From NCBI RefSeq assembly GCF_037201965.1, contig NZ_CP147518.1, forward strand, positions 5,697,001 through 5,761,000: a stretch of DNA of 64,000 bases, in the 5' to 3' direction. The stretch comes from Spirosoma sp. SC4-14 (GTDB taxonomy: Bacteria > Bacteroidota > Bacteroidia > Cytophagales > Spirosomataceae). Under the pieces are notes generated by a model. That model was not told the DNA's origin. It saw nothing but the letters and a program-made list of their open reading frames with translations, and searched no databases. This document shows positions 1 to 64,000 of this stretch, in pieces; position 1 is the stretch's first letter, and each line of letters opens with the position of its first letter. The position numbers were made by a program, and so were the translations under genes.

Positions 1-1
1 G

Positions 2-493
2 CTGGAACTGGCTCAGTATTTCGCTCAAAATAGCGTAAAAGAACCATACAATTTCCTGTTTATGGCGTTCGGAGCCGAAGAGCTAGGCTTGCAGGGGTCT
101 CGCTACTTTCTGAACAACCCTACCCTACCGCTCGAAAAAATGAATTTCATGATCTGTATGGACATGATTGGTCGATATAATCCAGATCGGGGCGTTGGCA
201 TTGGGGGCTATGGCACAAGCAATACCTGGCCTGCTGTATTCAACGGCCTTAGCAGTACAATTAAATTCTTTACCGATCGGGCAGGCAATGGTGGCTCTGA
301 CAATGCAGCCTTTTATGCTAAACAGATTCCGGTACTGTTCTTTCATACGGGTGGCCACCCCGACTACCACAGGCCAACCGATGATCCGGGCAAGATCGAC
401 GCCAGCGCCGAAGAAGCCATTCTTCGGCTGGAGATCAACCTGATTGAAAACGCCATGCAGCACCCGAAGATGAACTTTACGGCTGTTAAGTAA
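2..493 (+). CDS. M28 family zinc peptidase, 3' part
   Basis: This is the C-terminal 163 residues of a secreted or periplasmic aminopeptidase-like metallopeptidase; the gene begins before the window. The frame is open from base 2. Visible M28 hallmarks are F-G-A-E-E (residues 24-27; general-base Glu plus metal-binding Glu in this family), M-D-M-I-G-R (Asp near residue 54, usual zinc ligand), S-D-N in the late part, and H-P-D-Y-H-R-P-T-D-D near the C terminus, which carries the last His ligand. These peptidases remove N-terminal residues from peptides using two zinc ions. The sulfatase gene follows after 45 bases on the same strand. The family call is firm; the substrate cannot be read. Confidence 0.9.
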   Translation: MELAQYFAQNSVKEPYNFLFMAFGAEELGLQGSRYFLNNPTLPLEKMNFMICMDMIGRYNPDRGVGIGGYGTSNTWPAVFNGLSSTIKFFTDRAGNGGSDNAAFYAKQIPVLFFHTGGHPDYHRPTDDPGKIDASAEEAILRLEINLIENAMQHPKMNFTAVK

Positions 494-538
494 TCCTGGC
501 CCAAATTCGACTTTGGTGTATAATCAATTGCTCTATTC

Positions 539-1972
539 ATGGCCCGACTCCTGCTCAATGTTCTGCTTCTGGTTTTCGTTTGCCCAGTCACCAAAGCCCA
601 AAATCGCGCTGCCAACCGCCCTAATATCATTTTCATTCTGGCCGACGATCTGGGCTATGGCGATGTAGGTGTCAATGGTCAGAAGCTGATTAAAACGCCA
701 AACATCGACCGACTGGCTCGGGAAGGAATGCAGTTTACGCAGTTCTACGCAGGCACGTCGGTATGTGCGCCCTCGCGGTCGTCGCTGATGACGGGGAAAC
801 ATACAGGCCATACCTACATTCGGGGAAACAAAGAAGTTAAGCCCGAAGGCCAGCAACCCATTGCCGATTCGGTGGTAACGGTGGCCGAACTGCTGAAAAA
901 AGGAGGGTATACAACAGCAGCTTTTGGTAAATGGGGGCTCGGTCCGGTAGGTTCGGAAGGTGATCCCCTCAAACAGGGCTTCGATCGTTTTTATGGCTAC
1001 AATTGTCAGGCCTTAGCGCACCGTTATTATCCCGACCATCTGTGGGATAATGAGCGGGAAGTTGTGCTGGATGCCAATGAACATCTTCAGAAAACCAACG
1101 AATATGCTCCCGATCTCATTCATAAACAGGCGCTGGATTTTGTGAACAGTCAGACCGGTCAACAGCCGTTCTTTCTGTTTTTACCCTATACACTACCTCA
1201 TGCAGAATTGCTGGTTCCCGACGATAGCCTGTTTACCCACTACAAAGGAAAATTCGACGAAAAACCGTTTAAAGGAGCCGATTATGGTCCTGATGCCAAA
1301 ACTGGTGGCTACACATCGCAGGCCTATCCTAAGGCGACCTTCGCGGCTATGGTAGCCCGGCTCGATTTGTATGTTGGGCAGTTGCTGGAAACCCTGAAAG
1401 CCAGCGGACTCGACCAGAATACGCTGATCATTTTCTCTAGCGATAACGGCCCACACACCGAAGGCGGAGCCGATCCGGCTTTCTTCAACAGTGGGGGTGG
1501 CCTGCGTGGAGTTAAGCGCGACCTGTATGAAGGCGGTATTCGCGAGCCTTTTTTTGTTCGCTGGCCCGGTGTTGTTAAGCCAAATTCAACAAGCGATCAT
1601 ATTGGTGCTTTCTGGGATTTGCTCCCTACCTTCACCGAATTGGCCGGTGTTAAAGCCCCTTCGCACATTGATGGTCTTTCATTTGTGCCAACACTAACCG
1701 GTAAAGGCATCCAGAAAAAACACGATTATCTCTACTGGGAATTTCACGAAGGTGGAGGCCGACAGGCGGTTCGGCAAAACAACTGGAAAGCCGTTCGGTT
1801 ACAGGTCGATAAAGACCCCAATGGCCCCATTGAATTGTATGACCTATCGAAAGACCTCAGCGAAAGGCATAACGTAGCGGCTCAATATCCCGACAAAGCC
1901 CGGCAACTGGGTCAGCTTATGAACAAAGCCCACACGCGTTCGGCCCTGTTTCCATTTGGTAAAGAGCAATAG
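539..1972 (+). CDS. secreted arylsulfatase-type sulfatase
   Basis: A 477-residue type I sulfatase that hydrolyses sulfate esters, probably from polysaccharides, outside the cytoplasm. Residues 1-20 form a signal peptide ending in K-A-Q. The metal site A-D-D-L-G-Y-G-D is at 35-42, and the sulfatase signature C-A-P-S-R is at 76-80, where Cys76 would be converted to formylglycine. A second conserved stretch, F-G-K-W-G-L-G, lies near 130, and S-S-D-N-G-P-H near 305. Length is normal for the family. No sulfatase-maturing enzyme gene lies in the window. It is co-directional with the preceding peptidase and is followed by a hairpin at 1984-2011. The specific substrate is unknown. Confidence 0.93.
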   Translation: MARLLLNVLLLVFVCPVTKAQNRAANRPNIIFILADDLGYGDVGVNGQKLIKTPNIDRLAREGMQFTQFYAGTSVCAPSRSSLMTGKHTGHTYIRGNKEVKPEGQQPIADSVVTVAELLKKGGYTTAAFGKWGLGPVGSEGDPLKQGFDRFYGYNCQALAHRYYPDHLWDNEREVVLDANEHLQKTNEYAPDLIHKQALDFVNSQTGQQPFFLFLPYTLPHAELLVPDDSLFTHYKGKFDEKPFKGADYGPDAKTGGYTSQAYPKATFAAMVARLDLYVGQLLETLKASGLDQNTLIIFSSDNGPHTEGGADPAFFNSGGGLRGVKRDLYEGGIREPFFVRWPGVVKPNSTSDHIGAFWDLLPTFTELAGVKAPSHIDGLSFVPTLTGKGIQKKHDYLYWEFHEGGGRQAVRQNNWKAVRLQVDKDPNGPIELYDLSKDLSERHNVAAQYPDKARQLGQLMNKAHTRSALFPFGKEQ

Positions 1973-1983
1973 ATTTTTCCGTC

Positions 1984-2011
1984 GTTGAGCATAGTGAAGA
2001 CTATGCTCAAC
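1984..2011 (+). terminator. hairpin after the sulfatase gene
   Basis: A perfect 12-bp inverted repeat (1984-1995 and 2000-2011) with a 4-base loop starts 11 bases after the sulfatase stop codon. There is no strong T-run behind it, so it may be a terminator or a 3'-end stabilising hairpin. Confidence 0.55.
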
Positions 2012-2128
2012 TGCTAACCGTTTCTAAAACTAGCCAACACATCTGATTCGTCCCATTTTCCGGACAATTCAACCCATTTTCGCCACGAGCCTGTCCTGTC
2101 TGCCTAGTTTTGATCAAAAATTAAAACT

Positions 2129-3670
2129 ATGTGGAACATCGCTCTTGTCCGACGCTTCGAACTGCCCTTTATTGTCGGCGTAGCTACTATATATGTTATT
2201 CGTCGGCTAGTGCAGGAGGTGACTCGAATCGACAACATGGTCGGTATTATTCGATCTATTCCAGGACCGGCGTCTCTCCGCTTGCCTGATCTGGGCACAT
2301 ATAATTATATTCTGAATAACAACATCCCGCTGATTACCGGTGCCGTTTTCTTTCTGATGGCGTGGTATATTTTTCACTACCGCACCTATCCTGAACTCAG
2401 CCAAAACTCGGCCAACCGTCAGGAGTGGTTACTCGGTGGTCTGGTTATAGTCTTGCTCTTTTTCAGCGCCCTGAGCTATCATTATCAGAAAATACATCTG
2501 CGTTTTCAGCACGACGATTTTGGGCAGATTATCGGTATAAAAGCCTTTTCATTATACCGAAAACGAACCGTCGTAGCCGATACCATTGGCCTTGGCATTA
2601 TCCTGCTCTCGTATGAATTAGTAGCCCAGTTTTACTACTTCCTGAACCAGAAAATCACCCAGGACACCCAGACCTATTTCCGGCCGATCAGCTATCTGTT
2701 TATTATTGGTGTGAGCCTGTTTTTCGTAGCCTTTGCCCTGACAGCACAGCTTCCACCTACGCTGTGGGATTACCAATTGCGGGGAATGCTCATCACACTG
2801 GCTCTGATCATTCAGGTTTATTTTTTGCAGGCATATTGCTTTACGTATGTGCTGCCCCACATCCGTCGGGAACTTTTAGCCGTATCGGTTGCCAACCTCA
2901 TCGTTTATGTAGTGCTTGGTCTGCTAGGATCAATAATCTTATGTTGGGTAAGTGGCCCCTATACCTTTTCCCGGCTTATCAGCTTTTTAGCTTTAACCTA
3001 TCTGACCTCCTTCTCCATTGCCTACCTGCGCCAGACATTAAACCGTGAGACAACCGTTCTGCAAACGCAGGTATCGACAAAATCGGCCGAACTGGCCAGC
3101 CTCCGCGCACAGATCAATCCGCATTTCCTCTTCAATGCCCTGAATAGTTTGTATGCAACGGCGCTTAGGGAAAATAGCGAAAAAACAGCCGATGGCATTC
3201 AGAAACTAGGCGACATGATGCGGTTTATGCTCCAGGAAAACAACCGCGACCGCATTCCAATGAGCAAAGAAATTGAGTACCTGCACAACTACATCCAGCT
3301 ACAACGGATGCGGCTCGACGAATCGCACGCTATTGAGATCCGGGTAAACATTCAGGAACCCGACCGCGACATTTATCTGGCGCCAATGATGCTGATTCCG
3401 TTTGTTGAAAATGCCTTTAAACACGGTATCAGCCTCCGAAACCCGTCGTGGATTTATATTACCCTGACGCTCGATGCCACCCGGCTCTATTTTAAAGTGC
3501 ATAATTCGCTGCACACCAAACCAACAAACGATACCGAAAAAGAACATTCGGGCGTTGGTCTCGACAACGTTCGGAAGCGGCTGGCCCTCATCTATCCGGA
3601 TCGCCATGAGCTTTCCATTCAGCAGTCCGATCAGGATTATTTTGTCTCACTTACACTCGTTTTCTGGTAA
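2129..3670 (+). CDS. LytS-type membrane sensor histidine kinase
   Basis: A 513-residue kinase. About eight hydrophobic segments fill residues 10-305, followed by a short coiled-coil-like linker. The His_kinase domain (PF06580 type) carries Q-I-N-P-H-F-L-F-N, with the phosphoacceptor His near residue 332. A C-terminal HATPase region has F-V-E-N-A-F-K-H-G (N box) and S-G-V-G-L-D-N-V (G box). Such kinases phosphorylate LytTR response regulators. The matching regulator is at 5208-5903, separated by a serine hydrolase gene. The multi-span sensor has no recognisable ligand-binding domain, so the signal is unknown. The family call is strong. Confidence 0.93.
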   Translation: MWNIALVRRFELPFIVGVATIYVIRRLVQEVTRIDNMVGIIRSIPGPASLRLPDLGTYNYILNNNIPLITGAVFFLMAWYIFHYRTYPELSQNSANRQEWLLGGLVIVLLFFSALSYHYQKIHLRFQHDDFGQIIGIKAFSLYRKRTVVADTIGLGIILLSYELVAQFYYFLNQKITQDTQTYFRPISYLFIIGVSLFFVAFALTAQLPPTLWDYQLRGMLITLALIIQVYFLQAYCFTYVLPHIRRELLAVSVANLIVYVVLGLLGSIILCWVSGPYTFSRLISFLALTYLTSFSIAYLRQTLNRETTVLQTQVSTKSAELASLRAQINPHFLFNALNSLYATALRENSEKTADGIQKLGDMMRFMLQENNRDRIPMSKEIEYLHNYIQLQRMRLDESHAIEIRVNIQEPDRDIYLAPMMLIPFVENAFKHGISLRNPSWIYITLTLDATRLYFKVHNSLHTKPTNDTEKEHSGVGLDNVRKRLALIYPDRHELSIQQSDQDYFVSLTLVFW

Positions 3671-3750
3671 ATAAGCATCCGTTTTTCGCCAGCAATACGC
3701 CGTTCTCTTTCTGGTTTCATTCCCAAACGTCAACCGACGCAGCTATCCCT

Positions 3751-5211
3751 ATGAAACAATTCATTCTATTTCTGCTCATGCTACTGGTGGCTAAAGTTGC
3801 CATTGGCCAGCCCCGTTCGCAAACAATTGAAAAAACGATCCACGAAGTCGAAACCAGTTTAATGCCCCCGCTCCAACTGGCCCACAAACCATTCGTTCAA
3901 TTCAGCCTTACCGATCGAATGAAACACTACCATGTTCCGGCGGTTAGCATCGCCTTCATCAACAATGGTGTGTTCGAATGGGCCAGAGCCTATGGGTATT
4001 TGAGTAACGACAGTTTACAGCCCGCCAATACGCATACCCTATTTCAGGCCGCATCGATCAGTAAGCCAATTACCGCAATGGCAGCTCTGCGGCTAGTTGA
4101 ACTGGGAAAGCTTGATCTGGATACCGACATAAATGCCTATCTGAAAACCTGGCAACTTCCCCAAAGTCGATTTACAGACCAGAAGCCCGTTACGCTCCGA
4201 GCGCTCTTATCGCACACCGCCGGACTGACGGTTCATGGTTTTCGGGGTTATGCCACCGGCGACTCGATTCCGTCGGTAACGCAAATTCTGAACGGCGAAA
4301 AACCAGCCAATTCTCCACCTGTTGTTTCCGATACGGTTCCTGGTAGCGGCTGGCGTTATTCGGGTGGCGGCTACGTGATTTTGCAGCAACTACTCAACGA
4401 TGTGACGGGCAAACGATTTCCAGACCTCATGCAGCAACTAGTCCTGAAACCAATAGGAATGGATTGCAGCACCTATCAGCAACCCTTACCCAAAGCCTTA
4501 TGGAGCAATGCGAGTATTGGGCATTTGGGCAATGGCCAAAAACTACCCGGAAACTGGCATAATTACCCCGAAATGGCTCCGGCTGGCTTGTGGACAACTG
4601 CCACCGATCTGGCTCGCTACCTGGTTGATGTTCAGCAGTCCTTTCAAGGGAAAACCAATCATGTGCTTTCGAGGTCGATGGTCAACAAAATGCTGACCAA
4701 ACAACCGGGCGAACATGGTCTTGGACCAGAAATTCACGGTTCAGATAGCACACTGGCATTCAGTCATGGCGGCAGCAACGCTGGTTACAAATGTTATTTC
4801 TACAGCTATGCCAAAACAGGTCAGGGTGTCGTTGTGATGACCAATGCCGACAGCGGTATGGGCTTAATTTTCGAGCTGATGCGCAGTATTGCGCACGTAT
4901 ACCAATGGCCTGACTTCAAACCGATCATTAAAAAAATAATTCAGGTTTCACAGCAAAAACTGGCCAGTATGGCTGGGGAATACAAACTGGAAAATCGCAC
5001 CGACCGGTCGCTCCAGATTACGGTCCAGGAAAACAGCTTGTTCGTACAACAATTGTGGAACGGCTTTAGCTATACGCTGCATCCTGAAGGATCATTCGCT
5101 TTTTTCGTAAAAGAATATGGCGATCGGTTTACCTTTGAACCAGCTTCCGACACTACCATTGCGGGAGTTGTTCATGAGAACACAAAATGGGTAAAGGTTA
5201 AAACACCATGA
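3751..5211 (+). CDS. class C beta-lactamase-like serine hydrolase
   Basis: A 486-residue secreted penicillin-binding-protein/beta-lactamase-fold hydrolase. Residues 1-19 are a signal peptide ending in A-I-G-Q. The nucleophile motif S-I-S-K is at 102-105, Y-S-G (Tyr-x-Asn-equivalent position) at 203-205 and H-G-G at 339-341. A C-terminal extension of about 90 residues resembles the beta-barrel add-on of many Bacteroidota esterase/peptidase members. The family includes esterases, D-aminopeptidases and few true lactamases, so resistance should not be assumed. The gene lies between the LytS kinase and its regulator and overlaps the regulator start by four bases (ATGA), so the three genes are probably co-transcribed. 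Confidence 0.88.
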   Translation: MKQFILFLLMLLVAKVAIGQPRSQTIEKTIHEVETSLMPPLQLAHKPFVQFSLTDRMKHYHVPAVSIAFINNGVFEWARAYGYLSNDSLQPANTHTLFQAASISKPITAMAALRLVELGKLDLDTDINAYLKTWQLPQSRFTDQKPVTLRALLSHTAGLTVHGFRGYATGDSIPSVTQILNGEKPANSPPVVSDTVPGSGWRYSGGGYVILQQLLNDVTGKRFPDLMQQLVLKPIGMDCSTYQQPLPKALWSNASIGHLGNGQKLPGNWHNYPEMAPAGLWTTATDLARYLVDVQQSFQGKTNHVLSRSMVNKMLTKQPGEHGLGPEIHGSDSTLAFSHGGSNAGYKCYFYSYAKTGQGVVVMTNADSGMGLIFELMRSIAHVYQWPDFKPIIKKIIQVSQQKLASMAGEYKLENRTDRSLQITVQENSLFVQQLWNGFSYTLHPEGSFAFFVKEYGDRFTFEPASDTTIAGVVHENTKWVKVKTP

Positions 5212-5903
5212 TACTAACCGCTATCGCTATCGACGACGAACCACAAGCGCTGGAGGTTATTCGGCTCCATGCCGCCCGAGTAGCCTTTCTCGACCTGAAA
5301 GCAACCTTTACCGATGCGTTCGAAGCAATGGCCTGGTTGCAGACCAATCAAGTCGATCTGCTGTTTCTTGACATAAAAATGCCCGACATATCGGGCCTTG
5401 AGGTGGTCAACTGCCTGCCCAAAGCACCAATGATTGTGTTCACGACAGCTTATTCCGATTATGCCGTTGAGGGCTTCAACCTGGATGCAATCGATTATTT
5501 ACTCAAGCCGTTTTCGCTGGCACGATTCGTGAAAGCCTGCAACAAAGTTCTGGAACAAAAAACACTTCGGTCGGACGAAGAGCCGGATTTTTTATTCGTT
5601 AAAACGGGCTACGACGAAGAAAAGGTAATGCTCAGCGACATTCTTTACATCGAAGCAGAGGGCAATTATTTAACCTATGTTTTAAAAAACCGGAAATTGC
5701 TTAGTCGCCAAACCATGACCGAACTTCAGCAGCACTTACCAGCACATCAGTTTGCACGCGTGCATCGGTCCTATCTGGTTGCCCTCAGTAAAATCGATAA
5801 AATTGGGCGTCAGGAACTTACTATTGCCGGACACCCCATTCCAATTGGTGCGTCCTATGAAGATACAGCAGCTACCATTCGGGCCAAAATCAGCCAATTG
5901 TAG
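5208..5903 (+). CDS. LytTR family response regulator
   Basis: A 231-residue two-component regulator. The receiver domain (about 1-118) has acidic residues D9-D10, phosphoacceptor Asp55 in L-F-L-D-I-K-M-P-D, and the conserved Lys in L-L-K-P-F. A LytTR DNA-binding domain covers about 135-231, with the typical I-L-Y-I-E-A-E-G-N-Y and R-V-H-R-S-Y-L-V stretches. Its start overlaps the upstream hydrolase stop, implying translational coupling. The cognate kinase is most likely the LytS protein at 2129-3670. Target genes are unknown; autoregulation of this operon would be ordinary. Confidence 0.94.
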   Translation: MILTAIAIDDEPQALEVIRLHAARVAFLDLKATFTDAFEAMAWLQTNQVDLLFLDIKMPDISGLEVVNCLPKAPMIVFTTAYSDYAVEGFNLDAIDYLLKPFSLARFVKACNKVLEQKTLRSDEEPDFLFVKTGYDEEKVMLSDILYIEAEGNYLTYVLKNRKLLSRQTMTELQQHLPAHQFARVHRSYLVALSKIDKIGRQELTIAGHPIPIGASYEDTAATIRAKISQL

Positions 5904-5967
5904 GAACCGATACTAGGTCAACGGCCAAAAATGCAGATTTTAGGGTTCGGTTTACCGCTGCTCCCCT

Positions 5968-5975
5968 TATCTTTG
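5968..5975 (+). promoter_or_regulatory. -7 promoter box of pyrB
   Basis: The octamer TATCTTTG matches the Bacteroidota -7 consensus TAnnTTTG exactly. A transcript starting a few bases downstream would have a leader of about 18 nt before the ATG at 6000. This argues that the upstream ATG at 5931 is not the start. No clear -33 TTG is seen. Confidence 0.55.
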
Positions 5976-5999
5976 CCCAATTTTGTTCGTATCGTTCAC

Positions 6000-6923
6000 A
6001 TGGCCCAATCCCTCAGCGTCCGCCATCTGGTGGGTATCAAAGACCTAACCGAGTCAGATATTCAACTCATTCTGGAAACGGCCGGTCAGTTTAAAGAAGT
6101 CATCAATCGCCCGATCAAGAAAGTCCCATCGTTGCGTGATATTACTATTGCCAACGTTTTTTTCGAGAACTCGACCCGCACACGGCTATCGTTCGAACTG
6201 GCAGAAAAGCGCCTTTCGGCCGATGTAGTCAATTTTTCAGCATCGGGCAGCTCGGTCAAAAAAGGCGAAACCCTGCTCGATACAGTCAATAATATTCTGG
6301 CCATGAAGGTCGATATGGTGGTGATGCGGCATAGCAGCCCCGGCGCTCCGCACTATCTGACCAACCATATCAAAGCCAATGTTGTGAACGCGGGCGATGG
6401 CACCCACGAACACCCAACGCAGGCCCTGCTCGACTCGTTTTCGATTCGTGAAAAACTCGGCGATGTTGCGGGCAAACGAATTGCCATCATCGGCGACATC
6501 ACCCACTCCCGCGTGGCGCTGTCGAACATCTTCTGCCTTCAGAAACAGGGGGCCGAGGTGATGGTTTGCGGCCCCAAAACACTGATTCCAAAGTATATTG
6601 AGTCACTGGGCGTTCAAGTTGGGCATGATGTTCGGGCAGCGCTGGCCTGGTGCGATGTAGCCAATGTGCTCCGAATTCAGTTGGAGCGTCAACAAATCAA
6701 GTATTTCCCGTCGTTGCGGGAATATTCGCTCTATTACGGCATTTCGAAGCAAATGCTCGATGAACTGGACCGCCCTATTGTGCTGATGCACCCCGGCCCT
6801 ATTAACCGTGGCGTTGAACTTACTTCCGACGCAGCCGACTCATCGCATTCGATCATTCTCGATCAGGTCGAAAACGGAGTTGCCGTTCGAATGGCGGTGC
6901 TGTATCTGCTGGCGCAGTTGTAA
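6000..6923 (+). CDS. pyrB: aspartate carbamoyltransferase catalytic subunit
   Basis: A 307-residue enzyme that joins carbamoyl phosphate and aspartate to N-carbamoyl-aspartate, the committed step of pyrimidine synthesis. The carbamoyl-phosphate signature F-E-N-S-T-R-T-R is in the N-terminal third, G-D-G-T-H-E-H-P-T-Q-A-L in the middle, and M-H-P-G-P-I-N-R-G-V-E near the end. The frame stays open upstream to an ATG at 5931, but the ATG at 6000 gives the family length (about 306-310) and sits just behind a good promoter box. No pyrI or other pyr gene is adjacent. It is followed by a mini-transposon-like element. Confidence 0.96.
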   Translation: MAQSLSVRHLVGIKDLTESDIQLILETAGQFKEVINRPIKKVPSLRDITIANVFFENSTRTRLSFELAEKRLSADVVNFSASGSSVKKGETLLDTVNNILAMKVDMVVMRHSSPGAPHYLTNHIKANVVNAGDGTHEHPTQALLDSFSIREKLGDVAGKRIAIIGDITHSRVALSNIFCLQKQGAEVMVCGPKTLIPKYIESLGVQVGHDVRAALAWCDVANVLRIQLERQQIKYFPSLREYSLYYGISKQMLDELDRPIVLMHPGPINRGVELTSDAADSSHSIILDQVENGVAVRMAVLYLLAQL

Positions 6924-7372
6924 AATAAACGACTTTAAGTAATACAATACACCGTCATTATTGAAGAGCAGGGCTTTTCATAAACCAGAATAACTACTAC
7001 GATGACATGCCTACGGCATTGCTATGAAAAGCCCTGTATTGAAGAGACAAACAATAGCGGTTACTCGGCTTATCTATCAGACTTACCAGTTTGCTTTACT
7101 GTAGCTGAGACAATTGACGAAGCGAAAACAGCATAGTTCGCGAAACAACCCCTCCATTAGCCTGCGCTATCTTTTGACTTGCAAATGCCCGGATTTATGG
7201 CGACCCGGTCAGTTATATAGGTAGTCAGCTTCTTTATTTTAAGCAATACACCAAAGCTTGTATTTTTCGATGTGACTCCGACCGATCAGGCTCGGTTCCA
7301 TTTACCGCTTTTGTTTTATCCGCCGAAATGCGTTATTTCACTACCTAGCCTGTCAATCATACAACCTCATCA
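6924..7372. other. 449-bp intergenic region
   Basis: No gene is seen on either strand. The first part contains the small inverted-repeat element at 6959-7046. The rest is AT-rich leader sequence of the downstream hydrolase gene without a clear promoter match. Confidence 0.7.
6959..7046. mobile_element. 68-bp MITE-like element with 10-bp target duplication
   Basis: Perfect 14-bp terminal inverted repeats (6969-6982, CAGGGCTTTTCATA, and 7023-7036) bound a 68-bp element. Directly outside them lies the same 10-mer, TATTGAAGAG, on both sides (6959-6968 and 7037-7046), as expected from a transposase that duplicates its target. The interior encodes nothing and has a small hairpin (ATGCC-TAC-GGCAT) near the right end. 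A parent insertion sequence with these ends is not in the window. Confidence 0.75.
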
Positions 7373-9265
7373 ATGAAACACTCCTCTACATTCGTTCGAA
7401 CCATTCTTTTTATTGCCCTCTGCGTTACACACTACGCCCACGCCCAGGAAGACATTCTTAAAAAATTACAGGATATTGCCATCATCGAGCAGAAAGTGAT
7501 GATGCCCATGCGCGATGGCGTTCGGCTGGCAACCGATATCTATCGGCCCAAAACCGATCAGAAAGTCCCGATTATTTTCTCCAAAACACCGTACAATTTC
7601 AATAGCTGGGGCGACGGCGAACAACGCATGAACTCCTATCAGGCTGCGCTCGATGCCGTTAATCGGGGCTATGCCTATGTGGTTCAGAACGAGCGGGGTA
7701 AATTTTTCTCGGAAGGTGAATGGGATATTCTCGGCCCGCCAACTACCGACGGCTACGACGCTTTCTCCTGGATGGCCAAACAGCCGTGGTCGAACGGGAA
7801 GATTGGCACATACGGTTGCTCGTCGACTGCCGAATGGCAAATGGCAGTAGCCGCACTGGACCATCCGGCCCATGCTGCTATGGTCCCAATGGGCTTCGGC
7901 GCAGGCGTAGGACGCGTAGGGTCGTTTTATGAACAGGGCAACTGGTACCGGGGCGGAGCGCAACAAATGCTTTTTACGACCTGGCTATACGGCACCCAAA
8001 CCGACCAGTTTGCGCGTCCGCTCTTTCCCAAAACCGCTAGCAGTGAAGACCTTACCCGCGTTTCGCGTTTCTACGACCTGGCTCCCGAAATGCCGAAAGT
8101 CGACTGGGTGCAGGGGCTGAAGCATTTGCCCGTTCAGGACATTATCAAAAATGTGAACGGCCAGAAAGGTATTTACGAAAAAATGATCGTTCGCAAACCC
8201 AACGACCCCGACTGGTATAAAGGCGGTCTGTATCACGACAACATGCCTTTTGGCGTGCCTAGCTACTGGTTTGTGTCGTGGTATGACGTGTCGACCGGAC
8301 CGAATCTGGCACTGTTCAATCACGTTCGTAAAAATGCGACCGATCCGCAGGTGCGCGACAATCAGTATCTGGTCATTGCACCTACGCTGCACTGCGCCTA
8401 CAAACGGGCTACGGCCAACACCATTGTTGGCGAACGCAGCGTTGGCGATGCCCGACTCGACTACGACAGTATGATTTATGGCTGGTTCGATCACTTTCTG
8501 AAAGACGCAAACAATGGTGTACCGACTAATATGCCCCGCGTGAAATACTACACCATGGGCTCCAACAAATGGCAGACCTCGGATACCTGGCCTCCCGCCA
8601 ATGCAGAAATGACTACCTACTTTCTTTCCAGTGGTGGCCGTGCCAATAGCCTCTATGGCGATGGAAAATTAACAACCAGGCCATTAGGAAAAGATGAAAA
8701 ACCGGATGCCTTTGCCTATGACCCCAATTATCCGGTACCGTCGTATGGTGGCAATGTATGCTGCACAGGCAATGCCGTTCAGGGTGGCTCCTTCGATCAG
8801 CACCAGATGGAAACCCGGCAGGACATTCTGGTGTATACCACCGAACCTTTTGCCGATGGCGTTGAACTGACGGGTTCCATTGAACTAACCCTCTACGTAT
8901 CGTCGGATGCCAAAGACACCGATTTTACGGTAAAACTGATCGACGTTTATCCCGATGGGAAAGCCTATAATCTGGATGAAACCATTCTGCGCGCCCGTTA
9001 TCGCGATGGTTTCGACAAAGAAGTGTGGATGGAGAAAGGAAAAGTATACAAGCTCACATTAAGCCCCATGGCAACCAGCAATTATTTTGCACCGGGCCAC
9101 CGGATACGGATTGAAGTATCGAGCAGTAATTTTCCGCGTTTCGATCGAAACATGAATACGGGCGGAGATAACGTTAGCGAAACAAATGGTGTGGTGGCCC
9201 ACAATCAGATTTTTCACACGGCCCAGTATCCGTCGCAAATCCGGTTACCGATTGTGAAGAAATAA
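7373..9265 (+). CDS. CocE/NonD family alpha/beta hydrolase (S15-like)
   Basis: A 630-residue secreted acylase/peptidase of the X-Pro dipeptidyl-peptidase S15/CocE group. Residues 1-25 are a signal peptide (cut near A-H-A-Q). The alpha/beta-hydrolase part spans roughly 30-400, with nucleophile-elbow G-C-S-S-T around Ser150, an unusual variant of G-x-S-Y. A catalytic His candidate lies in A-P-T-L-H-C. The C-terminal jelly-roll domain (about 420-625) ends in [13 protein letters not shown], typical for the family. Members cleave X-Pro peptides, glutaryl-cephalosporins or esters. The gene stands alone. Confidence 0.9.
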
Positions 9266-9348
9266 GGCGAACAAATCCTCAACCCATACTGTTCTCCAGT
9301 CACTAGCTATTCACACATTCGCTCTCGCACACTTTCGCTCTTTAATCT

Positions 9349-10452
9349 ATGAAAGGCTTTCAATTTTCTGATTACATACCGCCCGAACAAAAAGAAGGCA
9401 GCAAATTTGACCAACTGCTCAACATTTTTCAGCAACTATTATTGCTAACGTCTGGCGATGTTGAGCAGGCAATGGCGTGGATGAGCCAGCTCGACCGGCA
9501 ATATGGCCTGACCGACGACAAGTATGGCATCGGTAATTTTTTCGATGATCTGAAAGAAAAAGGCTACCTGACCGAAAGCAATGAAGAAGGTCGAATTGTG
9601 ATGACGCCCAAAAGCGAACAAACCATTCGCCGGTCGGCGCTGGAAGAAATTTTCGGCAAGCTCAAACGCTCAAAATCGGGGGGCAACCACAACACACCAT
9701 ACACTGGCACGGGCGATGAGCTGAGCAGCGATCTTCGTTCCTATCAGTTTGGCGACACGCTGGAACAGATCTCGATGACCGAATCGATCAAAAATGCGCA
9801 GATCAACAGCGGTGTCGAAGAGTTCCATCTGATGGAGCGCGATCTGGAAGTGACCGAGAAAGAGCAGAAAACACAGACGTCTACGGTGCTGATGATCGAT
9901 ATTAGCCACTCGATGATTCTGTATGGTGAAGACCGGATTACACCGGCCAAAAAAGTAGCGCTGGCCCTGGTCGAACTGGTGAAACAGAAATACCCAAAAG
10001 ACACGCTCGACATTGTAGTGTTTGGCAACGATGCCTGGCAAATTCAGGCCAAAGACCTGCCCTATCTGGAAGTTGGCCCTTACCATACCAACACGGTAGC
10101 TGGTCTCGAACTGGCAATGGATCTATTGCGCCGTCGGAAGAACAAGAACAAGCAAATTTTCATGATTACGGATGGGAAACCAACCTGTTTGAAAGAAGGG
10201 ATCAAATACTACAAGAACTCGTTTGGCCTCGACCGGAAAGTGGTCAGCAAAACCTTAACGCTGGCCGCCCAATGCCGTCGGCTGGAGATTCCGATCACGA
10301 CCTTTATGATTGCCTCTGATCCGTATCTGAAACAATTTGTGCAGGAGTTTACGAAAGTGAACAACGGACGGGCTTATTATAGCGGCCTGCAGGGGTTAGG
10401 CAATATGATGTTCGAAGATTTCCAGCGCAACCGCCGGAAAAATATTAAGTAG
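9349..10452 (+). CDS. von Willebrand factor A domain protein
   Basis: A 367-residue cytoplasmic protein without signal peptide. The N-terminal 180 residues are helical and charged. The VWA domain follows, with the metal-ion-dependent adhesion motif D-I-S-H-S at 184-188 and the T-D-G stretch (M-I-T-D-G-K-P) near 270. VWA proteins of this type work with MoxR/ChlI-like AAA ATPases. The only such ATPase in the window is the one at 42105-43643, 32 kb away, so partnership is an inference from family habit. A 21-bp hairpin follows the stop. Confidence 0.88.
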   Translation: MKGFQFSDYIPPEQKEGSKFDQLLNIFQQLLLLTSGDVEQAMAWMSQLDRQYGLTDDKYGIGNFFDDLKEKGYLTESNEEGRIVMTPKSEQTIRRSALEEIFGKLKRSKSGGNHNTPYTGTGDELSSDLRSYQFGDTLEQISMTESIKNAQINSGVEEFHLMERDLEVTEKEQKTQTSTVLMIDISHSMILYGEDRITPAKKVALALVELVKQKYPKDTLDIVVFGNDAWQIQAKDLPYLEVGPYHTNTVAGLELAMDLLRRRKNKNKQIFMITDGKPTCLKEGIKYYKNSFGLDRKVVSKTLTLAAQCRRLEIPITTFMIASDPYLKQFVQEFTKVNNGRAYYSGLQGLGNMMFEDFQRNRRKNIK

Positions 10453-10469
10453 GTTTATCTGTAGGGTTT

Positions 10470-10526
10470 CAAACAGCATCTGGCTGTTTGTAGTATAAGT
10501 ATTAACAAACAGCCAGATGCTGTTTG
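10470..10526 (+). terminator. 21-bp stem hairpin
   Basis: A perfect 21-bp inverted repeat (10470-10490 and 10506-10526) with a 15-base loop lies 17 bases after the VWA gene and 10 bases before the next start. Weak T-rich sequence follows. It probably ends or protects the VWA transcript. Confidence 0.65.
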
Positions 10527-10536
10527 AGGCAATTTT

Positions 10537-11433
10537 ATGATCGATAAACCAACAGTTGGTGGTCTGAAAAATAAAGTCGGGGCTTCCGTTCCGACTTTAT
10601 TTTTTCTGCTTTGTATGGTTTCAACCACATTTGGGCAGACCCTTTCCGAGAGCCTGACTGCTTTTTATCAACAACTTCCTCAAAACGCCCGTATCAGTAT
10701 TGCTACGCAATCGTTACTCGATAGCAGCCAGTCGTTCTACTACCGGGCCGATGAGCGGGTTCCATCAGCCAGTGTTATTAAGCTTCCGATTATGCTCGAA
10801 GCGATGGAGCGGGTTAAAGCCGGCATGCTCGACCTCGACGAGATTCATATTCTGACCAACTCCGAAAAAACCGGGGGGAGTGGCGTTCTGAAAACCTATT
10901 CGCATCGCAGCCGGGTCAGCTATCGCGATTTGCTTCGGTTGATGCTCATCTATAGCGATAATACCGCAACCAACATATTCATCAATGAACTCGGGCGCGA
11001 CGCCATCAATCAGCGGATTCGCAGCATTGGGCTTACGAAAACGCAATTGAATCGTGTGATGATGGACACGCTGGCTGCCCGGCAAGGTCGCGAAAACTAC
11101 GTGACCACGCGGGAAATGAATGAGCTGCTGGAAAAAATATACCGCAAACAGGTTGCTACGCCCGAACTCTGCGACCAGATGATTACAATACTGGAGCAGG
11201 TCGAAGATACGAAAAGCATTCCGAGCCTACTGCCCAAAGGTACTGTGGTGGCGCATAAAACCGGTACGCTATCGTATGTTCGGGGTGATGCCGGGATCGT
11301 GTATGCCAGATCGGGCAATCAGCTTCGGCCCTTTCTGCTTTCTGTTTTTGTCGAAGGTGTCCCAACCGCAGAAGCCGAACGGATCATTGGGGAGGTTGCC
11401 CTACGCTGTTACACTTACTTTGCTCAACCATGA
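10537..11433 (+). CDS. class A beta-lactamase-like serine hydrolase
   Basis: A 298-residue exported protein with a hydrophobic segment at about 17-34 ending in T-F-G-Q. It carries the class A set: S-V-I-K (79-82), S-D-N (140-142) and K-T-G-T (241-244). The omega-loop region has a Glu at 186 but not the clean E-x-x-L-N of efficient beta-lactamases. It may therefore be a lactamase-fold peptidase or esterase rather than a resistance enzyme. Its stop overlaps the start of the glycosylase gene by four bases (ATGA), so the two are probably translated in series. Confidence 0.87.
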   Translation: MIDKPTVGGLKNKVGASVPTLFFLLCMVSTTFGQTLSESLTAFYQQLPQNARISIATQSLLDSSQSFYYRADERVPSASVIKLPIMLEAMERVKAGMLDLDEIHILTNSEKTGGSGVLKTYSHRSRVSYRDLLRLMLIYSDNTATNIFINELGRDAINQRIRSIGLTKTQLNRVMMDTLAARQGRENYVTTREMNELLEKIYRKQVATPELCDQMITILEQVEDTKSIPSLLPKGTVVAHKTGTLSYVRGDAGIVYARSGNQLRPFLLSVFVEGVPTAEAERIIGEVALRCYTYFAQP

Positions 11434-12113
11434 CCACCTTTGCCGAAAAAGCCATTGATTACTACAATTCGCTGATGGCCCCTGCCGGTTTGCCACCCGA
11501 AATCGGCGTGATGAACCCGTATCAGAAACCAGCCGTACAGCAGATTGTCAGCGCGTTTTATCAGCGTTTTTTCAACGACACCGCAGCCCGCGTTTTTGTA
11601 CTGGGCATCAACCCCGGCCGATTTGGAGCGGGCGTAACGGGCATTGCCTTCACCACACCCCAGAATCTGCGCCGGTATTGTGGCATCGACAATGCACTGG
11701 CCGACACACCCGAACTGTCGAGTCGGTTTATTTATCAGGTTGTTGAGGCATTTGGCGGAGCAAAAGAATTTTACAATCGCTTTTTTCTGACATCACTCTT
11801 TCCGCTGGCACTCACCAAATCCGGGAAAAACTACAATTTCTACGACGACCGCGCCACGACCGATGCGTTATGGCCTGCCATTACGGAAACCGTTCAGACA
11901 CAGACCCGCTTTGGCTACAATCGGCGCGTAGCCGTTTGTCTGGGCCGAAAAAACGAAGGCTATCTGCAACGACTGAACAATCAGCATAATTTTTTCGACT
12001 CAATCGTTACGCTCGATCATCCGCGTTATATTCTGCAATACAGAAGCCGAGACGCGGCAACATATCTGGAAAAATACATCGCCACCTTGCAGGATTGCCT
12101 GGAAAAGGCATAA
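11430..12113 (+). CDS. SMUG2-type uracil-DNA glycosylase family protein
   Basis: A 227-residue cytoplasmic protein with the glycosylase-fold motif V-L-G-I-N-P-G-R-F-G-A-G near 50-62, and a late D-H-P-R-Y segment in the position of the DNA-intercalating/His motif. This matches the SMUG2 branch common in Bacteroidota, which would excise uracil or oxidised pyrimidines from DNA. It overlaps the upstream lactamase-like gene by four bases. A canonical bidirectional terminator follows immediately. Activity is inferred from family membership only. Confidence 0.83.
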   Translation: MTTFAEKAIDYYNSLMAPAGLPPEIGVMNPYQKPAVQQIVSAFYQRFFNDTAARVFVLGINPGRFGAGVTGIAFTTPQNLRRYCGIDNALADTPELSSRFIYQVVEAFGGAKEFYNRFFLTSLFPLALTKSGKNYNFYDDRATTDALWPAITETVQTQTRFGYNRRVAVCLGRKNEGYLQRLNNQHNFFDSIVTLDHPRYILQYRSRDAATYLEKYIATLQDCLEKA

Positions 12114-12140
12114 AAAAAGCCCGCCTGCGGGCTTTTTTTA
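12112..12140. terminator. bidirectional intrinsic terminator
   Basis: A GC-rich hairpin at 12119-12132 (GCCCG-CCTG-CGGGC) is flanked by seven A on the left and seven T on the right. It serves both the + strand glycosylase gene and the convergent minus-strand lipoprotein gene. Confidence 0.93.
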
Positions 12141-12156
12141 TCCACCACGATGTTGA

Positions 12157-12675
12157 TCAAGCTCGCGTCAGGACGATTGTCATGGTCGCGTTCACAGGAT
12201 TTCCGTCCTTATCACCAACTTGTTTTTTTGCAGTTAAAGTCAGTGTATTGCCACTGATTGCGGTATCATAATTCTCAATTGTACCGTCGGAATTAGTTAT
12301 TGTAAGCTTGTTGCCACTCATAACCCATTTTCCATTATTGGAAACCGGAGCAACATCGCTTAGTTCATCTGTTCCATCCTGACAGGAGGCTGGATTATTT
12401 GAGGAGGTCGTACCGTTACTATTGAGAGTAAGTGTCAATTCTTTCAGGCATGTTTCGGCTCCAAGTGCTACAAATAGCTGATAGAAATCATCTATTGTCC
12501 CAAAGATACCCGTATCGACAGCCGGGTTAATTTTCATACTGGTTATTTTCCAGTTTCCTTCAACCGAACTGGGCGTTACCGAATCATTACTACTCTTACT
12601 GCAATTACTGAAGGCAAGAGGCAGGACCATAATCAGGGCCCAGGCAAATGAACGAAGCAAATAATTCTTTCTCAT
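12157..12675 (-). CDS. lipocalin-like domain lipoprotein
   Basis: A 172-residue protein with signal peptide and lipobox (hydrophobic stretch ending A-F-S-N-C near residue 24), then a Ser/Asn linker and a beta-rich domain with G-N-W-K-I, typical of the small lipocalin-like domains of Bacteroidota. The frame is open to an ATG at 12810, but the ATG at 12675 places the signal peptide at the N terminus and is preferred. It is a clear paralogue of the next gene (12907-13413): both share S-V/I-E-G-x-W-K-I, a conserved Cys pair and T-I-T-x-S-D-G. Function unknown; outer or periplasmic membrane surface is likely. Confidence 0.78.
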   Translation of the reverse strand: MRKNYLLRSFAWALIMVLPLAFSNCSKSSNDSVTPSSVEGNWKITSMKINPAVDTGIFGTIDDFYQLFVALGAETCLKELTLTLNSNGTTSSNNPASCQDGTDELSDVAPVSNNGKWVMSGNKLTITNSDGTIENYDTAISGNTLTLTAKKQVGDKDGNPVNATMTIVLTRA

Positions 12676-12833
12676 TAAACGTAAATAAAAATATGAACAA
12701 TGGGACTCACCCCAAAAATGACACATAAAGCATATATACAAAGAATAGATTTCGTTAGCGGCATCGTTTGTACAATACATTCTATAAACCGCATACAAAC
12801 AATATCGCAAACTACGCCATGCTCCAGGTTACC

Positions 12834-12877
12834 CTAAAAAAGTTCAGGCTACCTGCATCGTGCAGATAGCCTGAACT
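12834..12877 (-). terminator. intrinsic terminator of the 12907-13413 gene
   Basis: Read on the minus strand, an 11-bp stem (12841-12851 and 12867-12877) with an inner 5-bp stem is followed by a run of six T. It lies 29 bases after the stop of the upstream minus-strand lipoprotein gene. Confidence 0.88.
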
Positions 12878-12906
12878 GGAAAAGAGAATATGCCTTCGCT
12901 TAACTT

Positions 12907-13413
12907 TTAGGCGCGTTTGAATTCGATCATGGTGGTGTATGTCTCCTTCACGCCATCGCCATCCAGATCGTCCTGCTCGTTGACACTCCAGGTCATCGAA
13001 TTTCCGTTAATAGCCAGGTCATAAACCTGTGCACCATCACTGTCGGTAATCGTGAGCTTACTTCCCGAGACATTCCAGGTCGAATTGTCGGTAGCCGGAT
13101 TGAAATCGTCAGCCCCCGCCGACTGGCACTTGGGCGACGCTACACCCGTAACTTTACCATTGCTGTTGAAGGTGATCTTGCTATCGGTCAGACAGGCTAC
13201 GGCATCCTCCCCAACGTATTGTTTGATCAGATCGAGGTAGTCTTCGGTCTGGTTGCCCTGTTTCAGTTTCATGCCCGAAATTTTCCAGCTTCCTTCAATT
13301 GAATTGGGCGTTACCGGATCGCCACTACCGCCACTTTCTTTCTTACAACTTCCGAACCAAAGCGGCATGGCTATAACCAATGCCCAGGTGAATAAACGGC
13401 CTAACTTCATCAT
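12907..13413 (-). CDS. lipocalin-like domain lipoprotein, paralogue
   Basis: A 168-residue lipoprotein starting at the tandem ATG codons 13413/13410. The signal segment ends in W-F-G-S-C-K-K, a lipobox, followed by a Gly/Ser linker and a domain with I-E-G-S-W-K-I-S. It resembles the downstream neighbour in order of motifs and in its two domain Cys residues, pointing to gene duplication. Upstream sequence at 13457-13464 reads TACTTTTG on the minus strand, a good -7 box, which excludes the longer open frame to 13485. Ligand unknown. Confidence 0.78.
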   Translation of the reverse strand: MMKLGRLFTWALVIAMPLWFGSCKKESGGSGDPVTPNSIEGSWKISGMKLKQGNQTEDYLDLIKQYVGEDAVACLTDSKITFNSNGKVTGVASPKCQSAGADDFNPATDNSTWNVSGSKLTITDSDGAQVYDLAINGNSMTWSVNEQDDLDGDGVKETYTTMIEFKRA

Positions 13414-13456
13414 GAGTATTTGTGTCTTAGTGATTGAGTTTTTGTTAGTTTCGACA

Positions 13457-13464
13457 CAAAAGTA
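13457..13464 (-). promoter_or_regulatory. -7 box of the 12907-13413 gene
   Basis: Minus strand TACTTTTG is an exact TAnnTTTG match about 44 bases upstream of the start codon. No -33 TTG at the usual spacing was found. Confidence 0.45.
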
Positions 13465-13711
13465 GACCGCCCCCCCAACAGCCACACGGGCATTCGGGAT
13501 GAACTGTTATATACTATCTGCAAAGCAGCAGAAACCCTCAATGAATTGCTCCTGTTGCCACGCCCGAAGCGCGAATACCAACAGACTCGTTAAACAAATC
13601 AGGCTATTGCCAACGTTTGCGTTATCCACCAATTCACTGATTTTCTTTGGCAAAGCATACCCAAATCCAGCGTATCGACTACATCTATAGCCATATTGAG
13701 AAAACAATCAT

Positions 13712-13740
13712 TTGTATATATTCTTAACTGTATAACTTTA
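13712..13740 (+). promoter_or_regulatory. promoter of the YbjQ gene
   Basis: TTG (13712-13714), an 18-base spacer and TAACTTTA (13733-13740) give a near-consensus Bacteroidota promoter 30 bases before the start codon. The same TAACTTTA core occurs at 14124 and 23489 ahead of other genes. Confidence 0.5.
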
Positions 13741-13769
13741 CAGCTTCACAACGCCACAACTTCTTCTCA

Positions 13770-14090
13770 ATGCTCATCACCACTACTCCCAATATTGAAG
13801 GCAAAAACATTAGTCGATATGTAGGTCTGGTCAATGGCGAAGCTATTATTGGTGCCAATCTGGTTAAGGATTTTTTCACCTCGATTCGTGATGTAGTCGG
13901 CGGGCACTCAGGCGCCTATGTTCAGGCCCTGCGTGAAGCCAAAAGCATCGCCATCAAAGAAATGATCGACCAGGCAACCCGGCTCGGTGCCAACGCGGTT
14001 ATTGGTGTCGATTTAGACTATCAGACCATTGGATCTAACGGTGCTATGCTCATGGTAAGTGCCAATGGCACGGCAGTTGTTGTCGAATAG
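13770..14090 (+). CDS. YbjQ/UPF0145 family protein
   Basis: A 106-residue protein of the YbjQ (putative heavy-metal-binding) family. The family core is visible: Y-V-G-L-V-N-G-E early, a central helix [13 protein letters not shown], then [12 protein letters not shown] and a C-terminal G-T-A-V-V-V. Such proteins form pentameric beta-rich assemblies and their role is not settled. No signal peptide is present. The promoter at 13712-13740 suggests independent transcription. Confidence 0.9.
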
Positions 14091-14159
14091 CGGTTCTTTT
14101 CTGGCAGCATTCTAAATTTCGTGTAACTTTACTGGCTAACCGAAACTAGCTGCTTTTTT

Positions 14160-16373
14160 GTGACTTCATCTCATTTATCTTTTCGCCAAACCATACTGAC
14201 CGTATGGCTTGGCGTTACTGTTTCACTAGCTACCGCTCAGGTTCCGGGGTGGCAGATGCATTGGTCTGCAGATGGCAACGCCTACGCATCCATTGAACAG
14301 GGCGATCTGGTTAAAACCGACATCCGATCGGGTCGTAAAACCACGCTGCTGACAAAAGACAAATTTCGCAAACCCGGCTCCGATCAGCCACTCGCTGTTA
14401 CTGACTTTGTATTTACCCCTGACAGCAGCAAGGTTCTGATTTTTACCAATACGGCCCGCGTATGGCGTTATAATACGCGTGGCGATTATTACCTCATTAA
14501 CCGCTCTGGTGGCCAGTTTAGGCAGCTAGGCTCATCGGCACCCGCCTTACCGGCCCAGTCATATATGTACGCCAGGTTTTCGCCCGATGGCCAAAAAGTA
14601 GCGTATGTCAGCGACCATAATCTGTTTGTTGAAGATGTGGCTACAGGTCAGCGAACGCAACTCACCACCGACGGCACCCGCAAACGCATCAACGGCACCT
14701 TCGACTGGGCTTACGAAGAAGAATTCGACTGTCGGGATGGTTTCCGATGGAGCCCCGATAGCAAACGGATAGCCTACTGGCAGGTCGATGCTACCAAAAT
14801 CCGGGACTACCTGATGCTGAACACCACCGATTCGATTTATTCGCATGTGGTGCCGGTCGAGTATCCGAAAGTTGGGGAAAACCCCTCGCCAGCCCGCCTT
14901 GGCATTGTGTCGGCAACAGGAGGTGCCACAAACTGGCTGAACATCCCCGGCGATCCGCAGCAGCATTACCTCGTGCGGATGGAGTGGTTCCCAAACACCG
15001 ATGCCGTTATTGTTCAGCAACTGAATCGTAAGCAAAACGAAAGTAAACTGTACGTTTGCAATCCAACCGACGGGTCGGCAAAACTAATTGCCACCGAAAC
15101 CGACAAAGCCTGGATCGACGGAAAAGATCGCTGGAGTCCGGCCGGACCAGCTGGCTGGGAGTGGCTCAACAATGGTAAAGCTTTCGTATGGGTTTCAGAA
15201 AAAGACGGCTGGCGTCATCTCTACCGCGTTAGTGCCGACGGCAAACAGGAAGTATTACTGACACCCGGTTCTTACGACATTTCATCGGTTAGCCATATCG
15301 ACGAACCAACCAATCAGATCTATTTTATAGCTTCGCCCGAGAATACCAATCAGCGCTATTTATACCGTACCCGATTAGATGGCAAGGGCAAAGCAGAGCG
15401 TATTACTCCAGCCGGGCTATCGGGTACACACGGCTACACGATTTCGCCAAATGGTCGGCTGGCCATACACACCTTTACCAACTACCAGACACCGCCGGTT
15501 CGGGAATGGATCACGCTGCCCGATCATAAACCAGTAAACGAAAACGAAAGTATTGCCACCAGAGCCAAACCAGTAGCCAAATCCAACGTCAGCTTTTTCA
15601 AACTCACTACCGACGATGGTGTATCGCTGGATGGCTGGATGGCCAAACCAACCGATTTCGACAGTACAAAAAAATACCCGGTCGTTTTTTATGTTTATGG
15701 TGAGCCTGCGGGTAGCACCGTCAATGATGTTTATTCGGTGGGCAGCAACCATATGTTTGTCGGCGATATGGCCAAGACTGGCTATGTCTACGTAGCTATC
15801 GACAACCGGGGCACCCCAAACCTGAAAGGAGCCGCGTGGCGCAAAGCCATTTATCGGCAAATTGGCCGCATCAATATCCGCGATCAGGCCATGGGCGCAA
15901 AGAAATTATTTTCACAACATGCTTATCTGGACACCAGCCGCGTAGCTGTCTGGGGCTGGAGCGGTGGCGGTTCTACGACGCTGCATCTACTGTTCCAGCA
16001 TCCGGAAATTTACAAAACCGGCATTGCTATTGCGGCCGTTGGCAATCAGTTGTTCTACGATAATATTTATCAGGAACGCTATATGGGATTGCCGCAGGAA
16101 AACCGCGAAGACTTCGTGGCGGGCTCGCCCGTTACCTACGCTAAGAACCTGAAAGGCAACCTTCTCTACATTCATGGAACTGGCGACGACAACGTACACT
16201 ACGATAATGCCGAAGTGCTGATCAATGAGTTGATCAAATACAACAAGCAGTTTCAGGTGATGCCCTATCCCAACCGAACGCATAGCATTTCGGAAGGTCC
16301 GGGCACGTCGCAGCATCTGCGCACACTTTATACAAACTATTTGCTTCAGCATTGTCCTCCCGGGCCGCGCTAA
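14160..16373 (+). CDS. dipeptidyl-peptidase IV, S9 family
   Basis: A 737-residue secreted exopeptidase that removes X-Pro or X-Ala dipeptides from peptide N termini. The start is GTG; no in-frame ATG precedes the signal peptide (cut near T-A-Q, residue 27). The beta-propeller covers about 30-460 and includes the N-terminus-binding motif A-Y-E-E-E-F near 190, diagnostic for DPP-IV. The S9 hydrolase domain has G-W-S-G-G-G (nucleophile Ser), G-T-G-D-D-N-V-H (Asp) and N-R-T-H-S (His). The M1 peptidase gene begins 14 bases after its stop, so the two are likely co-transcribed. Confidence 0.95.
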   Translation: MTSSHLSFRQTILTVWLGVTVSLATAQVPGWQMHWSADGNAYASIEQGDLVKTDIRSGRKTTLLTKDKFRKPGSDQPLAVTDFVFTPDSSKVLIFTNTARVWRYNTRGDYYLINRSGGQFRQLGSSAPALPAQSYMYARFSPDGQKVAYVSDHNLFVEDVATGQRTQLTTDGTRKRINGTFDWAYEEEFDCRDGFRWSPDSKRIAYWQVDATKIRDYLMLNTTDSIYSHVVPVEYPKVGENPSPARLGIVSATGGATNWLNIPGDPQQHYLVRMEWFPNTDAVIVQQLNRKQNESKLYVCNPTDGSAKLIATETDKAWIDGKDRWSPAGPAGWEWLNNGKAFVWVSEKDGWRHLYRVSADGKQEVLLTPGSYDISSVSHIDEPTNQIYFIASPENTNQRYLYRTRLDGKGKAERITPAGLSGTHGYTISPNGRLAIHTFTNYQTPPVREWITLPDHKPVNENESIATRAKPVAKSNVSFFKLTTDDGVSLDGWMAKPTDFDSTKKYPVVFYVYGEPAGSTVNDVYSVGSNHMFVGDMAKTGYVYVAIDNRGTPNLKGAAWRKAIYRQIGRINIRDQAMGAKKLFSQHAYLDTSRVAVWGWSGGGSTTLHLLFQHPEIYKTGIAIAAVGNQLFYDNIYQERYMGLPQENREDFVAGSPVTYAKNLKGNLLYIHGTGDDNVHYDNAEVLINELIKYNKQFQVMPYPNRTHSISEGPGTSQHLRTLYTNYLLQHCPPGPR

Positions 16374-16387
16374 GGCTCTTTTAAACC

Positions 16388-18028
16388 ATGACTCGATCAA
16401 TTCTCATAGCGTTTGTTGTTAACTTGCCTTTGCTGGCAACAGCGCAGAAGTATGAGTTTACGCACGACGATACGTTGCGTGGTTCCATTACGCCCGAACG
16501 CGCCTGGTGGGACCTGGCCTTTTACCACCTGAATGTCCGGGTCCAACCCACCGACAGCACCCTGAGCGGTTCAACAACCATTCGCTACCGTGTGCTGAAA
16601 CCCGAAAAAGTGATGCAGGTCGATTTGCAGCGACCACTACGGGTTCTGAAAGTGGAGCAGGATGGTCAGCCGCTGAAATTTCGGCAAGACGGCGACGCCT
16701 ATTTCATTACCCTGACCAAACCCCAAAAGATCGCTCAGACCGAATCTATAACCGTATTTTATGCCGGAAAGCCGCGTGTAGCCAAGCGCCCACCCTGGGA
16801 TGGCGGCATGGTATGGAGCCACGACAAATCGGGGAACTGGTTCATTGCAACCGCCTGCCAGGGGCTGGGTGCCAGTGCGTGGTGGCCCTGCAAAGACCAT
16901 ATGTACGACGAGCCCGATTCGATGGCCATCAGCGTAACCGTACCGGAAGGCCTAACCGATGTATCGAATGGGCAACTGCGCAACGTAACTACCAACCCCG
17001 ACCACACCAGCACCTTCGACTGGTATGTGCGCAACCCGATCAATAACTACGGCGTAAACCTCAATATTGGTCAGTATGAACACTGGAGCGAGAAATACGC
17101 AGGCGAAAAAGGGCCACTGTCGATTGATCTGTATGCCCTCCGCGACCATGTCGATTCGGCCCGGATACAGTTCAAACAGGTAACTCAAATGATGAAAGCG
17201 TTCGAGCATTGGTTTGGCCCGTATCCGTTCTATGAAGATGGCTATAAGCTGGTTGAAACGCCTTACCTGGGCATGGAACACCAAAGCTCGGTAACCTATG
17301 GCAATAAGTTTCGCAATGGCTACCTGGGCCGCGACCTGTCCAAAACTGGCTGGGGACTGCTCTGGGATTTTATCATCGTTCATGAATCGGGTCATGAGTG
17401 GTTTGCCAACAACATTACCTATAAAGACATTGCCGATATGTGGATTCATGAGAGCTTTACAAACTACTCCGAGAATCTGTTTACGGAATATTATTACGGC
17501 AAAGCGGCTGGTGCGCAGTATGTGATCGGCTGTCGGAACAACATCCGCAACGACAAACCCATCATTGGCATTTATAACGTTAACCACAGCGGCTCGGGCG
17601 ATATGTACTACAAGGGTGGCAATATGCTCCATACTATCCGGCAACTGGTCGATAACGACGAAAAATGGCGGCAGGTGCTGCGTGGTCTGAACAAGACGTT
17701 CTACCACCAGACCGTAACGACGAAACAGATTGAGGATTACATGAGCAAACAAACCGGCCTGAATCTCAAACCTGTGTTCGATCAGTACCTGCGCGATACT
17801 CGGATTCCGATTCTCGAATACCATCCGGTAGCTGGCGGGTTCCAGTATCGCTGGACCAACTGCGTAGCCAATTTCGCCATGCCGGTGCTCGTCTGTCTCG
17901 ACGAATCGGGACCGTATAAAAAGCTGAATCCAACAACCGACTGGAAAACCGTGTCGGCCAAAGGAGCTACCGCTCTCACGCCCGACGCGAATTATTATGT
18001 ATTGAGTAAACTGGTTCAGAGTTTATAG
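16388..18028 (+). CDS. M1 family zinc aminopeptidase
   Basis: A 546-residue secreted gluzincin peptidase with a signal peptide ending T-A-Q (residue 19). The N-terminal beta domain leads to a G-M-E-H-Q segment in the place of the usual G-A-M-E-N substrate loop. The zinc site is H-E-S-G-H-E-W with the third ligand Glu in W-I-H-E-S-F. It lacks the long C-terminal helical domain of classical aminopeptidase N, as many Bacteroidota members do. With the upstream DPP-IV it would break down oligopeptides, which fits the hydroxyproline genes that follow. Confidence 0.94.
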   Translation: MTRSILIAFVVNLPLLATAQKYEFTHDDTLRGSITPERAWWDLAFYHLNVRVQPTDSTLSGSTTIRYRVLKPEKVMQVDLQRPLRVLKVEQDGQPLKFRQDGDAYFITLTKPQKIAQTESITVFYAGKPRVAKRPPWDGGMVWSHDKSGNWFIATACQGLGASAWWPCKDHMYDEPDSMAISVTVPEGLTDVSNGQLRNVTTNPDHTSTFDWYVRNPINNYGVNLNIGQYEHWSEKYAGEKGPLSIDLYALRDHVDSARIQFKQVTQMMKAFEHWFGPYPFYEDGYKLVETPYLGMEHQSSVTYGNKFRNGYLGRDLSKTGWGLLWDFIIVHESGHEWFANNITYKDIADMWIHESFTNYSENLFTEYYYGKAAGAQYVIGCRNNIRNDKPIIGIYNVNHSGSGDMYYKGGNMLHTIRQLVDNDEKWRQVLRGLNKTFYHQTVTTKQIEDYMSKQTGLNLKPVFDQYLRDTRIPILEYHPVAGGFQYRWTNCVANFAMPVLVCLDESGPYKKLNPTTDWKTVSAKGATALTPDANYYVLSKLVQSL

Positions 18029-18122
18029 TTTTCAGTTTACGGTGCTTCGCTCATTCAGGACCTCACTACTACGGAGCACCGTAAACTGAAAACATAAACC
18101 GAAAACCATAAACTGAAAACTA
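18028..18122 (+). repeat. post-stop hairpin repeat, copy A
   Basis: The last base of the M1 stop codon begins a perfect 18-bp inverted repeat (18028-18045 and 18076-18093), extendable to 22 pairs with one G-T pair. A purine-rich tail carrying AAACTGAAAAC repeats follows. Copies B (20098), C (42057) and D (48482) share the GTTTACGGTTGC-type core or its order of parts. Confidence 0.7.
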
Positions 18123-18136
18123 AAAAACCTCCCCCT

Positions 18137-19063
18137 ATGGCAATCAACTGGCAAGGCGTATTCCCGGCCTTAACTACCAAATTCACCGCCGACGAAGAGC
18201 TCGATCTGGCAGCATTTACGCACAACCTTCAGGCGCAGCTCGACGCAGGTGTCGATGGAATTATTCTGGGCGGTTCACTCGGCGAAGCCAGCACCCTCTC
18301 AAACGATGAAAAGGAAACGCTGCTCAAAACCGCCGTCGACTATGTCGATGGGCAGGTTCCGGTACTGCTGAACATTGCAGAAGGGGCTACCCGCGATGCT
18401 ATTCGGGTAGCCGAGCGTGCCGCCAGCCTGGGCGCCCGTGGTCTGATGCTGCTTCCGCCCATGCGCTACAAAGCCGATGAACGCGAAACCTGCGCCTATT
18501 TCAAAGCGATAGCCGCTGCCACTGATTTGCCCATAATGCTCTATAACAATCCCGTCGATTACAAAATTGAGGTAACACTCTCCATGTTCGATGAGTTGGT
18601 CGCCTTCCCTACTATTCAGGCCGTAAAAGAATCGACCCGCGATATTTCCAATGTAACACGGCTGCGGAACCGTTTTGGCGACCGGATCAAGATTCTGTGC
18701 GGAGTGGACACACTGGCCATGGAAGAACTGGTTATGGGTGCCGATGGCTGGATTGCCGGTCTGGTTTGTGCATTCCCGCGCGAGACGGTTGCCATTTATC
18801 GGCTCGTGAAAGCCGGTCGGTACGACGAAGCCCGGGCCATCTATCGCTGGTTTATGCCCCTGCTCGAACTGGATATCCATCCGAAACTGGTTCAGTACAT
18901 TAAACTGGCCGAAGCCGCTACCGGCCTGGGTACCGAATACGTACGGGCTCCCCGCCTGATGCTGGCCGGTGCTGAGCGCGAACGCATCCTGACAATTATC
19001 AACGCCGGTCTGGCTAATCGTCCGGCCCTGCCCGAACTCGAAGAACTGGCGAATGTCGGCTAA
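18137..19063 (+). CDS. dihydrodipicolinate synthase family enzyme, probable hydroxyproline-pathway deaminase
   Basis: A 308-residue TIM-barrel class I aldolase of the DapA superfamily. The Schiff-base Lys164 (A-V-K-E-S) and catalytic Tyr136 (L-Y-N-N-P) are present, with G-G-S-L-G-E-A-S in the substrate loop near 47. Its neighbours are a proline racemase-type epimerase and an FAD amino-acid dehydrogenase. That context indicates the 1-pyrroline-4-hydroxy-2-carboxylate deaminase of 4-hydroxyproline breakdown, which yields 2-oxoglutarate semialdehyde, rather than lysine synthesis. The reaction is inferred from context; the fold is certain. Confidence 0.88.
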   Translation: MAINWQGVFPALTTKFTADEELDLAAFTHNLQAQLDAGVDGIILGGSLGEASTLSNDEKETLLKTAVDYVDGQVPVLLNIAEGATRDAIRVAERAASLGARGLMLLPPMRYKADERETCAYFKAIAAATDLPIMLYNNPVDYKIEVTLSMFDELVAFPTIQAVKESTRDISNVTRLRNRFGDRIKILCGVDTLAMEELVMGADGWIAGLVCAFPRETVAIYRLVKAGRYDEARAIYRWFMPLLELDIHPKLVQYIKLAEAATGLGTEYVRAPRLMLAGAERERILTIINAGLANRPALPELEELANVG

Positions 19064-19099
19064 TGACATTACTCTGTTTTTATCATACATTACGAGTTC

Positions 19100-20098
19100 A
19101 TGAAGTCTTTCTTCTGTATTGATGCCCACACTTGTGGGAATCCGGTTCGGGTTGTAACGGGAGGTAGTATTCCGTATCTGGAAGGTGCAACGATGAGCGA
19201 CAAACGCCAGCACTTTCTGCGTGAATACGACTGGATTCGAACCGGGTTGATGTTCGAACCGCGCGGCCACGACATGATGTCGGGGAGTATTTTGTATCCA
19301 CCCAGCGATCCAGCCAACGATGTAGGTGTCTTATTCATTGAAACATCGGGTTGCCTGCCCATGTGTGGCCATGGCACTATTGGTACCGTAACGGTGGCCA
19401 TCGAACAGGGGTTGGTGACGCCTAAAACACCGGGCATTCTAAACCTGGAAGTACCCGCTGGTCTTGTCAAAGTGGCGTATCGGCAGGAGGGCAAAAAGGT
19501 AAAATCGGTTAAGATAACGAACATTAAATCCTATCTGGCTGCCGAAAACCTGACTGTCGAATGCCCCGATCTTGGCTCTCTGACTGTCGATGTGGCCTAC
19601 GGTGGCAACTTCTACGCCATTGTCGATCCCCAGCCAAACTTTCCTGGTCTGGAGCACTATAAAGCCGAGCAACTTATTGCCTGGGCCCGCGTGATGCGTC
19701 AGCGGATGAATGAACAATACACCTTTGTGCATCCCGAAAACCCGACCATCAATGGGTTGAGCCATATTTTGTGGACGGGCGAACCGCTCGATCCAACCTC
19801 AACGGCCCGCAACGCTGTTTTTTACGGCGACAAGGCCATTGACCGGTCTCCCTGCGGCACCGGCACCTCTGCCCGGCTGGCCCAATGGTATGCCAAAGGC
19901 CGCCTGAAACCAGGGCAGGATTTCATTCACGAGAGTATCATCGGCTCAAAATTTATTGGCCGCATCGAAGCCGAAACCGAGTTGAATGGCAAACCCGCCA
20001 TCGTTCCCAGCATTGAGGGCTGGGCCATCATTCATGGTTTCAACCAGATTCTGCTCGATGAAGACGACCCGTATCAATTCGGCTTTCAGGTGATATAG
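19100..20098 (+). CDS. 4-hydroxyproline epimerase / proline racemase family
   Basis: A 332-residue cofactor-free racemase. Both catalytic cysteines are present: Cys89 in M-C-G-H-G-T-I-G and Cys252 in S-P-C-G-T-G-T-S. A Thr at the second position would have meant trans-3-hydroxyproline dehydratase, so an epimerase or racemase is indicated. It would convert trans-4-hydroxy-L-proline to cis-4-hydroxy-D-proline. It begins 36 bases after the deaminase gene and precedes the FAD dehydrogenase, with hairpin copy B between. 4-hydroxyproline is the likelier substrate than proline because of the deaminase neighbour. Confidence 0.92.
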   Translation: MKSFFCIDAHTCGNPVRVVTGGSIPYLEGATMSDKRQHFLREYDWIRTGLMFEPRGHDMMSGSILYPPSDPANDVGVLFIETSGCLPMCGHGTIGTVTVAIEQGLVTPKTPGILNLEVPAGLVKVAYRQEGKKVKSVKITNIKSYLAAENLTVECPDLGSLTVDVAYGGNFYAIVDPQPNFPGLEHYKAEQLIAWARVMRQRMNEQYTFVHPENPTINGLSHILWTGEPLDPTSTARNAVFYGDKAIDRSPCGTGTSARLAQWYAKGRLKPGQDFIHESIIGSKFIGRIEAETELNGKPAIVPSIEGWAIIHGFNQILLDEDDPYQFGFQVI

Positions 20099-20192
20099 TT
20101 TATGGTATTCGGTTTACGGTTGCTTCGCCTAACAGCATACATCCTGCCGTAGCAACGCAACCGTAAACTATAAACCGTAAACTGAAAACTTC
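20098..20192 (+). repeat. post-stop hairpin repeat, copy B
   Basis: Starting at the epimerase stop codon, arms 20112-20123 and 20157-20168 are perfect reverse complements. Flanking TTTATGG and TATAAACC extend the pairing loosely, and the AAACTGAAAAC tail is shared with copy A. It lies inside a probable operon, so full termination here would be surprising. Confidence 0.65.
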
Positions 20193-20199
20193 AGAAAAA

Positions 20200-21444
20200 A
20201 TGACAATAGGCATTATTGGCGGAGGTGTTAGCGGATTGTTTTCGGCTTATTATCTACGTCGGGCCGGGCATGATGTAACGGTACTCGAAAATGGCACCTT
20301 TGCCGACAGTTGTTCGCATGGCAACGCAGGTATGATTGTGCCGAGTCATATTATTCCACTGGCAGCACCGGGCATGATCGCCAAAGGCATCCGCTGGATG
20401 TTTCGGTCGACCAGCCCTTTTTACGTAAAACCCCGGCTCAACCGTGAGTTACTGCGTTGGGGCTGGCTTTTCCATCGACATGCGACTGCCGAACACGTTG
20501 AACGGGCTATTCCGGTTCTGCGCGACCTGAGTCTGCTCAGCAAGAAGTTATACCAGGAGCTGGCGACTTCCGACAAACTGGACTTTGGCTGGAAAGAACA
20601 TGGCCTGCTCATGCTCTACCAAACTGTTGACAATGAGCACGAAATGGCCGACGAAGCCGATGTTGCCAACCGAGCAGGCGTTGAAGCTCAGGTGCTGACG
20701 GGCAAGCAGGTTCAGGATTTGGAGCCCAATGCCCGCGTGACCGTTCGTGGAGCTGTTTACTACCCTGGCGATGCGCATATTTACCCGAATCAGTTGATTC
20801 AGGAACTGGTTGTTCAGTTACGGCAAATGGGCGTAACCTTGCTGGAGAATCAACATGTTCGTGATTTTTCGATTCAGAATGGCAGCATTCGGGAAGTGCT
20901 TACCACAACGGGAGCCTATTCGTTCGATCAGGTAGTGGTTGCAGCCGGAGCCTGGTCGCCGGAGTTGATGCATAAACTAGGTCTGGCCTTACCGCTGCAA
21001 GGTGGCAAAGGCTATAGTTTTATGCTTCCCAAACCCGAACAGGCCATTCGGGTACCGGCCATTATGCTCGAAGCACGGGCAACGGCCACTCCTATGAACG
21101 GGCAACTGCGACTGGCCGGTACGCTCGAAATTGCCGGTACTGATCTTCACGTTAATCCAAATCGGGTTCGGGGCATTGTGCAGGCCATTAATCACTACTA
21201 CCCCGACTTAACCGTACAGATGCCCGCTACCGAAACGGTTTGGCGGGGTTTGCGTCCTTGCTCGCCCGATGGGCTGCCCTACATTGGCCGGATTCGAAGT
21301 CTGAATAACGTAACGCTGGCGACCGGTCATGGCATGATGGGCGTAAGCCTCGGCCCAGCTACGGGTCTGTTAGTAGCAGAGGCTGTTCAGGGAAAACCAA
21401 CCAGCCTGCCGCTCGAACCGTTTGCGCCTGACCGTTTTAAATAA
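20200..21444 (+). CDS. FAD-dependent D-hydroxyproline/D-amino-acid dehydrogenase
   Basis: A 414-residue DadA-like flavoprotein. The dinucleotide-binding motif I-G-G-G-V-S-G-L is at 5-12, followed by the second strand ending V-L-E; G-A-W-S-P-E lies mid-protein. A late W-R-G-L-R-P-C-S-P-D-G-L-P segment and G-H-G-M-M-G-V-S are typical of the D-amino-acid dehydrogenase group. In this setting it should oxidise cis-4-hydroxy-D-proline to the pyrroline that the deaminase uses. A 2-oxoglutarate-semialdehyde dehydrogenase to complete the route is not in the window. Two hairpins end the unit. Confidence 0.9.
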   Translation: MTIGIIGGGVSGLFSAYYLRRAGHDVTVLENGTFADSCSHGNAGMIVPSHIIPLAAPGMIAKGIRWMFRSTSPFYVKPRLNRELLRWGWLFHRHATAEHVERAIPVLRDLSLLSKKLYQELATSDKLDFGWKEHGLLMLYQTVDNEHEMADEADVANRAGVEAQVLTGKQVQDLEPNARVTVRGAVYYPGDAHIYPNQLIQELVVQLRQMGVTLLENQHVRDFSIQNGSIREVLTTTGAYSFDQVVVAAGAWSPELMHKLGLALPLQGGKGYSFMLPKPEQAIRVPAIMLEARATATPMNGQLRLAGTLEIAGTDLHVNPNRVRGIVQAINHYYPDLTVQMPATETVWRGLRPCSPDGLPYIGRIRSLNNVTLATGHGMMGVSLGPATGLLVAEAVQGKPTSLPLEPFAPDRFK

Positions 21445-21475
21445 ACCTAAAAGGTTTTGGAAACCTTTTAGGTTT
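21443..21475 (+). terminator. hairpin overlapping the dehydrogenase stop
   Basis: A perfect 15-bp stem (21443-21457 and 21461-21475) with a 3-base loop begins inside the stop codon and is AT-rich. Confidence 0.55.
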
Positions 21476-21484
21476 ACGTTGGCC

Positions 21485-21521
21485 AAAAGCCTGAATCTGA
21501 TAGTCAGATTCAGGCTTTTTT
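21485..21521 (+). terminator. intrinsic terminator of the hydroxyproline genes
   Basis: A perfect 16-bp stem (21485-21500 and 21504-21519) with a 3-base loop runs into six T. It is a canonical intrinsic terminator, the second of two hairpins in tandem. Confidence 0.9.
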
Positions 21522-21717
21522 ATGTCTGTTTAGCACATTAAAATGCTGTTAAGCCCTTTAAACTAACCAACTGACTTACAGCTATTTTTTAACCAATTAA
21601 CAGCTACCAATAAGTCAACAATCGCACCGACTGCAACACTCCAATCAGGCCAAACGTATCTGTCAGCAGAAGAGAATCAATACTCTTCTTACTATACAGA
21701 TTCAGGCAACAAATCTT

Positions 21718-23169
21718 ATGTCCAACACATCTCACAATCGGTTTATCGGGCAACTGTCGATTGCCGGACTATTGACTTTTTTGGTATTAACGTTTACCTC
21801 CTGTAACAAAAATGCGGACACAATTTCTCCGCAAACACGCACAACATCGACCAACAACTCACTCGTCGATCATTGGATTCTGGAAAATATGCGGGAAGTT
21901 TATTACTGGAACGACAAGATTCCGGCGAACCCCGACACAACCCTGGCCCCTTCCGACTTTTTCGACTCCATTCTCTATAGCTATGATGCTACTGCGCGCC
22001 CCGATGGCGACCGGTTTTCGTGGATTGAAGAAAGTGCCGATAATCTGACGGCCGAACTCAGTGGCGAAACAAAAACGACCGGAATGGAATTTACGCTGTA
22101 TTTGCGTGCGGCCAATTCGAACGACGTCATTGCACAGGTGCTGTATGTGTTGCCCGGTTCTCCGGCCGATCAGGCCGGTTTAAAACGGGGCGATATTATC
22201 AGCAAGGTAAACGGGCAAGGAATTACCGTCGACAATTATCAGTCGCTGCTTTTTGGCGATATGACGACCTACACATTTGGGCTGGCCCAGGTAAGCAACC
22301 AGTCGATTCTTGATACCGACGTCACCAAAACCATAACAACGGCTGTGTTCCAGGAAAATCCGGTCTTTCTGGACTCAGTTTATACGGTTGGCAGCAAAAC
22401 CATCGGTTATTTAGTGTACAATCAGTTTGTTCCGGCACCAAACGGCAGCAACGGCACTGACTATGACGATCAGGTCGATGCTATTTTCAGCAAATTCAAG
22501 GCGCAGGGTGTCAATGAAATGATTCTCGACCTGCGCTACAATCCGGGCGGCTATACATCTTCATCGGCCAATCTGGCCAGTTTGATCGGAAAAGGTGTCG
22601 ATGCCAGCAAGCTCTATTTCCGCGAAGAATGGAATGCCACCTTGACTCCCTATCTTACCCAACAATACGGCAGCGATTTCTTTTTGCAAAAATTCAGCAC
22701 AAAGGCCCAGAACATCGGCGGCAATCTGTCGCGATTGATTGTCTTAACAACCGACTGGACGGCCTCTTCGAGCGAATTGGTGATTAATGGCCTGCGTCCC
22801 TACATGACCGTTACGACCATTGGCACCACAACCGTCGGCAAAAATGTTGGCTCGATTACGGTTACCGACGACAGTGGACAAATCAAATGGGGTATGCAAC
22901 CGATTGTCTTTAAGTCCTATAACAGCCTTGGCCAGTCCGATTACTCGGGCGGTTTCACACCATCAGTAGAAGTCCAGGAACCGATCAATCTGTATCCGCT
23001 TGGCGACACGCGCGAAGCGCTGCTTAGCGCGGCTCTGGGCTACATATCAGGCACGGCCAACAGTCGGCTGGGCGTTTCGCAAAACCCGTTGAAAGCACTC
23101 GGTTCGTCGATTCAACGGAAAGCGGGCGGCAGTCAGATGTTCCGGCGTCTTAAAAATCTCAACCTGTGA
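21718..23169 (+). CDS. S41 family C-terminal processing protease, lipoprotein
   Basis: A 483-residue surface or periplasmic serine protease. The signal segment ends in T-F-T-S-C (lipobox, Cys near 29). A PDZ domain near 125-190 contains G-S-P-A-D-Q-A-G-L-K-R-G-D. The S41 core has the nucleophile in T-A-S-S-S-E-L and the general-base Lys in V-G-K-N-V-G-S. S41A enzymes with an N-terminal helical D-H-W-I-L-E-N-M-R-E-V-Y-Y-W segment are common in Bacteroidota. No operon partner is evident, and a hairpin at 23178-23249 follows. Confidence 0.93.
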   Translation: MSNTSHNRFIGQLSIAGLLTFLVLTFTSCNKNADTISPQTRTTSTNNSLVDHWILENMREVYYWNDKIPANPDTTLAPSDFFDSILYSYDATARPDGDRFSWIEESADNLTAELSGETKTTGMEFTLYLRAANSNDVIAQVLYVLPGSPADQAGLKRGDIISKVNGQGITVDNYQSLLFGDMTTYTFGLAQVSNQSILDTDVTKTITTAVFQENPVFLDSVYTVGSKTIGYLVYNQFVPAPNGSNGTDYDDQVDAIFSKFKAQGVNEMILDLRYNPGGYTSSSANLASLIGKGVDASKLYFREEWNATLTPYLTQQYGSDFFLQKFSTKAQNIGGNLSRLIVLTTDWTASSSELVINGLRPYMTVTTIGTTTVGKNVGSITVTDDSGQIKWGMQPIVFKSYNSLGQSDYSGGFTPSVEVQEPINLYPLGDTREALLSAALGYISGTANSRLGVSQNPLKALGSSIQRKAGGSQMFRRLKNLNL

Positions 23170-23527
23170 GATGAGAGCCCTTTCTTTGGCTGCACCGGAT
23201 TTTCCTGATAATCACTACCAAGGAACACGGTGCGGCCCATCGAAAGGGCATTTTTCTATAAAATCAGGTACAAACTTTACGGTCTACTTCAATAATTAAG
23301 AATTTTTATGAATAGCCCCCGTTAGTAAGTAAAGCCAGTTTGAAGTAATTTTGCAAAGCGCATTTGACGTTCGACCTCACACAGGTCAGAGTTAGATAGC
23401 ATTGGCTCGCAGGAGTAACAATCAGCTAATTGGCTCTAAATCTGTTCGATCAGGCCGTCAAATGCGTTAGTCTTAACGCAAATTGGTGTAACTTTACGGT
23501 TTAGTTCTTTCGTTTACGCTATCTTTC
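23170..23527. other. 358-bp intergenic region
   Basis: It contains an imperfect hairpin with GCCCTTTC (from 23178) pairing with GAAAGGGC (from 23242), probably the S41 gene terminator. The box TAACTTTA at 23489-23496, a plausible -7 element, lies ahead of the Kelch gene. Nothing coding is seen. Confidence 0.6.
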
Positions 23528-24622
23528 ATGATTCATTTTCCAATCCGATTTCGTTCGGCAAAAGGCTCCATGCCGAAGTTAATATCCCCTACGGCTACTC
23601 AATCTCAAGCAGACCAGGATACTAAAAATCACCGCCGTTCGCAGCTCATCAACTGGGCCTTAGGACTTGTTTGTATAGGCTGGGCTGGAGCGCTCGTTGG
23701 TTGCAAAAGCTCAGATGCCACTGTACTGGGCGACTGGAAAAGTCGTTCCGAACTGGAAGGTCCGGCACGTTCCAATGCGGTTAGTTTTGTTATCGGCAAT
23801 TTTGGTTATCTGGGCACTGGTCTTAATTCCAGCAACGAACGCCTGAAAGATTTCTGGGCGTATGATCAGAATAAAAACACCTGGGTTCAGCTAGCCGATA
23901 TGGCTGGTGTGGCCCGTTATAGTGCTGTTGGGTTTTCAATCGGCACAAAAGGATATGTAGGAACAGGTATCAATGCCAATGGCGACCGGCTGAAAGATTT
24001 CTGGGAATATGACCAGACCTCAAACACCTGGAAAGCAGTTGCCGATTTTGGTGGTACGGCCCGCACAGGTGCTGTTGCCTTCAGCATTGGCACAAAAGGT
24101 TATGTTGGCACAGGTTTCGATGGCAACTACCTGAAAGATTTCTGGGCTTTTGATCCAACCCAAAATGCCTGGACAAAAGTTGCCAGCTACAGCGGTGCCA
24201 AACGCGAAGGTGGCGTTGCTATGGTTATCAATGGCATTGGTTATGTTGGTACCGGCAATAACAATGGGCTGGCTCAACGGGACTGGTATGGCTACGACCC
24301 TGCACAGGATTTGTGGATTGAGAAAGCTCAATTCACCGATGATCAGACCTCTTCGATTACCCGGAGCTATGCCGTTGCGTTTACCATTAACAACAAAGGC
24401 TACCTGACCAATGGTAACTCAAACGGTACGGTTGTGTGGGAATATGATCCATCAACCGATCTGTGGTCAAACTCGCTAGGCGCTTTCGAGGGTGTTAGCC
24501 GGACTTATGCCGTTGGCTTTGCTATTGGCGGTAAAGGCTATGTTGCAACGGGTACCAACGGTTCATCGTCTAAATATGATGACCTGTGGGAGTTTGATCC
24601 GACAATTGCTCAGGAATTATAA
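23528..24622 (+). CDS. Kelch-repeat lipoprotein
   Basis: A protein of up to 364 residues with about six Kelch-type beta-propeller blades: repeated G-Y-V-G-T-G, D-F-W-x-Y/F-D and N-x-W-x-K/Q-V-A elements spaced about 50 residues apart. A hydrophobic segment ends in L-V-G-C-K near residue 59, a likely lipobox. The start may therefore be the ATG at 23573, which leaves a shorter but still long N-terminal region. It heads a tight unit with DUF4907 (8 bases after) and DUF4270, an arrangement seen repeatedly in Bacteroidota. It is probably a cell-envelope protein; the ligand is unknown. Confidence 0.88.
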   Translation: MIHFPIRFRSAKGSMPKLISPTATQSQADQDTKNHRRSQLINWALGLVCIGWAGALVGCKSSDATVLGDWKSRSELEGPARSNAVSFVIGNFGYLGTGLNSSNERLKDFWAYDQNKNTWVQLADMAGVARYSAVGFSIGTKGYVGTGINANGDRLKDFWEYDQTSNTWKAVADFGGTARTGAVAFSIGTKGYVGTGFDGNYLKDFWAFDPTQNAWTKVASYSGAKREGGVAMVINGIGYVGTGNNNGLAQRDWYGYDPAQDLWIEKAQFTDDQTSSITRSYAVAFTINNKGYLTNGNSNGTVVWEYDPSTDLWSNSLGAFEGVSRTYAVGFAIGGKGYVATGTNGSSSKYDDLWEFDPTIAQEL

Positions 24623-24630
24623 ATTGTTCC

Positions 24631-25002
24631 ATGTCAATACTACAACAGAAGCCTACCCAGCCACATAACCAGGTTTCTGGTACGGTAACGATCCGCAAAG
24701 GGTTGCTTTGGGTGATGGTTGTACTTGGCTTTCTGACGGCTTACCTGTTTTATCCTCGACACACGAATTATGAGGTGCAGGTATTTGATACGGGAAAGGG
24801 CTGGGGCTACGATATTCTGAGAAACGGAAAGGCATTTATTCATCAGCCAACTGTGCCGGGTGTTGCCGGCACAGTTGGCTTTGCCAACGCAGAGCAGGCC
24901 CAGAAGGTCGGTGAGCGAGCGGTTGAGAAATTAGAACAAGAGAAGGATTTACCAACTCTTACCCATGACGAATTGCGCCAGTTAGGCGTTAAAATTCCCT
25001 GA
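24631..25002 (+). CDS. DUF4907 family small membrane protein
   Basis: A 123-residue protein with one transmembrane segment (about 24-41) and a soluble domain bearing the DUF4907 core: G-W-G-Y-D-I, G-K-A-F-I-H-Q-P, G-F-A-N-A-E-Q-A and a final helix. It sits between the Kelch gene and the DUF4270 gene with gaps of 8 and 1 bases, so the three are almost certainly one operon. Molecular function is not known. Confidence 0.85.
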   Translation: MSILQQKPTQPHNQVSGTVTIRKGLLWVMVVLGFLTAYLFYPRHTNYEVQVFDTGKGWGYDILRNGKAFIHQPTVPGVAGTVGFANAEQAQKVGERAVEKLEQEKDLPTLTHDELRQLGVKIP

Positions 25003-25003
25003 T

Positions 25004-26347
25004 TTGTTTTTTATGATGCGTACTCTGTGGTACGCCGGTTTGTTGCTGCTGACCGGTATTATACTGTCTGCTTGCCAATCAGGCGACCTTAACATAGGTC
25101 AATCGGTCATCAACCCTCAGCAGTTGTTGCTGCAACCGATTGACACTGTGACGATTCTGGCCTCGACCGTTCTGAAAGCCGATTCGTTTGCAACTTCTAG
25201 CGATAATAATATTGTGGTTGGTCATTGGTCTGATGCACAAACCGGACAATTGACGGCCAAAACCTTTACATCAGTTGATTATCCATCGAACTCGTTAGCA
25301 ACGACAACGAATCTGACGGTTGATTCGCTGGTGCTCGAATTAGGTTATGCATTCTCGTATGGCGATACAACCACAGCCTTCACGCTGAACGTGCATAAGC
25401 TTAAAAAACCTATTGTTGCCGGATTAGCCTATTACAACACCAGCACAGCTAGCTACGAAGAAAATCCGCTGGTATCGAAAACGATTGTACCCAACTACAA
25501 TACCGGAACCCAACTGATTACCGTGCGTTTCCCAGATACGCTAGCCCAATCGTTATTCACAAAAATTCAGAATAACGACATCAGTAGCAATACGACGCTG
25601 GCCGAAATGCTTCCTGGCTTTGCGTTTGTGGGGCAATCGACAGTAAATTCATTTCGTGGTTTTGCAAATTCCTATGGTTCAACTGTAACGGGCTTACGGT
25701 TGTATTATCACTCCACCGATCCCACGTCAGGCGTGACACCCACCAGTCAGAATCTGCTGTTTACTCTTTCGACAACTCACTTTACGGAGTTGAAAAAAGA
25801 CCTGAGCAACACGCCATTGAAAGGGTTAAAAAATCGTTCGGATGCCATTAGTAGCCAATTAACAGATAATACTACGTTTATATCGTGGGGATCGGGCCTG
25901 CAAACGCGCCTTGAACTACCTTATCTGGATAAGTTTCTTCAATCCGACAATTTTGCGGGTATTAATGGTGCTTTTCTGGTAGTTAGTCCGGTTCGCAAAA
26001 GCCTGAGCGATAACGCAGGTCCGCCAACAGCGTTAACCTTGTATGGGACCAACAGCCAGAACGAAGTTGTTTCGAACATACCCGGCACATCGTCGGGGCA
26101 GGTACCGTATACCGTTGGCTATAGTGTCAGTGATACGCCACTAATGCTCAAGGATACCTATACGTTCGACCTGACAGCCTACATTGGTCAGATAATCAGA
26201 CGAAATATTCCCAATCGTCCGCTTCTACTTACAGTAGCCAGTACAGCGCCATCCGTAAAGGAGTTAATTCAACGGGTTACTCTGGGCAACCAGCAAAAAG
26301 CAAACGACCAGATGAAGCTTCAGTTGTATTTCACCTCCAGTCTTTAG
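25004..26347 (+). CDS. DUF4270 family lipoprotein
   Basis: A 447-residue lipoprotein: signal segment ending I-L-S-A-C (Cys near 24) and beta-rich throughout. The N-terminal D-L-N-I-G-Q-S-V-I-N-P and D-S-L-V-L-E-L-G-Y elements mark DUF4270. The true start may be the ATG a few codons in (M-M-R-T-L). It begins one base after DUF4907. DUF4270 proteins are widespread in Bacteroidota and of unknown function. A bidirectional hairpin follows. Confidence 0.87.
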   Translation: MFFMMRTLWYAGLLLLTGIILSACQSGDLNIGQSVINPQQLLLQPIDTVTILASTVLKADSFATSSDNNIVVGHWSDAQTGQLTAKTFTSVDYPSNSLATTTNLTVDSLVLELGYAFSYGDTTTAFTLNVHKLKKPIVAGLAYYNTSTASYEENPLVSKTIVPNYNTGTQLITVRFPDTLAQSLFTKIQNNDISSNTTLAEMLPGFAFVGQSTVNSFRGFANSYGSTVTGLRLYYHSTDPTSGVTPTSQNLLFTLSTTHFTELKKDLSNTPLKGLKNRSDAISSQLTDNTTFISWGSGLQTRLELPYLDKFLQSDNFAGINGAFLVVSPVRKSLSDNAGPPTALTLYGTNSQNEVVSNIPGTSSGQVPYTVGYSVSDTPLMLKDTYTFDLTAYIGQIIRRNIPNRPLLLTVASTAPSVKELIQRVTLGNQQKANDQMKLQLYFTSSL

Positions 26348-26388
26348 GTGCCTATACGACTTGTGCGTTAACCAGCTTCAGGTTTGCC

Positions 26389-26435
26389 ATAAGTAAAGGG
26401 CCAGCAAGACGAAATCTTGCTGGCCCTTTACTTAT
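26389..26435. terminator. bidirectional hairpin
   Basis: A perfect 21-bp stem (26389-26409 and 26415-26435) with loop CGAAA lies between the convergent DUF4270 gene and the small minus-strand gene. Confidence 0.75.
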
Positions 26436-26485
26436 AATGGGATCGTCTCACGATTAGCTTAAGAAGCTATATGAGCGAGCATACT

Positions 26486-26677
26486 TCACTCTTCAACCCC
26501 TAATGGCAAACGTATAAATTGAGGAATCAAATCATCTCGTTTTGTTGCCTGTTCGAGCGTCATATACAGAATAGTACCAGGCATACCACGCACCAGATAA
26601 GGTTTTTTATCGGTTGGAATAGGCTCTAGCGCCACAGACTTGCGCATTTTGGGAGTTATTCGAGGGAATTCGCTCAT
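26486..26677 (-). CDS. 63-aa protein, paralogue of the 28545 gene
   Basis: A 63-residue protein of unknown function. The frame continues upstream to 26878, but the extra N-terminal residues (three consecutive Trp, no pattern) do not look coding. The ATG at 26677 gives the same length as its paralogue at 28545-28736. The two share K-K-P-Y-L/F-V/I-R, a T-I/V-L-Y segment, and T-x-E-Q-A-x-K-R-x-D-L-I-P-Q at matching positions. It is likely cytoplasmic. Confidence 0.6.
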   Translation of the reverse strand: MSEFPRITPKMRKSVALEPIPTDKKPYLVRGMPGTILYMTLEQATKRDDLIPQFIRLPLGVEE

Positions 26678-26915
26678 ACAGGAAGTTAATAAGTTAGTAA
26701 AATTAATTATCCATTCATTAGAAGCTGTTTGCGTTAGCGATTTGAAGGCAGACGGAGCGAATACCAGTAGCTCTCGGTCTGCCAACACAGGGCTTTTTGA
26801 AGGCCATAGCCACCACCACACTAACACCATTCGCTCAACCAGCTTTTTAACCTTCTGAAAATCAACTAGCATCAGCAAACCAAATAGTGCCCGCTATTGA
26901 CATTCAGCTATATAA

Positions 26916-27368
26916 TCATTCGGGTTTCGCTGCTTTCTTCACCTCAATTGCGCTTGGGCCTTTGGGAGTCATGGTTAGTGTAAAACTAACCCGATCCTGT
27001 TCATTGATTGGTTCCAATAGCGAGTTGATATGCACAAAAACGCTGGCCTGAGTCTGTGTGTCTTTAATAAAACCATACCCCTTAGAAGCCGAAAAGGAAG
27101 TTACAATTCCCTGATGAATCTTCGTTCCTTCTGCTATGTCCGACTGCCGGGGAACACCAATCTGAATATCCTCCTCATTCACAGTCCGTTGCCGACGTGG
27201 ATCGGGCGGGGTGGTCGACAGATTACCGTTTTCATCTACATAAGCAAGCATCTGATCCAGCGATTGACCTTTTGGCGTACTCGCTTTACGGCTTTCCATC
27301 TTTTCCTGCTTTTGTTTTCTCTTTTTCTGACGCTGTTTTTCTTTTTCTCTTTTACTGAATGTTTCCAT
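26916..27368 (-). CDS. cold-shock domain protein with basic N terminus
   Basis: A 150-residue nucleic-acid-binding protein. The first 35 residues are extremely Lys/Arg/Glu/Gln-rich (M-E-T-F-S-K-R-E then repeated K-Q-R-Q-K-K). The C-terminal cold-shock domain (about 83-146) carries the RNP1-like K-G-Y-G-F-I and RNP2-like V-F-V-H-I motifs. This layout is common in Bacteroidota and would act as an RNA chaperone. The frame is open to 27506, but the ATG at 27368 is chosen because the basic tail begins there. Confidence 0.9.
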   Translation of the reverse strand: METFSKREKEKQRQKKRKQKQEKMESRKASTPKGQSLDQMLAYVDENGNLSTTPPDPRRQRTVNEEDIQIGVPRQSDIAEGTKIHQGIVTSFSASKGYGFIKDTQTQASVFVHINSLLEPINEQDRVSFTLTMTPKGPSAIEVKKAAKPE

Positions 27369-27474
27369 AGTTTGTAGTTTATCTCGCGAGACTAGCAGGA
27401 GCACACATACTAGTCCATGTGGAGAATGCTGATTATTTATTTTTCCCGCCTGAATGAACCCGACGGACGGTTGT

Positions 27475-27996
27475 TTAAGGAAGCAAATGATGTTCGGCCT
27501 CATCAACGGCCCGGCTTATATGATGATTCAGGTATATGCGTTGATCATCCAGAAAAAACGCAACATCGTCGTCATAGTCGCTGGTAAAAAAGAGGCCATT
27601 AGCAAAATAGCCGGTTCCCCGACCGAAGTATCGGTTTAAGCGATGATAATACCCCTGATAGGCCAACCGAGCCGTTAAATCGGCCGGAGAGCCCGGCAGA
27701 TAGGAATGAAGCCAATCAACAAGGGAGGTTATATCCTGAATTTTACCGTTTACACCGACACCTTCATAAAAGCTAACCCGATGACCCACAGCATTTTCCT
27801 CAACCAGAAGATCATTGACCAACATGATCAATTCGGCAAATGCCGATTTCCAGGGTGCATCATCGCTAGAGTTTTCTCGAAAAAGCGGAGATTCCAGCAA
27901 CTCATGAATCCGCTTTAAGGACTTAACAGAAGTGGCGTTATCGACCATAGTGGTTTCAGGTTTAGATACCGAATACCGTCCTGTCGGATACAGCAT
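27475..27996 (-). CDS. hypothetical protein, last gene of a small accessory operon
   Basis: A 173-residue protein with no recognised domain. It is soluble by composition, rich in Tyr/Phe/Asp, and has an N-rich central helix (F-A-E-L-I-M-L-V-N-D-L-L). The start ATG overlaps the stop of the preceding gene by one base (TAATG on the minus strand), implying translational coupling with the 95-residue protein. Function cannot be assigned. Confidence 0.65.
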   Translation of the reverse strand: MLYPTGRYSVSKPETTMVDNATSVKSLKRIHELLESPLFRENSSDDAPWKSAFAELIMLVNDLLVEENAVGHRVSFYEGVGVNGKIQDITSLVDWLHSYLPGSPADLTARLAYQGYYHRLNRYFGRGTGYFANGLFFTSDYDDDVAFFLDDQRIYLNHHISRAVDEAEHHLLP

Positions 27997-28283
27997 TACG
28001 ATAATATATAGGGGTAAACCTCATAAATCATTGCTATTGAGGTTCCATCCTTAAACGGTAATCGTTTCAACAAACGCAGAATACCATGTTCATAATCGGT
28101 TGGGGCATTGTTGAAAGCCACATAAAACTGTCGATATTCGATTGCAACGTTGGTATCGACCTTAAAAAGCAAACTAACTTCGTACCCATTGACCTCTACC
28201 TCATAAAGTTGCGCATTCCGGGGAAGAGCCACTTCGTTGAAGCCGCCGAACAGAATGATGGACACAAAAGGATCAATAGCCAT
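27996..28283 (-). CDS. hypothetical 95-aa protein
   Basis: A 95-residue predicted soluble, beta-rich protein of unknown family. It lies 34 bases after the 71-residue gene and its stop overlaps the next start (TAATG). The strict coupling and shared orientation of four small genes support it as a real gene. Confidence 0.6.
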   Translation of the reverse strand: MAIDPFVSIILFGGFNEVALPRNAQLYEVEVNGYEVSLLFKVDTNVAIEYRQFYVAFNNAPTDYEHGILRLLKRLPFKDGTSIAMIYEVYPYILS

Positions 28284-28317
28284 AGGAAGACAGAAAATCG
28301 CTTTCGAGATATCCTAA

Positions 28318-28533
28318 TTACGAGTCGACCAACCCGTGAATGGTATAGACTCCTTCACTGACCGTAACAATCAGATTCTTGCCAGACCATAAGAGCAGAT
28401 CAATACCGTCGAGGTCCATAGCCGTTAGTGCTATTCCTTTAGGAAGTACTTTTCCTGACCGAATCCGAATAGGAACTCGTGTTTTAAAAAACCCTTCGAT
28501 TGGCGTAAACAGGTAATTAAAAATTATCGTCAT
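28318..28533 (-). CDS. hypothetical 71-aa protein
   Basis: A 71-residue protein, mostly beta-strand-like, with I-R-I-R-S-G-K-V-L-P-K-G near the middle. No family is recognised. It begins 11 bases after the 63-residue paralogue gene, in the same operon. Confidence 0.55.
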   Translation of the reverse strand: MTIIFNYLFTPIEGFFKTRVPIRIRSGKVLPKGIALTAMDLDGIDLLLWSGKNLIVTVSEGVYTIHGLVDS

Positions 28534-28544
28534 AACCGATAAAA

Positions 28545-28736
28545 TTACTGGCCTGTTTCTACAAACGAATTCCCAACCTGAGGAATCAGGTCTTGCCGTT
28601 TGGCTGCCTGTTCGGCAGTCAAATACAAAACCGTACGAGGTTCATCTCGTATAAAGTAGGGCTTTTTGGAGGCTTCAATGAGTTGGCGAGCCGCCTGCTG
28701 ACGCTCTTTAGCCGATAATTTTGAGGTTTCTCTCAT
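28545..28736 (-). CDS. 63-aa protein, paralogue of the 26486 gene
   Basis: A 63-residue protein with a charged N-terminal helix (S-A-K-E-R-Q-Q-A-A-R-Q-L) and the shared core K-K-P-Y-F-I-R, T-V-L-Y-L-T-A-E-Q-A-A-K-R-Q-D-L-I-P-Q. It is the first gene of the four-gene minus-strand cluster. The conservation between two loci 2 kb apart is good evidence that both copies are translated. Function unknown. Confidence 0.65.
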   Translation of the reverse strand: MRETSKLSAKERQQAARQLIEASKKPYFIRDEPRTVLYLTAEQAAKRQDLIPQVGNSFVETGQ

Positions 28737-29259
28737 CTAGGTATTAATTCATCTATATTGGTTCACTGATGGGTAAGCAAAGGCAAACTGGTTTCCCAGT
28801 TCTTATTCGTTGACAGGCATTCGTTGGCAATGAATTTGCCCTGTTTGTCTTAGGGCAGCGAAAGCAGATAGCACCGGGAAAAAGCCCGTATCAAATAACG
28901 ACAGCGAAAGTGTAAATGCCGACCCATTAAAGAAGTCCGTTCGTTCCTGCCATGGCAGATATACACTAACTCTACCGCAACACAACCGTCAATAATGCTC
29001 TTTCGATTGGGCAAGGCAACTGCCACGATCGATAGCCATAAAACCCAGGATTCGAACAGGTTGAACCCCGAAACAGAGTGCGCTGACAGGTACTGTTCAT
29101 TGCAGATAGCATCCGGGCAGTCGGTCATGAATAAAGGCATCTGACTGCCGGTTAGCAAGCATCTGGACAGCGCTATATAAATGTAACGCGTTTATTAACA
29201 AAAAGATTACAGCGCGTTACACTATTTGTTCTGAGTGTTGCATCGACCATTGTTTGCCG
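28737..29259. other. 523-bp region without a confident gene
   Basis: Minus-strand frames at 28850-29158 and 28803-28985 overlap in different frames and have protein-like stretches but no clear start. They could be remains of one decayed gene. A 9-bp inverted repeat TGTAACGCG (29182-29190 and 29213-29221) lies 38 bases behind the methyltransferase stop and may be its terminator or an operator. Confidence 0.5.
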
Positions 29260-30162
29260 CTATACTTTTTCAAAAACAAGCCGGTAATGTTCCATTGTTT
29301 CCTGCTGAAAGCACACCCGGTTAGGGCTAACCCGAAACACGGCAATCAGATCGCGAAAGGCTTTGCTGGTCAGCATACGAGGTAATAATGACGCATAAAG
29401 CAGGTATTTCTGAAGATTAAAAGCCCGGAATCGCTTACGCCACTGGCCAATGGTTTCGATATAATCCAGTCGTCCGCTACTTTGCGAAATAAGTTTAAAG
29501 TGCGGTTGTGCATTCCGAATTACCTGCTCGGGACCATAGGGTAGCCAGGAACCCGGAAACTGAGCAATCATCAGTGCCAGGGCATAAGAAGGAGAATCTT
29601 TAGGCGCATCGAGACTGATGTCTTCAAACGGAATCATATTTTTGCCAAATACCATTGTCTGCATATAAAACCGCCCCCCTACGGGTAGCAAGTGGGTAAG
29701 TGACTGAAAAAAATCGGCATATACCTTGTCCTGCTGCCCTGCCTGATACTGCTCTACAGAACAGAAATGCTCCATCCCGCCAATACAGCTAACGGCGTCG
29801 AATGTGCCATAATCGGCGGGCGTAATCTGTCGGCAATCTTTAATATCGACCGACAAACCATTTTCCCGGCAGGCTTCTGCCTGTCCGCTCGATAGAGTCA
29901 CGCCTTTTCCGATAGCGCCCCGTTCTTTACTATATTGCAGGAAAGGCCCCCAGCCACAACCCATATCCAGAATCCGGGTGCCAGGTCCAACTCCCAGGCT
30001 ATCGGCAATAAATTTGTGTTTCTGACGCTGTGCCTGCTCCAGGGTAAGCGAGAAATCGCCGTTATACATAGCTCCGCTATAATCGCCGGTCTGGCCCATG
30101 CTCAGGCGAAAAATTTTATCGATCGTGGTATAGGTAAAGTCTAAATCCTGCTGTGAAGCCAT
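29260..30162 (-). CDS. SAM-dependent methyltransferase, cyclopropane-fatty-acid synthase-like
   Basis: A 300-residue class I methyltransferase. The SAM-binding motif I-L-D-M-G-C-G-W-G-P-F is near 63-73, followed by G-V-T-L-S-S-G-Q-A, typical of the CFA/mycolic-acid synthase group. A later F-D-A-V-S-C-I-G-G-M-E-H-F provides the catalytic-site Glu and His. It is shorter than full CFA synthases. It is transcribed behind a fatty-acid desaturase (57-base gap) and an HxlR regulator, so it probably methylates or cyclopropanates unsaturated membrane lipids made by the desaturase. The pathway link is inference. Confidence 0.88.
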   Translation of the reverse strand: MASQQDLDFTYTTIDKIFRLSMGQTGDYSGAMYNGDFSLTLEQAQRQKHKFIADSLGVGPGTRILDMGCGWGPFLQYSKERGAIGKGVTLSSGQAEACRENGLSVDIKDCRQITPADYGTFDAVSCIGGMEHFCSVEQYQAGQQDKVYADFFQSLTHLLPVGGRFYMQTMVFGKNMIPFEDISLDAPKDSPSYALALMIAQFPGSWLPYGPEQVIRNAQPHFKLISQSSGRLDYIETIGQWRKRFRAFNLQKYLLYASLLPRMLTSKAFRDLIAVFRVSPNRVCFQQETMEHYRLVFEKV

Positions 30163-30219
30163 TGGAATAAAAGAAAAAGGTGAAAAAAATGAAATTCGCG
30201 GAAGGGTACCGGATGCCGA

Positions 30220-31362
30220 TTAATTGCTAACCTTAATAAGATCAGACTGACAGACAGTTGCTCCTGAAATAGATTCGTTAACAGGTCGACGGCCCAGTTG
30301 CCGCAAAAGTCGAAAATGCGACCGAAGTGCCGATCCAAAGCTTTTGTTTTCCATATAAGGCAAGCCAAATTCAGTCGCCGTTCGTTGAACAATACTTGTT
30401 ATGGCTGGATAATGAATGTGACAGACCTTGGGAAAAAGATGGTGTTCGATTTGCCGGTTCAGGCCTCCGCACACAAAAGCGGCTAACCGGCTGCGCGGAG
30501 CAAAATTGGCCGTTGTATATAACTGATGAATGGCCCATGCACTCTGAATATCCCCCTGCTCGTCTGGCATTGGAAAAAGCGTTCCTTCAACAACGTGAGC
30601 CAGTTGAAAAACCAGCCCCAGCACTAATCCTTCGGCCAGATGCATCATCACAAAACCCACTACCACCTGCCACCAGGCTACATCAAGCACAATCATGGGC
30701 AGTAGCAGAAAGAAGCAATAATAGAGCACTTTGGAGCCAAACAGGTTTATGTATTCGCGTTGTGGATGCGAGGAGTTGTCGCGCTGGCCAATCTGTTTCT
30801 TGAAAAACTTGACATAATCCTTACGAAACACCCACGAAAGCGAAGCCAGTGCATACAGCGGAATCGTATACCACTGCTGATAGCGGTGCCAGGGGTGAAG
30901 GGTGTCCTGTGGGTCGAGCCGTACCAGGCCCGGCGCAAATTCAATATCTTCGTCATGGCCCGGTATATTCGTGTAGGTATGATGCACAACATTATGCGTA
31001 ATCTTCCAGATGTAGGGATTAGCGCCCAGCAGGTAGAAGCTACTCCCCAATAGTCGATTTACCCACGGGCGAGCCGAAAAAGCACCATGCAGCGCATCGT
31101 GCGACACGTTAAAACCAATACAGGCCGCAAATACGCCCAACAGCATGGCCATTCCAAGCATAACCCAAATACCAAACAGATTCGATAAAATCAGACCATA
31201 GAGCAGTGCGTAGCCCCCTAAAAAGAAAATTGCTTTTCCCCACATAGCCCCATTGGCATGGGGTGAAAGTGAATTCTCATTGAAATAAGCATCGACACGC
31301 TCACGGGTCGTTGTAAAAAACGCAGACCGGGTACTGTTTTTAAACTTGATTTGGGTTACCAT
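30220..31362 (-). CDS. membrane fatty-acid desaturase
   Basis: A 380-residue di-iron membrane desaturase (PF00487 type). The three His boxes are H-D-A-L-H near 110, H-N-V-V-H-H near 146, and Q-I-E-H-H near 310, the last in the Gln form found in front-end or acyl-lipid desaturases. Two paired hydrophobic regions (about 48-90 and 215-265) give the expected four helices. It begins 10 bases after the HxlR gene and precedes a CFA-like methyltransferase. It would add a double bond to acyl chains in the membrane. Confidence 0.94.
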   Translation of the reverse strand: MVTQIKFKNSTRSAFFTTTRERVDAYFNENSLSPHANGAMWGKAIFFLGGYALLYGLILSNLFGIWVMLGMAMLLGVFAACIGFNVSHDALHGAFSARPWVNRLLGSSFYLLGANPYIWKITHNVVHHTYTNIPGHDEDIEFAPGLVRLDPQDTLHPWHRYQQWYTIPLYALASLSWVFRKDYVKFFKKQIGQRDNSSHPQREYINLFGSKVLYYCFFLLLPMIVLDVAWWQVVVGFVMMHLAEGLVLGLVFQLAHVVEGTLFPMPDEQGDIQSAWAIHQLYTTANFAPRSRLAAFVCGGLNRQIEHHLFPKVCHIHYPAITSIVQRTATEFGLPYMENKSFGSALRSHFRLLRQLGRRPVNESISGATVCQSDLIKVSN

Positions 31363-31372
31363 CAGAAAACGG

Positions 31373-31705
31373 TTAAGTAAAGATTTGACCGATTTGCTGA
31401 ATTTGTTTCAGCATCGGCAAGGCCTGTTGGCCCCGTTGGGTCAGGGTGTATTCTACCCGTGGCGGTACTTCGGCATAAATTCTTCGCTCCATAACCCCCA
31501 ATGCAACCAGAGCTTTCAACTCCCCGGCCAGTACTTTCTGACTGACTCCCGGTAGCCGTTCATTAAACTGGCTATACCGCAGGGTCTGATTATCGAGCGA
31601 CAAAATGATATATAGCCGCCATTTGCCAGAGAGTACATCTAATGCCTTATTAATCAAAAAGATATCAGGCTTATTAACCTGATCAGGGGGAGTAGTTGTT
31701 GGCAT
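31373..31705 (-). CDS. HxlR family transcriptional regulator
   Basis: A 110-residue winged-helix regulator. The family pattern is clear: L-S-G-K-W-R-L-Y-I-I-L-S-L, R-Y-S-Q-F-N-E-R-L-P-G-V-S-Q-K-V-L, and R-x-Y-A-E-V-P-P-R-V-E-Y-T-L-T. The N-terminal Cys used by redox-sensing HxlR members is missing, so a different signal is likely. It is the first gene of the operon with the desaturase and methyltransferase and most likely controls that operon. Confidence 0.93.
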   Translation of the reverse strand: MPTTTPPDQVNKPDIFLINKALDVLSGKWRLYIILSLDNQTLRYSQFNERLPGVSQKVLAGELKALVALGVMERRIYAEVPPRVEYTLTQRGQQALPMLKQIQQIGQIFT

Positions 31706-32460
31706 CGTTCATGGGGTTTACCGAACCGAATCAGGAGACAGCCCAAGACGAGACAGTGTTAAACCAGCTCCCGTAAAAAACGACCCATTATGCCATCCGT
31801 TTGCCAGAAGAACCAAAGCATAACAGAGGTATTCGGACGTTTCTGGACGCCGGTCACGCAATAAGGCAACTTAGGATTATGAGTAGTTGGCGATGGTATC
31901 TGCCAACAAAGAGACAGCTACTTACAAAGAGAGGCATTAGCGGGGCGACCGCCAGCGTGCCCTCACACAGACAGCCCAAAGTAGGCTCGATAAGCAGAAA
32001 CAGGAACGATAAGGAATGGTTATCGCTGGCTTATTGGTGAGGTAACTAAGTAACTGATGGGTTAGTTCCTAACGGACAAAGAATAACAAAAATTTAAATT
32101 GCCTGAATTCAACTGCAATTCGCCACTGCACAAATCCCCGGTCAGATATGGTTGCATACTCCTATTTATGAGAAACTAGTCCTGAAAAGCCGCTTGCGTT
32201 AATCGCCTTGCCCCTATACGAGGACCAATGGCCAACGGTTAAAATCACGCCGTCGGTTCTCAAATCGCCCCTCCGGCAACTTCTTAAAAAGTGTTAATGC
32301 TGCAACGACACCACTCCCGATCACGTAAGCCTTACTAGAAACCACACAGAATGTCCGATACTCGTATCGTTAAACCACCCCTTTCCCAGTAGTCGATGTC
32401 GTAGCTGTACGTTACCCTCTTAAAACCGTGAAACAGCGGTCAAACTGAATATACCAGCCG
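31706..32460. other. 755-bp region without a confident gene
   Basis: This is the upstream region of the HxlR operon and of the + strand gene at 32461. The only open frame of note (+ strand, 31801-32040) is Arg/Ser/Trp-rich without a protein-like pattern. No repeats or RNA genes were recognised. Confidence 0.55.
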
Positions 32461-32706
32461 ATGCAACGTACCCTCATGCAAGCGAACGGACATCCGACCA
32501 TGCCAACAACTCAACCATCCCTGCGGGTTCTTCTGTCGCAATCAGAAGACGATTTTTACGGTAGCCTGCAACGAATCTGGAATAATGTAGTGCAGTTGGA
32601 AGACATGGGCCTTATTCATACTGAAAACGACAAGTTTGTGTATGCCTACCGGTTTGCCGAAGCCGAGTTAGAACGGGCTTATTCAGGAAAAACGAGTTTA
32701 AAATAA
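32461..32706 (+). CDS. hypothetical 81-aa protein
   Basis: An 81-residue acidic, helical protein (S-E-D-D-F-Y-G-S-L-Q-R-I-W-N-N-V) of unknown family. An alternative start is the ATG at 32500. It precedes the STAS-like gene by 42 bases on the same strand. Its composition looks coding, but no conserved motif is recognised. Confidence 0.5.
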   Translation: MQRTLMQANGHPTMPTTQPSLRVLLSQSEDDFYGSLQRIWNNVVQLEDMGLIHTENDKFVYAYRFAEAELERAYSGKTSLK

Positions 32707-32748
32707 TCCTCCTCTTTTTAACCAGCCTTAGCCTGCTCGTGGGCCCTA

Positions 32749-33159
32749 ATGAAAACCTATCAAAATGAGCACCTCACAATACTGGTCGATTGTGGGGTGC
32801 ACCTTCTTCAACAAACATGGGTTGGGCTTCCCTCCAGCGAAAACTTCAAAAACGGGTCTCAAATGTCCTTTACACTGGCTCAGCGCCATCAGATCAAACG
32901 CTGGCTCATCGACCTGCAGGCATTACGCATTTTTAACCCGGTCGATCTGCACTGGTTCGTACAAAACTGGCTGCCCAACGCAACCTTATCACTCCCGCAC
33001 GCTATGCGGGTAGCTATTGTTCTCAGCGATCAGAACCAGTTTGCCAAACTGGGTGCCGACCTTATTCTTCGTGCTTCGGGTAGTATGAACGAAAGACTGA
33101 CCAGTTGCTATTTTACGGATACCGACTCGGCCCGCCAATGGCTGTTGCTGCACAACTAA
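32749..33159 (+). CDS. STAS/SpoIIAA-like domain protein
   Basis: A 136-residue soluble protein whose layout matches the small STAS-like (SpoIIAA-like) proteins frequent in Cytophagales: short N-terminal strands, T-W-V-G-L-P-S-S-E-N-F, W-L-I-D-L-Q-A-L-R-I-F as the central strand, then V-D-L-H-W-F-V-Q-N-W-L-P. Such proteins probably mediate protein-protein regulation; no partner is evident here. Family membership is a pattern judgement. Confidence 0.6.
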   Translation: MKTYQNEHLTILVDCGVHLLQQTWVGLPSSENFKNGSQMSFTLAQRHQIKRWLIDLQALRIFNPVDLHWFVQNWLPNATLSLPHAMRVAIVLSDQNQFAKLGADLILRASGSMNERLTSCYFTDTDSARQWLLLHN

Positions 33160-33315
33160 CTGGCTTCGGGCAAACCGATTCTCATTCTATTTAGACATAG
33201 AATAAATTAAGTGTTAATACTTAAAAAAGGCTTAAATAATAACTGCATTTTCTGCCACGTTTAAGAAATCAGTGGCGTAAGGTCAGATAGACAGCTCTCC
33301 AACTTATAAACCTTT

Positions 33316-33840
33316 ATGACTCGTTACGATTTTCTGAAATCGCTGGGATTCACGGGCGCTGCGCTCATGGCTGCCTTAACCTCTTGTGTCCATGACGACG
33401 ATTCAGTGGTGAACGCTCTGACCATCTCTCCAACCGATAGTGGCACTATCACACAGCCGACCACAAGCACAACATCCAGTGGCACAACAACCCAGCCGAC
33501 CTCGTCTACAACTGGCAGTAGCACTGATCTGAGTACGATCACCAACCGGCTTCTGACAATCAACCTGAGCACGGCTACGGCGCTGAAAACAGTAGGCGGA
33601 TATATTGCCCAGAGTGGCATTGTGGTTGCACAGGTTAGTGCTGGCACCTACGTGGCCGTAACCCAGACCTGTAGCCATGAGCCCCAGAAAGCGATTATTT
33701 TCAACAAAACGGTGTTCTATTGTACCAAACACGGGGCCCGGTTCGACCTGACCGGTAAAGGACTAAACAGTTTCGGAAGTCGCGGCCTTACGGTTTATAA
33801 AGTAGCAACCGATGGAACAACCCTGATTGTATATAGTTAA
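33316..33840 (+). CDS. Rieske [2Fe-2S] lipoprotein
   Basis: A 174-residue exported iron-sulfur protein. The N terminus reads as signal plus lipobox (L-T-S-C, Cys near 24), followed by a Thr/Ser-rich, low-complexity linker (about 45-75). The Rieske domain carries C-S-H and, after about 17 residues, C-T-K-H, the Cys-His pairs that hold the cluster. It would be an electron carrier anchored outside the inner membrane or on the surface. It directly precedes a thioredoxin-ApbE-DUF4266-DUF3570 set, which suggests one redox module. Confidence 0.9.
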   Translation: MTRYDFLKSLGFTGAALMAALTSCVHDDDSVVNALTISPTDSGTITQPTTSTTSSGTTTQPTSSTTGSSTDLSTITNRLLTINLSTATALKTVGGYIAQSGIVVAQVSAGTYVAVTQTCSHEPQKAIIFNKTVFYCTKHGARFDLTGKGLNSFGSRGLTVYKVATDGTTLIVYS

Positions 33841-33872
33841 TGTTTGATTTGTTCTTAGCCTATAGTTAGTTT

Positions 33873-34316
33873 ATGAAACTCCTGCTTATTACCTTATTTT
33901 CTTTCTTTGTTGCCACCACTGCTAACTGGCAACTCAATTTTGAACAGGCGAAACATGAAGCCAGCCAAAGTCATAAATTGATTCTGTTGAATTTTTCAGG
34001 ATCAGACTGGTGCGGTCCCTGCATCAAGCTCAAAAAAGATATTTTTGGCTCGGATGTGTTTCAGGCGTTTGCCAATGAACATTTAATTCTGGTGCGGGCC
34101 GATTTTCCACGCTTGTCGAAAAACCAGTTAGATGCCAAACAAACAGCTCACAACGAAGCACTGGCCGAAAAATATAACCAGCAGGGTAAATTTCCACTGA
34201 CGGTGCTGCTCGATGCCAATGGTAAGGTCCTGAAAGAATGGGACGGCTATCCGCAATCGCTAACGCCTTCGTCGTTCGTTGAGTCGATACAGGCCCTGGC
34301 GGCTTCATCAAAATGA
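33873..34316 (+). CDS. exported thioredoxin-family protein
   Basis: A 147-residue thioredoxin-fold protein with a signal peptide (about 1-18) and active site W-C-G-P-C near 50. The layout (N-terminal W-x-x-x-F-E-Q-A-K-x-E-A, then N-F-S-G-S-D-W-C) resembles DsbD-gamma or thioredoxin_7 proteins that reduce periplasmic disulfides. Its stop overlaps the ApbE start by four bases, so the two are coupled. It could keep the Cys-rich tail of the DUF4266 protein reduced (inference). Confidence 0.92.
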   Translation: MKLLLITLFSFFVATTANWQLNFEQAKHEASQSHKLILLNFSGSDWCGPCIKLKKDIFGSDVFQAFANEHLILVRADFPRLSKNQLDAKQTAHNEALAEKYNQQGKFPLTVLLDANGKVLKEWDGYPQSLTPSSFVESIQALAASSK

Positions 34317-35278
34317 AACCAGAAAGCCGTATCCACCAACGCGTTCAGCGGCTGATGGGCAATCGCTTCGAAATTAGTGTCGTTAGCAACGATGCCGACT
34401 GGGCTCAGGCCCGAATCGATGAAGCTATTGCCGAAATCCAGCGGATCGAAGCGTTGTTGACAACCTTTAATGAACAAAGTCAGACAAACCAGATCAATGC
34501 CAATGCCGGTATCCGACCTGTTCGGGTCGATGCCGAAGTGTTTGCGCTGATTCAGCGGTCGCTACGCCTTTCAGAATTGACCCAGGGTGCCTTCGATATT
34601 ACGTACGGATCGATTGACAAGCGGTTCTGGAATTTCGATACAACCATGACGACGCTGCCCGACCCGAAAACGGCCCGGCGAATGGTTCGGCTGATTAACT
34701 ACCGGAATGTGGAACTGAATCCGTTGGCGTGTACCGTTTATCTGAAAGAAAAAGGAATGCGGATTGGTTTTGGCGGCATTGGTAAAGGATATGCCGCCGA
34801 ACAGGCCCGGCGGCTCCTGCGCGAACGCGGTGTTGAAAGTGGTATTGTGAATGCGGCTGGCGACCTGACAAGCTGGGGTTCTCAACCCAACGGAACGCCC
34901 TGGACTATTGGCATTGCCGATCCGGATTCGCAGCTTTTTTCGGGAAACCGACAGGCCTTTTCGTACCTCACCATCAGCGATATAGCCGTGGCTACATCTG
35001 GCACTTACGAAAAATATGCACTCATCAACGGCAAACGCTATTCGCACACTATCGATCCCAAAACAGGCTACCCGGTATCGGGCATAAAGAGCGTTACGAT
35101 TATTGCACCAAATGCCGAACTGGCCGATGCGCTGGCTACACCAGTTATGGTTATGGGCGTTCGGGTTGGACTGGATATGATCAATCAGATGAAGAATATA
35201 GCCTGTATCATTATCGACGAGGCCAATCAGGTCTATACCTCCCACAATATCAGCGTAAAATCACCGGCTTTAGCCTAA
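34313..35278 (+). CDS. apbE: FAD:protein FMN transferase (ApbE family)
   Basis: A 321-residue ApbE family flavin transferase, which attaches FMN from FAD to Thr/Ser of exported target proteins. Core motifs include R-I-G-F-G-G-I-G-K-G-Y-A near 150, N-A-A-G-D-L near 180, T-S-G-T-Y-E-K-Y near 230 and H-T-I-D-P-K-T-G-Y-P near 250. No signal peptide is obvious at the chosen start. It overlaps the thioredoxin gene by four bases and precedes DUF4266. No classical FMN_bind target is seen in the window, so the substrate may be a neighbour. Confidence 0.93.
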   Translation: MKPESRIHQRVQRLMGNRFEISVVSNDADWAQARIDEAIAEIQRIEALLTTFNEQSQTNQINANAGIRPVRVDAEVFALIQRSLRLSELTQGAFDITYGSIDKRFWNFDTTMTTLPDPKTARRMVRLINYRNVELNPLACTVYLKEKGMRIGFGGIGKGYAAEQARRLLRERGVESGIVNAAGDLTSWGSQPNGTPWTIGIADPDSQLFSGNRQAFSYLTISDIAVATSGTYEKYALINGKRYSHTIDPKTGYPVSGIKSVTIIAPNAELADALATPVMVMGVRVGLDMINQMKNIACIIIDEANQVYTSHNISVKSPALA

Positions 35279-35301
35279 AAATGTAAAACCCATCGTTTCC
35301 G

Positions 35302-35529
35302 ATGACCATTCAAATCACACCTACATCTGCCCTTTGTGGCAGTATTCTGCTCATTGCCGCTACCTCCTGTGTGTCGGTAAAGGAGTACCAGAAAAGCCGC
35401 ATCAACGACGCCGAAATGGAGTTATCGGCGCGAAAATCCGAAAAATTCGAACAAAACTTCTATCTCTATCGCGAGGGAGCTGCCGGTGCAAATGGTGGCA
35501 AAAGTGGTGGTGGATGTGGCTGCAACTAA
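35302..35529 (+). CDS. DUF4266 small lipoprotein with Gly/Cys tail
   Basis: A 75-residue protein: signal segment ending A-A-T-S-C (Cys23, lipobox), then M-E-L-S, N-F-Y-L-Y-R-E-G and the striking C-terminal G-G-K-S-G-G-G-C-G-C-N. These features mark DUF4266. It sits between apbE and the DUF3570 gene (gaps 23 and 12 bases). The invariant-looking tail suggests cofactor attachment, metal binding or disulfide exchange, possibly by the neighbouring ApbE or thioredoxin; none of these is established. Confidence 0.88.
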   Translation: MTIQITPTSALCGSILLIAATSCVSVKEYQKSRINDAEMELSARKSEKFEQNFYLYREGAAGANGGKSGGGCGCN

Positions 35530-35541
35530 TCCCGGAAATTC

Positions 35542-36753
35542 ATGAAAAAGATTTGTCTTTCCGTGGGATTACTTTTGAGCCTGATGAAAGTAGGTTATGC
35601 CCAAACGGAGCAGAAACCAGCTTACGAAACCCGCAAACTGAAGGTTGAAGAAATCAATCTGGTATCGAGCTATTACCAGCAGGATGGCAACAATTCGGCC
35701 GTTACGGGAGGAGTTGGTTCTGAAAAACTTACCGACCTGGCGCAGTCATTCGATCTGGTGTTGAAAGGTATTGATCGTAAGAATCGGCAGCATACGCTGA
35801 ATTTCGACTTCAATATCGATCATTACACATCGGCATCTTCCGATCAGATTGACCCGCTCACGGTTTCGTCGGCGTCGCGAAGCGATACGCATATTTATCC
35901 GTCTATCTCCTGGAGCATTCATAACGATGCCAATCGAACCACCAAAGGTATTTCGCTGGCCTATTCGACCGAATATGACTACAAATCGTATGGAATCAAT
36001 CTGAGTTTTGCCAAAGCTTCGGCCGATAACAACCGGGAAGTAAGCCTGAAAGCAGGTGCCTTTTTCGACACCTGGAAGGTGATTCTCCCCGCCGAACTAC
36101 GGCCCGACGGCTACGGCTCGGGTGCTCATGGCGACACCGATCCGGTCGACTATAAGCCCCGTAACTCGTATAATGCGAGCCTTTCGGTATCGCAGGTCAT
36201 CAATAAACGATTGCAGGTTTTGTTTGTGGTTGAACCGGCTTTTCAGCAGGGACTGCTCAGCACACCCTTTCACCGAATCTATTTTAAAGATGGCTCGGAA
36301 ACCGTTGAACGTTTGCCCGGCTCCCGACTGAAATTACCCGTTGGTTTCCGGCTCCACTACTTTGCCGGCGACCGGGTTATTGTGCGGGCTTTTTATCGGT
36401 ATTATATCGACGACTGGGGTATGCAGGCCCATACAATCAATCTGGAGGCTCCAATCAAACTAACATCGTTCGTATCGGTTAGTCCTTTTTACCGGTTCAG
36501 CCATCAAACGGCAGTAAAGTACTTTGCTGCCTATGGTCAGCACTCGCTAACGGAGCGCTATTATACCAGTGATTACGATATTTCTGGGTTCAACAGTCAG
36601 TTCATGGGAACCGGCATTCGGATGGCCCCTCCGGGTGGTGTGTTGGGCATCGGGCATTTGCAAAGTGTAGAGCTCCGCTATGGGCATTATATCCGCAGTG
36701 CCGGTACAGGAATGATAGCCAACAGCATTACGTTTCTGGCAAAAATAAAGTAG
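35542..36753 (+). CDS. DUF3570 outer-membrane beta-barrel protein
   Basis: A 403-residue exported protein (signal peptide ending Y-A-Q, about 21), with alternating amphipathic strands to the end and a final strand closing in F-L-A-K-I-K. The early D-G-N-N-S-A-V-T-G-G-V-G-x-E-K-L-T-D and later strands match DUF3570. It ends the thioredoxin-ApbE-DUF4266-DUF3570 series. An outer-membrane pore for the redox module is a reasonable guess. An imperfect hairpin (36757-36818) follows. Confidence 0.88.
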   Translation: MKKICLSVGLLLSLMKVGYAQTEQKPAYETRKLKVEEINLVSSYYQQDGNNSAVTGGVGSEKLTDLAQSFDLVLKGIDRKNRQHTLNFDFNIDHYTSASSDQIDPLTVSSASRSDTHIYPSISWSIHNDANRTTKGISLAYSTEYDYKSYGINLSFAKASADNNREVSLKAGAFFDTWKVILPAELRPDGYGSGAHGDTDPVDYKPRNSYNASLSVSQVINKRLQVLFVVEPAFQQGLLSTPFHRIYFKDGSETVERLPGSRLKLPVGFRLHYFAGDRVIVRAFYRYYIDDWGMQAHTINLEAPIKLTSFVSVSPFYRFSHQTAVKYFAAYGQHSLTERYYTSDYDISGFNSQFMGTGIRMAPPGGVLGIGHLQSVELRYGHYIRSAGTGMIANSITFLAKIK

Positions 36754-36756
36754 TTT

Positions 36757-36818
36757 AGTTGGCCATCAGTCATTGAGACAGCCATAGTCTACTGACCAAT
36801 GACTGATGACCAATAACT
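36757..36818 (+). terminator. imperfect hairpin after DUF3570
   Basis: Arms 36757-36775 and 36797-36818 pair over about 17 positions with one mismatch (CAATGACTGATG on the right arm). No T-run follows. Confidence 0.5.
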
Positions 36819-36901
36819 AACAACCGATTCAAAAGTAGTAGTACCCAATTGTTCATAACCGTGATGAGAGTAAGTGCAGAGAATTTAGGAACAACTTGCG
36901 T

Positions 36902-39295
36902 ATGCGAACATCTACTTTTCGAATTCTTCTCGGGCTTCTGGCATCGGCGCTTTCGTTTGCTTCCTGGGCAACTCATCAGGTTGGTGGGCAGTTAGAAATG
37001 AAGGCTGTAGGCGATTTGCCCGGTCATTATCATATCACGGTTATCAACTACCTCGAAGATGGCACCCGTGGCGCAGCCATGCAGTCGAGTACGGGCAATT
37101 TGGGAATTTTCCGAAAGAGCGACAATGCGGTGATGATGACCTTTGCAGTTCGGGAAAGCACCGCCCGGCAACCCATCATCTTCAGCAACGAATACTGTTC
37201 TGATCTGCGAAATCTTCGCTTCATTGTACTGACCTACGAAGCTGATATTCAGCTAACGCCCGCCAACTACAGCGACTCGCAGGGATACTACATCTCCTAC
37301 CAGACCCGCAATCGGAACGCCGGTATCAATAATATCAATAACCCGGCGCAAACCGGCTTTACGTTTTATCTGGAATTTCCGGCACTTCAGCAAAACGGAG
37401 ACTTGTTTGTCAATTCGTCGCCCCATTTTGCAGCCATTAACGGCGAATATGTTTGTCTGGGCGACCCATTCACGTTTCCGTTTGGCGGTACCGATCCTGA
37501 TGGTGATGAGTTACGCTATTCGATGATAACTCCTCTAAACCAGAAAAGTACAGGCAACAATGGTCAAAATACCGTTTCAGCAGGTCCATATCCCGAAATA
37601 ACGTGGCTGTCGGGCTATACTGCTGCCAATGCCATGCCCGGTAGCCCAACCCTATCGGTCGATCCACAAACCGGGCAGCTTTCGGTAACAGCTACCCAGG
37701 AGGGGTTGTTCGTCTTTGCCGTTAAAGTAGAAGAATACCGAAATGGTGTAAAAATTGGTGAAGTGCGCCGTGATTTTCAGTTTCTGGTGATCGACTGCCC
37801 CCCGGCTACCACACCCGATCCAACGGTTAAGATTCTGAATCGCGCCCTGGGCCTACAGAATGCAACCATCTGCCGGGGCGACTCGGTTATGTTACAGGCA
37901 ACAATTAACGCGGACTGGAATTACCAATGGCGCCGGGATGGGATCAACTTAAGTAATGCCACCAATTCGTTGTTAACTGTTCATGAACAAGGCACCTATA
38001 CGCTGGTTGTTTCGCTGAAAGCGACCTGTAGTAAAACGGGTAATTCGCAGCCTATTCAGGTTCAGGTAGTCGGAGCCGTGGGCAAACTCAATGCCAGTGG
38101 TCATTTATGCGCTACCACTGGCTCTATTGCCATCGATGTGACCGGCAGCACGGGCGTAACCTACCAATGGTATTTTAATGGGCAAGCCATGTCGGGAAAG
38201 ACTACCGACACCATTCAAACCCTAACACCCGGAAAATACTGGGTTGCTTTAACACAGCAATCGACCGGTTGCGTAACCCGCACCGATACGGTTGCCATCG
38301 ACCGGTCGGCGGCCGTACGGGCTGTGATTCAGACCCAGAATGGCTCCCATAAGATTTGCCCGCAGGAATCATTACTACTGACGGGGAGTGGCGGAATGAG
38401 CTATGTCTGGGGAAAAGATGGACAGGTTCTTTCCGGCGTCACAACGGCACAATACAGCGTTAAAGCGGCTGGTGTGTATAGCCTCACGGCCACCGATATA
38501 TATGGTTGTACTGGCGAATCGGAGGATTTAGTGGTGGAGCAGATCCCCCCCGTAACGGTTACCTTAGATTCCATTCCTGCTATGTGTGGCACGAATGTAG
38601 CTGCCATAAACCTGATTGGAAGCCCCTCCGGTGGCGACTATGCCGGAGCCGGAGTCTACGAAGGTCAATTTAATGCGCAAACCGCTGGTATAGGTAGTCA
38701 TCTGATTACCTATACGGTTAAACCTGCCCCCGAATGCGCCGGAACGGTAGCGGCCCGGATGGCGATAGTAGCTCCTATTCCGACCATTCAACTAGCCGAT
38801 TCGATCACAACCTATAAGGGAAATACGTTTACGATGAACCCGGTTTATACGGGCAATCCGAATCAGTTTCTCTGGACATCAGCTACCTATCTGGATGCCG
38901 ACACTATTGCCAACCCCACTGTTACAAACATCATCAACGACATTACGTATACGATCGATGTAAAGAACAGTAGCGGCTGTGAAGCCCGCGACACCATTCA
39001 TATTACAGTTTACGAGCGCATCTGGATACCGGATGCCTTCACACCTAATGGCGACGGCATGAACGATGTATTTCAGCTACCCGGTATCGAAGCCTTTCCC
39101 GAAGCCGTCGTTACGATTTTTAATCGCTGGGGCGAGGTCGTTTTTCGCTCCAGAAACGATTATCTCAAAAAACCTTTTGATGGAACCCTAAACGGCACTG
39201 AACTCCCTACAGGCGTCTATCCTTTCATCCTACGACCCATTCCGGGTAAACCCCCAATTCAGGGACGCCTGCTGCTGATCCGCGACCGAAACTAG
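36902..39295 (+). CDS. gliding-motility-type surface protein with CHU_C sorting domain
   Basis: A 797-residue secreted protein. The ATG at 36902 is preferred over an upstream TTG at 36896. A signal peptide (about 1-24, cut near S-W-A-T) precedes H-Q-V-G-G-Q-L-E-M and a beta-rich N-terminal region, then Ig-like domains (three Y-x-W-Y/R segments), then the CHU_C domain with P-D-A-F-T-P-N-G-D-G-M-N-D-V-F and I-F-N-R-W-G-E-V-V. CHU_C (type B) domains direct secretion by the type IX system. It is followed by a paralogue of the same architecture. Confidence 0.92.
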   Translation: MRTSTFRILLGLLASALSFASWATHQVGGQLEMKAVGDLPGHYHITVINYLEDGTRGAAMQSSTGNLGIFRKSDNAVMMTFAVRESTARQPIIFSNEYCSDLRNLRFIVLTYEADIQLTPANYSDSQGYYISYQTRNRNAGINNINNPAQTGFTFYLEFPALQQNGDLFVNSSPHFAAINGEYVCLGDPFTFPFGGTDPDGDELRYSMITPLNQKSTGNNGQNTVSAGPYPEITWLSGYTAANAMPGSPTLSVDPQTGQLSVTATQEGLFVFAVKVEEYRNGVKIGEVRRDFQFLVIDCPPATTPDPTVKILNRALGLQNATICRGDSVMLQATINADWNYQWRRDGINLSNATNSLLTVHEQGTYTLVVSLKATCSKTGNSQPIQVQVVGAVGKLNASGHLCATTGSIAIDVTGSTGVTYQWYFNGQAMSGKTTDTIQTLTPGKYWVALTQQSTGCVTRTDTVAIDRSAAVRAVIQTQNGSHKICPQESLLLTGSGGMSYVWGKDGQVLSGVTTAQYSVKAAGVYSLTATDIYGCTGESEDLVVEQIPPVTVTLDSIPAMCGTNVAAINLIGSPSGGDYAGAGVYEGQFNAQTAGIGSHLITYTVKPAPECAGTVAARMAIVAPIPTIQLADSITTYKGNTFTMNPVYTGNPNQFLWTSATYLDADTIANPTVTNIINDITYTIDVKNSSGCEARDTIHITVYERIWIPDAFTPNGDGMNDVFQLPGIEAFPEAVVTIFNRWGEVVFRSRNDYLKKPFDGTLNGTELPTGVYPFILRPIPGKPPIQGRLLLIRDRN

Positions 39296-39686
39296 AAAAA
39301 CTAGGTTTGTATAAAATCAGCCTATGCTCCTCAAGGAAGAAGTTCATTCATCTACGCTCGTTTCGTAAATGAGTGATACCCGCATCTTCAATGCTCTGCG
39401 CAGAAAAGCCAATCAAATTATTCTACCATCATAGACGGAAGATTAGTTATGGTTTACAATCATTCAAATAGTTATATAAAATCAAAAATGATAAATAAAA
39501 ATACATTAACATTTAATTATTTTATTTATTGGTAACATAATTCACTATGATTTCAGGTAAATAACCTTCTATTTAGTAGTTCAAAACCACCTGGTTAACT
39601 TAGAAATCAAGCCAAAACCACACCGCTCAGGTAAGTACCAACAAGGTAACTGAAGGACCAAACATCCAACTCAGAATGGCTGGTTT
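39296..39686. other. 391-bp AT-rich intergenic region
   Basis: Between the two CHU_C genes. Bases 39465-39540 are markedly AT-rich (ATAAATAAAAATAC-type runs), suitable for a promoter upstream element of the second gene. No coding frame seen. Confidence 0.6.
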
Positions 39687-42056
39687 ATGCGTCAATCTAT
39701 TAATGTCCGGCTCTTACTTATCGGCCTGCTGCTCGTACCCACACTGATGGCCAATGGCGCTCATCAGGTAGGAGGTCAATTAGAAATGCAGGCAATCGGT
39801 GATACCCCAGGTCGTTACCGAATCATTGTCACCAATTATTTTGAAGCCGGTCCACGGGCCGATGCCCAAACAGGAGGTCAGTTGGCTATTTATCGTAAAC
39901 GCGACAATGCGCTCATGCTCAGTTTTGCGGCTAACGTAACGGGCCAGCGCAAACCCCTGATCTTTACAAATGCCTATTGTGCCGAGCTACGTCAGTTAAA
40001 CTTTATTCTTGTCACCTACGGGGCTGAGGTACAGCTCAATCTGGCAAACTATACTGATTCACAAGGTTACTATATTTCCTACCAAAGTGGCTATCGCAAT
40101 GGCGGCATAAACAATATCAAAGATCCTGCCTTTACGGGTTTTACCTATTACCTGGAGTTTCCGGCTTTACTACAAAACGGTCAGCCCATCCGCTTTTCGT
40201 CTCCGCACTTTCCTACCATCAATGGTGAATACATCTGCCTGGGCGAACCGTTTTCGTCGCCATTTAATGCAGTCGATCCCGACGGCGACGAGTTACGTTA
40301 TTCCATGGTTACGCCCCTCAATCAGGGAGCAGAGCACCAGTTGGTTGCCCCTGGCCCCTATCCGGGCGTTGATTGGTTACCCGGTTTTGGACCCTACAAT
40401 GCCATACCGGGTTACCCGGCGTTGTCGATCGATGCAAAAACGGGTGTGTTATCCGTAACCGCCAATCGGGTTGGACTATTTGTGTTTGGGGTAAAGGTCG
40501 AAAAATACCGCAATGGGAAAAAACTGGGCGAAGTAAGGCGCGATTTTCAGTTTCTGGTTGTCGACTGTGCCCCTACGGCCATCCCTCCCCCTGCTGTCCA
40601 GATCCAGAATCAGGCCAGTGGTACACGCGCGATAACACTATGCCAGGGCGGCTCAGTAATTCTCCAGACAACCGATAATCCAGACCAAAACTACCAGTGG
40701 CAACAGAACGGAAGTAACATTGCCACAGCTACCCAGGCGTCGTTGCGGGTACACGAATCGGGCGACTACAGTGTGGTGGTTTCGTCGAAAAACGCATGTC
40801 TGAAACCAGGCACATCTCAGCCCGTTACCGTTAGGATTGCCACTCTCAACCCCGCTTTAAAGCGTAGCGGCACACTATGCTCAACTAGCGGCTCGGTACA
40901 GCTAAAGGCAACCGCCGATTCGGCAATTCACTATCAATGGTATGCCAATGGGCTGCTATTACCCAATGAAACAACTAACTCACTGAAAGTCGACCGGGAG
41001 GGCCAGTACTGGGCCGTAGCTACACAAACGCCTTTAGGGTGTACGTTCACAACCGACACAGCCTCGATTAGCCGCATGCCAGTCATACCTGCCACAATAC
41101 GATCCATGAATGGTATGAATAAGCTATGCTCTGATGACTCCCTGCTATTGGAAAGTAGCCCGGCACTGAGCTATAGCTGGGAGCGGGATAGCCAACGTAT
41201 CCAGGCGGCCAACAGTGAACAGTATTGGGCTACAACTGCCGGAAGTTATGTGGTTAGTACGGTAGATAGCAACGGATGCCCTCAGATTTCAGACGCTTTT
41301 GTTATTGAACAGATCCCGGCAATTACTGTCCTTTTCGACTCAATTTCGCCCGTCTGCGATTCCTCCATAACGGTTATCCCATTGAGCGGTAGCCCGCCCG
41401 GTGGCGAGTTTTCGGGCACGGGCGTTGTCGGAACTGATTTTTATCCCGAACAGGCAGGCACGGGTAACCATCAATTAACCTATTCAGTCAGAGCGGCTCC
41501 CGAATGCGCCGGAACGGTGGCTACCCAAACCATAGCTGTGGGTGTGGGGCCAACTGTCAACTTGCCCGACAGTATTCTTATTCCTAAAGGCAGCAGCTTC
41601 AGGCTAAATCCATCGGTTGGCAACGATGCTATTTCTTTTCTATGGTCTCCTGCTACCTATCTCGATAATCCGACGATTGCCAACCCCTCAGTTCTGTCGG
41701 TCAACAACGACATTGCTTATACCCTGCGGGTATCGTCGCGAGCGGGATGCCATACCGATGCCACCGTTCATGTTCTGGTTATCGACCAGATTTGGGTTCC
41801 GGATGCCTTCACCCCCAATGGCGATGGCATGAACGATGTGCTGGTCTTACCGGGTATTCGTGTATTTCCCAAGGCGGTTATCACCATTTTTAATCGCTGG
41901 GGCGAAGTTGTTTATCGGTCCCAGCCCGGCTATACAGATCCATTCGATGGGACACAGCATGGTCGCCCGTTACCAGCCGGTCTATATACCTATCATCTGA
42001 CTACCGGAACCGATCTGCCGCCCATCAACGGCACCATTATGCTTCTGCGGAAATAG
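39687..42056 (+). CDS. CHU_C surface protein, tandem paralogue
   Basis: A 789-residue paralogue of the preceding protein with the same order: signal peptide (about 1-24), H-Q-V-G-G-Q-L-E-M-Q-A-I-G-D, a second region with N-G-E-Y-I-C-L-G-E-P and D-P-D-G-D-E-L-R-Y-S-M, Ig-like repeats, and a C-terminal CHU_C domain (P-D-A-F-T-P-N-G-D-G-M-N-D). The N- and C-terminal parts are most alike and the middle has diverged. Both are probably exported by the type IX system and displayed at the surface or secreted. Confidence 0.92.
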   Translation: MRQSINVRLLLIGLLLVPTLMANGAHQVGGQLEMQAIGDTPGRYRIIVTNYFEAGPRADAQTGGQLAIYRKRDNALMLSFAANVTGQRKPLIFTNAYCAELRQLNFILVTYGAEVQLNLANYTDSQGYYISYQSGYRNGGINNIKDPAFTGFTYYLEFPALLQNGQPIRFSSPHFPTINGEYICLGEPFSSPFNAVDPDGDELRYSMVTPLNQGAEHQLVAPGPYPGVDWLPGFGPYNAIPGYPALSIDAKTGVLSVTANRVGLFVFGVKVEKYRNGKKLGEVRRDFQFLVVDCAPTAIPPPAVQIQNQASGTRAITLCQGGSVILQTTDNPDQNYQWQQNGSNIATATQASLRVHESGDYSVVVSSKNACLKPGTSQPVTVRIATLNPALKRSGTLCSTSGSVQLKATADSAIHYQWYANGLLLPNETTNSLKVDREGQYWAVATQTPLGCTFTTDTASISRMPVIPATIRSMNGMNKLCSDDSLLLESSPALSYSWERDSQRIQAANSEQYWATTAGSYVVSTVDSNGCPQISDAFVIEQIPAITVLFDSISPVCDSSITVIPLSGSPPGGEFSGTGVVGTDFYPEQAGTGNHQLTYSVRAAPECAGTVATQTIAVGVGPTVNLPDSILIPKGSSFRLNPSVGNDAISFLWSPATYLDNPTIANPSVLSVNNDIAYTLRVSSRAGCHTDATVHVLVIDQIWVPDAFTPNGDGMNDVLVLPGIRVFPKAVITIFNRWGEVVYRSQPGYTDPFDGTQHGRPLPAGLYTYHLTTGTDLPPINGTIMLLRK

Positions 42057-42099
42057 GGTTTATGGTTGCGTTCCGTCTAAAGTAGCGCAACCATAAACC
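42057..42099. repeat. post-stop hairpin repeat, copy C
   Basis: A perfect 14-bp inverted repeat (42057-42070 and 42086-42099) with a 15-base loop begins directly after the CHU_C stop codon and ends 5 bases before the stop of the convergent ATPase gene. It is shorter than copies A, B and D but has the same GGTTTATGGTTGCG-type arm. Confidence 0.65.
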
Positions 42100-42104
42100 A
42101 CAAA

Positions 42105-43643
42105 CTAATACCGACTATCGTCGTCGTCATCGTCCTCATCTTCGTTGCCGAAGCCACTTCCCGGATTAAACATCGAACCCAGTAAGTCTTTGAATTGCTG
42201 GCCCGTATCGAGTGCTTTCTTACCGATCAGCGAATGCTCGGCCAGGCCATGTAAGGCAAACTCCATCATGAACAATTTTTCGGGTTTGCTTAGCCGGGGG
42301 TGAAACTGATCGACCACATCGTCCAGCCCATCGATCGTACGCAACCGGGCCTCGTAGTCGCGGTTAGTCAGCTCGCTCAGAATTTCCATAACATTGCCAT
42401 CCCCGAACCAATCAGTGATTTTTTTGTATGGATTGCCTCGCTTGTCTTTTTTCGCTTTTTCAGGATTGGGGAAGTACTGCAAAAACTGATTTCGAACCGC
42501 CTTACCAATCAGGTTCTGGGCCACAATAACCGGTCCTTCAACTTCGCCTTCGTATACCAGTTCGACTTTACCGCAAATGGCCGGAATAACGCCATACAGA
42601 TCGGCAATGCGTACATACGTTTCTTTTTCGCCATTGAGCAATGCCCGGCGTTCGGCCGAGGAGAGCAGGTTTTCATAAGCCGAAATGGTCATCCGGGCCG
42701 ACACTCCACTTTTCGAATCGACGTATTCACTCTCGCGGGCTTCAAGGGCCACCTGCTCAATCAGATCGGCAATGAGATCGTTGGTTTTCACCATGCTTTT
42801 TTGCTCGGTTTTCACGATGGCTTCCTGCATCGTAATTTTCTTACCAATCTCAATCGATTTTGGGTAGTGCGTCACAATCTGCGAGTCGATCCGGTCTTTC
42901 AGTGGCGTAACAATGCTACCCCGGTTTGTATAGTCTTCCGGGTTAGCCGTAAACACGAACTGAATATCGAGCGGTAGCCGGAGTTTAAAGCCCCGAATCT
43001 GAATATCGCCTTCCTGTAAAATATTAAACAGCGATACCTGAATACGGGCCTGCAAATCGGGCAATTCGTTGATCACAAAAATACACCGGTGCGAGCGCGG
43101 GATCAGGCCAAAGTGAATGGTCCGTTCGTCGGAATACGGCAATTTCAGCGTTGCCGCCTTAATGGGGTCAACGTCGCCAATAAGATCGGCCACCGATACA
43201 TCGGGAGTTGCCAGCTTTTCGGTATAGCGATCATTGCGATGCATCCAGGCAATGGGCGTATGATCACCTCGTTCAGCAATCAAATCCAGCGCAAAGCGAG
43301 ACAATGGCTGCATTGGGTCGTCGTTCAGTTCCGAACCAGCCACAATCGGGATGTATTCATCCAGCAAATTAACCATCAGCCGGGCAATTCGGGTTTTGGC
43401 CTGCCCCCGAAGCCCCAGCAGATTGATGTGGTGCATGGACAGAATTGCCCGTTCCACATCAGGAATAACGGTATCTTCATAGCCCCAGATACCCGGAAAA
43501 ACTACCTCCTTGTTTCGAATCCGTTCGATCAGATTTTCACGTAGTTCCTGTTTAATAGATCGAGGTTGGTAGCCAGCGGCTTTCAGTTCGCCGAGTGTAG
43601 TAATTTTCAGTAAGTTAGATGACTTCAGGCTGCGGTAGTTCAT
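42105..43643 (-). CDS. MoxR/magnesium-chelatase-like AAA+ ATPase
   Basis: A 512-residue cytoplasmic AAA+ protein of the ChlI/MoxR type. Walker A is G-L-R-G-Q-A-K-T near 78-85. Walker B region reads C-I-F-V-I-N-E-L, with Asn where Asp is usual, so ATP hydrolysis may be altered. A sensor/arginine region follows (F-T-A-N-P-E-D-Y, then T-P-L-K-D-R-I). The C terminus is a strongly acidic tail (E-D-E-D-D-D-D-D-D). Such ATPases act with VWA proteins as metal-insertion or protein-remodelling machines; the VWA protein at 9349-10452 is the best candidate partner in the window. Confidence 0.87.
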   Translation of the reverse strand: MNYRSLKSSNLLKITTLGELKAAGYQPRSIKQELRENLIERIRNKEVVFPGIWGYEDTVIPDVERAILSMHHINLLGLRGQAKTRIARLMVNLLDEYIPIVAGSELNDDPMQPLSRFALDLIAERGDHTPIAWMHRNDRYTEKLATPDVSVADLIGDVDPIKAATLKLPYSDERTIHFGLIPRSHRCIFVINELPDLQARIQVSLFNILQEGDIQIRGFKLRLPLDIQFVFTANPEDYTNRGSIVTPLKDRIDSQIVTHYPKSIEIGKKITMQEAIVKTEQKSMVKTNDLIADLIEQVALEARESEYVDSKSGVSARMTISAYENLLSSAERRALLNGEKETYVRIADLYGVIPAICGKVELVYEGEVEGPVIVAQNLIGKAVRNQFLQYFPNPEKAKKDKRGNPYKKITDWFGDGNVMEILSELTNRDYEARLRTIDGLDDVVDQFHPRLSKPEKLFMMEFALHGLAEHSLIGKKALDTGQQFKDLLGSMFNPGSGFGNEDEDDDDDDSRY

Positions 43644-43844
43644 TCGCGTTTAATGGATAACGGATAATGTACAATTGGAGGCAGGCTTGTCAGTTATTAA
43701 CATGGCTGGCAGCGCTCTACACGGTTCAATGTACATTATTCCTAACAGGCTTTCGATTGAAATGGTTTTTGGTCGCTAAAATTGGCTACTTTTACGATTG
43801 TTGTAACGAGTGTTTGCGCTGGGCAAGAGTGTCCGTTGCCGTCT

Positions 43845-45638
43845 ATGAAATCCGTTTTTATTCTTTTTTCTTTTCTATTTTTTGTATTCGGTATATCGGC
43901 TTGCCGTGTCAGAAACGCTCCTCCCGAGCTAACAACATTACACCCCAGCGAAGCCTATGTAGGCCAGGAAATTACGTTGGGTGGGTATCAGTTTGGCGAT
44001 GAACCAGTTGTTACCTTTGGCCGATCGGGATCAGCCGTAGCGGGTCAGGTCGTTAGTGGAGCAGACCAGAGCATCCGGGTCATCGTTCCCATTCTTAGCC
44101 CTGGTCTTACGCAGGTGCAGGTCCAGACCAGCGAAGGCATCTCCGATCCACTGCCCATAAAAATATTGCAACCCCCTCCGGTTGTTAGTGCAGTATCGCC
44201 CGAAAACGGTCTACCCGGAACTACATTTGTTATCACAGGCAATTATTTAAATCAGATCGAAGAACTTCGGCTCGATCAGACCGAAGCCATTATTAAAGAC
44301 AGTAGCGCTACGAAGTTAACCCTGCAAGTCCCCCAGAATATGCCGCATGGCCCCATCAATATTGTGATCGGGACCAAAGGTGGGGTTACGAACGCCAGTT
44401 TTATTGTTGCCGGAACACCCCAGATTGCGAGTATTTCGCCAAAGGTGGGCAAGCCAGGCTCCGAACTTGTTATTCAGGGCGTTAATCTCACCGACGGGCT
44501 GGTTCAGATAAATGGCCTGACCACCGACCGCAACCAAACTATTGTTAAAGACAATGAAATCCGAACGCCTATTCCGATGAATGCCACCTCGGGGCTGGTA
44601 ACGGTTACGGTGTTTGAGAAACTGGTTGCCACCAGCACCGATAGTTTAAAAATTGTGCTGCCTCCAGCCGTAGCCAACCTTAGTGCCCGCGATGGCATTG
44701 CAGGCGATAAAATTATTCTGACGGGGCTTAACTTAAAGGATGTTACCGGCGTCATGTTTGGTTCTACCCCGGTGTCGTATCGTATTCTTAACGACACCCA
44801 AATAGAAGCAACCGTACCGACACTCATGGCTTCGGGATCGCTTGCTGTTTCGGTCACCAGCGCGGGCGGAACAGCCACCGCTACGGATCAGTTTTTCTTT
44901 TACCTGGCTCCTTCGAACCTGGTTCTTACCCCTACGCGACAGTTGCCGCTTCAGCAAATCTCGATTACGGGTCAGAATCTGTACCGGATCACCGAGGTGA
45001 AAGTAAGCGGACAGGTTGTGTCGATCATTAGCCGGATTGAAGGTTCGCAGCTTCAGATCGGTGTTCCGGCCGATGCCGTCAGCGGTCCAATTACGGTTAC
45101 CAACCGGGCAGGAACCGCCACCAGTCAGCCATTGGTTGTGATTCAGGCACCGGTCATTACAGCAATTGTTCCGGCCAAAGCACGTCCGGGCGAACGGGTT
45201 GTCGTGCAGGGCAATTACCTGTACAATGCACAATTCTATTTTACGGGATCGACACCCCCCGCAGCCGATGGCGGAAAAAATGACGATACAGAACGCTGGA
45301 TACTGGTTCCGTCGGATGCACAAACGGGGCCAATTCGTGTGATTAATGCCACAAATGTGTCAGTCAATACCGATGTTTTCACGGTGGTTCGGCTGGCAGC
45401 GATTACCGACTTCACGCCTAAAACAGCAAAAGTGGGCGACGAAATCACCATAACGGGGCAGAATCTGTCGAGTGTAACCGCCGTAAAATTCAACGGGGGC
45501 ACACTGCCAACTACCTTCCGACTGTCGGGAAGTTCGCTGATTGTGGCCGTGCCGACCGGAGCAATAACGGGCCAGATCTGTCTGACGACCGAAGCTGGAA
45601 GCACCTGTACCAGTGCCAATTTCTCCCCGGCTCAATAA
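43845..45638 (+). CDS. lipoprotein with seven IPT/TIG domains
   Basis: A 597-residue lipoprotein: signal segment ending G-I-S-A-C (Cys near 20) and seven successive TIG (immunoglobulin-like) domains of about 80 residues, each opening with P-x-G-x-x-G-x-x-I/V-x-I/L-x-G-x-N/Y-L. The frame is open to 43782, but the ATG at 43845 starts the signal peptide. TIG arrays act as surface adhesins or spacers for glycan-binding modules; no catalytic or binding end-domain is present. The gene ends in a 22-bp hairpin. Confidence 0.88.
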   Translation: MKSVFILFSFLFFVFGISACRVRNAPPELTTLHPSEAYVGQEITLGGYQFGDEPVVTFGRSGSAVAGQVVSGADQSIRVIVPILSPGLTQVQVQTSEGISDPLPIKILQPPPVVSAVSPENGLPGTTFVITGNYLNQIEELRLDQTEAIIKDSSATKLTLQVPQNMPHGPINIVIGTKGGVTNASFIVAGTPQIASISPKVGKPGSELVIQGVNLTDGLVQINGLTTDRNQTIVKDNEIRTPIPMNATSGLVTVTVFEKLVATSTDSLKIVLPPAVANLSARDGIAGDKIILTGLNLKDVTGVMFGSTPVSYRILNDTQIEATVPTLMASGSLAVSVTSAGGTATATDQFFFYLAPSNLVLTPTRQLPLQQISITGQNLYRITEVKVSGQVVSIISRIEGSQLQIGVPADAVSGPITVTNRAGTATSQPLVVIQAPVITAIVPAKARPGERVVVQGNYLYNAQFYFTGSTPPAADGGKNDDTERWILVPSDAQTGPIRVINATNVSVNTDVFTVVRLAAITDFTPKTAKVGDEITITGQNLSSVTAVKFNGGTLPTTFRLSGSSLIVAVPTGAITGQICLTTEAGSTCTSANFSPAQ

Positions 45639-45682
45639 TGCTGGATGGTTTCAGACTCCAGAGTCTGAAACCATCCAGCATT
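45637..45682. terminator. 22-bp perfect hairpin between convergent genes
   Basis: Arms 45637-45658 and 45661-45682 are perfect reverse complements with a 2-base loop. The left arm begins inside the stop codon of the TIG gene and the right arm ends at the stop codon of the dehydrogenase gene, so the whole intergenic space is one hairpin. Confidence 0.8.
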
Positions 45683-46621
45683 TTACCCATTCACTAATTG
45701 ATCGACCAGCACCTCGTTGATCCGCACGTAGCTTTCGTGGGTCCAGCCTGCTACATGCGGGGTCAGTACAACCCGGTTCGACTGCCGGAGGTAATCGAAT
45801 GCTGCCTGTTGATCGGGTGTTAGTTTATTCAACTTTTCGTTTTCGAGTACATCCAGACACGCTCCCCGAATGTTACCGCTTTCGAGCCCACGAACCAGTG
45901 CCGACAGGGAAGTAATTTCGCCACGGGCAACATTTATCAAATAAAATGGTTTGGCAAAACGCCCGATAAATTCGTCGTTTATCATCCTGCGTGTTTCGTC
46001 GGTCAATGGAATATGCAGGCTCAGCACATCGGCTTCAGCTATGATCTGTTCGAGCGAGGCTTCTTTGGCAAATTGATCGCCATAGTCTGTCAGGTATTTA
46101 TCATAGGCCAGCACCCGGCAACCAAACCCACTCAGTCGGCGCGCCGTAGCACTCCCATTGTTGCCATACCCAATGAGGCCAACGGTCAGGCTACCCAGTT
46201 CATAACCGCGATTTCCTTCGCGATCCCAGATGCCCTGCCGCACTTCATGATCGGCCTTCAAAATATTGGCCAGTAAACAAAGTAGCATACCAACTACCTG
46301 TTCGGCCACGGCGTCGCGGTTGCCGGTTCCGGCATGAAACACGCGAATGCCACGCCGTTCGGTAGCGACCAGGTCAATCAAATCAAGGCCAGCCCCTGCC
46401 CGACCGATAAATTTCAGACTGGGGCCCCGATTCAGTAATTCTTCATCGACAGTTGTTTTACTACGAATAATTAGTCCATCAAAAGGAGCTAACTGTTCGA
46501 GCAGGCCCTGTCGTGTAATTTTTGGTTGGTATTCATACGCAAAGCCTGCTTCATCGAGCATGGCAAACAGGGAGGGGTGCATCTCATCGGCGATGAGAAT
46601 AGACCGTTGATTCTGGGACAT
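45683..46621 (-). CDS. NAD-dependent 2-hydroxyacid dehydrogenase (phosphoglycerate dehydrogenase-like)
   Basis: A 312-residue D-isomer-specific 2-hydroxyacid dehydrogenase. The Rossmann motif G-L-I-G-Y-G-N-N-G is near 150 (G-x-G-x-x-G form). The catalytic Arg is in V-A-R-G-E, Glu in D-V-L-E-N-E, and His in T-P-H-V-A-G-W-T. It resembles the short SerA-like enzymes without ACT domain that oxidise 3-phosphoglycerate for serine synthesis, but glyoxylate or hydroxypyruvate reductase cannot be excluded. No serine pathway gene is adjacent. Confidence 0.9.
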   Translation of the reverse strand: MSQNQRSILIADEMHPSLFAMLDEAGFAYEYQPKITRQGLLEQLAPFDGLIIRSKTTVDEELLNRGPSLKFIGRAGAGLDLIDLVATERRGIRVFHAGTGNRDAVAEQVVGMLLCLLANILKADHEVRQGIWDREGNRGYELGSLTVGLIGYGNNGSATARRLSGFGCRVLAYDKYLTDYGDQFAKEASLEQIIAEADVLSLHIPLTDETRRMINDEFIGRFAKPFYLINVARGEITSLSALVRGLESGNIRGACLDVLENEKLNKLTPDQQAAFDYLRQSNRVVLTPHVAGWTHESYVRINEVLVDQLVNG

Positions 46622-46756
46622 CCGTGGGGTTTTCGTAACTTGCGATCATTACAGACGTCGGGTACTGGATTCTGCACGCTGAACGGCTTACGTCTAAGGT
46701 CTAAAATCCACTATCTAACGTCCATTTAAACTAGTTGGCGAAACTAATAAAAGTAG

Positions 46757-48481
46757 ATGGAACAACGCCAATCCGACGATCTAAACGAAACACGTAAAAC
46801 CGCACCCTCCGAACCAAAATCGGAAGATCGGCCAGCAGATATACCATCGGCGAATGCAAAACCGCAGGCCGGTTCGCATCGCAATGCTCCCCCACGCGAA
46901 GGAGGGCCGTCGGCAAATGGCCAACGGGAGCAGCGGCAACAACCTCAGCGCGACAATCGGCAACCTCATAACCGGCAACGCGACGAAAATACTGTCCCTC
47001 CCCGTATGGACCAGAATGCTGGACCACAGAATGCTGGACCACAGAATGCTGGACCACGGAATGCCAATCCACGCCAGACCGGACCACGGAATGCTGCACT
47101 ACAAGACGCCAATCCGTCGGATGCAGGTTCGCAGGATCGCCCTTCCCGTGCCAATGGACCCCGAGATGCCAATCCGCGCCAGGCTACGGCACCCGACCCG
47201 AAATTACAAGACCGGGGATCGACAGACCGGGGATCGATAGACCGTAGTAGCTCAGATAATGCACAGAACCAACGGCCCGATCAACGTGCCAATGACCGGC
47301 AGAATGGGCAACGTGATCGCCAGAACAATACTACCGAACGGGAAACCGCAACACGCGATTCAGCCAGTCGCAATAACCAACCACCACAAATGGACCGGAC
47401 AGACCGCGACCCAGCTAATCCCGAACGGCCTGCCCGCGAGCCTGGTGCTCCCGAACGTTTGATTATTGGCATTAGCCTTGGCGACTACAACGGCATAGGC
47501 CCAGAAGTTATTCTGAAAGCCCTGCAATACAATCGCCTGCAGAAACTTTGCACCCCAGTCATTTATGGTTCGATGCGGGTACTGAACCGGTATCGAAATT
47601 TACTGAACCTGAAAGACTGGAACCTCAACGGCTCGCCATCCATTGCTCAGATCAGCCATAAAATGACTAATGTCATTACGTGCTGGCCCGATCAGAGTCA
47701 GGATATTCAGCCGGGCCACGTTACGCCCGATGCTGGCCAGGCCGCCTTCGCCTGTTTGCAACGTGCTGTCGAAGACCTGAAAGCGGGAAAGCTCGACGCT
47801 CTTGTCACGGCCCCCATCAACAAATACAACATCCAATCGGAAGAATTTAAGTTTCCAGGCCATACCGAATATCTGGCCGAGGCTTTCGATGTTCAGGATA
47901 ACCTGATGTTTATGGTAAGCGAGCGACTTCGGGTGGGTGTTGTAACGGGCCATGTGCCTCTTGGCCGCGTTCGGCAAAACGTAACGAAAGAACGTATTTC
48001 GCAGAAACTTACGCTGATGATGCAATCACTCCGGCAGGATTTTGGCATCGACAAGCCGAAGATAGCTGTGCTCGGGCTTAACCCACATGCAGGCGAAGAA
48101 GGGCTATTGGGCAACGAAGAGCAGGAAATAATAAAACCGCTCATTGACGAATGGCGCACTAAAGGTCAACTGGTATTTGGCCCTTACCCAGCCGATGGTT
48201 TTTTTGGAACTCGCGCCTATTCGAAGTTCGACGCCGTTCTGGCCATGTACCACGATCAGGGCCTGATTCCATTCAAGTCAATTGCCTTTGAAGAAGGTGT
48301 AAACTTCACGGCAGGAATGCCTGCCGTTCGCACCTCACCCGATCATGGCACGGCTTATGATATTGCCGGTAAAAACCTGGCCGACGAAACCTCCATGTTG
48401 CAGGCCATTTATACGGCCATCGATGTGGCCCGTCAACGCAAAGAATTTTTAGAATTAGAAGCCAACGCACTTGCAAAATAA
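46757..48481 (+). CDS. pdxA: 4-hydroxythreonine-4-phosphate dehydrogenase with long disordered N-terminal extension
   Basis: A 574-residue protein in which residues from about 234 form a normal-size PdxA (about 340 aa): I-G-I-S-L-G-D-Y-N-G-I-G-P-E, A-P-I-N-K near 370, G-H-T-E-Y, and M-Y-H-D-Q-G-L-I-P-F near the end. PdxA oxidises 4-phosphohydroxy-threonine in pyridoxal phosphate synthesis. The first 233 residues are low-complexity, rich in Arg, Asn, Gln, Asp and Pro, and include tandem Q-N-A-G-P units encoded by 15-bp DNA repeats (47012-47056). An internal ATG at 47390 could give a near-standard enzyme. Hairpin copy D follows. Confidence 0.9.
   Translation: MEQRQSDDLNETRKTAPSEPKSEDRPADIPSANAKPQAGSHRNAPPREGGPSANGQREQRQQPQRDNRQPHNRQRDENTVPPRMDQNAGPQNAGPQNAGPRNANPRQTGPRNAALQDANPSDAGSQDRPSRANGPRDANPRQATAPDPKLQDRGSTDRGSIDRSSSDNAQNQRPDQRANDRQNGQRDRQNNTTERETATRDSASRNNQPPQMDRTDRDPANPERPAREPGAPERLIIGISLGDYNGIGPEVILKALQYNRLQKLCTPVIYGSMRVLNRYRNLLNLKDWNLNGSPSIAQISHKMTNVITCWPDQSQDIQPGHVTPDAGQAAFACLQRAVEDLKAGKLDALVTAPINKYNIQSEEFKFPGHTEYLAEAFDVQDNLMFMVSERLRVGVVTGHVPLGRVRQNVTKERISQKLTLMMQSLRQDFGIDKPKIAVLGLNPHAGEEGLLGNEEQEIIKPLIDEWRTKGQLVFGPYPADGFFGTRAYSKFDAVLAMYHDQGLIPFKSIAFEEGVNFTAGMPAVRTSPDHGTAYDIAGKNLADETSMLQAIYTAIDVARQRKEFLELEANALAK
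47012..47056 (+). repeat. 15-bp tandem repeat inside pdxA
   Basis: Three perfect head-to-tail copies of CAGAATGCTGGACCA, followed by diverged copies up to about 47098. They encode Q-N-A-G-P pentapeptides. The unit is a multiple of three, so copy-number change would keep the frame. Confidence 0.92.
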
Positions 48482-48550
48482 GTTAATGGTTTACGGTTGC
48501 TTCGCCTATTAGCCTGCTTCGATGCAGCGCAACCGTAAACCATTAACCGA
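48482..48550 (+). repeat. post-stop hairpin repeat, copy D
   Basis: A perfect 19-bp inverted repeat (48482-48500 and 48529-48547) begins at the pdxA stop codon. It shares GGTTTACGGTTGCTTCGCC with copy B at 20112. It lies between two co-directional genes 87 bases apart. Confidence 0.75.
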
Positions 48551-48568
48551 ACCCTGAAAATCAGAATT

Positions 48569-49456
48569 ATGCTTAAATCCATGACCGGTTTTGGCAGCGC
48601 AACGATAGAAACCGGAAGTCTATCAGTTACGGCTGAAATTAAAACATTGAATTCTAAATTCTTAGATATTTACTGCCGACTACCCCGGCAATTTTCGGAT
48701 AAAGAAATCGAACTTCGGGCTTTACTGACGCAACAATTAGAACGTGGTAAAGTCGAATTATCACTCAATTTTGCCCGTACCAATGGAGTTCGACCAGGCG
48801 TAACCATTAATCGCCCACTGGTGTCTGCCTACGTAAACGACCTCAGGGAAACAGCCAACGGTATGCTAATGAGCGTTTCAGACAGCGATGTGCTGCAACT
48901 GGCCTTACAGCAACCAAACGCCTACCTGACCGAATCGCCCGATCCGGCTGCCGATATTTCGGACTGGGCCACGGCTATCGCTGCCGTTCAGGAAGCGATT
49001 CGCCGGTGCGACAACTTCCGCCGTCAGGACGGAGCTGTGCTGGAAGGAAAATTCCAGGAGTATATCCAGACAATCAGCGATCGGCTGGCTGATGTTGAGG
49101 AACAGGACATTCGGCGCATTCCCGCTGTGCGTGAGCGAATGCGCAACTCCGTAAAAGAACTGCTCGTCAGCGACAGCTTCGATGAAAACCGGTTTGAACA
49201 GGAATTGGTCTACTACGTCGAAAAATTTGATATTTCGGAAGAAAAAGTCCGGCTAAAAAATCACCTTTCCTACTTTCTGGAAGTGCTGTCGACCGAAGAA
49301 GCCAACGGCAAAAAACTAAATTTCATTTCGCAGGAGATTGGCCGGGAAATCAACACCATCGGTTCGAAAGCCAACGATGCGGCCATTCAGCGGTTTGTGG
49401 TTCAGATGAAAGATGAACTGGAAAAAATTAAAGAACAAACCATGAACGTGATCTAG
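48569..49456 (+). CDS. yicC: YicC family endoribonuclease
   Basis: A 295-residue protein of the YicC/YloC family. The invariant opening M-L-K-S-M-T-G-F-G, then E-I-K-T-L-N-S-K-F-L-D-I and the C-terminal Q-E-I-G-R-E-I-N-T-I-G-S-K-A-N-D are all present, and the length is normal. Family members are RNases that take part in small-RNA decay. The common neighbour gmk is not adjacent here; the gene stands between pdxA and a convergent TolC gene. Confidence 0.95.
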   Translation: MLKSMTGFGSATIETGSLSVTAEIKTLNSKFLDIYCRLPRQFSDKEIELRALLTQQLERGKVELSLNFARTNGVRPGVTINRPLVSAYVNDLRETANGMLMSVSDSDVLQLALQQPNAYLTESPDPAADISDWATAIAAVQEAIRRCDNFRRQDGAVLEGKFQEYIQTISDRLADVEEQDIRRIPAVRERMRNSVKELLVSDSFDENRFEQELVYYVEKFDISEEKVRLKNHLSYFLEVLSTEEANGKKLNFISQEIGREINTIGSKANDAAIQRFVVQMKDELEKIKEQTMNVI

Positions 49457-49493
49457 GCTCTTTCTGCAAATCAGATTGGTTTACAGAAAGAGC
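49457..49493. terminator. hairpin between yicC and tolC-like gene
   Basis: A 10-bp perfect stem, GCTCTTTCTG (49457-49466) with 49484-49493, lies directly after the yicC stop and 15 bases before the stop of the convergent TolC gene. Confidence 0.7.
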
Positions 49494-49508
49494 TGGCTTT
49501 ACATTTGG

Positions 49509-50957
49509 CTACAAGGTACCACTTCGATAAAACTCAACCACTTTTTCCCGTAATAAGCGTTCATACCGCACCTGAATTAAATTCACCAATGCCCGATCCA
49601 GATTGCTCTTAGCCATATTATACTCAACGGCATTTAACAAACCAGCCCGGTAGCGAGCTTCGGCGGCCTTATAAGCTTGTGTTAATACCAGAATCTGTTC
49701 TTCCAATGCCCGGTAGCGGTCGGCCGTATTCTGCCATTGATTCACGGCCTGATCGATAGCCTGTCGCAAATTTCGGCGAACACTTTCGGCATTTGATTCG
49801 GCTAGTTGCTGCTGTAAGCGTGCAGTGGTAGTACGATAACGCACCTGAAATCCATTCAGAATTGGCATGCGAATACTTATCCCTACGCTCTTGTATTGGT
49901 TATTGCCAATCTGCTGAAAATAAGGAATGTGGTCTGTACTTGCTAATGGAGCCAACACTTTAACGGGGTACGATTGCCCAGCCACATCCACAAAACCAGC
50001 CGTTGTTTGCTCAATTAGATCAGTGCCATATACGCTCTGGCGGGCAGCACTTGAATAAGATGTTCCCCAGCCTGCCGTTAACACAATGCTCGGATAGGCC
50101 AAACCTTTGGCAAGCTTTAGACCAACCTGAGCGGCTTTTGTCCGTAACTCGGCGGCTTGTATTTCGGGCATATACGTTCGTGCCTGCGTGTAAATCTGAT
50201 ACCCATCTAATTCGCCAGCCGTTGTTATTTCAGTCTTCGTATCGGGCAGCCGAACCAGATGGAGCTGTGTACTGGATGGTAGATTTAGTAGCTGTAATAG
50301 CGACAACATAGCCGTATTCAGGTTCATCTGGGCCTGTACATGCTGAGTTTGGTCGTTGGCCAACTGACTTTTAACGTCGTACAAATTATAGGGAGCAGTC
50401 GTACCAGCTTTGACCAGTTTTTCAGTATGTTCCACCTGAGCCTGCGCAACGGCCACCTGTACATCGCTGGCAGAAACTAAATCCTGCGCCGACAATACCT
50501 GTAAATAAGCCAGTAAGGTATTAATTATCATCGTGTTTTTAGTGGCTGATGCATCGTACCGGGTCGCCTGTGCCGTGAGACGTTGTTGAGCCAGCGTATT
50601 TTTTAGCTGAAATCCATTAAAAACAGTCCAGTTCAGCGCGAGACCGAGGTTATTGGTGGTGATAGAGGCATTGGTGATACCGTTAGTGTAAGGGTCAACG
50701 TTTCGTCCGAAATTCATACCCTGATTGCTACTTGCCTGCACAGTAGGGAGCAGGCTTTTCTGGGTCTGTTCAACCGTATTGTCGGCTAATTGTTGGTGTA
50801 AAGCTGCCTGTCGAACTGAGGGTTGATTTTCCAATGCGAGTGTAATGCACTGGTTAAGTGTTAAGGTCATGGACGTTGGCGCTGAAGTACCTCCCGATTG
50901 TGCCCAGCCTGTTCCAATAGTCCATAGCACGATTCCTGTTGTTATGATCTGTTTCAT
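49509..50957 (-). CDS. TolC family outer-membrane efflux protein
   Basis: A 482-residue outer-membrane channel. A signal peptide (about 1-20, cut near G-W-A-Q) is followed by two homologous helical halves rich in Gln/Ala with the TolC-type T-L-N-Q-C-I-T-L-A-L-E-N-Q-P opening. Its start overlaps the stop of the C39 ABC transporter by four bases, so it is the last gene of the exporter operon and provides the outer-membrane duct for exported peptides. Confidence 0.93.
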   Translation of the reverse strand: MKQIITTGIVLWTIGTGWAQSGGTSAPTSMTLTLNQCITLALENQPSVRQAALHQQLADNTVEQTQKSLLPTVQASSNQGMNFGRNVDPYTNGITNASITTNNLGLALNWTVFNGFQLKNTLAQQRLTAQATRYDASATKNTMIINTLLAYLQVLSAQDLVSASDVQVAVAQAQVEHTEKLVKAGTTAPYNLYDVKSQLANDQTQHVQAQMNLNTAMLSLLQLLNLPSSTQLHLVRLPDTKTEITTAGELDGYQIYTQARTYMPEIQAAELRTKAAQVGLKLAKGLAYPSIVLTAGWGTSYSSAARQSVYGTDLIEQTTAGFVDVAGQSYPVKVLAPLASTDHIPYFQQIGNNQYKSVGISIRMPILNGFQVRYRTTTARLQQQLAESNAESVRRNLRQAIDQAVNQWQNTADRYRALEEQILVLTQAYKAAEARYRAGLLNAVEYNMAKSNLDRALVNLIQVRYERLLREKVVEFYRSGTL

Positions 50958-53212
50958 ACGGCCAGCGTAGTTTGCGGTTCGAGAGGAGTGGCTACTGATT
51001 GATCCCCATTAGCACTAATCTGGAGCAAATCGATCGATGGAATCGAAAGCCCTGCTACTGTTAGTGGCATCTGCGAAGCCCAGAGTTTGTAATAGGCATT
51101 GCCTCTGGCCAGTAATTCGGTGTGCGAACCTTCTTCGGTCAATTTTCCCTGCTCAACCACCATAATTTTATCGGCGTGCATGACCGTGCTTAATCGGTGA
51201 GCAATCAGAATTACGGTTTTGTGCTGTTGGCGCAGGAGCCGGATGGTTTGTTGTACGCACTGTTCCGAAATCGAATCCAGCGATGAGGTAGCTTCGTCCA
51301 GAATCAGTATATCGGGGTTTTGATACAAGGCCCGCGCAATAGCAATCCGCTGTTTTTGTCCACCCGACAAACTGGCTCCATTTTCGCCCAGATAGGTATG
51401 AAACCCATTAGGTAGTTTCTCAATAAATTCGGTAATGCCCAGTTGCTGACATGTAGCTACAATACGCTCCATATCGGGCTGATATTCGCCAACGGCAATA
51501 TTATCGATCACATTACCGGCAAACAGGTCGATTTTTTGCGGCACCACACTCACCTGACGGCGCAGGCTTTCGTTGCTGATGTGTTTAATGTCGTAGTCGC
51601 CAATATGAATAGTGCCCTGCTGAAGCGGATACAAATTCTGTAAGAGCGAGAGAAGTGTAGATTTGCCCGAACCACTTTCGCCAACGACCGCCGTAATTTT
51701 TCCTTTTGGAATGGTCAGGCTAAGCTGATCGAATACCTGGGTGCGGGTTCCATACCGGAACGATACATCCTGAAAGCGAATGTCGCCAATCATATCGGGC
51801 CGAAGCTCAATTTTATTCTCGGTCGCTTCCCGTTCCAGATCCATAATCTCAAACAGCCGGTCGGCGGCAATCAGTGCATCCTGTACGGTTCGGTTGGCTC
51901 CAATAAGCTGGCTGGCAGGGCCTGTAAAATAGCCTATCAGCGAATAAAAGGAAAGTAACTCACCCGGCGTAATCTGATTGTCGATCACAAAACCAGTACC
52001 GACCCAAAGTAGAATAATTGTAAACAGACGCGACACAATTTCGGTGGCATTGCCCGACCATACCGAATTACGTGCCGATGTAAAAATGGTTTTGAGAAGT
52101 TTCACAAACCGGGTTTCGGTTTTGATATTGGCAAAGGCTTCCAGACCAAACCGCTTAATGGTTCCCATTGCGTTGAGCGACTCGACCAACTGCGATTCCA
52201 ACTCGGCGGCATCTTCCATCAGAGTGCGCTGGTATTTTTTGTTCAGTTTATTGACCACAAAATAGATACCGGCATAAAACGGAATCACGGCTACCATAAT
52301 CAGAGCCAGTTTCCAATCGTAGGTAAACATCATACCGAACGAAAACAACACAATGAATACATTAACGACCAGACTGGTAGCGGCATCGTTAATAAAAGCC
52401 CTAATCTTGACCGCATCGTTGATACGTGAAATAATTTCGCCTACCCGCATCGTGTCGAAAAACTGCTGGGGCAACGTCATCAGGTGTTTGTAATAGCCCA
52501 GAATCAGCCGGGCATCGATCTGCTGACCTGTTTTCAGGGCAAACATGCTTTTCAGGCTACCAATGAAAAGCTGGAGTACCAGAATCAGAATCATTATAAT
52601 ACTCAACAGATTGAGCAGATTTCGATTACCTTCCACAATCACATTGTCCACAATTTTCTGGACATAAATGGAGGTCGATAGCCCTAATACGGTGTAAATC
52701 AGAGCGCCAAACAACGCCTGAATCATGACGCTACGGTGTGGGCGAATCAATTGCCAGAACCGTTGCATGGCTGATACTTTCTCGTTGCCGGTTTCAAATT
52801 GTTCGCCAGGTAGCAGTAAGATCAGTACACCTGTCCAGATTTTCTTAAATTCCTCATGGCTGTGTTTTATGAGTTTACCGGGGCCGGGGTCCATCACCAC
52901 AATATGTTTGTCGGTCACGTCGTAGATGACCACAAAATGATGGAGCACTTCTTTCACAATGACATGAGCGATGGCTGGTTTCGGAATTTTCGACAGACTT
53001 TCAAACGTACCGCGCACGCCTTTGGCCTGAAAACCCAACCGGGTAGCCGCTTCGATCATACCCAGCACATTAGTGCCTTTCTGATCGGTCGATGCCAGTT
53101 GCCGAATGCGGGCAATGGGCATCATCAGGTTATAGTGGGCCGAAATAGAAGCCAGACAAGCCGCTCCGCAATCGGTTATATCGTGTTGTTTGATGATCGT
53201 ATTTTTTGCCAT
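50954..53212 (-). CDS. peptidase C39 domain ABC transporter (double-glycine peptide exporter)
   Basis: A 752-residue fusion that cleaves leaders and exports peptides. The N-terminal C39 cysteine peptidase (1-130) has catalytic Cys15 in D-C-G-A-A-C, His92 in H-H-F-V-V-I-Y-D, and Asp108. Six transmembrane helices (about 160-450) follow. The nucleotide-binding domain has G-E-S-G-S-G-K-S-T, L-S-G-G-Q-K-Q-R and I-L-I-L-D-E-A-T-S. C39 peptidases cut after Gly-Gly. Three candidate substrates with such leaders lie upstream (57038, 63335, 63497). HlyD and TolC genes flank it. Confidence 0.95.
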   Translation of the reverse strand: MAKNTIIKQHDITDCGAACLASISAHYNLMMPIARIRQLASTDQKGTNVLGMIEAATRLGFQAKGVRGTFESLSKIPKPAIAHVIVKEVLHHFVVIYDVTDKHIVVMDPGPGKLIKHSHEEFKKIWTGVLILLLPGEQFETGNEKVSAMQRFWQLIRPHRSVMIQALFGALIYTVLGLSTSIYVQKIVDNVIVEGNRNLLNLLSIIMILILVLQLFIGSLKSMFALKTGQQIDARLILGYYKHLMTLPQQFFDTMRVGEIISRINDAVKIRAFINDAATSLVVNVFIVLFSFGMMFTYDWKLALIMVAVIPFYAGIYFVVNKLNKKYQRTLMEDAAELESQLVESLNAMGTIKRFGLEAFANIKTETRFVKLLKTIFTSARNSVWSGNATEIVSRLFTIILLWVGTGFVIDNQITPGELLSFYSLIGYFTGPASQLIGANRTVQDALIAADRLFEIMDLEREATENKIELRPDMIGDIRFQDVSFRYGTRTQVFDQLSLTIPKGKITAVVGESGSGKSTLLSLLQNLYPLQQGTIHIGDYDIKHISNESLRRQVSVVPQKIDLFAGNVIDNIAVGEYQPDMERIVATCQQLGITEFIEKLPNGFHTYLGENGASLSGGQKQRIAIARALYQNPDILILDEATSSLDSISEQCVQQTIRLLRQQHKTVILIAHRLSTVMHADKIMVVEQGKLTEEGSHTELLARGNAYYKLWASQMPLTVAGLSIPSIDLLQISANGDQSVATPLEPQTTLAV

Positions 53213-53248
53213 GTCTTTCTAAAGGCAATTGATTGTCAGGTGGGAAGT

Positions 53249-54439
53249 TTAGTTTTGAGCCAGGCTGTTGGTTTGAGGGTTTAGCCAATCGTCGGCTTTG
53301 TCGTAGAGTAGGTCGAACAGGCTACGGCGGGTCACGACAAAGCGAGCCCGAAGGGTCATGCCTTTTTTGAGATAGCCTTTATAGCCTTCCTTAAGTGTCA
53401 GAAAATTTTGGTCGAGCTTACACTTTACTTTAAACACTGGCTGTTTAGTCGCTGCTCCATTATCCATTACTACAATATCATTGGATACCTCCACCACTTT
53501 GCCCTGGACTAATCCCCACTGGTTGTAATCGAAGGCATCGACCTGCATTCGGGCCATCATACCTGGGCGTAGCAACCCAATATCCTTTGGTGATACATAA
53601 CACTCAACCAGCAGATTAGAATCGGGCGACACTACGCCAAGTACCTCGCCTGGCTGCACATAACTGCCTGGATAACGGCCCGCCAGTTGGCTAACCGTAC
53701 CCGCAACCGGAGCTTTTATGGTATGCAACGCCCGTTCGTTGAGCAATTGACGTTCCTGAGCACGAAGCTCATCCAGGGCTAGCTGATGCTGGGTAAGGGT
53801 TGCCTGCCAATCGCTAACCTGCCGTTCTATCTGTGATGCGTACTGAGCCACAACAGTTTTATAGGCATACTCTTTATCTTCAAACTCCTGTTGGGCCAAT
53901 ACTTTATCCTGGTACAGTTGTCGGGTAACGTCCAGTTCGCGTTTACGCTTCTGCTGCGTTTGGGTGTTTTCGGTTAGCAGAAACCGAAACTGCTCATACT
54001 GTTGCCGAACCAGGGGCGATTGTAGACCAGCTACGGTCAGTAAAGTACTTCGGTCGGCCCGAACGAGTCGTTCCAGATCGCGTATATCGCGGAGCTTTTC
54101 AGCTTGTTGGGAGTGGTTGAGCCGGAGTTTGGTTTCCAGTACATCGGTCTGCAACCGAATCATGGGCTGACCCTGGCGAACAGGCTGGTTATCGTGTACC
54201 AGCACCTCGGCTACCGTACCGGCCACCAGCGGGCGGAGTTCGTTTCGTTCGGCCACCGGACGAATAATGCCACTGCTTTGGACCGATACGTCGGTATGAA
54301 TAAACGGGAGTGAAAGTAAGGCCACCACAATGGCCAGAGCAACCGAGCCGTAGATGAGTTGGCCCCGAACCGTAACCTGGGGCAGATATGCCTCCGTTGT
54401 GTACTCGATAACGGTAGGCGGGTGTAAGGTATGTGGCAT
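53249..54439 (-). CDS. HlyD family secretion adaptor
   Basis: A 396-residue periplasmic adaptor. It has a short cytoplasmic N terminus, one transmembrane helix (about 28-46), a lipoyl-like half (L-V-A-G-T-V-A-E-V-L-V-H-D-N-Q-P-V), a long coiled coil (about 100-220, with alternating Leu/Gln/Arg), and the second half motif I-K-A-P-V-A-G-T-V. It bridges the ABC transporter encoded 36 bases downstream and the TolC channel. It is the first gene of the three-gene exporter operon. Confidence 0.93.
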   Translation of the reverse strand: MPHTLHPPTVIEYTTEAYLPQVTVRGQLIYGSVALAIVVALLSLPFIHTDVSVQSSGIIRPVAERNELRPLVAGTVAEVLVHDNQPVRQGQPMIRLQTDVLETKLRLNHSQQAEKLRDIRDLERLVRADRSTLLTVAGLQSPLVRQQYEQFRFLLTENTQTQQKRKRELDVTRQLYQDKVLAQQEFEDKEYAYKTVVAQYASQIERQVSDWQATLTQHQLALDELRAQERQLLNERALHTIKAPVAGTVSQLAGRYPGSYVQPGEVLGVVSPDSNLLVECYVSPKDIGLLRPGMMARMQVDAFDYNQWGLVQGKVVEVSNDIVVMDNGAATKQPVFKVKCKLDQNFLTLKEGYKGYLKKGMTLRARFVVTRRSLFDLLYDKADDWLNPQTNSLAQN

Positions 54440-54568
54440 CGTTTTTTACGTTTGGAATAAGGCTTGCGCTTTCGTGCAGTTATTGCTTATGCCAAAGGTC
54501 GGGCTATGCCACGCGGGACTCAATAATGGGAGGTTGTAGTTTATAACGGGAAGGAATAAGTTATGCGC

Positions 54569-56494
54569 TCAGAAATGCCACTTAATCCCGAACGATACAG
54601 TGATGGGCCGTATCAGTTGGGTTGAGATTGTAGAAGAAACACCGAATTCAGTGTCATTCAGCCCGGTATCTGCTTTCTTATTGAAGAGTTTTCCTTTTTC
54701 CTGAAATCGTAAAAAAGGCGTTTTGTCGAGCAGAACATATTGATTTGACTCAATAAAGTACTCACGTCTTTTTTTGAGAAAAGCCAAACCAATACCACTC
54801 ACCAACACGGGAGATTTATCGGCATAAAATGCGTTAATAGCTCCCGAAAGGCGTTTATTTTGTACGGTATATCCGTCTGGGTGGTCAAGCTTGGTTAGCA
54901 GGTATCCTTCTTTCAAACTACCTACCCCGGCCAAACCATACAGAAATAGCGGGTTTCCCCGCTTTCGAATCAGTTGACGGAATCGCATGGCTAATTGACC
55001 TACCGAATAAAATTGATTGCCTAACAGTTCACTCGACGACGAAATACTTACCGACCATCGGTTCGTTAGCCTGAATCCAATATTCGTTCCTGTACCTATC
55101 GGAATTAATTTTGATGCCGGAAAATCCGAACGACTATCGAGCAGTTGCCCCTGAATAGTAGTAGCATAAACCGGATCATGGTTACCATACAGTGCAGCGC
55201 CTGCCGAATAGCCAAAACTTAGCCGCGATAAGACCGCATAGATTTTCTGTTTCGATGACTTTTTGGGCGTAGCCGTCGAAAGTGACCCTGAAATTGCTCT
55301 CGGCTCTGATTGGCTTGTTCGTTCCTTCGATACGGTCTGAAAGTCGGTCAGTTTTGTTCTAAGCGACGAATCGGCTTCGAAACTGGTGTAGTTTTGCCAG
55401 AAATCGGCATCGTTGTTTCGGTCTAAATCAGAAAAAATGGCTCCATAAGCCAATCGTTGTTCATACGGAATAGGCTCGGCCGACGCAGTGAACTGAGTTG
55501 TAACGAAAAGGAGGTCGTGTGCCGATTGTTTTTTGGTCTTTCGGTTGTAGTAGGTTCCTTTTAGCATAGTATAGGCCAGATGCCATACGCCCTGCTCCTG
55601 AATATAGGTACTTTCAAAAGAACGGTTCAGCCGATCCACCGATGATAAAAGGCCTACTGGATCTAGGCTGCCATTTTGATAGCTGATTTTTACATAGGCC
55701 AGCGTTTTTTTGTCGAGCCACAACTTGCCATTAATTTTCTCCAACTGGTCGCGCGAATTAAACCGAATTACATACACCGAATCGTTGTTATAGGTTGTAA
55801 TGGCGCTGAGCGAATAATGGTATTTTTTGTTGAACGATGAGGGCTGGATAAACGAAGCTCGTTGTTTAACAGGGTCGTTCCAGTTGGCTATGAATGGCCC
55901 TCCATACCACCGTGTATGATCGACTGAGTCACGAGTTGAATTTTTGTTGATGCGCGATTTCACAATTCGTATCTGAGTATCTTCGCCCGTAGCCCGATAG
56001 CCGTTGGAAAACAGGTTAAGATAAGCTTCGCCATAGTACAGCAATTCGTCGGGTATGCCGGTATGAAGTTCCCGATAAAAGCCGTCTATGCCGAATGAGG
56101 TATTGGGGTAGTTCTGCGGAATTTTCTGATAGGCTTTACTGAGTAGATGTTTCAATGTAGTATCGGGCATAACCACCACTTCGGCCAGTTCCAGCCCTTT
56201 CGTTAGCGTGATTTGTACAGGTTGCTTATTTGTTTCTACCGTCACTTTTTGGGATTGATAGCCAACACTACTAACCAAAAGCTGACAAGGGAGGGAGGTA
56301 ACATTAAGGTTAAACTCACCTCGTTCGTTGGTAATTGTTCCTCTGGCTGAGCCAATCTGTTGTACAGACGCAAACGGAACTCCGGCATGACTGGTTGTTA
56401 AAACTTTGCCGGTTACCTTTTGTGCGTAAGCAACAGAATAGCTAGCCAGATAAAAGAACAAACCTATCCAATACGTAGCCATCCGACCCTGCAT
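54569..56494 (-). CDS. outer-membrane protein with carboxypeptidase-like regulatory domain
   Basis: A 641-residue protein from the ATG at 56494, whose signal peptide ends A-Y-A-Q. Residues about 25-115 form a CarboxypepD_reg-like domain (V-T-G-K-V, G-T-I-T-N-E-R-G-E-F-N-L, V-S-S-V-G-Y-Q-S). The remainder is beta-rich and ends like a barrel strand (F-G-I-K-W-H-F). The longer frame to 56626 is rejected because a hairpin and a promoter box (56512-56519) lie within it. It sits between the Cys-rich protein gene and the exporter operon; a role in receiving or exporting the peptide is possible but unproven. Confidence 0.78.
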   Translation of the reverse strand: MQGRMATYWIGLFFYLASYSVAYAQKVTGKVLTTSHAGVPFASVQQIGSARGTITNERGEFNLNVTSLPCQLLVSSVGYQSQKVTVETNKQPVQITLTKGLELAEVVVMPDTTLKHLLSKAYQKIPQNYPNTSFGIDGFYRELHTGIPDELLYYGEAYLNLFSNGYRATGEDTQIRIVKSRINKNSTRDSVDHTRWYGGPFIANWNDPVKQRASFIQPSSFNKKYHYSLSAITTYNNDSVYVIRFNSRDQLEKINGKLWLDKKTLAYVKISYQNGSLDPVGLLSSVDRLNRSFESTYIQEQGVWHLAYTMLKGTYYNRKTKKQSAHDLLFVTTQFTASAEPIPYEQRLAYGAIFSDLDRNNDADFWQNYTSFEADSSLRTKLTDFQTVSKERTSQSEPRAISGSLSTATPKKSSKQKIYAVLSRLSFGYSAGAALYGNHDPVYATTIQGQLLDSRSDFPASKLIPIGTGTNIGFRLTNRWSVSISSSSELLGNQFYSVGQLAMRFRQLIRKRGNPLFLYGLAGVGSLKEGYLLTKLDHPDGYTVQNKRLSGAINAFYADKSPVLVSGIGLAFLKKRREYFIESNQYVLLDKTPFLRFQEKGKLFNKKADTGLNDTEFGVSSTISTQLIRPITVSFGIKWHF

Positions 56495-56511
56495 AACTAT
56501 ATTTCGAAGTT

Positions 56512-56519
56512 CAAAAGTA
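56512..56519 (-). promoter_or_regulatory. -7 box of the 54569-56494 gene
   Basis: Minus strand TACTTTTG matches TAnnTTTG exactly, 17 bases before the chosen ATG. It supports that start and an own promoter for the gene. Confidence 0.5.
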
Positions 56520-56536
56520 TACACTCGTAAAAATGC

Positions 56537-56578
56537 CATACTATTCCTCTCTAAAACTTTAAAGAGAAACAGTATGGC
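56537..56578 (-). terminator. hairpin between Cys-rich gene and barrel gene
   Basis: GCCATACT... at 56537 pairs with ...AGTATGGC ending at 56578 over about 20 positions, with three mismatches that are all of transition type (two of them could form G-T pairs on either strand). It lies about 50 bases after the stop of the Cys-rich protein gene and would end that transcript. Confidence 0.5.
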
Positions 56579-56627
56579 AGCTATAGAGCTATTTCGTAAA
56601 CCGCTTATTCCGGCTCTGACATTCACC

Positions 56628-57026
56628 TTATTCAGTAACAGCTAACCCCTGAACGCGAATGTTTCGGACTACCTCATTGCAGTTGGCACAAGCACTGGCT
56701 CCTTCCTGATGAAACCATCGACAATTACTGCGAATAGCGCAAACCGGTAACGTTTGCGCTACATTTCGATTCATAGCTTCTACTAGTTTGCCTACCAAAC
56801 TACAGCCTGCATTGCCCGAGTCCCAATGGCCGCAGCCACTTTTTGCACAGTTGCTGGCAAACCGAAATCGTTCTTCGGGCGCGCGCCCCTGCCGGGCTGT
56901 TTCAACAAAGGTTTTATCAACCACGATAGGTTCTTCAAGATATTCAATATGACCGGTTGAATCCTGAATACCAAACAGCGTAGCACCGGGTTTGGCTATA
57001 GAACTAGGGCAAAGCAGAGAAGCCAT
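56628..57026 (-). CDS. Cys-rich protein next to a double-glycine peptide
   Basis: A 132-residue protein with eight Cys in an ordered pattern: one at residue 6, then C-A-K-S-G-C-G-H-W, a single C, L-P-V-C-A-I-R-S-N-C-R-W-F, and A-C-A-N-C. The pattern suggests a metal or iron-sulfur site. No signal peptide or membrane segment is seen. It starts 11 bases after the 76-residue precursor gene and is certainly co-transcribed with it. It could be a maturation enzyme, a chaperone or an immunity factor; I do not recognise a named family with certainty. Confidence 0.72.
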   Translation of the reverse strand: MASLLCPSSIAKPGATLFGIQDSTGHIEYLEEPIVVDKTFVETARQGRAPEERFRFASNCAKSGCGHWDSGNAGCSLVGKLVEAMNRNVAQTLPVCAIRSNCRWFHQEGASACANCNEVVRNIRVQGLAVTE

Positions 57027-57037
57027 ACGAACTAAAA

Positions 57038-57268
57038 TTAGATTGATACAGGATATAATAGCACAGACTGCAATTTGATCGGCTCTTGTGGGAACATTCC
57101 CATTGTTTGCAGACTACTCAGGATGCTTATACCACCATCGATTTTTTGCTGCAAATCGTCGGTCAGTTGGCCGGCTTCATCCAGATTAGCCAGTTGTTTC
57201 ATGAACTCCTCCTGGCTGGAGGCACCGTCTTGTAAGGCTTTAACTTTGGTATTGATCTGTTTTTTCAT
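57038..57268 (-). CDS. double-glycine leader peptide precursor (76 aa)
   Basis: A 76-residue peptide. Residues 1-46 are a charged, helical leader ending L-T-D-D-L-Q-Q-K-I-D-G-G, with Leu at -12, Ile at -4 and Gly-Gly at -2/-1 relative to the cut, as in C39-processed bacteriocins. The 30-residue core that follows is hydrophobic, has no Cys and contains three Pro. It is followed by the Cys-rich protein gene. The C39 ABC transporter that would process it is 4 kb downstream on the same strand. The activity of the product is unknown. Confidence 0.75.
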   Translation of the reverse strand: MKKQINTKVKALQDGASSQEEFMKQLANLDEAGQLTDDLQQKIDGGISILSSLQTMGMFPQEPIKLQSVLLYPVSI

Positions 57269-57388
57269 ACCTGGTTTATCGTTTATTTATTTGGATGTTT
57301 TAACAGATCAAAGGTCTTTGGATTTATTTCCATAAGCTAAAACAACTCGTTATTAATCATTCCTTTACGTCATAACTTAGTCTAAAAC

Positions 57389-57420
57389 AACCCCTAAAAG
57401 CAGCACCGCTTTTAGGGGTT
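57389..57420 (-). terminator. terminator of the permease-peptidase gene
   Basis: A perfect 13-bp stem (57389-57401 and 57408-57420) with a 6-base loop, followed on the minus strand by a T-rich stretch, separates the long permease gene from the precursor peptide gene. Confidence 0.75.
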
Positions 57421-57434
57421 GGATAACCATTGGT

Positions 57435-60400
57435 TTAGGGTCCGTCAACAGCTTTTACATTATCGCCAGGGTGCCGGTCAATGAGTAGGTTCAGTGGATC
57501 GATACCCGCACGCTCCGGCTTTTGATCTACACGTACCGTAATCGTTTGCATTGGACGATTGATGCGATGCCGCTGGTAATAAAGCAGTTTACCCTGCCTG
57601 CTCTCTTTCGAATGGGGAGCATATACGCCAATCCATATCCATTCATTGATAGGTAAGTTGGTTTCGTTTCCCAGACTATCGGCATGTACTTTTTGTGCTG
57701 ATAGCCGGAGCGTTACCTCATATGCTTTACCCGAAGGCTTTACCGTTACCTGCTCCGTCTTCAGTTCATAAAGCGTGATGTTATTGACCCAATCATCCAG
57801 TAATCCTTGTAGTGTGTCGGGCGTTATGGCTCGCAATTCGGCCGTCAGGTCGGCGGCTGTTGGGTAGATCCCGCTTTTAGCCACCTGATCGACATTCCAA
57901 CGGGCGCGGTAACTGCGTAACGCCTGATTGATTCGGTCTTCACCCAGTTGATCCTGCAAAGCATATAATACTAATGCACCTTTATTGTAATGGATATACG
58001 ACTGGTGTTCGCACTGCGCAAGTGGCTGTTCTTTTTTAGTTTCGGACTGTCGCCCTCTCAGATAATAATCCAGTTCGTAGCCCAGAAACTCCTTCATCTG
58101 TTCGGGAGCATAGTGATGTTTCATAACCATCAGGGCGCTATACTCCGCGAGCGATTCAGACAGAAAACCATTCCCTCGCACATTGGCCTCTATTACCTGA
58201 TGCCCCCACCACTGATGAGCTGTTTCGTGGGCTGTCACAAAAAAGGGCATATCGACATCGTTCCTGTCATCGATGTCGGCCACAAATCCCATATCCTCGC
58301 CAAAGGGAATGGTATTGGCAAATGACTGAGCATAGGCCCGATAGCGCGGAAATTCCATAACTCGTAGCTGCCGATGCTGAAACGGGCCAAAGTTGATCTG
58401 GTAGTAGTCCAGAGCAGCTTTCATACCGCGCATCATGCGATCCAGATTGTGGGTATGCCCTGGATGGTAGTATATTTCCAGACTAACTGGATCCCCACCT
58501 TTGCTACGGTATAGCTCTTTTCGGACGGCATAGCGGGCCGATACGATAGAGTAAAAATTGGCAATTGGGCTATCCATTTTGTACGAAAAGTATCGTCGGG
58601 GCATACCATCAGGACCTTTGGCGATCCACTCTTTTTGCAAATAACCTGGTGCAATCGCTAGCTGATCGGGCGATGTACTAATGGTCATGGCAAACCGAAT
58701 CAGGTCGGCATCCTTACCTAACACATTCTGTCGTCGGGCAATTGGATCATTCTGTGCCCTCATTCGTTCTTTGGGTGCCAGTCCGTTCTCTTTCCGCTTA
58801 TCGTCGTCCTGTAGTTCATACTGCTCATTATAGCCAATGCCTGGAAAATACTGATTCGTAAAGAACGTACCATTCTGTACAATTTCGGTGTTTTCGCCAT
58901 TGTTCTTAAATCCTTTGGTCCGATATAGCAACTCAAAATCGAGCTGGAGGCTATCGCCCGGCAGGAGCGGTTTATCGAGCGCAAAGATTCGGTACGAAAA
59001 ATCGGTCGCATACCGGTCGTTGAGCCGATTGGGAACCGACAGTTGAAGCTGTTTTACCTGCATTTCTTCGGTCGATAGTAGTTGCAGGTGAAGTTGCCGA
59101 ATTGGCTGATTGGTTTTATTCTGGAGTATATACCGGCCTTTGGCTGTAAAATCGCGGGTTTGCGGATACAGATCGATAGCTATTGAAACATTCGTAATCC
59201 GGGGCTGCGGCAGGTTGGCAAATCGGCGCAACGTTTTTTCATAACGGGCGCTTTCGGCTTCGTCCTCTTTATGATTCTGGTATTTGTGAAGCACGTTTGT
59301 ATTATAGTAAACATACGAACCCGTACAGACAAACACCAGAAAAGCCGCCAGCACAAAGGTCAGCATAGAGCGTGTTAGCTGATAACGCCCTATACGCAGC
59401 CGAACCTTCATAAGGGTTTCAGAACCCCGAACCGACAGCAGCACCGCTGCCGCAAATAGAATGGCCCCAAAGGCCAGCCAATAGAGCGACGTCCAGGAAT
59501 AGGGTGCCACATAGTGGCCAAAGCCGTTCATGTCAGAATACGCGCCAAGCGAACCCCCTCCGAAAATGAGTAGGTTGTGCTCAATACCCAGGTAAGACAG
59601 CATGCCCAGCGAAACAAAGAACAGAAGCAACAAGGCATGACCCGCAAATTTATTATTGACAACCACATGAATAAAAAAACCCAGCAGCATCAACGTCAGC
59701 AACGAAAGTAAGGCGTTTCCATATAGGCTGGTGGCATATACCCGCCATTCGATCAGGGCAGCTTCACCTTTCATTGTCTGTATACAGGCACCCAATAGTA
59801 TGCCTAGTGCAATGACAATGGCGAAGGCCAGGCCCAAACCGAGGTATTTGCTAACCAACATAATCCAGTTGGGCACGGGTAAAGCGTCGCTAATCTGACT
59901 GATTCGAACGTCGCGCTCTTTCCAGGTCAGATCGCCTACATAAAGCACCATCAGGATGAACAGAAACAATCCTGTAAAGATCGTCATCTTGTTCAGCATA
60001 ACGTAGGTTGTAGGCAACGTGTGCGTACCATACCATTCGCCTGTATTGTTGACAGCCGAGAAGACAAACATGCCTAATCCGCCAATACATAAGGCCAGAA
60101 ACGGCAAGTCTTTCATAACTACTTTAGTGTAAAAACCTGTCAGTCGCCACAGGTTGATCAACCAGTTTCCCGACCCATACTGCCGCGTTACTTGTTTTAA
60201 CGGAGCGCGTAGGTCCCATACATCACTTTTGGCAATCAATGGTTTCTCTTTCCCGACAGATCGTTTTGTAGACGACTGGTATGAAAACAGCCAATAGGTA
60301 ATCGCCATGCACAGGGCCGCTACGCCTAGCCACAATACCCGATTCCAGAGTAGCATATCACTTAGCGGAATCAAAGCATTATTTTTCTGGCTAATCGACC

Positions 60401-61070
60401 AGTATTGGGTTGTATACCATACGGCTCTCAGGCCAAAGGGGTCTAACAAAGCAGCTACTTCGCGCCGGTCTATTTCAGACAGGAACGTACCCGACACCAA
60501 ATACAGAATCAGAAACCCCATTCCCTGCACAAACACAACCAGCATTCGTCGGCTCAGGGCTCCGACCATAAAAAATAGAGTACCGGCAATGAGAGCGTTT
60601 GGCAACAAAATTGTCCAGTACGGTTGCCAGTAAGCCGCCATCCGAATGGGTAGCATCCGGTCAGGGTTTCGCCAGGGAGCCAGATCGCCCAGTAATAGGC
60701 CGAGCGGTATGGCCATAAGCAGGATGAGCAGGATGAGCATGGCCCCCACATAGCGCCCGGTCAGAAACTCCCATTTACGGATGGGTTTGGTAAAAAATAA
60801 GGCATCGGTTCGATGCTCAAAATCACGCACCACCGCTACGCCCATAATCGCTGAGCTAACCAGGATGCCCATCATCATAAACAGAATCAGGCTAATAGTG
60901 GTCAGAACAGTAGTGCCATTGTCTTTCACAGCTCCTCCCGACAAGCCCTTAATGAGATCGGTAGCCACCGTAGCAAAGCTGATACCGAGAAGTAAGGCAA
61001 AAAAAAGATACGTAGCCGGACGATTTCGCCGGTAACGAAACTCGAATCGCAGGATCGATAACCAGTTCAT
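57435..61070 (-). CDS. ABC-2 type permease fused to an M1 family aminopeptidase
   Basis: A 1211-residue membrane protein. Residues about 1-600 contain two blocks of ABC-2-type transmembrane helices, each followed by a soluble loop. Residues about 640-1200 form an M1 gluzincin peptidase with H-E-T-A-H-Q-W-W near 945 and the third ligand Glu in S-E-S-L-A-E-Y. The partner ATPase gene lies directly upstream (31-base gap). In Bacteroidota this fusion is known but its substrate is not. Placed among double-glycine peptides, it may move or trim peptides for self-protection (inference). Confidence 0.9.
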   Translation of the reverse strand: MNWLSILRFEFRYRRNRPATYLFFALLLGISFATVATDLIKGLSGGAVKDNGTTVLTTISLILFMMMGILVSSAIMGVAVVRDFEHRTDALFFTKPIRKWEFLTGRYVGAMLILLILLMAIPLGLLLGDLAPWRNPDRMLPIRMAAYWQPYWTILLPNALIAGTLFFMVGALSRRMLVVFVQGMGFLILYLVSGTFLSEIDRREVAALLDPFGLRAVWYTTQYWSISQKNNALIPLSDMLLWNRVLWLGVAALCMAITYWLFSYQSSTKRSVGKEKPLIAKSDVWDLRAPLKQVTRQYGSGNWLINLWRLTGFYTKVVMKDLPFLALCIGGLGMFVFSAVNNTGEWYGTHTLPTTYVMLNKMTIFTGLFLFILMVLYVGDLTWKERDVRISQISDALPVPNWIMLVSKYLGLGLAFAIVIALGILLGACIQTMKGEAALIEWRVYATSLYGNALLSLLTLMLLGFFIHVVVNNKFAGHALLLLFFVSLGMLSYLGIEHNLLIFGGGSLGAYSDMNGFGHYVAPYSWTSLYWLAFGAILFAAAVLLSVRGSETLMKVRLRIGRYQLTRSMLTFVLAAFLVFVCTGSYVYYNTNVLHKYQNHKEDEAESARYEKTLRRFANLPQPRITNVSIAIDLYPQTRDFTAKGRYILQNKTNQPIRQLHLQLLSTEEMQVKQLQLSVPNRLNDRYATDFSYRIFALDKPLLPGDSLQLDFELLYRTKGFKNNGENTEIVQNGTFFTNQYFPGIGYNEQYELQDDDKRKENGLAPKERMRAQNDPIARRQNVLGKDADLIRFAMTISTSPDQLAIAPGYLQKEWIAKGPDGMPRRYFSYKMDSPIANFYSIVSARYAVRKELYRSKGGDPVSLEIYYHPGHTHNLDRMMRGMKAALDYYQINFGPFQHRQLRVMEFPRYRAYAQSFANTIPFGEDMGFVADIDDRNDVDMPFFVTAHETAHQWWGHQVIEANVRGNGFLSESLAEYSALMVMKHHYAPEQMKEFLGYELDYYLRGRQSETKKEQPLAQCEHQSYIHYNKGALVLYALQDQLGEDRINQALRSYRARWNVDQVAKSGIYPTAADLTAELRAITPDTLQGLLDDWVNNITLYELKTEQVTVKPSGKAYEVTLRLSAQKVHADSLGNETNLPINEWIWIGVYAPHSKESRQGKLLYYQRHRINRPMQTITVRVDQKPERAGIDPLNLLIDRHPGDNVKAVDGP

Positions 61071-61101
61071 AAGGAGGGTCGATTTTTGAGATAGATAGAT
61101 A

Positions 61102-62031
61102 TTAAGCTGCCACCGACGAAACGACGGGCTGCATCTGATACCGCTTAACCGCGTCGGTTATCTCTGTAAAATACACCTCTTCCAGCCCGACCTCAACGGG
61201 TACAAAACCAGGTGCTGGTTGCACTAACGAATAGGCATATACGACGGGTTCGCCAGCAATCATGCGTTCGTTGATAATGATGAGCGTCCGGTATAGCTCA
61301 TCGACTTCCGACAGGCGAGCCTGTTTTTTCCAGATGTGACCTTTAAGTTTGTCGATAGCCTCCATTGGATGCCCCCACAACAGTACCTCTCCTTTATTGA
61401 TGATGGCCATCTGGCGACAAAGCTCCTCAACATCCTCGACAATATGCGTCGATAGAATAACGATTGCTTCCTGCCCAACTCCGGCCAACAGATTCAGAAA
61501 ACGATTTCGTTCGGCGGGGTCCAGGCCAGCCGTGGGCTCGTCGACAATAATGAGTTTGGGGTTGCCCAGCAGAGCCTGTGCAATACCAAACCGCTGCCGC
61601 ATCCCCCCTGAGTAGCCACTCAGATTTTTCTTCCGCACATCCCAAAGATTGACTCGTTGTAGTAGTGTTTCGACAGTCTCCCTCCGCTCCGACCGGTTAT
61701 GAATGCCTTTGAGCATAGCCAAATGATCGAGCAGCGTAATGGCATCGATGCGGGGGTAAACGCCAAAATCCTGCGGTAAATAACCCAATACCTTTCGCAG
61801 TTCATCGGGTTGGCGAACCGCATCAATATCCTGACCATTAAGATCTTGCAGCACAACGCGCCCTTCGTCGGGCAGTTGCAGCGTGGCAATCGTCCGCATC
61901 AAACTCGACTTACCAGCCCCATTTGGGCCCAGCAGTCCAAAAAGGCCGGGTTCAATCGTGAGCGAAACATGGTTAAGCGCCCGAACGCCATTGCTGTACG
62001 TTTTGGCAAGGTTTTCAATCAATAGTTTCAT
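61102..62031 (-). CDS. ABC transporter ATP-binding protein
   Basis: A 309-residue ATPase with Walker A G-P-N-G-A-G-K-S near 33-40, signature Y-S-G-G-M-R-Q-R near 137, Walker B L-I-I-V-D-E-P and D-loop G-L-D-P. The ATG at 62031 (M-K-L-L-I-E-N-L) is preferred to the frame start at 62049. It energises the permease-peptidase encoded next. A promoter at 62092-62123 reads into it. Confidence 0.94.
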   Translation of the reverse strand: MKLLIENLAKTYSNGVRALNHVSLTIEPGLFGLLGPNGAGKSSLMRTIATLQLPDEGRVVLQDLNGQDIDAVRQPDELRKVLGYLPQDFGVYPRIDAITLLDHLAMLKGIHNRSERRETVETLLQRVNLWDVRKKNLSGYSGGMRQRFGIAQALLGNPKLIIVDEPTAGLDPAERNRFLNLLAGVGQEAIVILSTHIVEDVEELCRQMAIINKGEVLLWGHPMEAIDKLKGHIWKKQARLSEVDELYRTLIIINERMIAGEPVVYAYSLVQPAPGFVPVEVGLEEVYFTEITDAVKRYQMQPVVSSVAA

Positions 62032-62091
62032 ACACATCAGGAGAAACAAGGTGACACAAGTGTGGCAGACTTTCTGTAGCTACCAGGCTGT

Positions 62092-62123
62092 CAAAAGTAT
62101 ACCTACCTACCCTTTGGTATCAA
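62092..62123 (-). promoter_or_regulatory. promoter of the ABC ATPase-permease operon
   Basis: Minus strand TACTTTTG (62092-62099) is an exact -7 match and TTG (62121-62123) lies 21 bases further upstream, giving a complete Bacteroidota-type promoter about 60 bases before the ATPase start. Confidence 0.55.
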
Positions 62124-62226
62124 CTTATTTCGACCAATGGCCTGTATTCTTTCGACCAATGCTCAAACAAAAACGATCAACTACCGGCCTGATAGTTGAT
62201 CTGAGAGGTTATTCTTATAGAGATAG

Positions 62227-62781
62227 TTACGAATAAGGTTCTTCGGGCCTAATTACCATCAGGCCAACTTTAGTAGGGTGGTCTTGCACAAGCACATCGG
62301 AAGGCAGATGCCGCATAAGCCATAGTATCATTACATCGCCAACAGCCGCAAGGGTAAAAAAAACGCCAAAAGACAGTAACCAGACATGACCTGTCAGTAG
62401 CGAAACAGCATAGGGAACCAGGCCTAAAATAACTAATGGCATTACCACCACTACCCGGTATTTTCCAGATGTCATGGGAACCGTGGCATGACAGTAAGGG
62501 CTTCCTGACTTTACATCGAAACCAAATTTAATATGCTGCCAGCCTATCCGTCCATACCAGTGTGCCGTAAGCCCATGAATGAGTTCATGGACGACAATAC
62601 CGATGAACATAGCCACTATAAAAAGAAGAATAGGAACCACTCCCGAAGGGAGTAATTGCTTGGGAGAAAAACCCCAGATCTGATAAAACGGCCAAAACAG
62701 CAAGGGTGCACCTATAACAAAGGCTACCACACCAAATGCCTGGGCTTTTATAGCCGAAATGGTGAGGTCTTTTGTAGGCAT
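62227..62781 (-). CDS. DUF3267 membrane metalloprotease-like protein
   Basis: A 184-residue integral membrane protein with four to five hydrophobic segments and the motif V-V-H-E-L-I-H-G-L-T, an H-E-x-x-H zinc site inside a membrane helix, as in DUF3267 and other site-2-protease-like families. The ATG at 62781 is preferred to a GTG at 62805. It lies upstream of the ABC ATPase gene but behind its own promoter region. A role in cleaving membrane peptides, possibly those of this locus, is inference. Confidence 0.82.
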   Translation of the reverse strand: MPTKDLTISAIKAQAFGVVAFVIGAPLLFWPFYQIWGFSPKQLLPSGVVPILLFIVAMFIGIVVHELIHGLTAHWYGRIGWQHIKFGFDVKSGSPYCHATVPMTSGKYRVVVVMPLVILGLVPYAVSLLTGHVWLLSFGVFFTLAAVGDVMILWLMRHLPSDVLVQDHPTKVGLMVIRPEEPYS

Positions 62782-63114
62782 AGTGTAGGTTCTTGAGGTT
62801 GTCACTTAAATCCGATTACCTTGATGATGAATATGGTTGAAGTGTCCTCCCCCCGAATCGCGTAACCATTGAACAGTAGAAAAATTGCGTTATTTTCACT
62901 TAATCAATGGTTGCGCGATTCGGGGGGAGGACAAGTGGTTTGCCTTCATAAAGGCCTTGAATAGCGGCCTGTTTGAAGACCTTGAAATCGAATAGGCCAG
63001 TCATACTTGTGAAAATAAGGATTTCTCGTTTCCCTTCTATTGACCCGCAGGCTTGACACAGTTCAGCGAGCAGTCTTACCGTGGAAGCATCTAAATAATC
63101 ATATAGCTATTGTA
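62782..63114. other. region with a MITE and a possible gene remnant
   Basis: Besides the inverted-repeat element at 62840-62936, the minus-strand frame from 63106 to 62900 is open for 69 codons with protein-like composition. It has only an internal ATG at 63004 (M-T-G-L-F-D-F-K-V-F). The frame runs into the element and stops inside it. Confidence 0.45.
62840..62936. mobile_element. 89-bp MITE-like element with 4-bp target duplication
   Basis: Two 29-bp arms (62844-62872 and 62904-62932) are reverse complements with a single mismatch; their outer ends read GTCCTCCCCCCGAATCGCG. A 31-bp centre separates them. AAGT stands on both sides (62840-62843 and 62933-62936), a likely 4-bp target duplication. 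No transposase is inside. It is unrelated in sequence to the element at 6959-7046. Confidence 0.75.
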
Positions 63115-63264
63115 TTATTTTTTACTGATAATTGCAATAGCAAAGCAAATAGCCGAAATTATATATAAATACTTTAATACTCGATCTTCCGCATTGTATC
63201 CTAAATACAAGAATGCGAGTATTGGAAACAAAAAAATAAGCCTGAGCATTCTTCCATCTTTCAT
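63115..63264 (-). CDS. 49-aa two-helix membrane protein, candidate immunity protein
   Basis: Found by hand translation of the minus strand. It has a short basic N terminus (M-K-D-G-R-M-L-R), a hydrophobic helix (L-I-F-L-F-P-I-L-A-F-L-Y-L), a polar turn (N-A-E-D-R-V-L-K), a second helix (I-I-S-A-I-C-F-A-I-A-I-I) and a terminal S-K-K. A purine-rich GGGAG lies 3 bases before the ATG, a better ribosome site than most in the window. It is 25 bases downstream of the terminator of the two bacteriocin-like peptides. Size and topology fit class II bacteriocin immunity proteins; function is inferred. Confidence 0.6.
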   Translation of the reverse strand: MKDGRMLRLIFLFPILAFLYLGYNAEDRVLKYLYIISAICFAIAIISKK

Positions 63265-63288
63265 ATTCTCCCAAAAATATAGAAAAAC

Positions 63289-63322
63289 CTATCTACCTGA
63301 CCTTGGTAGGTCAGGTAGATAG
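63289..63322 (-). terminator. intrinsic terminator of the peptide pair
   Basis: A perfect 14-bp stem (63289-63302 and 63309-63322) with a 6-base loop, followed on the minus strand by G and five T. It lies 13 bases after the stop of the 50-residue peptide gene. Confidence 0.9.
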
Positions 63323-63334
63323 CAGATTTACAAA

Positions 63335-63487
63335 TTACCACGCGTGACGCCGTTCGCGTTCTGCTGCATCTTTACCATACTGATATGCCCTTGCACATAA
63401 TGCAACTACAACACCTACTACCTCCCAAAATCCACCATTGATTTGTGCTAATTCAGCATCTTCAATTTCTTGCAGTTCCATATTCAT
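63335..63487 (-). CDS. double-glycine bacteriocin-like peptide precursor (50 aa)
   Basis: Found by hand translation. A 50-residue peptide with a 19-residue leader ending E-I-E-D-A-E-L-A-Q-I-N-G-G; it has Ile -12, Glu -8, Leu -7, Ile -4 and Gly-Gly at -2/-1, the class II bacteriocin pattern. The start may be the ATG at 63487 or 63481. The 31-residue core has a hydrophobic first half (F-W-E-V-V-G-V-V-V-A-L), one Cys, and a very charged second half ending R-E-R-R-H-A-W. It follows the 57-residue peptide gene after 9 bases and precedes a terminator. Confidence 0.78.
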   Translation of the reverse strand: MNMELQEIEDAELAQINGGFWEVVGVVVALCARAYQYGKDAAERERRHAW

Positions 63488-63496
63488 CTTATTATT

Positions 63497-63670
63497 TTAT
63501 CGATTATTATAATAACCCGCACCCAAGCATACTGTAATTGCCGCACAAGATGCTGTGAATGCCCAGCAACCAACCATTACTGCTAGTGGTAGGAATCCTC
63601 CTTCTACTAATGCGAGGTCTTGAATATCTAATTCTAATACTTCTGCTTGATTTAAATTCAAAACTTCCAT
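63497..63670 (-). CDS. double-glycine bacteriocin-like peptide precursor (57 aa)
   Basis: Found by hand translation. A 57-residue peptide with a 25-residue acidic leader ending L-D-I-Q-D-L-A-L-V-E-G-G (Leu -12, Asp -8, Leu -7, Val -4, Gly -2/-1). The 32-residue core is almost fully hydrophobic, with Cys at 35, 42 and 48 of the precursor and an end G-A-G-Y-Y-N-N-R. It is the first gene of a two-peptide unit, as in two-component class II bacteriocins. Export by the C39 transporter of this region is likely, though that gene is 10 kb away. Confidence 0.8.
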   Translation of the reverse strand: MEVLNLNQAEVLELDIQDLALVEGGFLPLAVMVGCWAFTASCAAITVCLGAGYYNNR

Positions 63671-64000
63671 TTATTTCAACAATTTAAGTCAACGTTTAAA
63701 ATCAATACTATAACAGATTTTATTATGGATGTTATGAGCTAGGCCCTTGATCCATTTTCTACTACCACTCCCTCCGCTTAAACCCGGGATGCATCGGTTG
63801 TGATAGGGTACTCTTAATATATTCTACAACTTGTATTTACTAATCGAGCTAATATAGCAATTTTCTAACTAATGTCTTTGATGGGTCGCTGCCCATATCT
63901 AATAAGATCCTGTTTAGTTATCTTCCGAAAATTTGCCGTAGCCCGATCAATATATACGGTTGTAGCTTTCCATTAATTCTTGATTCATTGGCTTGCCAAA
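63671..64000. other. upstream region of the peptide pair
   Basis: AT-rich leader without a firm promoter match. On the minus strand from the window end, 17 codons are open to a stop at 63947-63949. A second frame (63865-63972) then continues in a protein-like manner, so the broken end of a gene may lie here. No complete gene is seen. Confidence 0.4.

Follow-up and report, generated by a model that had tools for sequence, protein, structure and literature searches.

Double-glycine peptide genes of Spirosoma sp. SC4-14 and the presumed exchangeable cassette that holds them: a likely multi-peptide bacteriocin-like locus

The peptide genes and the cluster around them

The window, by which we mean the whole stretch of 64,000 nucleotides analysed here, is one part of the 8.1-Mb genome of Spirosoma sp. 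SC4-14 (G000 in our comparisons). Near its end lie two very short genes on the minus strand, 9 nt apart (63488-63496). The first, pepA (63497..63670, minus strand), encodes a 57-residue double-glycine (GG) precursor made up of a 25-residue leader and a 32-residue hydrophobic core with three Cys. The second, pepB (63335..63487, minus strand), encodes a 50-residue GG precursor with a 19-residue leader and a 31-residue core. The first half of this core is hydrophobic and the second half charged; it holds one Cys and not a single Ser or Thr. Each of the two cores has a net charge of +1. On the 3' side of pepB there is a hairpin resembling an intrinsic terminator (63289..63322, minus strand), with 15 perfect pairs, a 4-nt loop and a T-run. 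A double-glycine leader is defined here by a hydrophobic residue at -12, an acidic one at -8, hydrophobic residues at -7 and -4, and GG at -2/-1. The residues at -12/-8/-7/-4 are L/D/L/V in pepA and I/E/L/I in pepB, with GG following in each, and both leaders thus agree with the definition position by position. The first-pass annotation had described two neighbouring genes of 57 and 50 codons, leaders of this kind, cores that differ in just this way and a strong terminator behind the pair, and all of that holds.

Could genes this short be chance reading frames, or decayed remnants without a product? Their very shortness speaks for such an origin, as does a pepA core that is not convincingly found elsewhere. 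Whether the leader pattern is applied in its loose or its strict form, pepA and pepB are the two small ORFs of the window that match it. In 60 resamplings of the window by a first-order Markov model the mean was 0.97 loose hits (maximum 4) and 0.02 strict hits (maximum 1), and no resampling held two neighbouring hits on the same strand; the reversed window gave none. At these rates a single loose hit is ordinary, but a tandem of two strict hits is not. The leader family also recurs, and most of the change in shared cores, including that of pepB, is synonymous (see below). We regard chance or decay as very improbable, and pepA and pepB as genes with strong support from their sequence.

Against the curated NCBIfam model of class IIb peptides, TIGR03949, pepA scores 25.3 bits (cut-off 21.5) and pepB 19.7 bits, slightly under the same cut-off. 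AlphaFold2, run on single sequences, predicts a helix over residues 16-56 of pepA (mean pLDDT 77) and over residues 3-48 of pepB (mean pLDDT 93), which is weak evidence at such a length. The promoter element TAnnTTTG was not found within 330 nt upstream of pepA.

Genes that could export such peptides are close by. A TolC-type outer membrane channel (49509..50957, minus strand; PF02321 over its cut-off, TIGR01844 below), a peptidase C39-ABC transporter (50954..53212, minus strand; PF03412 at E 2.9e-36, TIGR01193 at 551.9 bits against a cut-off of 523.85) and an HlyD-type membrane-fusion protein or MFP (53249..54439, minus strand; PF13437 over its cut-off, NCBIfam TIGR01843 below) lie 9-14 kb downstream of pepA and pepB on the same strand. 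The C39 domain keeps the Cys region DCG and the His/Asp region HFVV...DPG. Between this set and the peptides is a 1211-residue membrane protein (57435..61070, minus strand) with HExxH in its C-terminal half, which adjoins some arrays and which we take to be a fusion of an ABC permease and an M1 peptidase. It is followed, on the way to the peptides, by an ABC-type ATPase (61102..62049, minus strand), named from its motifs and a weak similarity to the ATPase part of C39-ABC transporters. Next come the gene for a putative zincin peptidase of the DUF3267 type (PF11667; 62227..62805, minus strand), associated with the peptide slot, and a 49-residue hydrophobic ORF (63115..63264, minus strand) behind the terminator.

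Some further features of this region deserve mention in their own right. A long inverted repeat (62843-62933), with 41-nt arms that are 85% complementary and 9 nt between them, occupies the gap between the DUF3267 gene and the 49-residue ORF; its 17-base core is found exactly in 7 of 77 loci, always at the same place. A 76-residue peptide with a leader ending in IDGG and a hydrophobic core (57038-57268, minus strand) stands beside a 132-residue Cys-rich protein without a Pfam match (56628-57026, minus strand). Relatives of both recur in G011, G013, G014 and G017, and in G039 the larger protein is accompanied by several leader-like small ORFs; this is possibly another peptide system. Elsewhere in the genome a CPBP match and another C39 transporter are about 3 kb apart (G000:C1:3774986-3775450 and 3771887-3772249), and that region may be a second bacteriocin-type locus. 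In L031 a second C39/MFP set belonging to the same genome has a single GG peptide with a 44-residue hydrophobic core in its vicinity (12658-12864, minus strand).

Past the end of the window (L009) the cluster continues with a small lipoprotein-like gene, read from sequence, then a further GG precursor, LanB, a histidine kinase and a LytTR regulator. The LanB, a lanthipeptide dehydratase, is full-length (L009 7183-10347, minus strand), and the precursor adjoining it (L009 6553-6732, minus strand) has a core rich in Ser/Thr and free of Cys. The LanB-side precursors of relatives have no Cys in, for example, G021 and G030, and one or two in others. The genome has three LanB matches and one LanC (PF05147) match; there is no LanC near the cluster, that only match being about 143 kb from the cluster's LanB. 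A LanB without a nearby LanC poses a second, testable question of chemistry. The pair had been described as a two-peptide operon, which was right about the adjacent precursor genes and otherwise too narrow: the same slot holds two to seven peptides in relatives, and the pair lies inside a cluster of LanB, two-component and type I secretion genes. We reject a stand-alone operon because this conserved cluster runs on beyond the end of the window.

Arrays in related genomes

We compared 14 loci. Thirteen are from the genus, with LanB at about 60% identity or more or MFP at 83% or more (own locus included), and the other is from Pseudarcicella hirudinis (G039), which is placed in the Cytophagales by NCBI and is the one compared locus from another genus. 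Arrays of two to seven GG peptides occupy the same slot in 11 of the 14 loci, our own included, for a total of 52 peptides. Counting our own, the genus is represented by 36 genomes; a LanB match of some kind is present in 31 of them and an MFP match at 1e-30 in 17. The 52 peptides were chosen by eye with loose leader patterns, so counts of leader positions in this set are biased upward. The total leaves out G007 and G010, which have other long leaders in the slot, and G026, in which no array was seen, along with the GG precursors adjoining LanB, Pro-rich GG peptides and a 28-residue candidate in G014. Six further loci with MFP at 50-60% (L048, L050, L052-L055) were scanned and stand outside the count; L048, L050 and L052 hold GG-pattern peptides.

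Individual loci have their own peculiarities. The slot of G007 and G010 (L047 11349-12057 and L049 10862-12324, plus strand) contains peptides with long leaders ending in AGG; the one that was tested resembles the alpha chain of nitrile hydratase (26.8 bits, Pfam cut-off 27.2). Near these peptides is a 661-residue protein; the L047 version carries TPR repeats together with a guanylate-cyclase domain. The LanB and C39 transporter of G019 are each in two reading frames (L044 4743-7846 and 12494-14706) beside an intact peptide array, either a real break or a sequence error.

Certain peptides come back in several genomes. A three-peptide set is found in G013, G021 and G011, another set in G020 and G030, and two related cores are common to G019 and Pseudarcicella. 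Smith-Waterman (SW) scores of at least 55 are reached by 36 of 1216 inter-genome core pairs, against none in 20 shuffles. The shared cores change mostly at synonymous sites: pooled over 17 pairs, pS is 0.72 and pN 0.18 in the cores, and 0.65 and 0.30 in the leaders. These are simple uncorrected counted proportions from pairs picked for their similarity, one of which is a paralogue pair within G020.

The two peptides of our own array differ in how well they can be followed. A relative of pepB occurs once among 99 genomes and once in a named collection, in which records of our own genome may be missing, and both hits are the same place in Pseudarcicella hirudinis. Its core differs from that of pepB with pS 0.96 and pN 0.35, and the two have the stretch GKDAAE..RR.A in common. 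The pepA precursor aligns with 13 relatives at 25-39% identity, chiefly through the leader. Its whole-precursor matches among the 99 genomes (own included) are weak, with E from 0.0015 to 0.009, and are confined to G046, G059 and G014. No core of the array set reaches SW 55 against the pepA core, which to judge from these searches is without a convincing relative. A profile of pepA and the 13 related precursors (A2), searched at E<=0.001 in 291 genomes of the order, matches 15 of them, five from the genus and ten outside it, the latter with weak E-values of 3e-8 to 4.5e-4. In G046, one of these ten, a tandem of two GG peptides lies close to a fragment of a C39-ABC-type ATPase. Conservation of the reading frames with a synonymous bias, which the first-pass annotation had looked to as a check, is therefore seen for the pepB core in one relative; for pepA the leader alone is clearly shared. 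The description of the pair as double-glycine, C39-exported and bacteriocin-like is nonetheless well supported by the TIGR03949 match of pepA and the nearby C39/MFP/TolC set, as well as by the leaders and the mostly synonymous change in shared cores.

The composition of the cores bears on what kind of peptide these are. GxxxG is a helix-helix motif that is a feature of class IIb two-peptide bacteriocins. It occurs in 25 of the 52 cores against 13.6 in shuffled ones, and none of 1000 shuffles reaches 25, many of the cores being interrelated. The cores of pepA and pepB contain no strict GxxxG and three small-xxx-small motifs each.

Ser or Thr is present in 50 of the 52 cores, and 20 of them, pepA included, have Ser/Thr as well as Cys. 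It could then be argued that the array peptides are lanthipeptides or other RiPPs that the full-length LanB upstream modifies before export, and the available text of one study does describe GG-leader class I precursors and C39 proteases from Bacteroidetes (PMC7268733). The argument fails for pepB. With neither Ser nor Thr, its core offers a dehydratase no residue to modify, and we reject pepB as a LanB substrate; pepA and most other array cores could still serve as one. Several other facts speak against modification of the arrays in general. Thirty-one of the 52 cores lack Cys, the only LanC match is far away, and the LanB has a GG precursor of its own beside it. The array of G011 has its nearest LanB about 12 kb off, at 50% identity, and that of G039 has none within the 40 kb examined. 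On balance we think it unlikely that these peptides are LanB products.

Cassette exchange and the possible role of the peptides

The nearest relative, G020, is 87% identical to our genome up to 62325 and 90% identical over 63771-63965. Between these flanks is a 1.4-kb block (62326..63770) without blastn similarity to G020 (E 1e-3), which we presume to be an exchanged cassette. Its left edge falls inside the DUF3267 gene, and besides pepA and pepB it contains the 49-residue ORF and most of the DUF3267 gene. At its other edge, upstream of pepA, is the 21-bp motif CATCCCGGGTTTAAGCGGAGG (63771..63791, minus strand), the downstream end of which is the point where similarity to G020 stops. A search of 36 genomes, our own among them, that allowed up to two mismatches returned the motif five times, in four close genomes and each time upstream of such an array. 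As a general element it must be rejected, being absent before other arrays and found in those four genomes only; it is either a clade-specific regulatory element or the joint of a recombination event. G014 has the lipoprotein-like gene and the motif in duplicate (L021 13113-13373 and 15778-16038), each copy followed by a GG-peptide set of its own, which looks like the tandem addition of a cassette. G014 also has only parts of the ABC ATPase and of the large membrane protein, on the other side of its cluster (L021 3485-6156, minus strand). Our genome has two further stretches without a blastn match in G020, one with the small lipoprotein-like gene and the LanB-side precursor (L009 5966-6893) and one with the 132- and 76-residue genes (54955-57391 of the window).

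Relatedness of the exporter says little about which cores are present. The MFP of G020 is 93% identical to our own and the two arrays share no cores, while G021 and G011, at 81%, share six of seven. The correlation between core sharing and MFP identity is 0.03 (Spearman; 55 non-independent pairs), or -0.06 within the genus. Among the 11 genome pairs with an MFP identity of at least 88%, seven share no core and four share 25-40%, so near relatives are not invariably different.

There are candidates for immunity genes. CPBP/Abi proteins confer bacteriocin immunity in Gram-positives, including at the pneumococcal blp locus. Genes for CPBP proteins (PF02517, Rce1-like) lie downstream of the peptides in G014, G020, G030 and G032, that is, in 4 of the 11 array slots. 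By area about 0.03 would be expected in the 53 kb of slots, against the four genes seen; this expectation comes from 40 PF02517 rows in 11 genomes, with one gene listed twice and the slot limits set after the loci had been viewed. The slot of our own genome has no CPBP match, and the candidates beside the pair are the 49-residue ORF and DUF3267 only. The ORF has weak matches in 10 of 98 other genomes (E 0.007 to 0.1), six of the ten with internal stop codons, and its top z-score against 19 ORFs picked from relatives' loci is 2.3. It sits behind the terminator, without a relative that could be relied on, and as an immunity protein it is speculative. DUF3267 matches 5 of the 36 genus genomes. 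It is in the slot in G000, G014 and G030, and the matches in G034 and G010 are weaker and elsewhere; small remnants of it persist in the slots of G020 and G032.

The peptides might instead be signals. Quorum sensing is another use of GG peptides and C39 exporters, according to the accessible text of PMC7595303, and the histidine kinase and LytTR regulator that open the cluster recur with it. In such a scheme the products of the arrays would be pheromones sensed by this pair, and the kinase, which is the less conserved partner (46-68% in most genus loci), could track them. The regulator fits this poorly, being 75-87% identical in G013, G014, G017, G019, G030 and G032 (54% in G011) though the array peptides differ. 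Up to seven different cores in one array are hard to explain as signals as well, and the CPBP genes in four slots are a better fit to immunity. We consider signalling an improbable function for the arrays.

We believe, with moderate confidence and on the strength of sequence comparison, that these are C39-processed multi-peptide bacteriocin-like toxins held in an exchangeable cassette and exported across two membranes. The products of pepA and pepB would mature into small secreted peptides that are largely helical and, for pepB at least, carry no modification. Their leaders would address them to the neighbouring C39-ABC transporter, which would cut after Gly-Gly, and the cores would leave through the MFP/TolC conduit. 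Once outside they would most likely insert, probably together, into the membranes of closely related competitors and kill them in the way of multi-peptide bacteriocins. The upstream LytTR pair presumably regulates the system. The peptides and their presumed protection genes would be replaced as a block by recombination in the conserved flanks, while the backbone of export and regulation stays. Several points count against this bacteriocin interpretation: the pepA core has no convincing relative, the pair has no strict GxxxG, our own slot lacks a CPBP match, the small membrane ORF beside the pair is behind the terminator, and TAnnTTTG is missing within 330 nt upstream of pepA. Arrays of up to seven peptides are also a poor fit to a simple pair. 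We hold toxins to be no better than probable, and still give signals some slight weight, on two grounds: conservation is lower in the kinase than in the regulator, and cores are shared by some close relatives.

We lean, a little more cautiously, towards a broader picture of a polymorphic peptide-toxin locus of the Cytophagales. A LanB/LytTR module and a tripartite C39 exporter would enclose a fixed slot, and species would exchange its contents, two to seven GG peptides together with presumed immunity genes, as blocks. Related cores occur in a second genus, and a conserved 21-bp element would mark the cassette edge in one clade. Such a locus would be a Gram-negative counterpart of blp. If this is true, the Cytophagales, within the Bacteroidota, run an exchangeable multi-peptide bacteriocin locus of a Gram-positive kind with export across two membranes. 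There would be dozens of natural core variants, and mutual inhibition is predicted between strains with different cassettes. The peptide sets common to several genomes are ready groups for tests of activity and immunity.

Comparison with known systems

The first-pass annotation had suggested that this pair may be new, GG peptides being well described in Firmicutes and less so in Cytophagales. GG peptides as such are not new in the Bacteroidota, because class II bacteriocin genes have already been published there, to go by the text available of a preview article (PMC12648078) and of the work on bacteroidetocins (PMC6671954). In the literature searched, subscription papers being mostly outside our reach, we came across no account of an exchangeable array of GG peptides like this one from Cytophagales.

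Bacteroidetocins are the obvious comparison within the phylum. The portion of PMC6671954 available to us describes GG-leader peptides encoded with a peptidase-ABC transporter gene in Bacteroidota, and in this they resemble our pair. Their leaders are of 15-16 residues, the mature peptides of 42 residues have four Cys in the two studied first and at least two in others, and their partner genes encode TM proteins and mostly thiol-oxidoreductases (PMC6671954). With leaders of 25 and 19 residues, cores of 32 and 31 and three and one Cys, pepA and pepB fall outside the bacteroidetocins as that text defines them.

Class I lanthipeptide clusters of Bacteroidetes combine LanB with GG leaders and C39 proteases in the account consulted (PMC7268733), and all three are present here. 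The genus is no stranger to such genes, Spirosoma linguale being credited with four LanB and five LanC genes in the text at hand (PMC3091789). The difference is that no LanC is near our cluster and that the pepB core cannot be dehydrated, whereas pepA has both Ser/Thr and Cys. The export set of C39-ABC transporter, MFP and TolC is that of colicin V, as outlined in the part of PMC10352776 seen; here it would serve a variable peptide array in a cluster that also has LanB and the LytTR pair.

The class IIb bacteriocins of the lactobin A/cerein 7B model (TIGR03949) share with our locus the two adjacent GG precursors, and pepA passes the cut-off. However, pepB is under it, the pair has no strict GxxxG, arrays number two to seven peptides and any immunity gene is a candidate. 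The pair is not a class IIb system in the strict sense.

The nearest working model, by analogy, would be the blp (pneumocin) locus of Streptococcus pneumoniae. This is a quorum-sensing-controlled locus with a transporter and a variable bacteriocin/immunity region that differs between strains, in the text available of two reports (PMC4860687, PMC6422914). The likeness is that of a peptide region served by a transporter, with a content that differs between relatives; it rests on how the locus is described. The Spirosoma cluster differs from blp in its tripartite export over two membranes, in a LanB with a precursor of its own in the cluster, and in the related cores found in a second genus.
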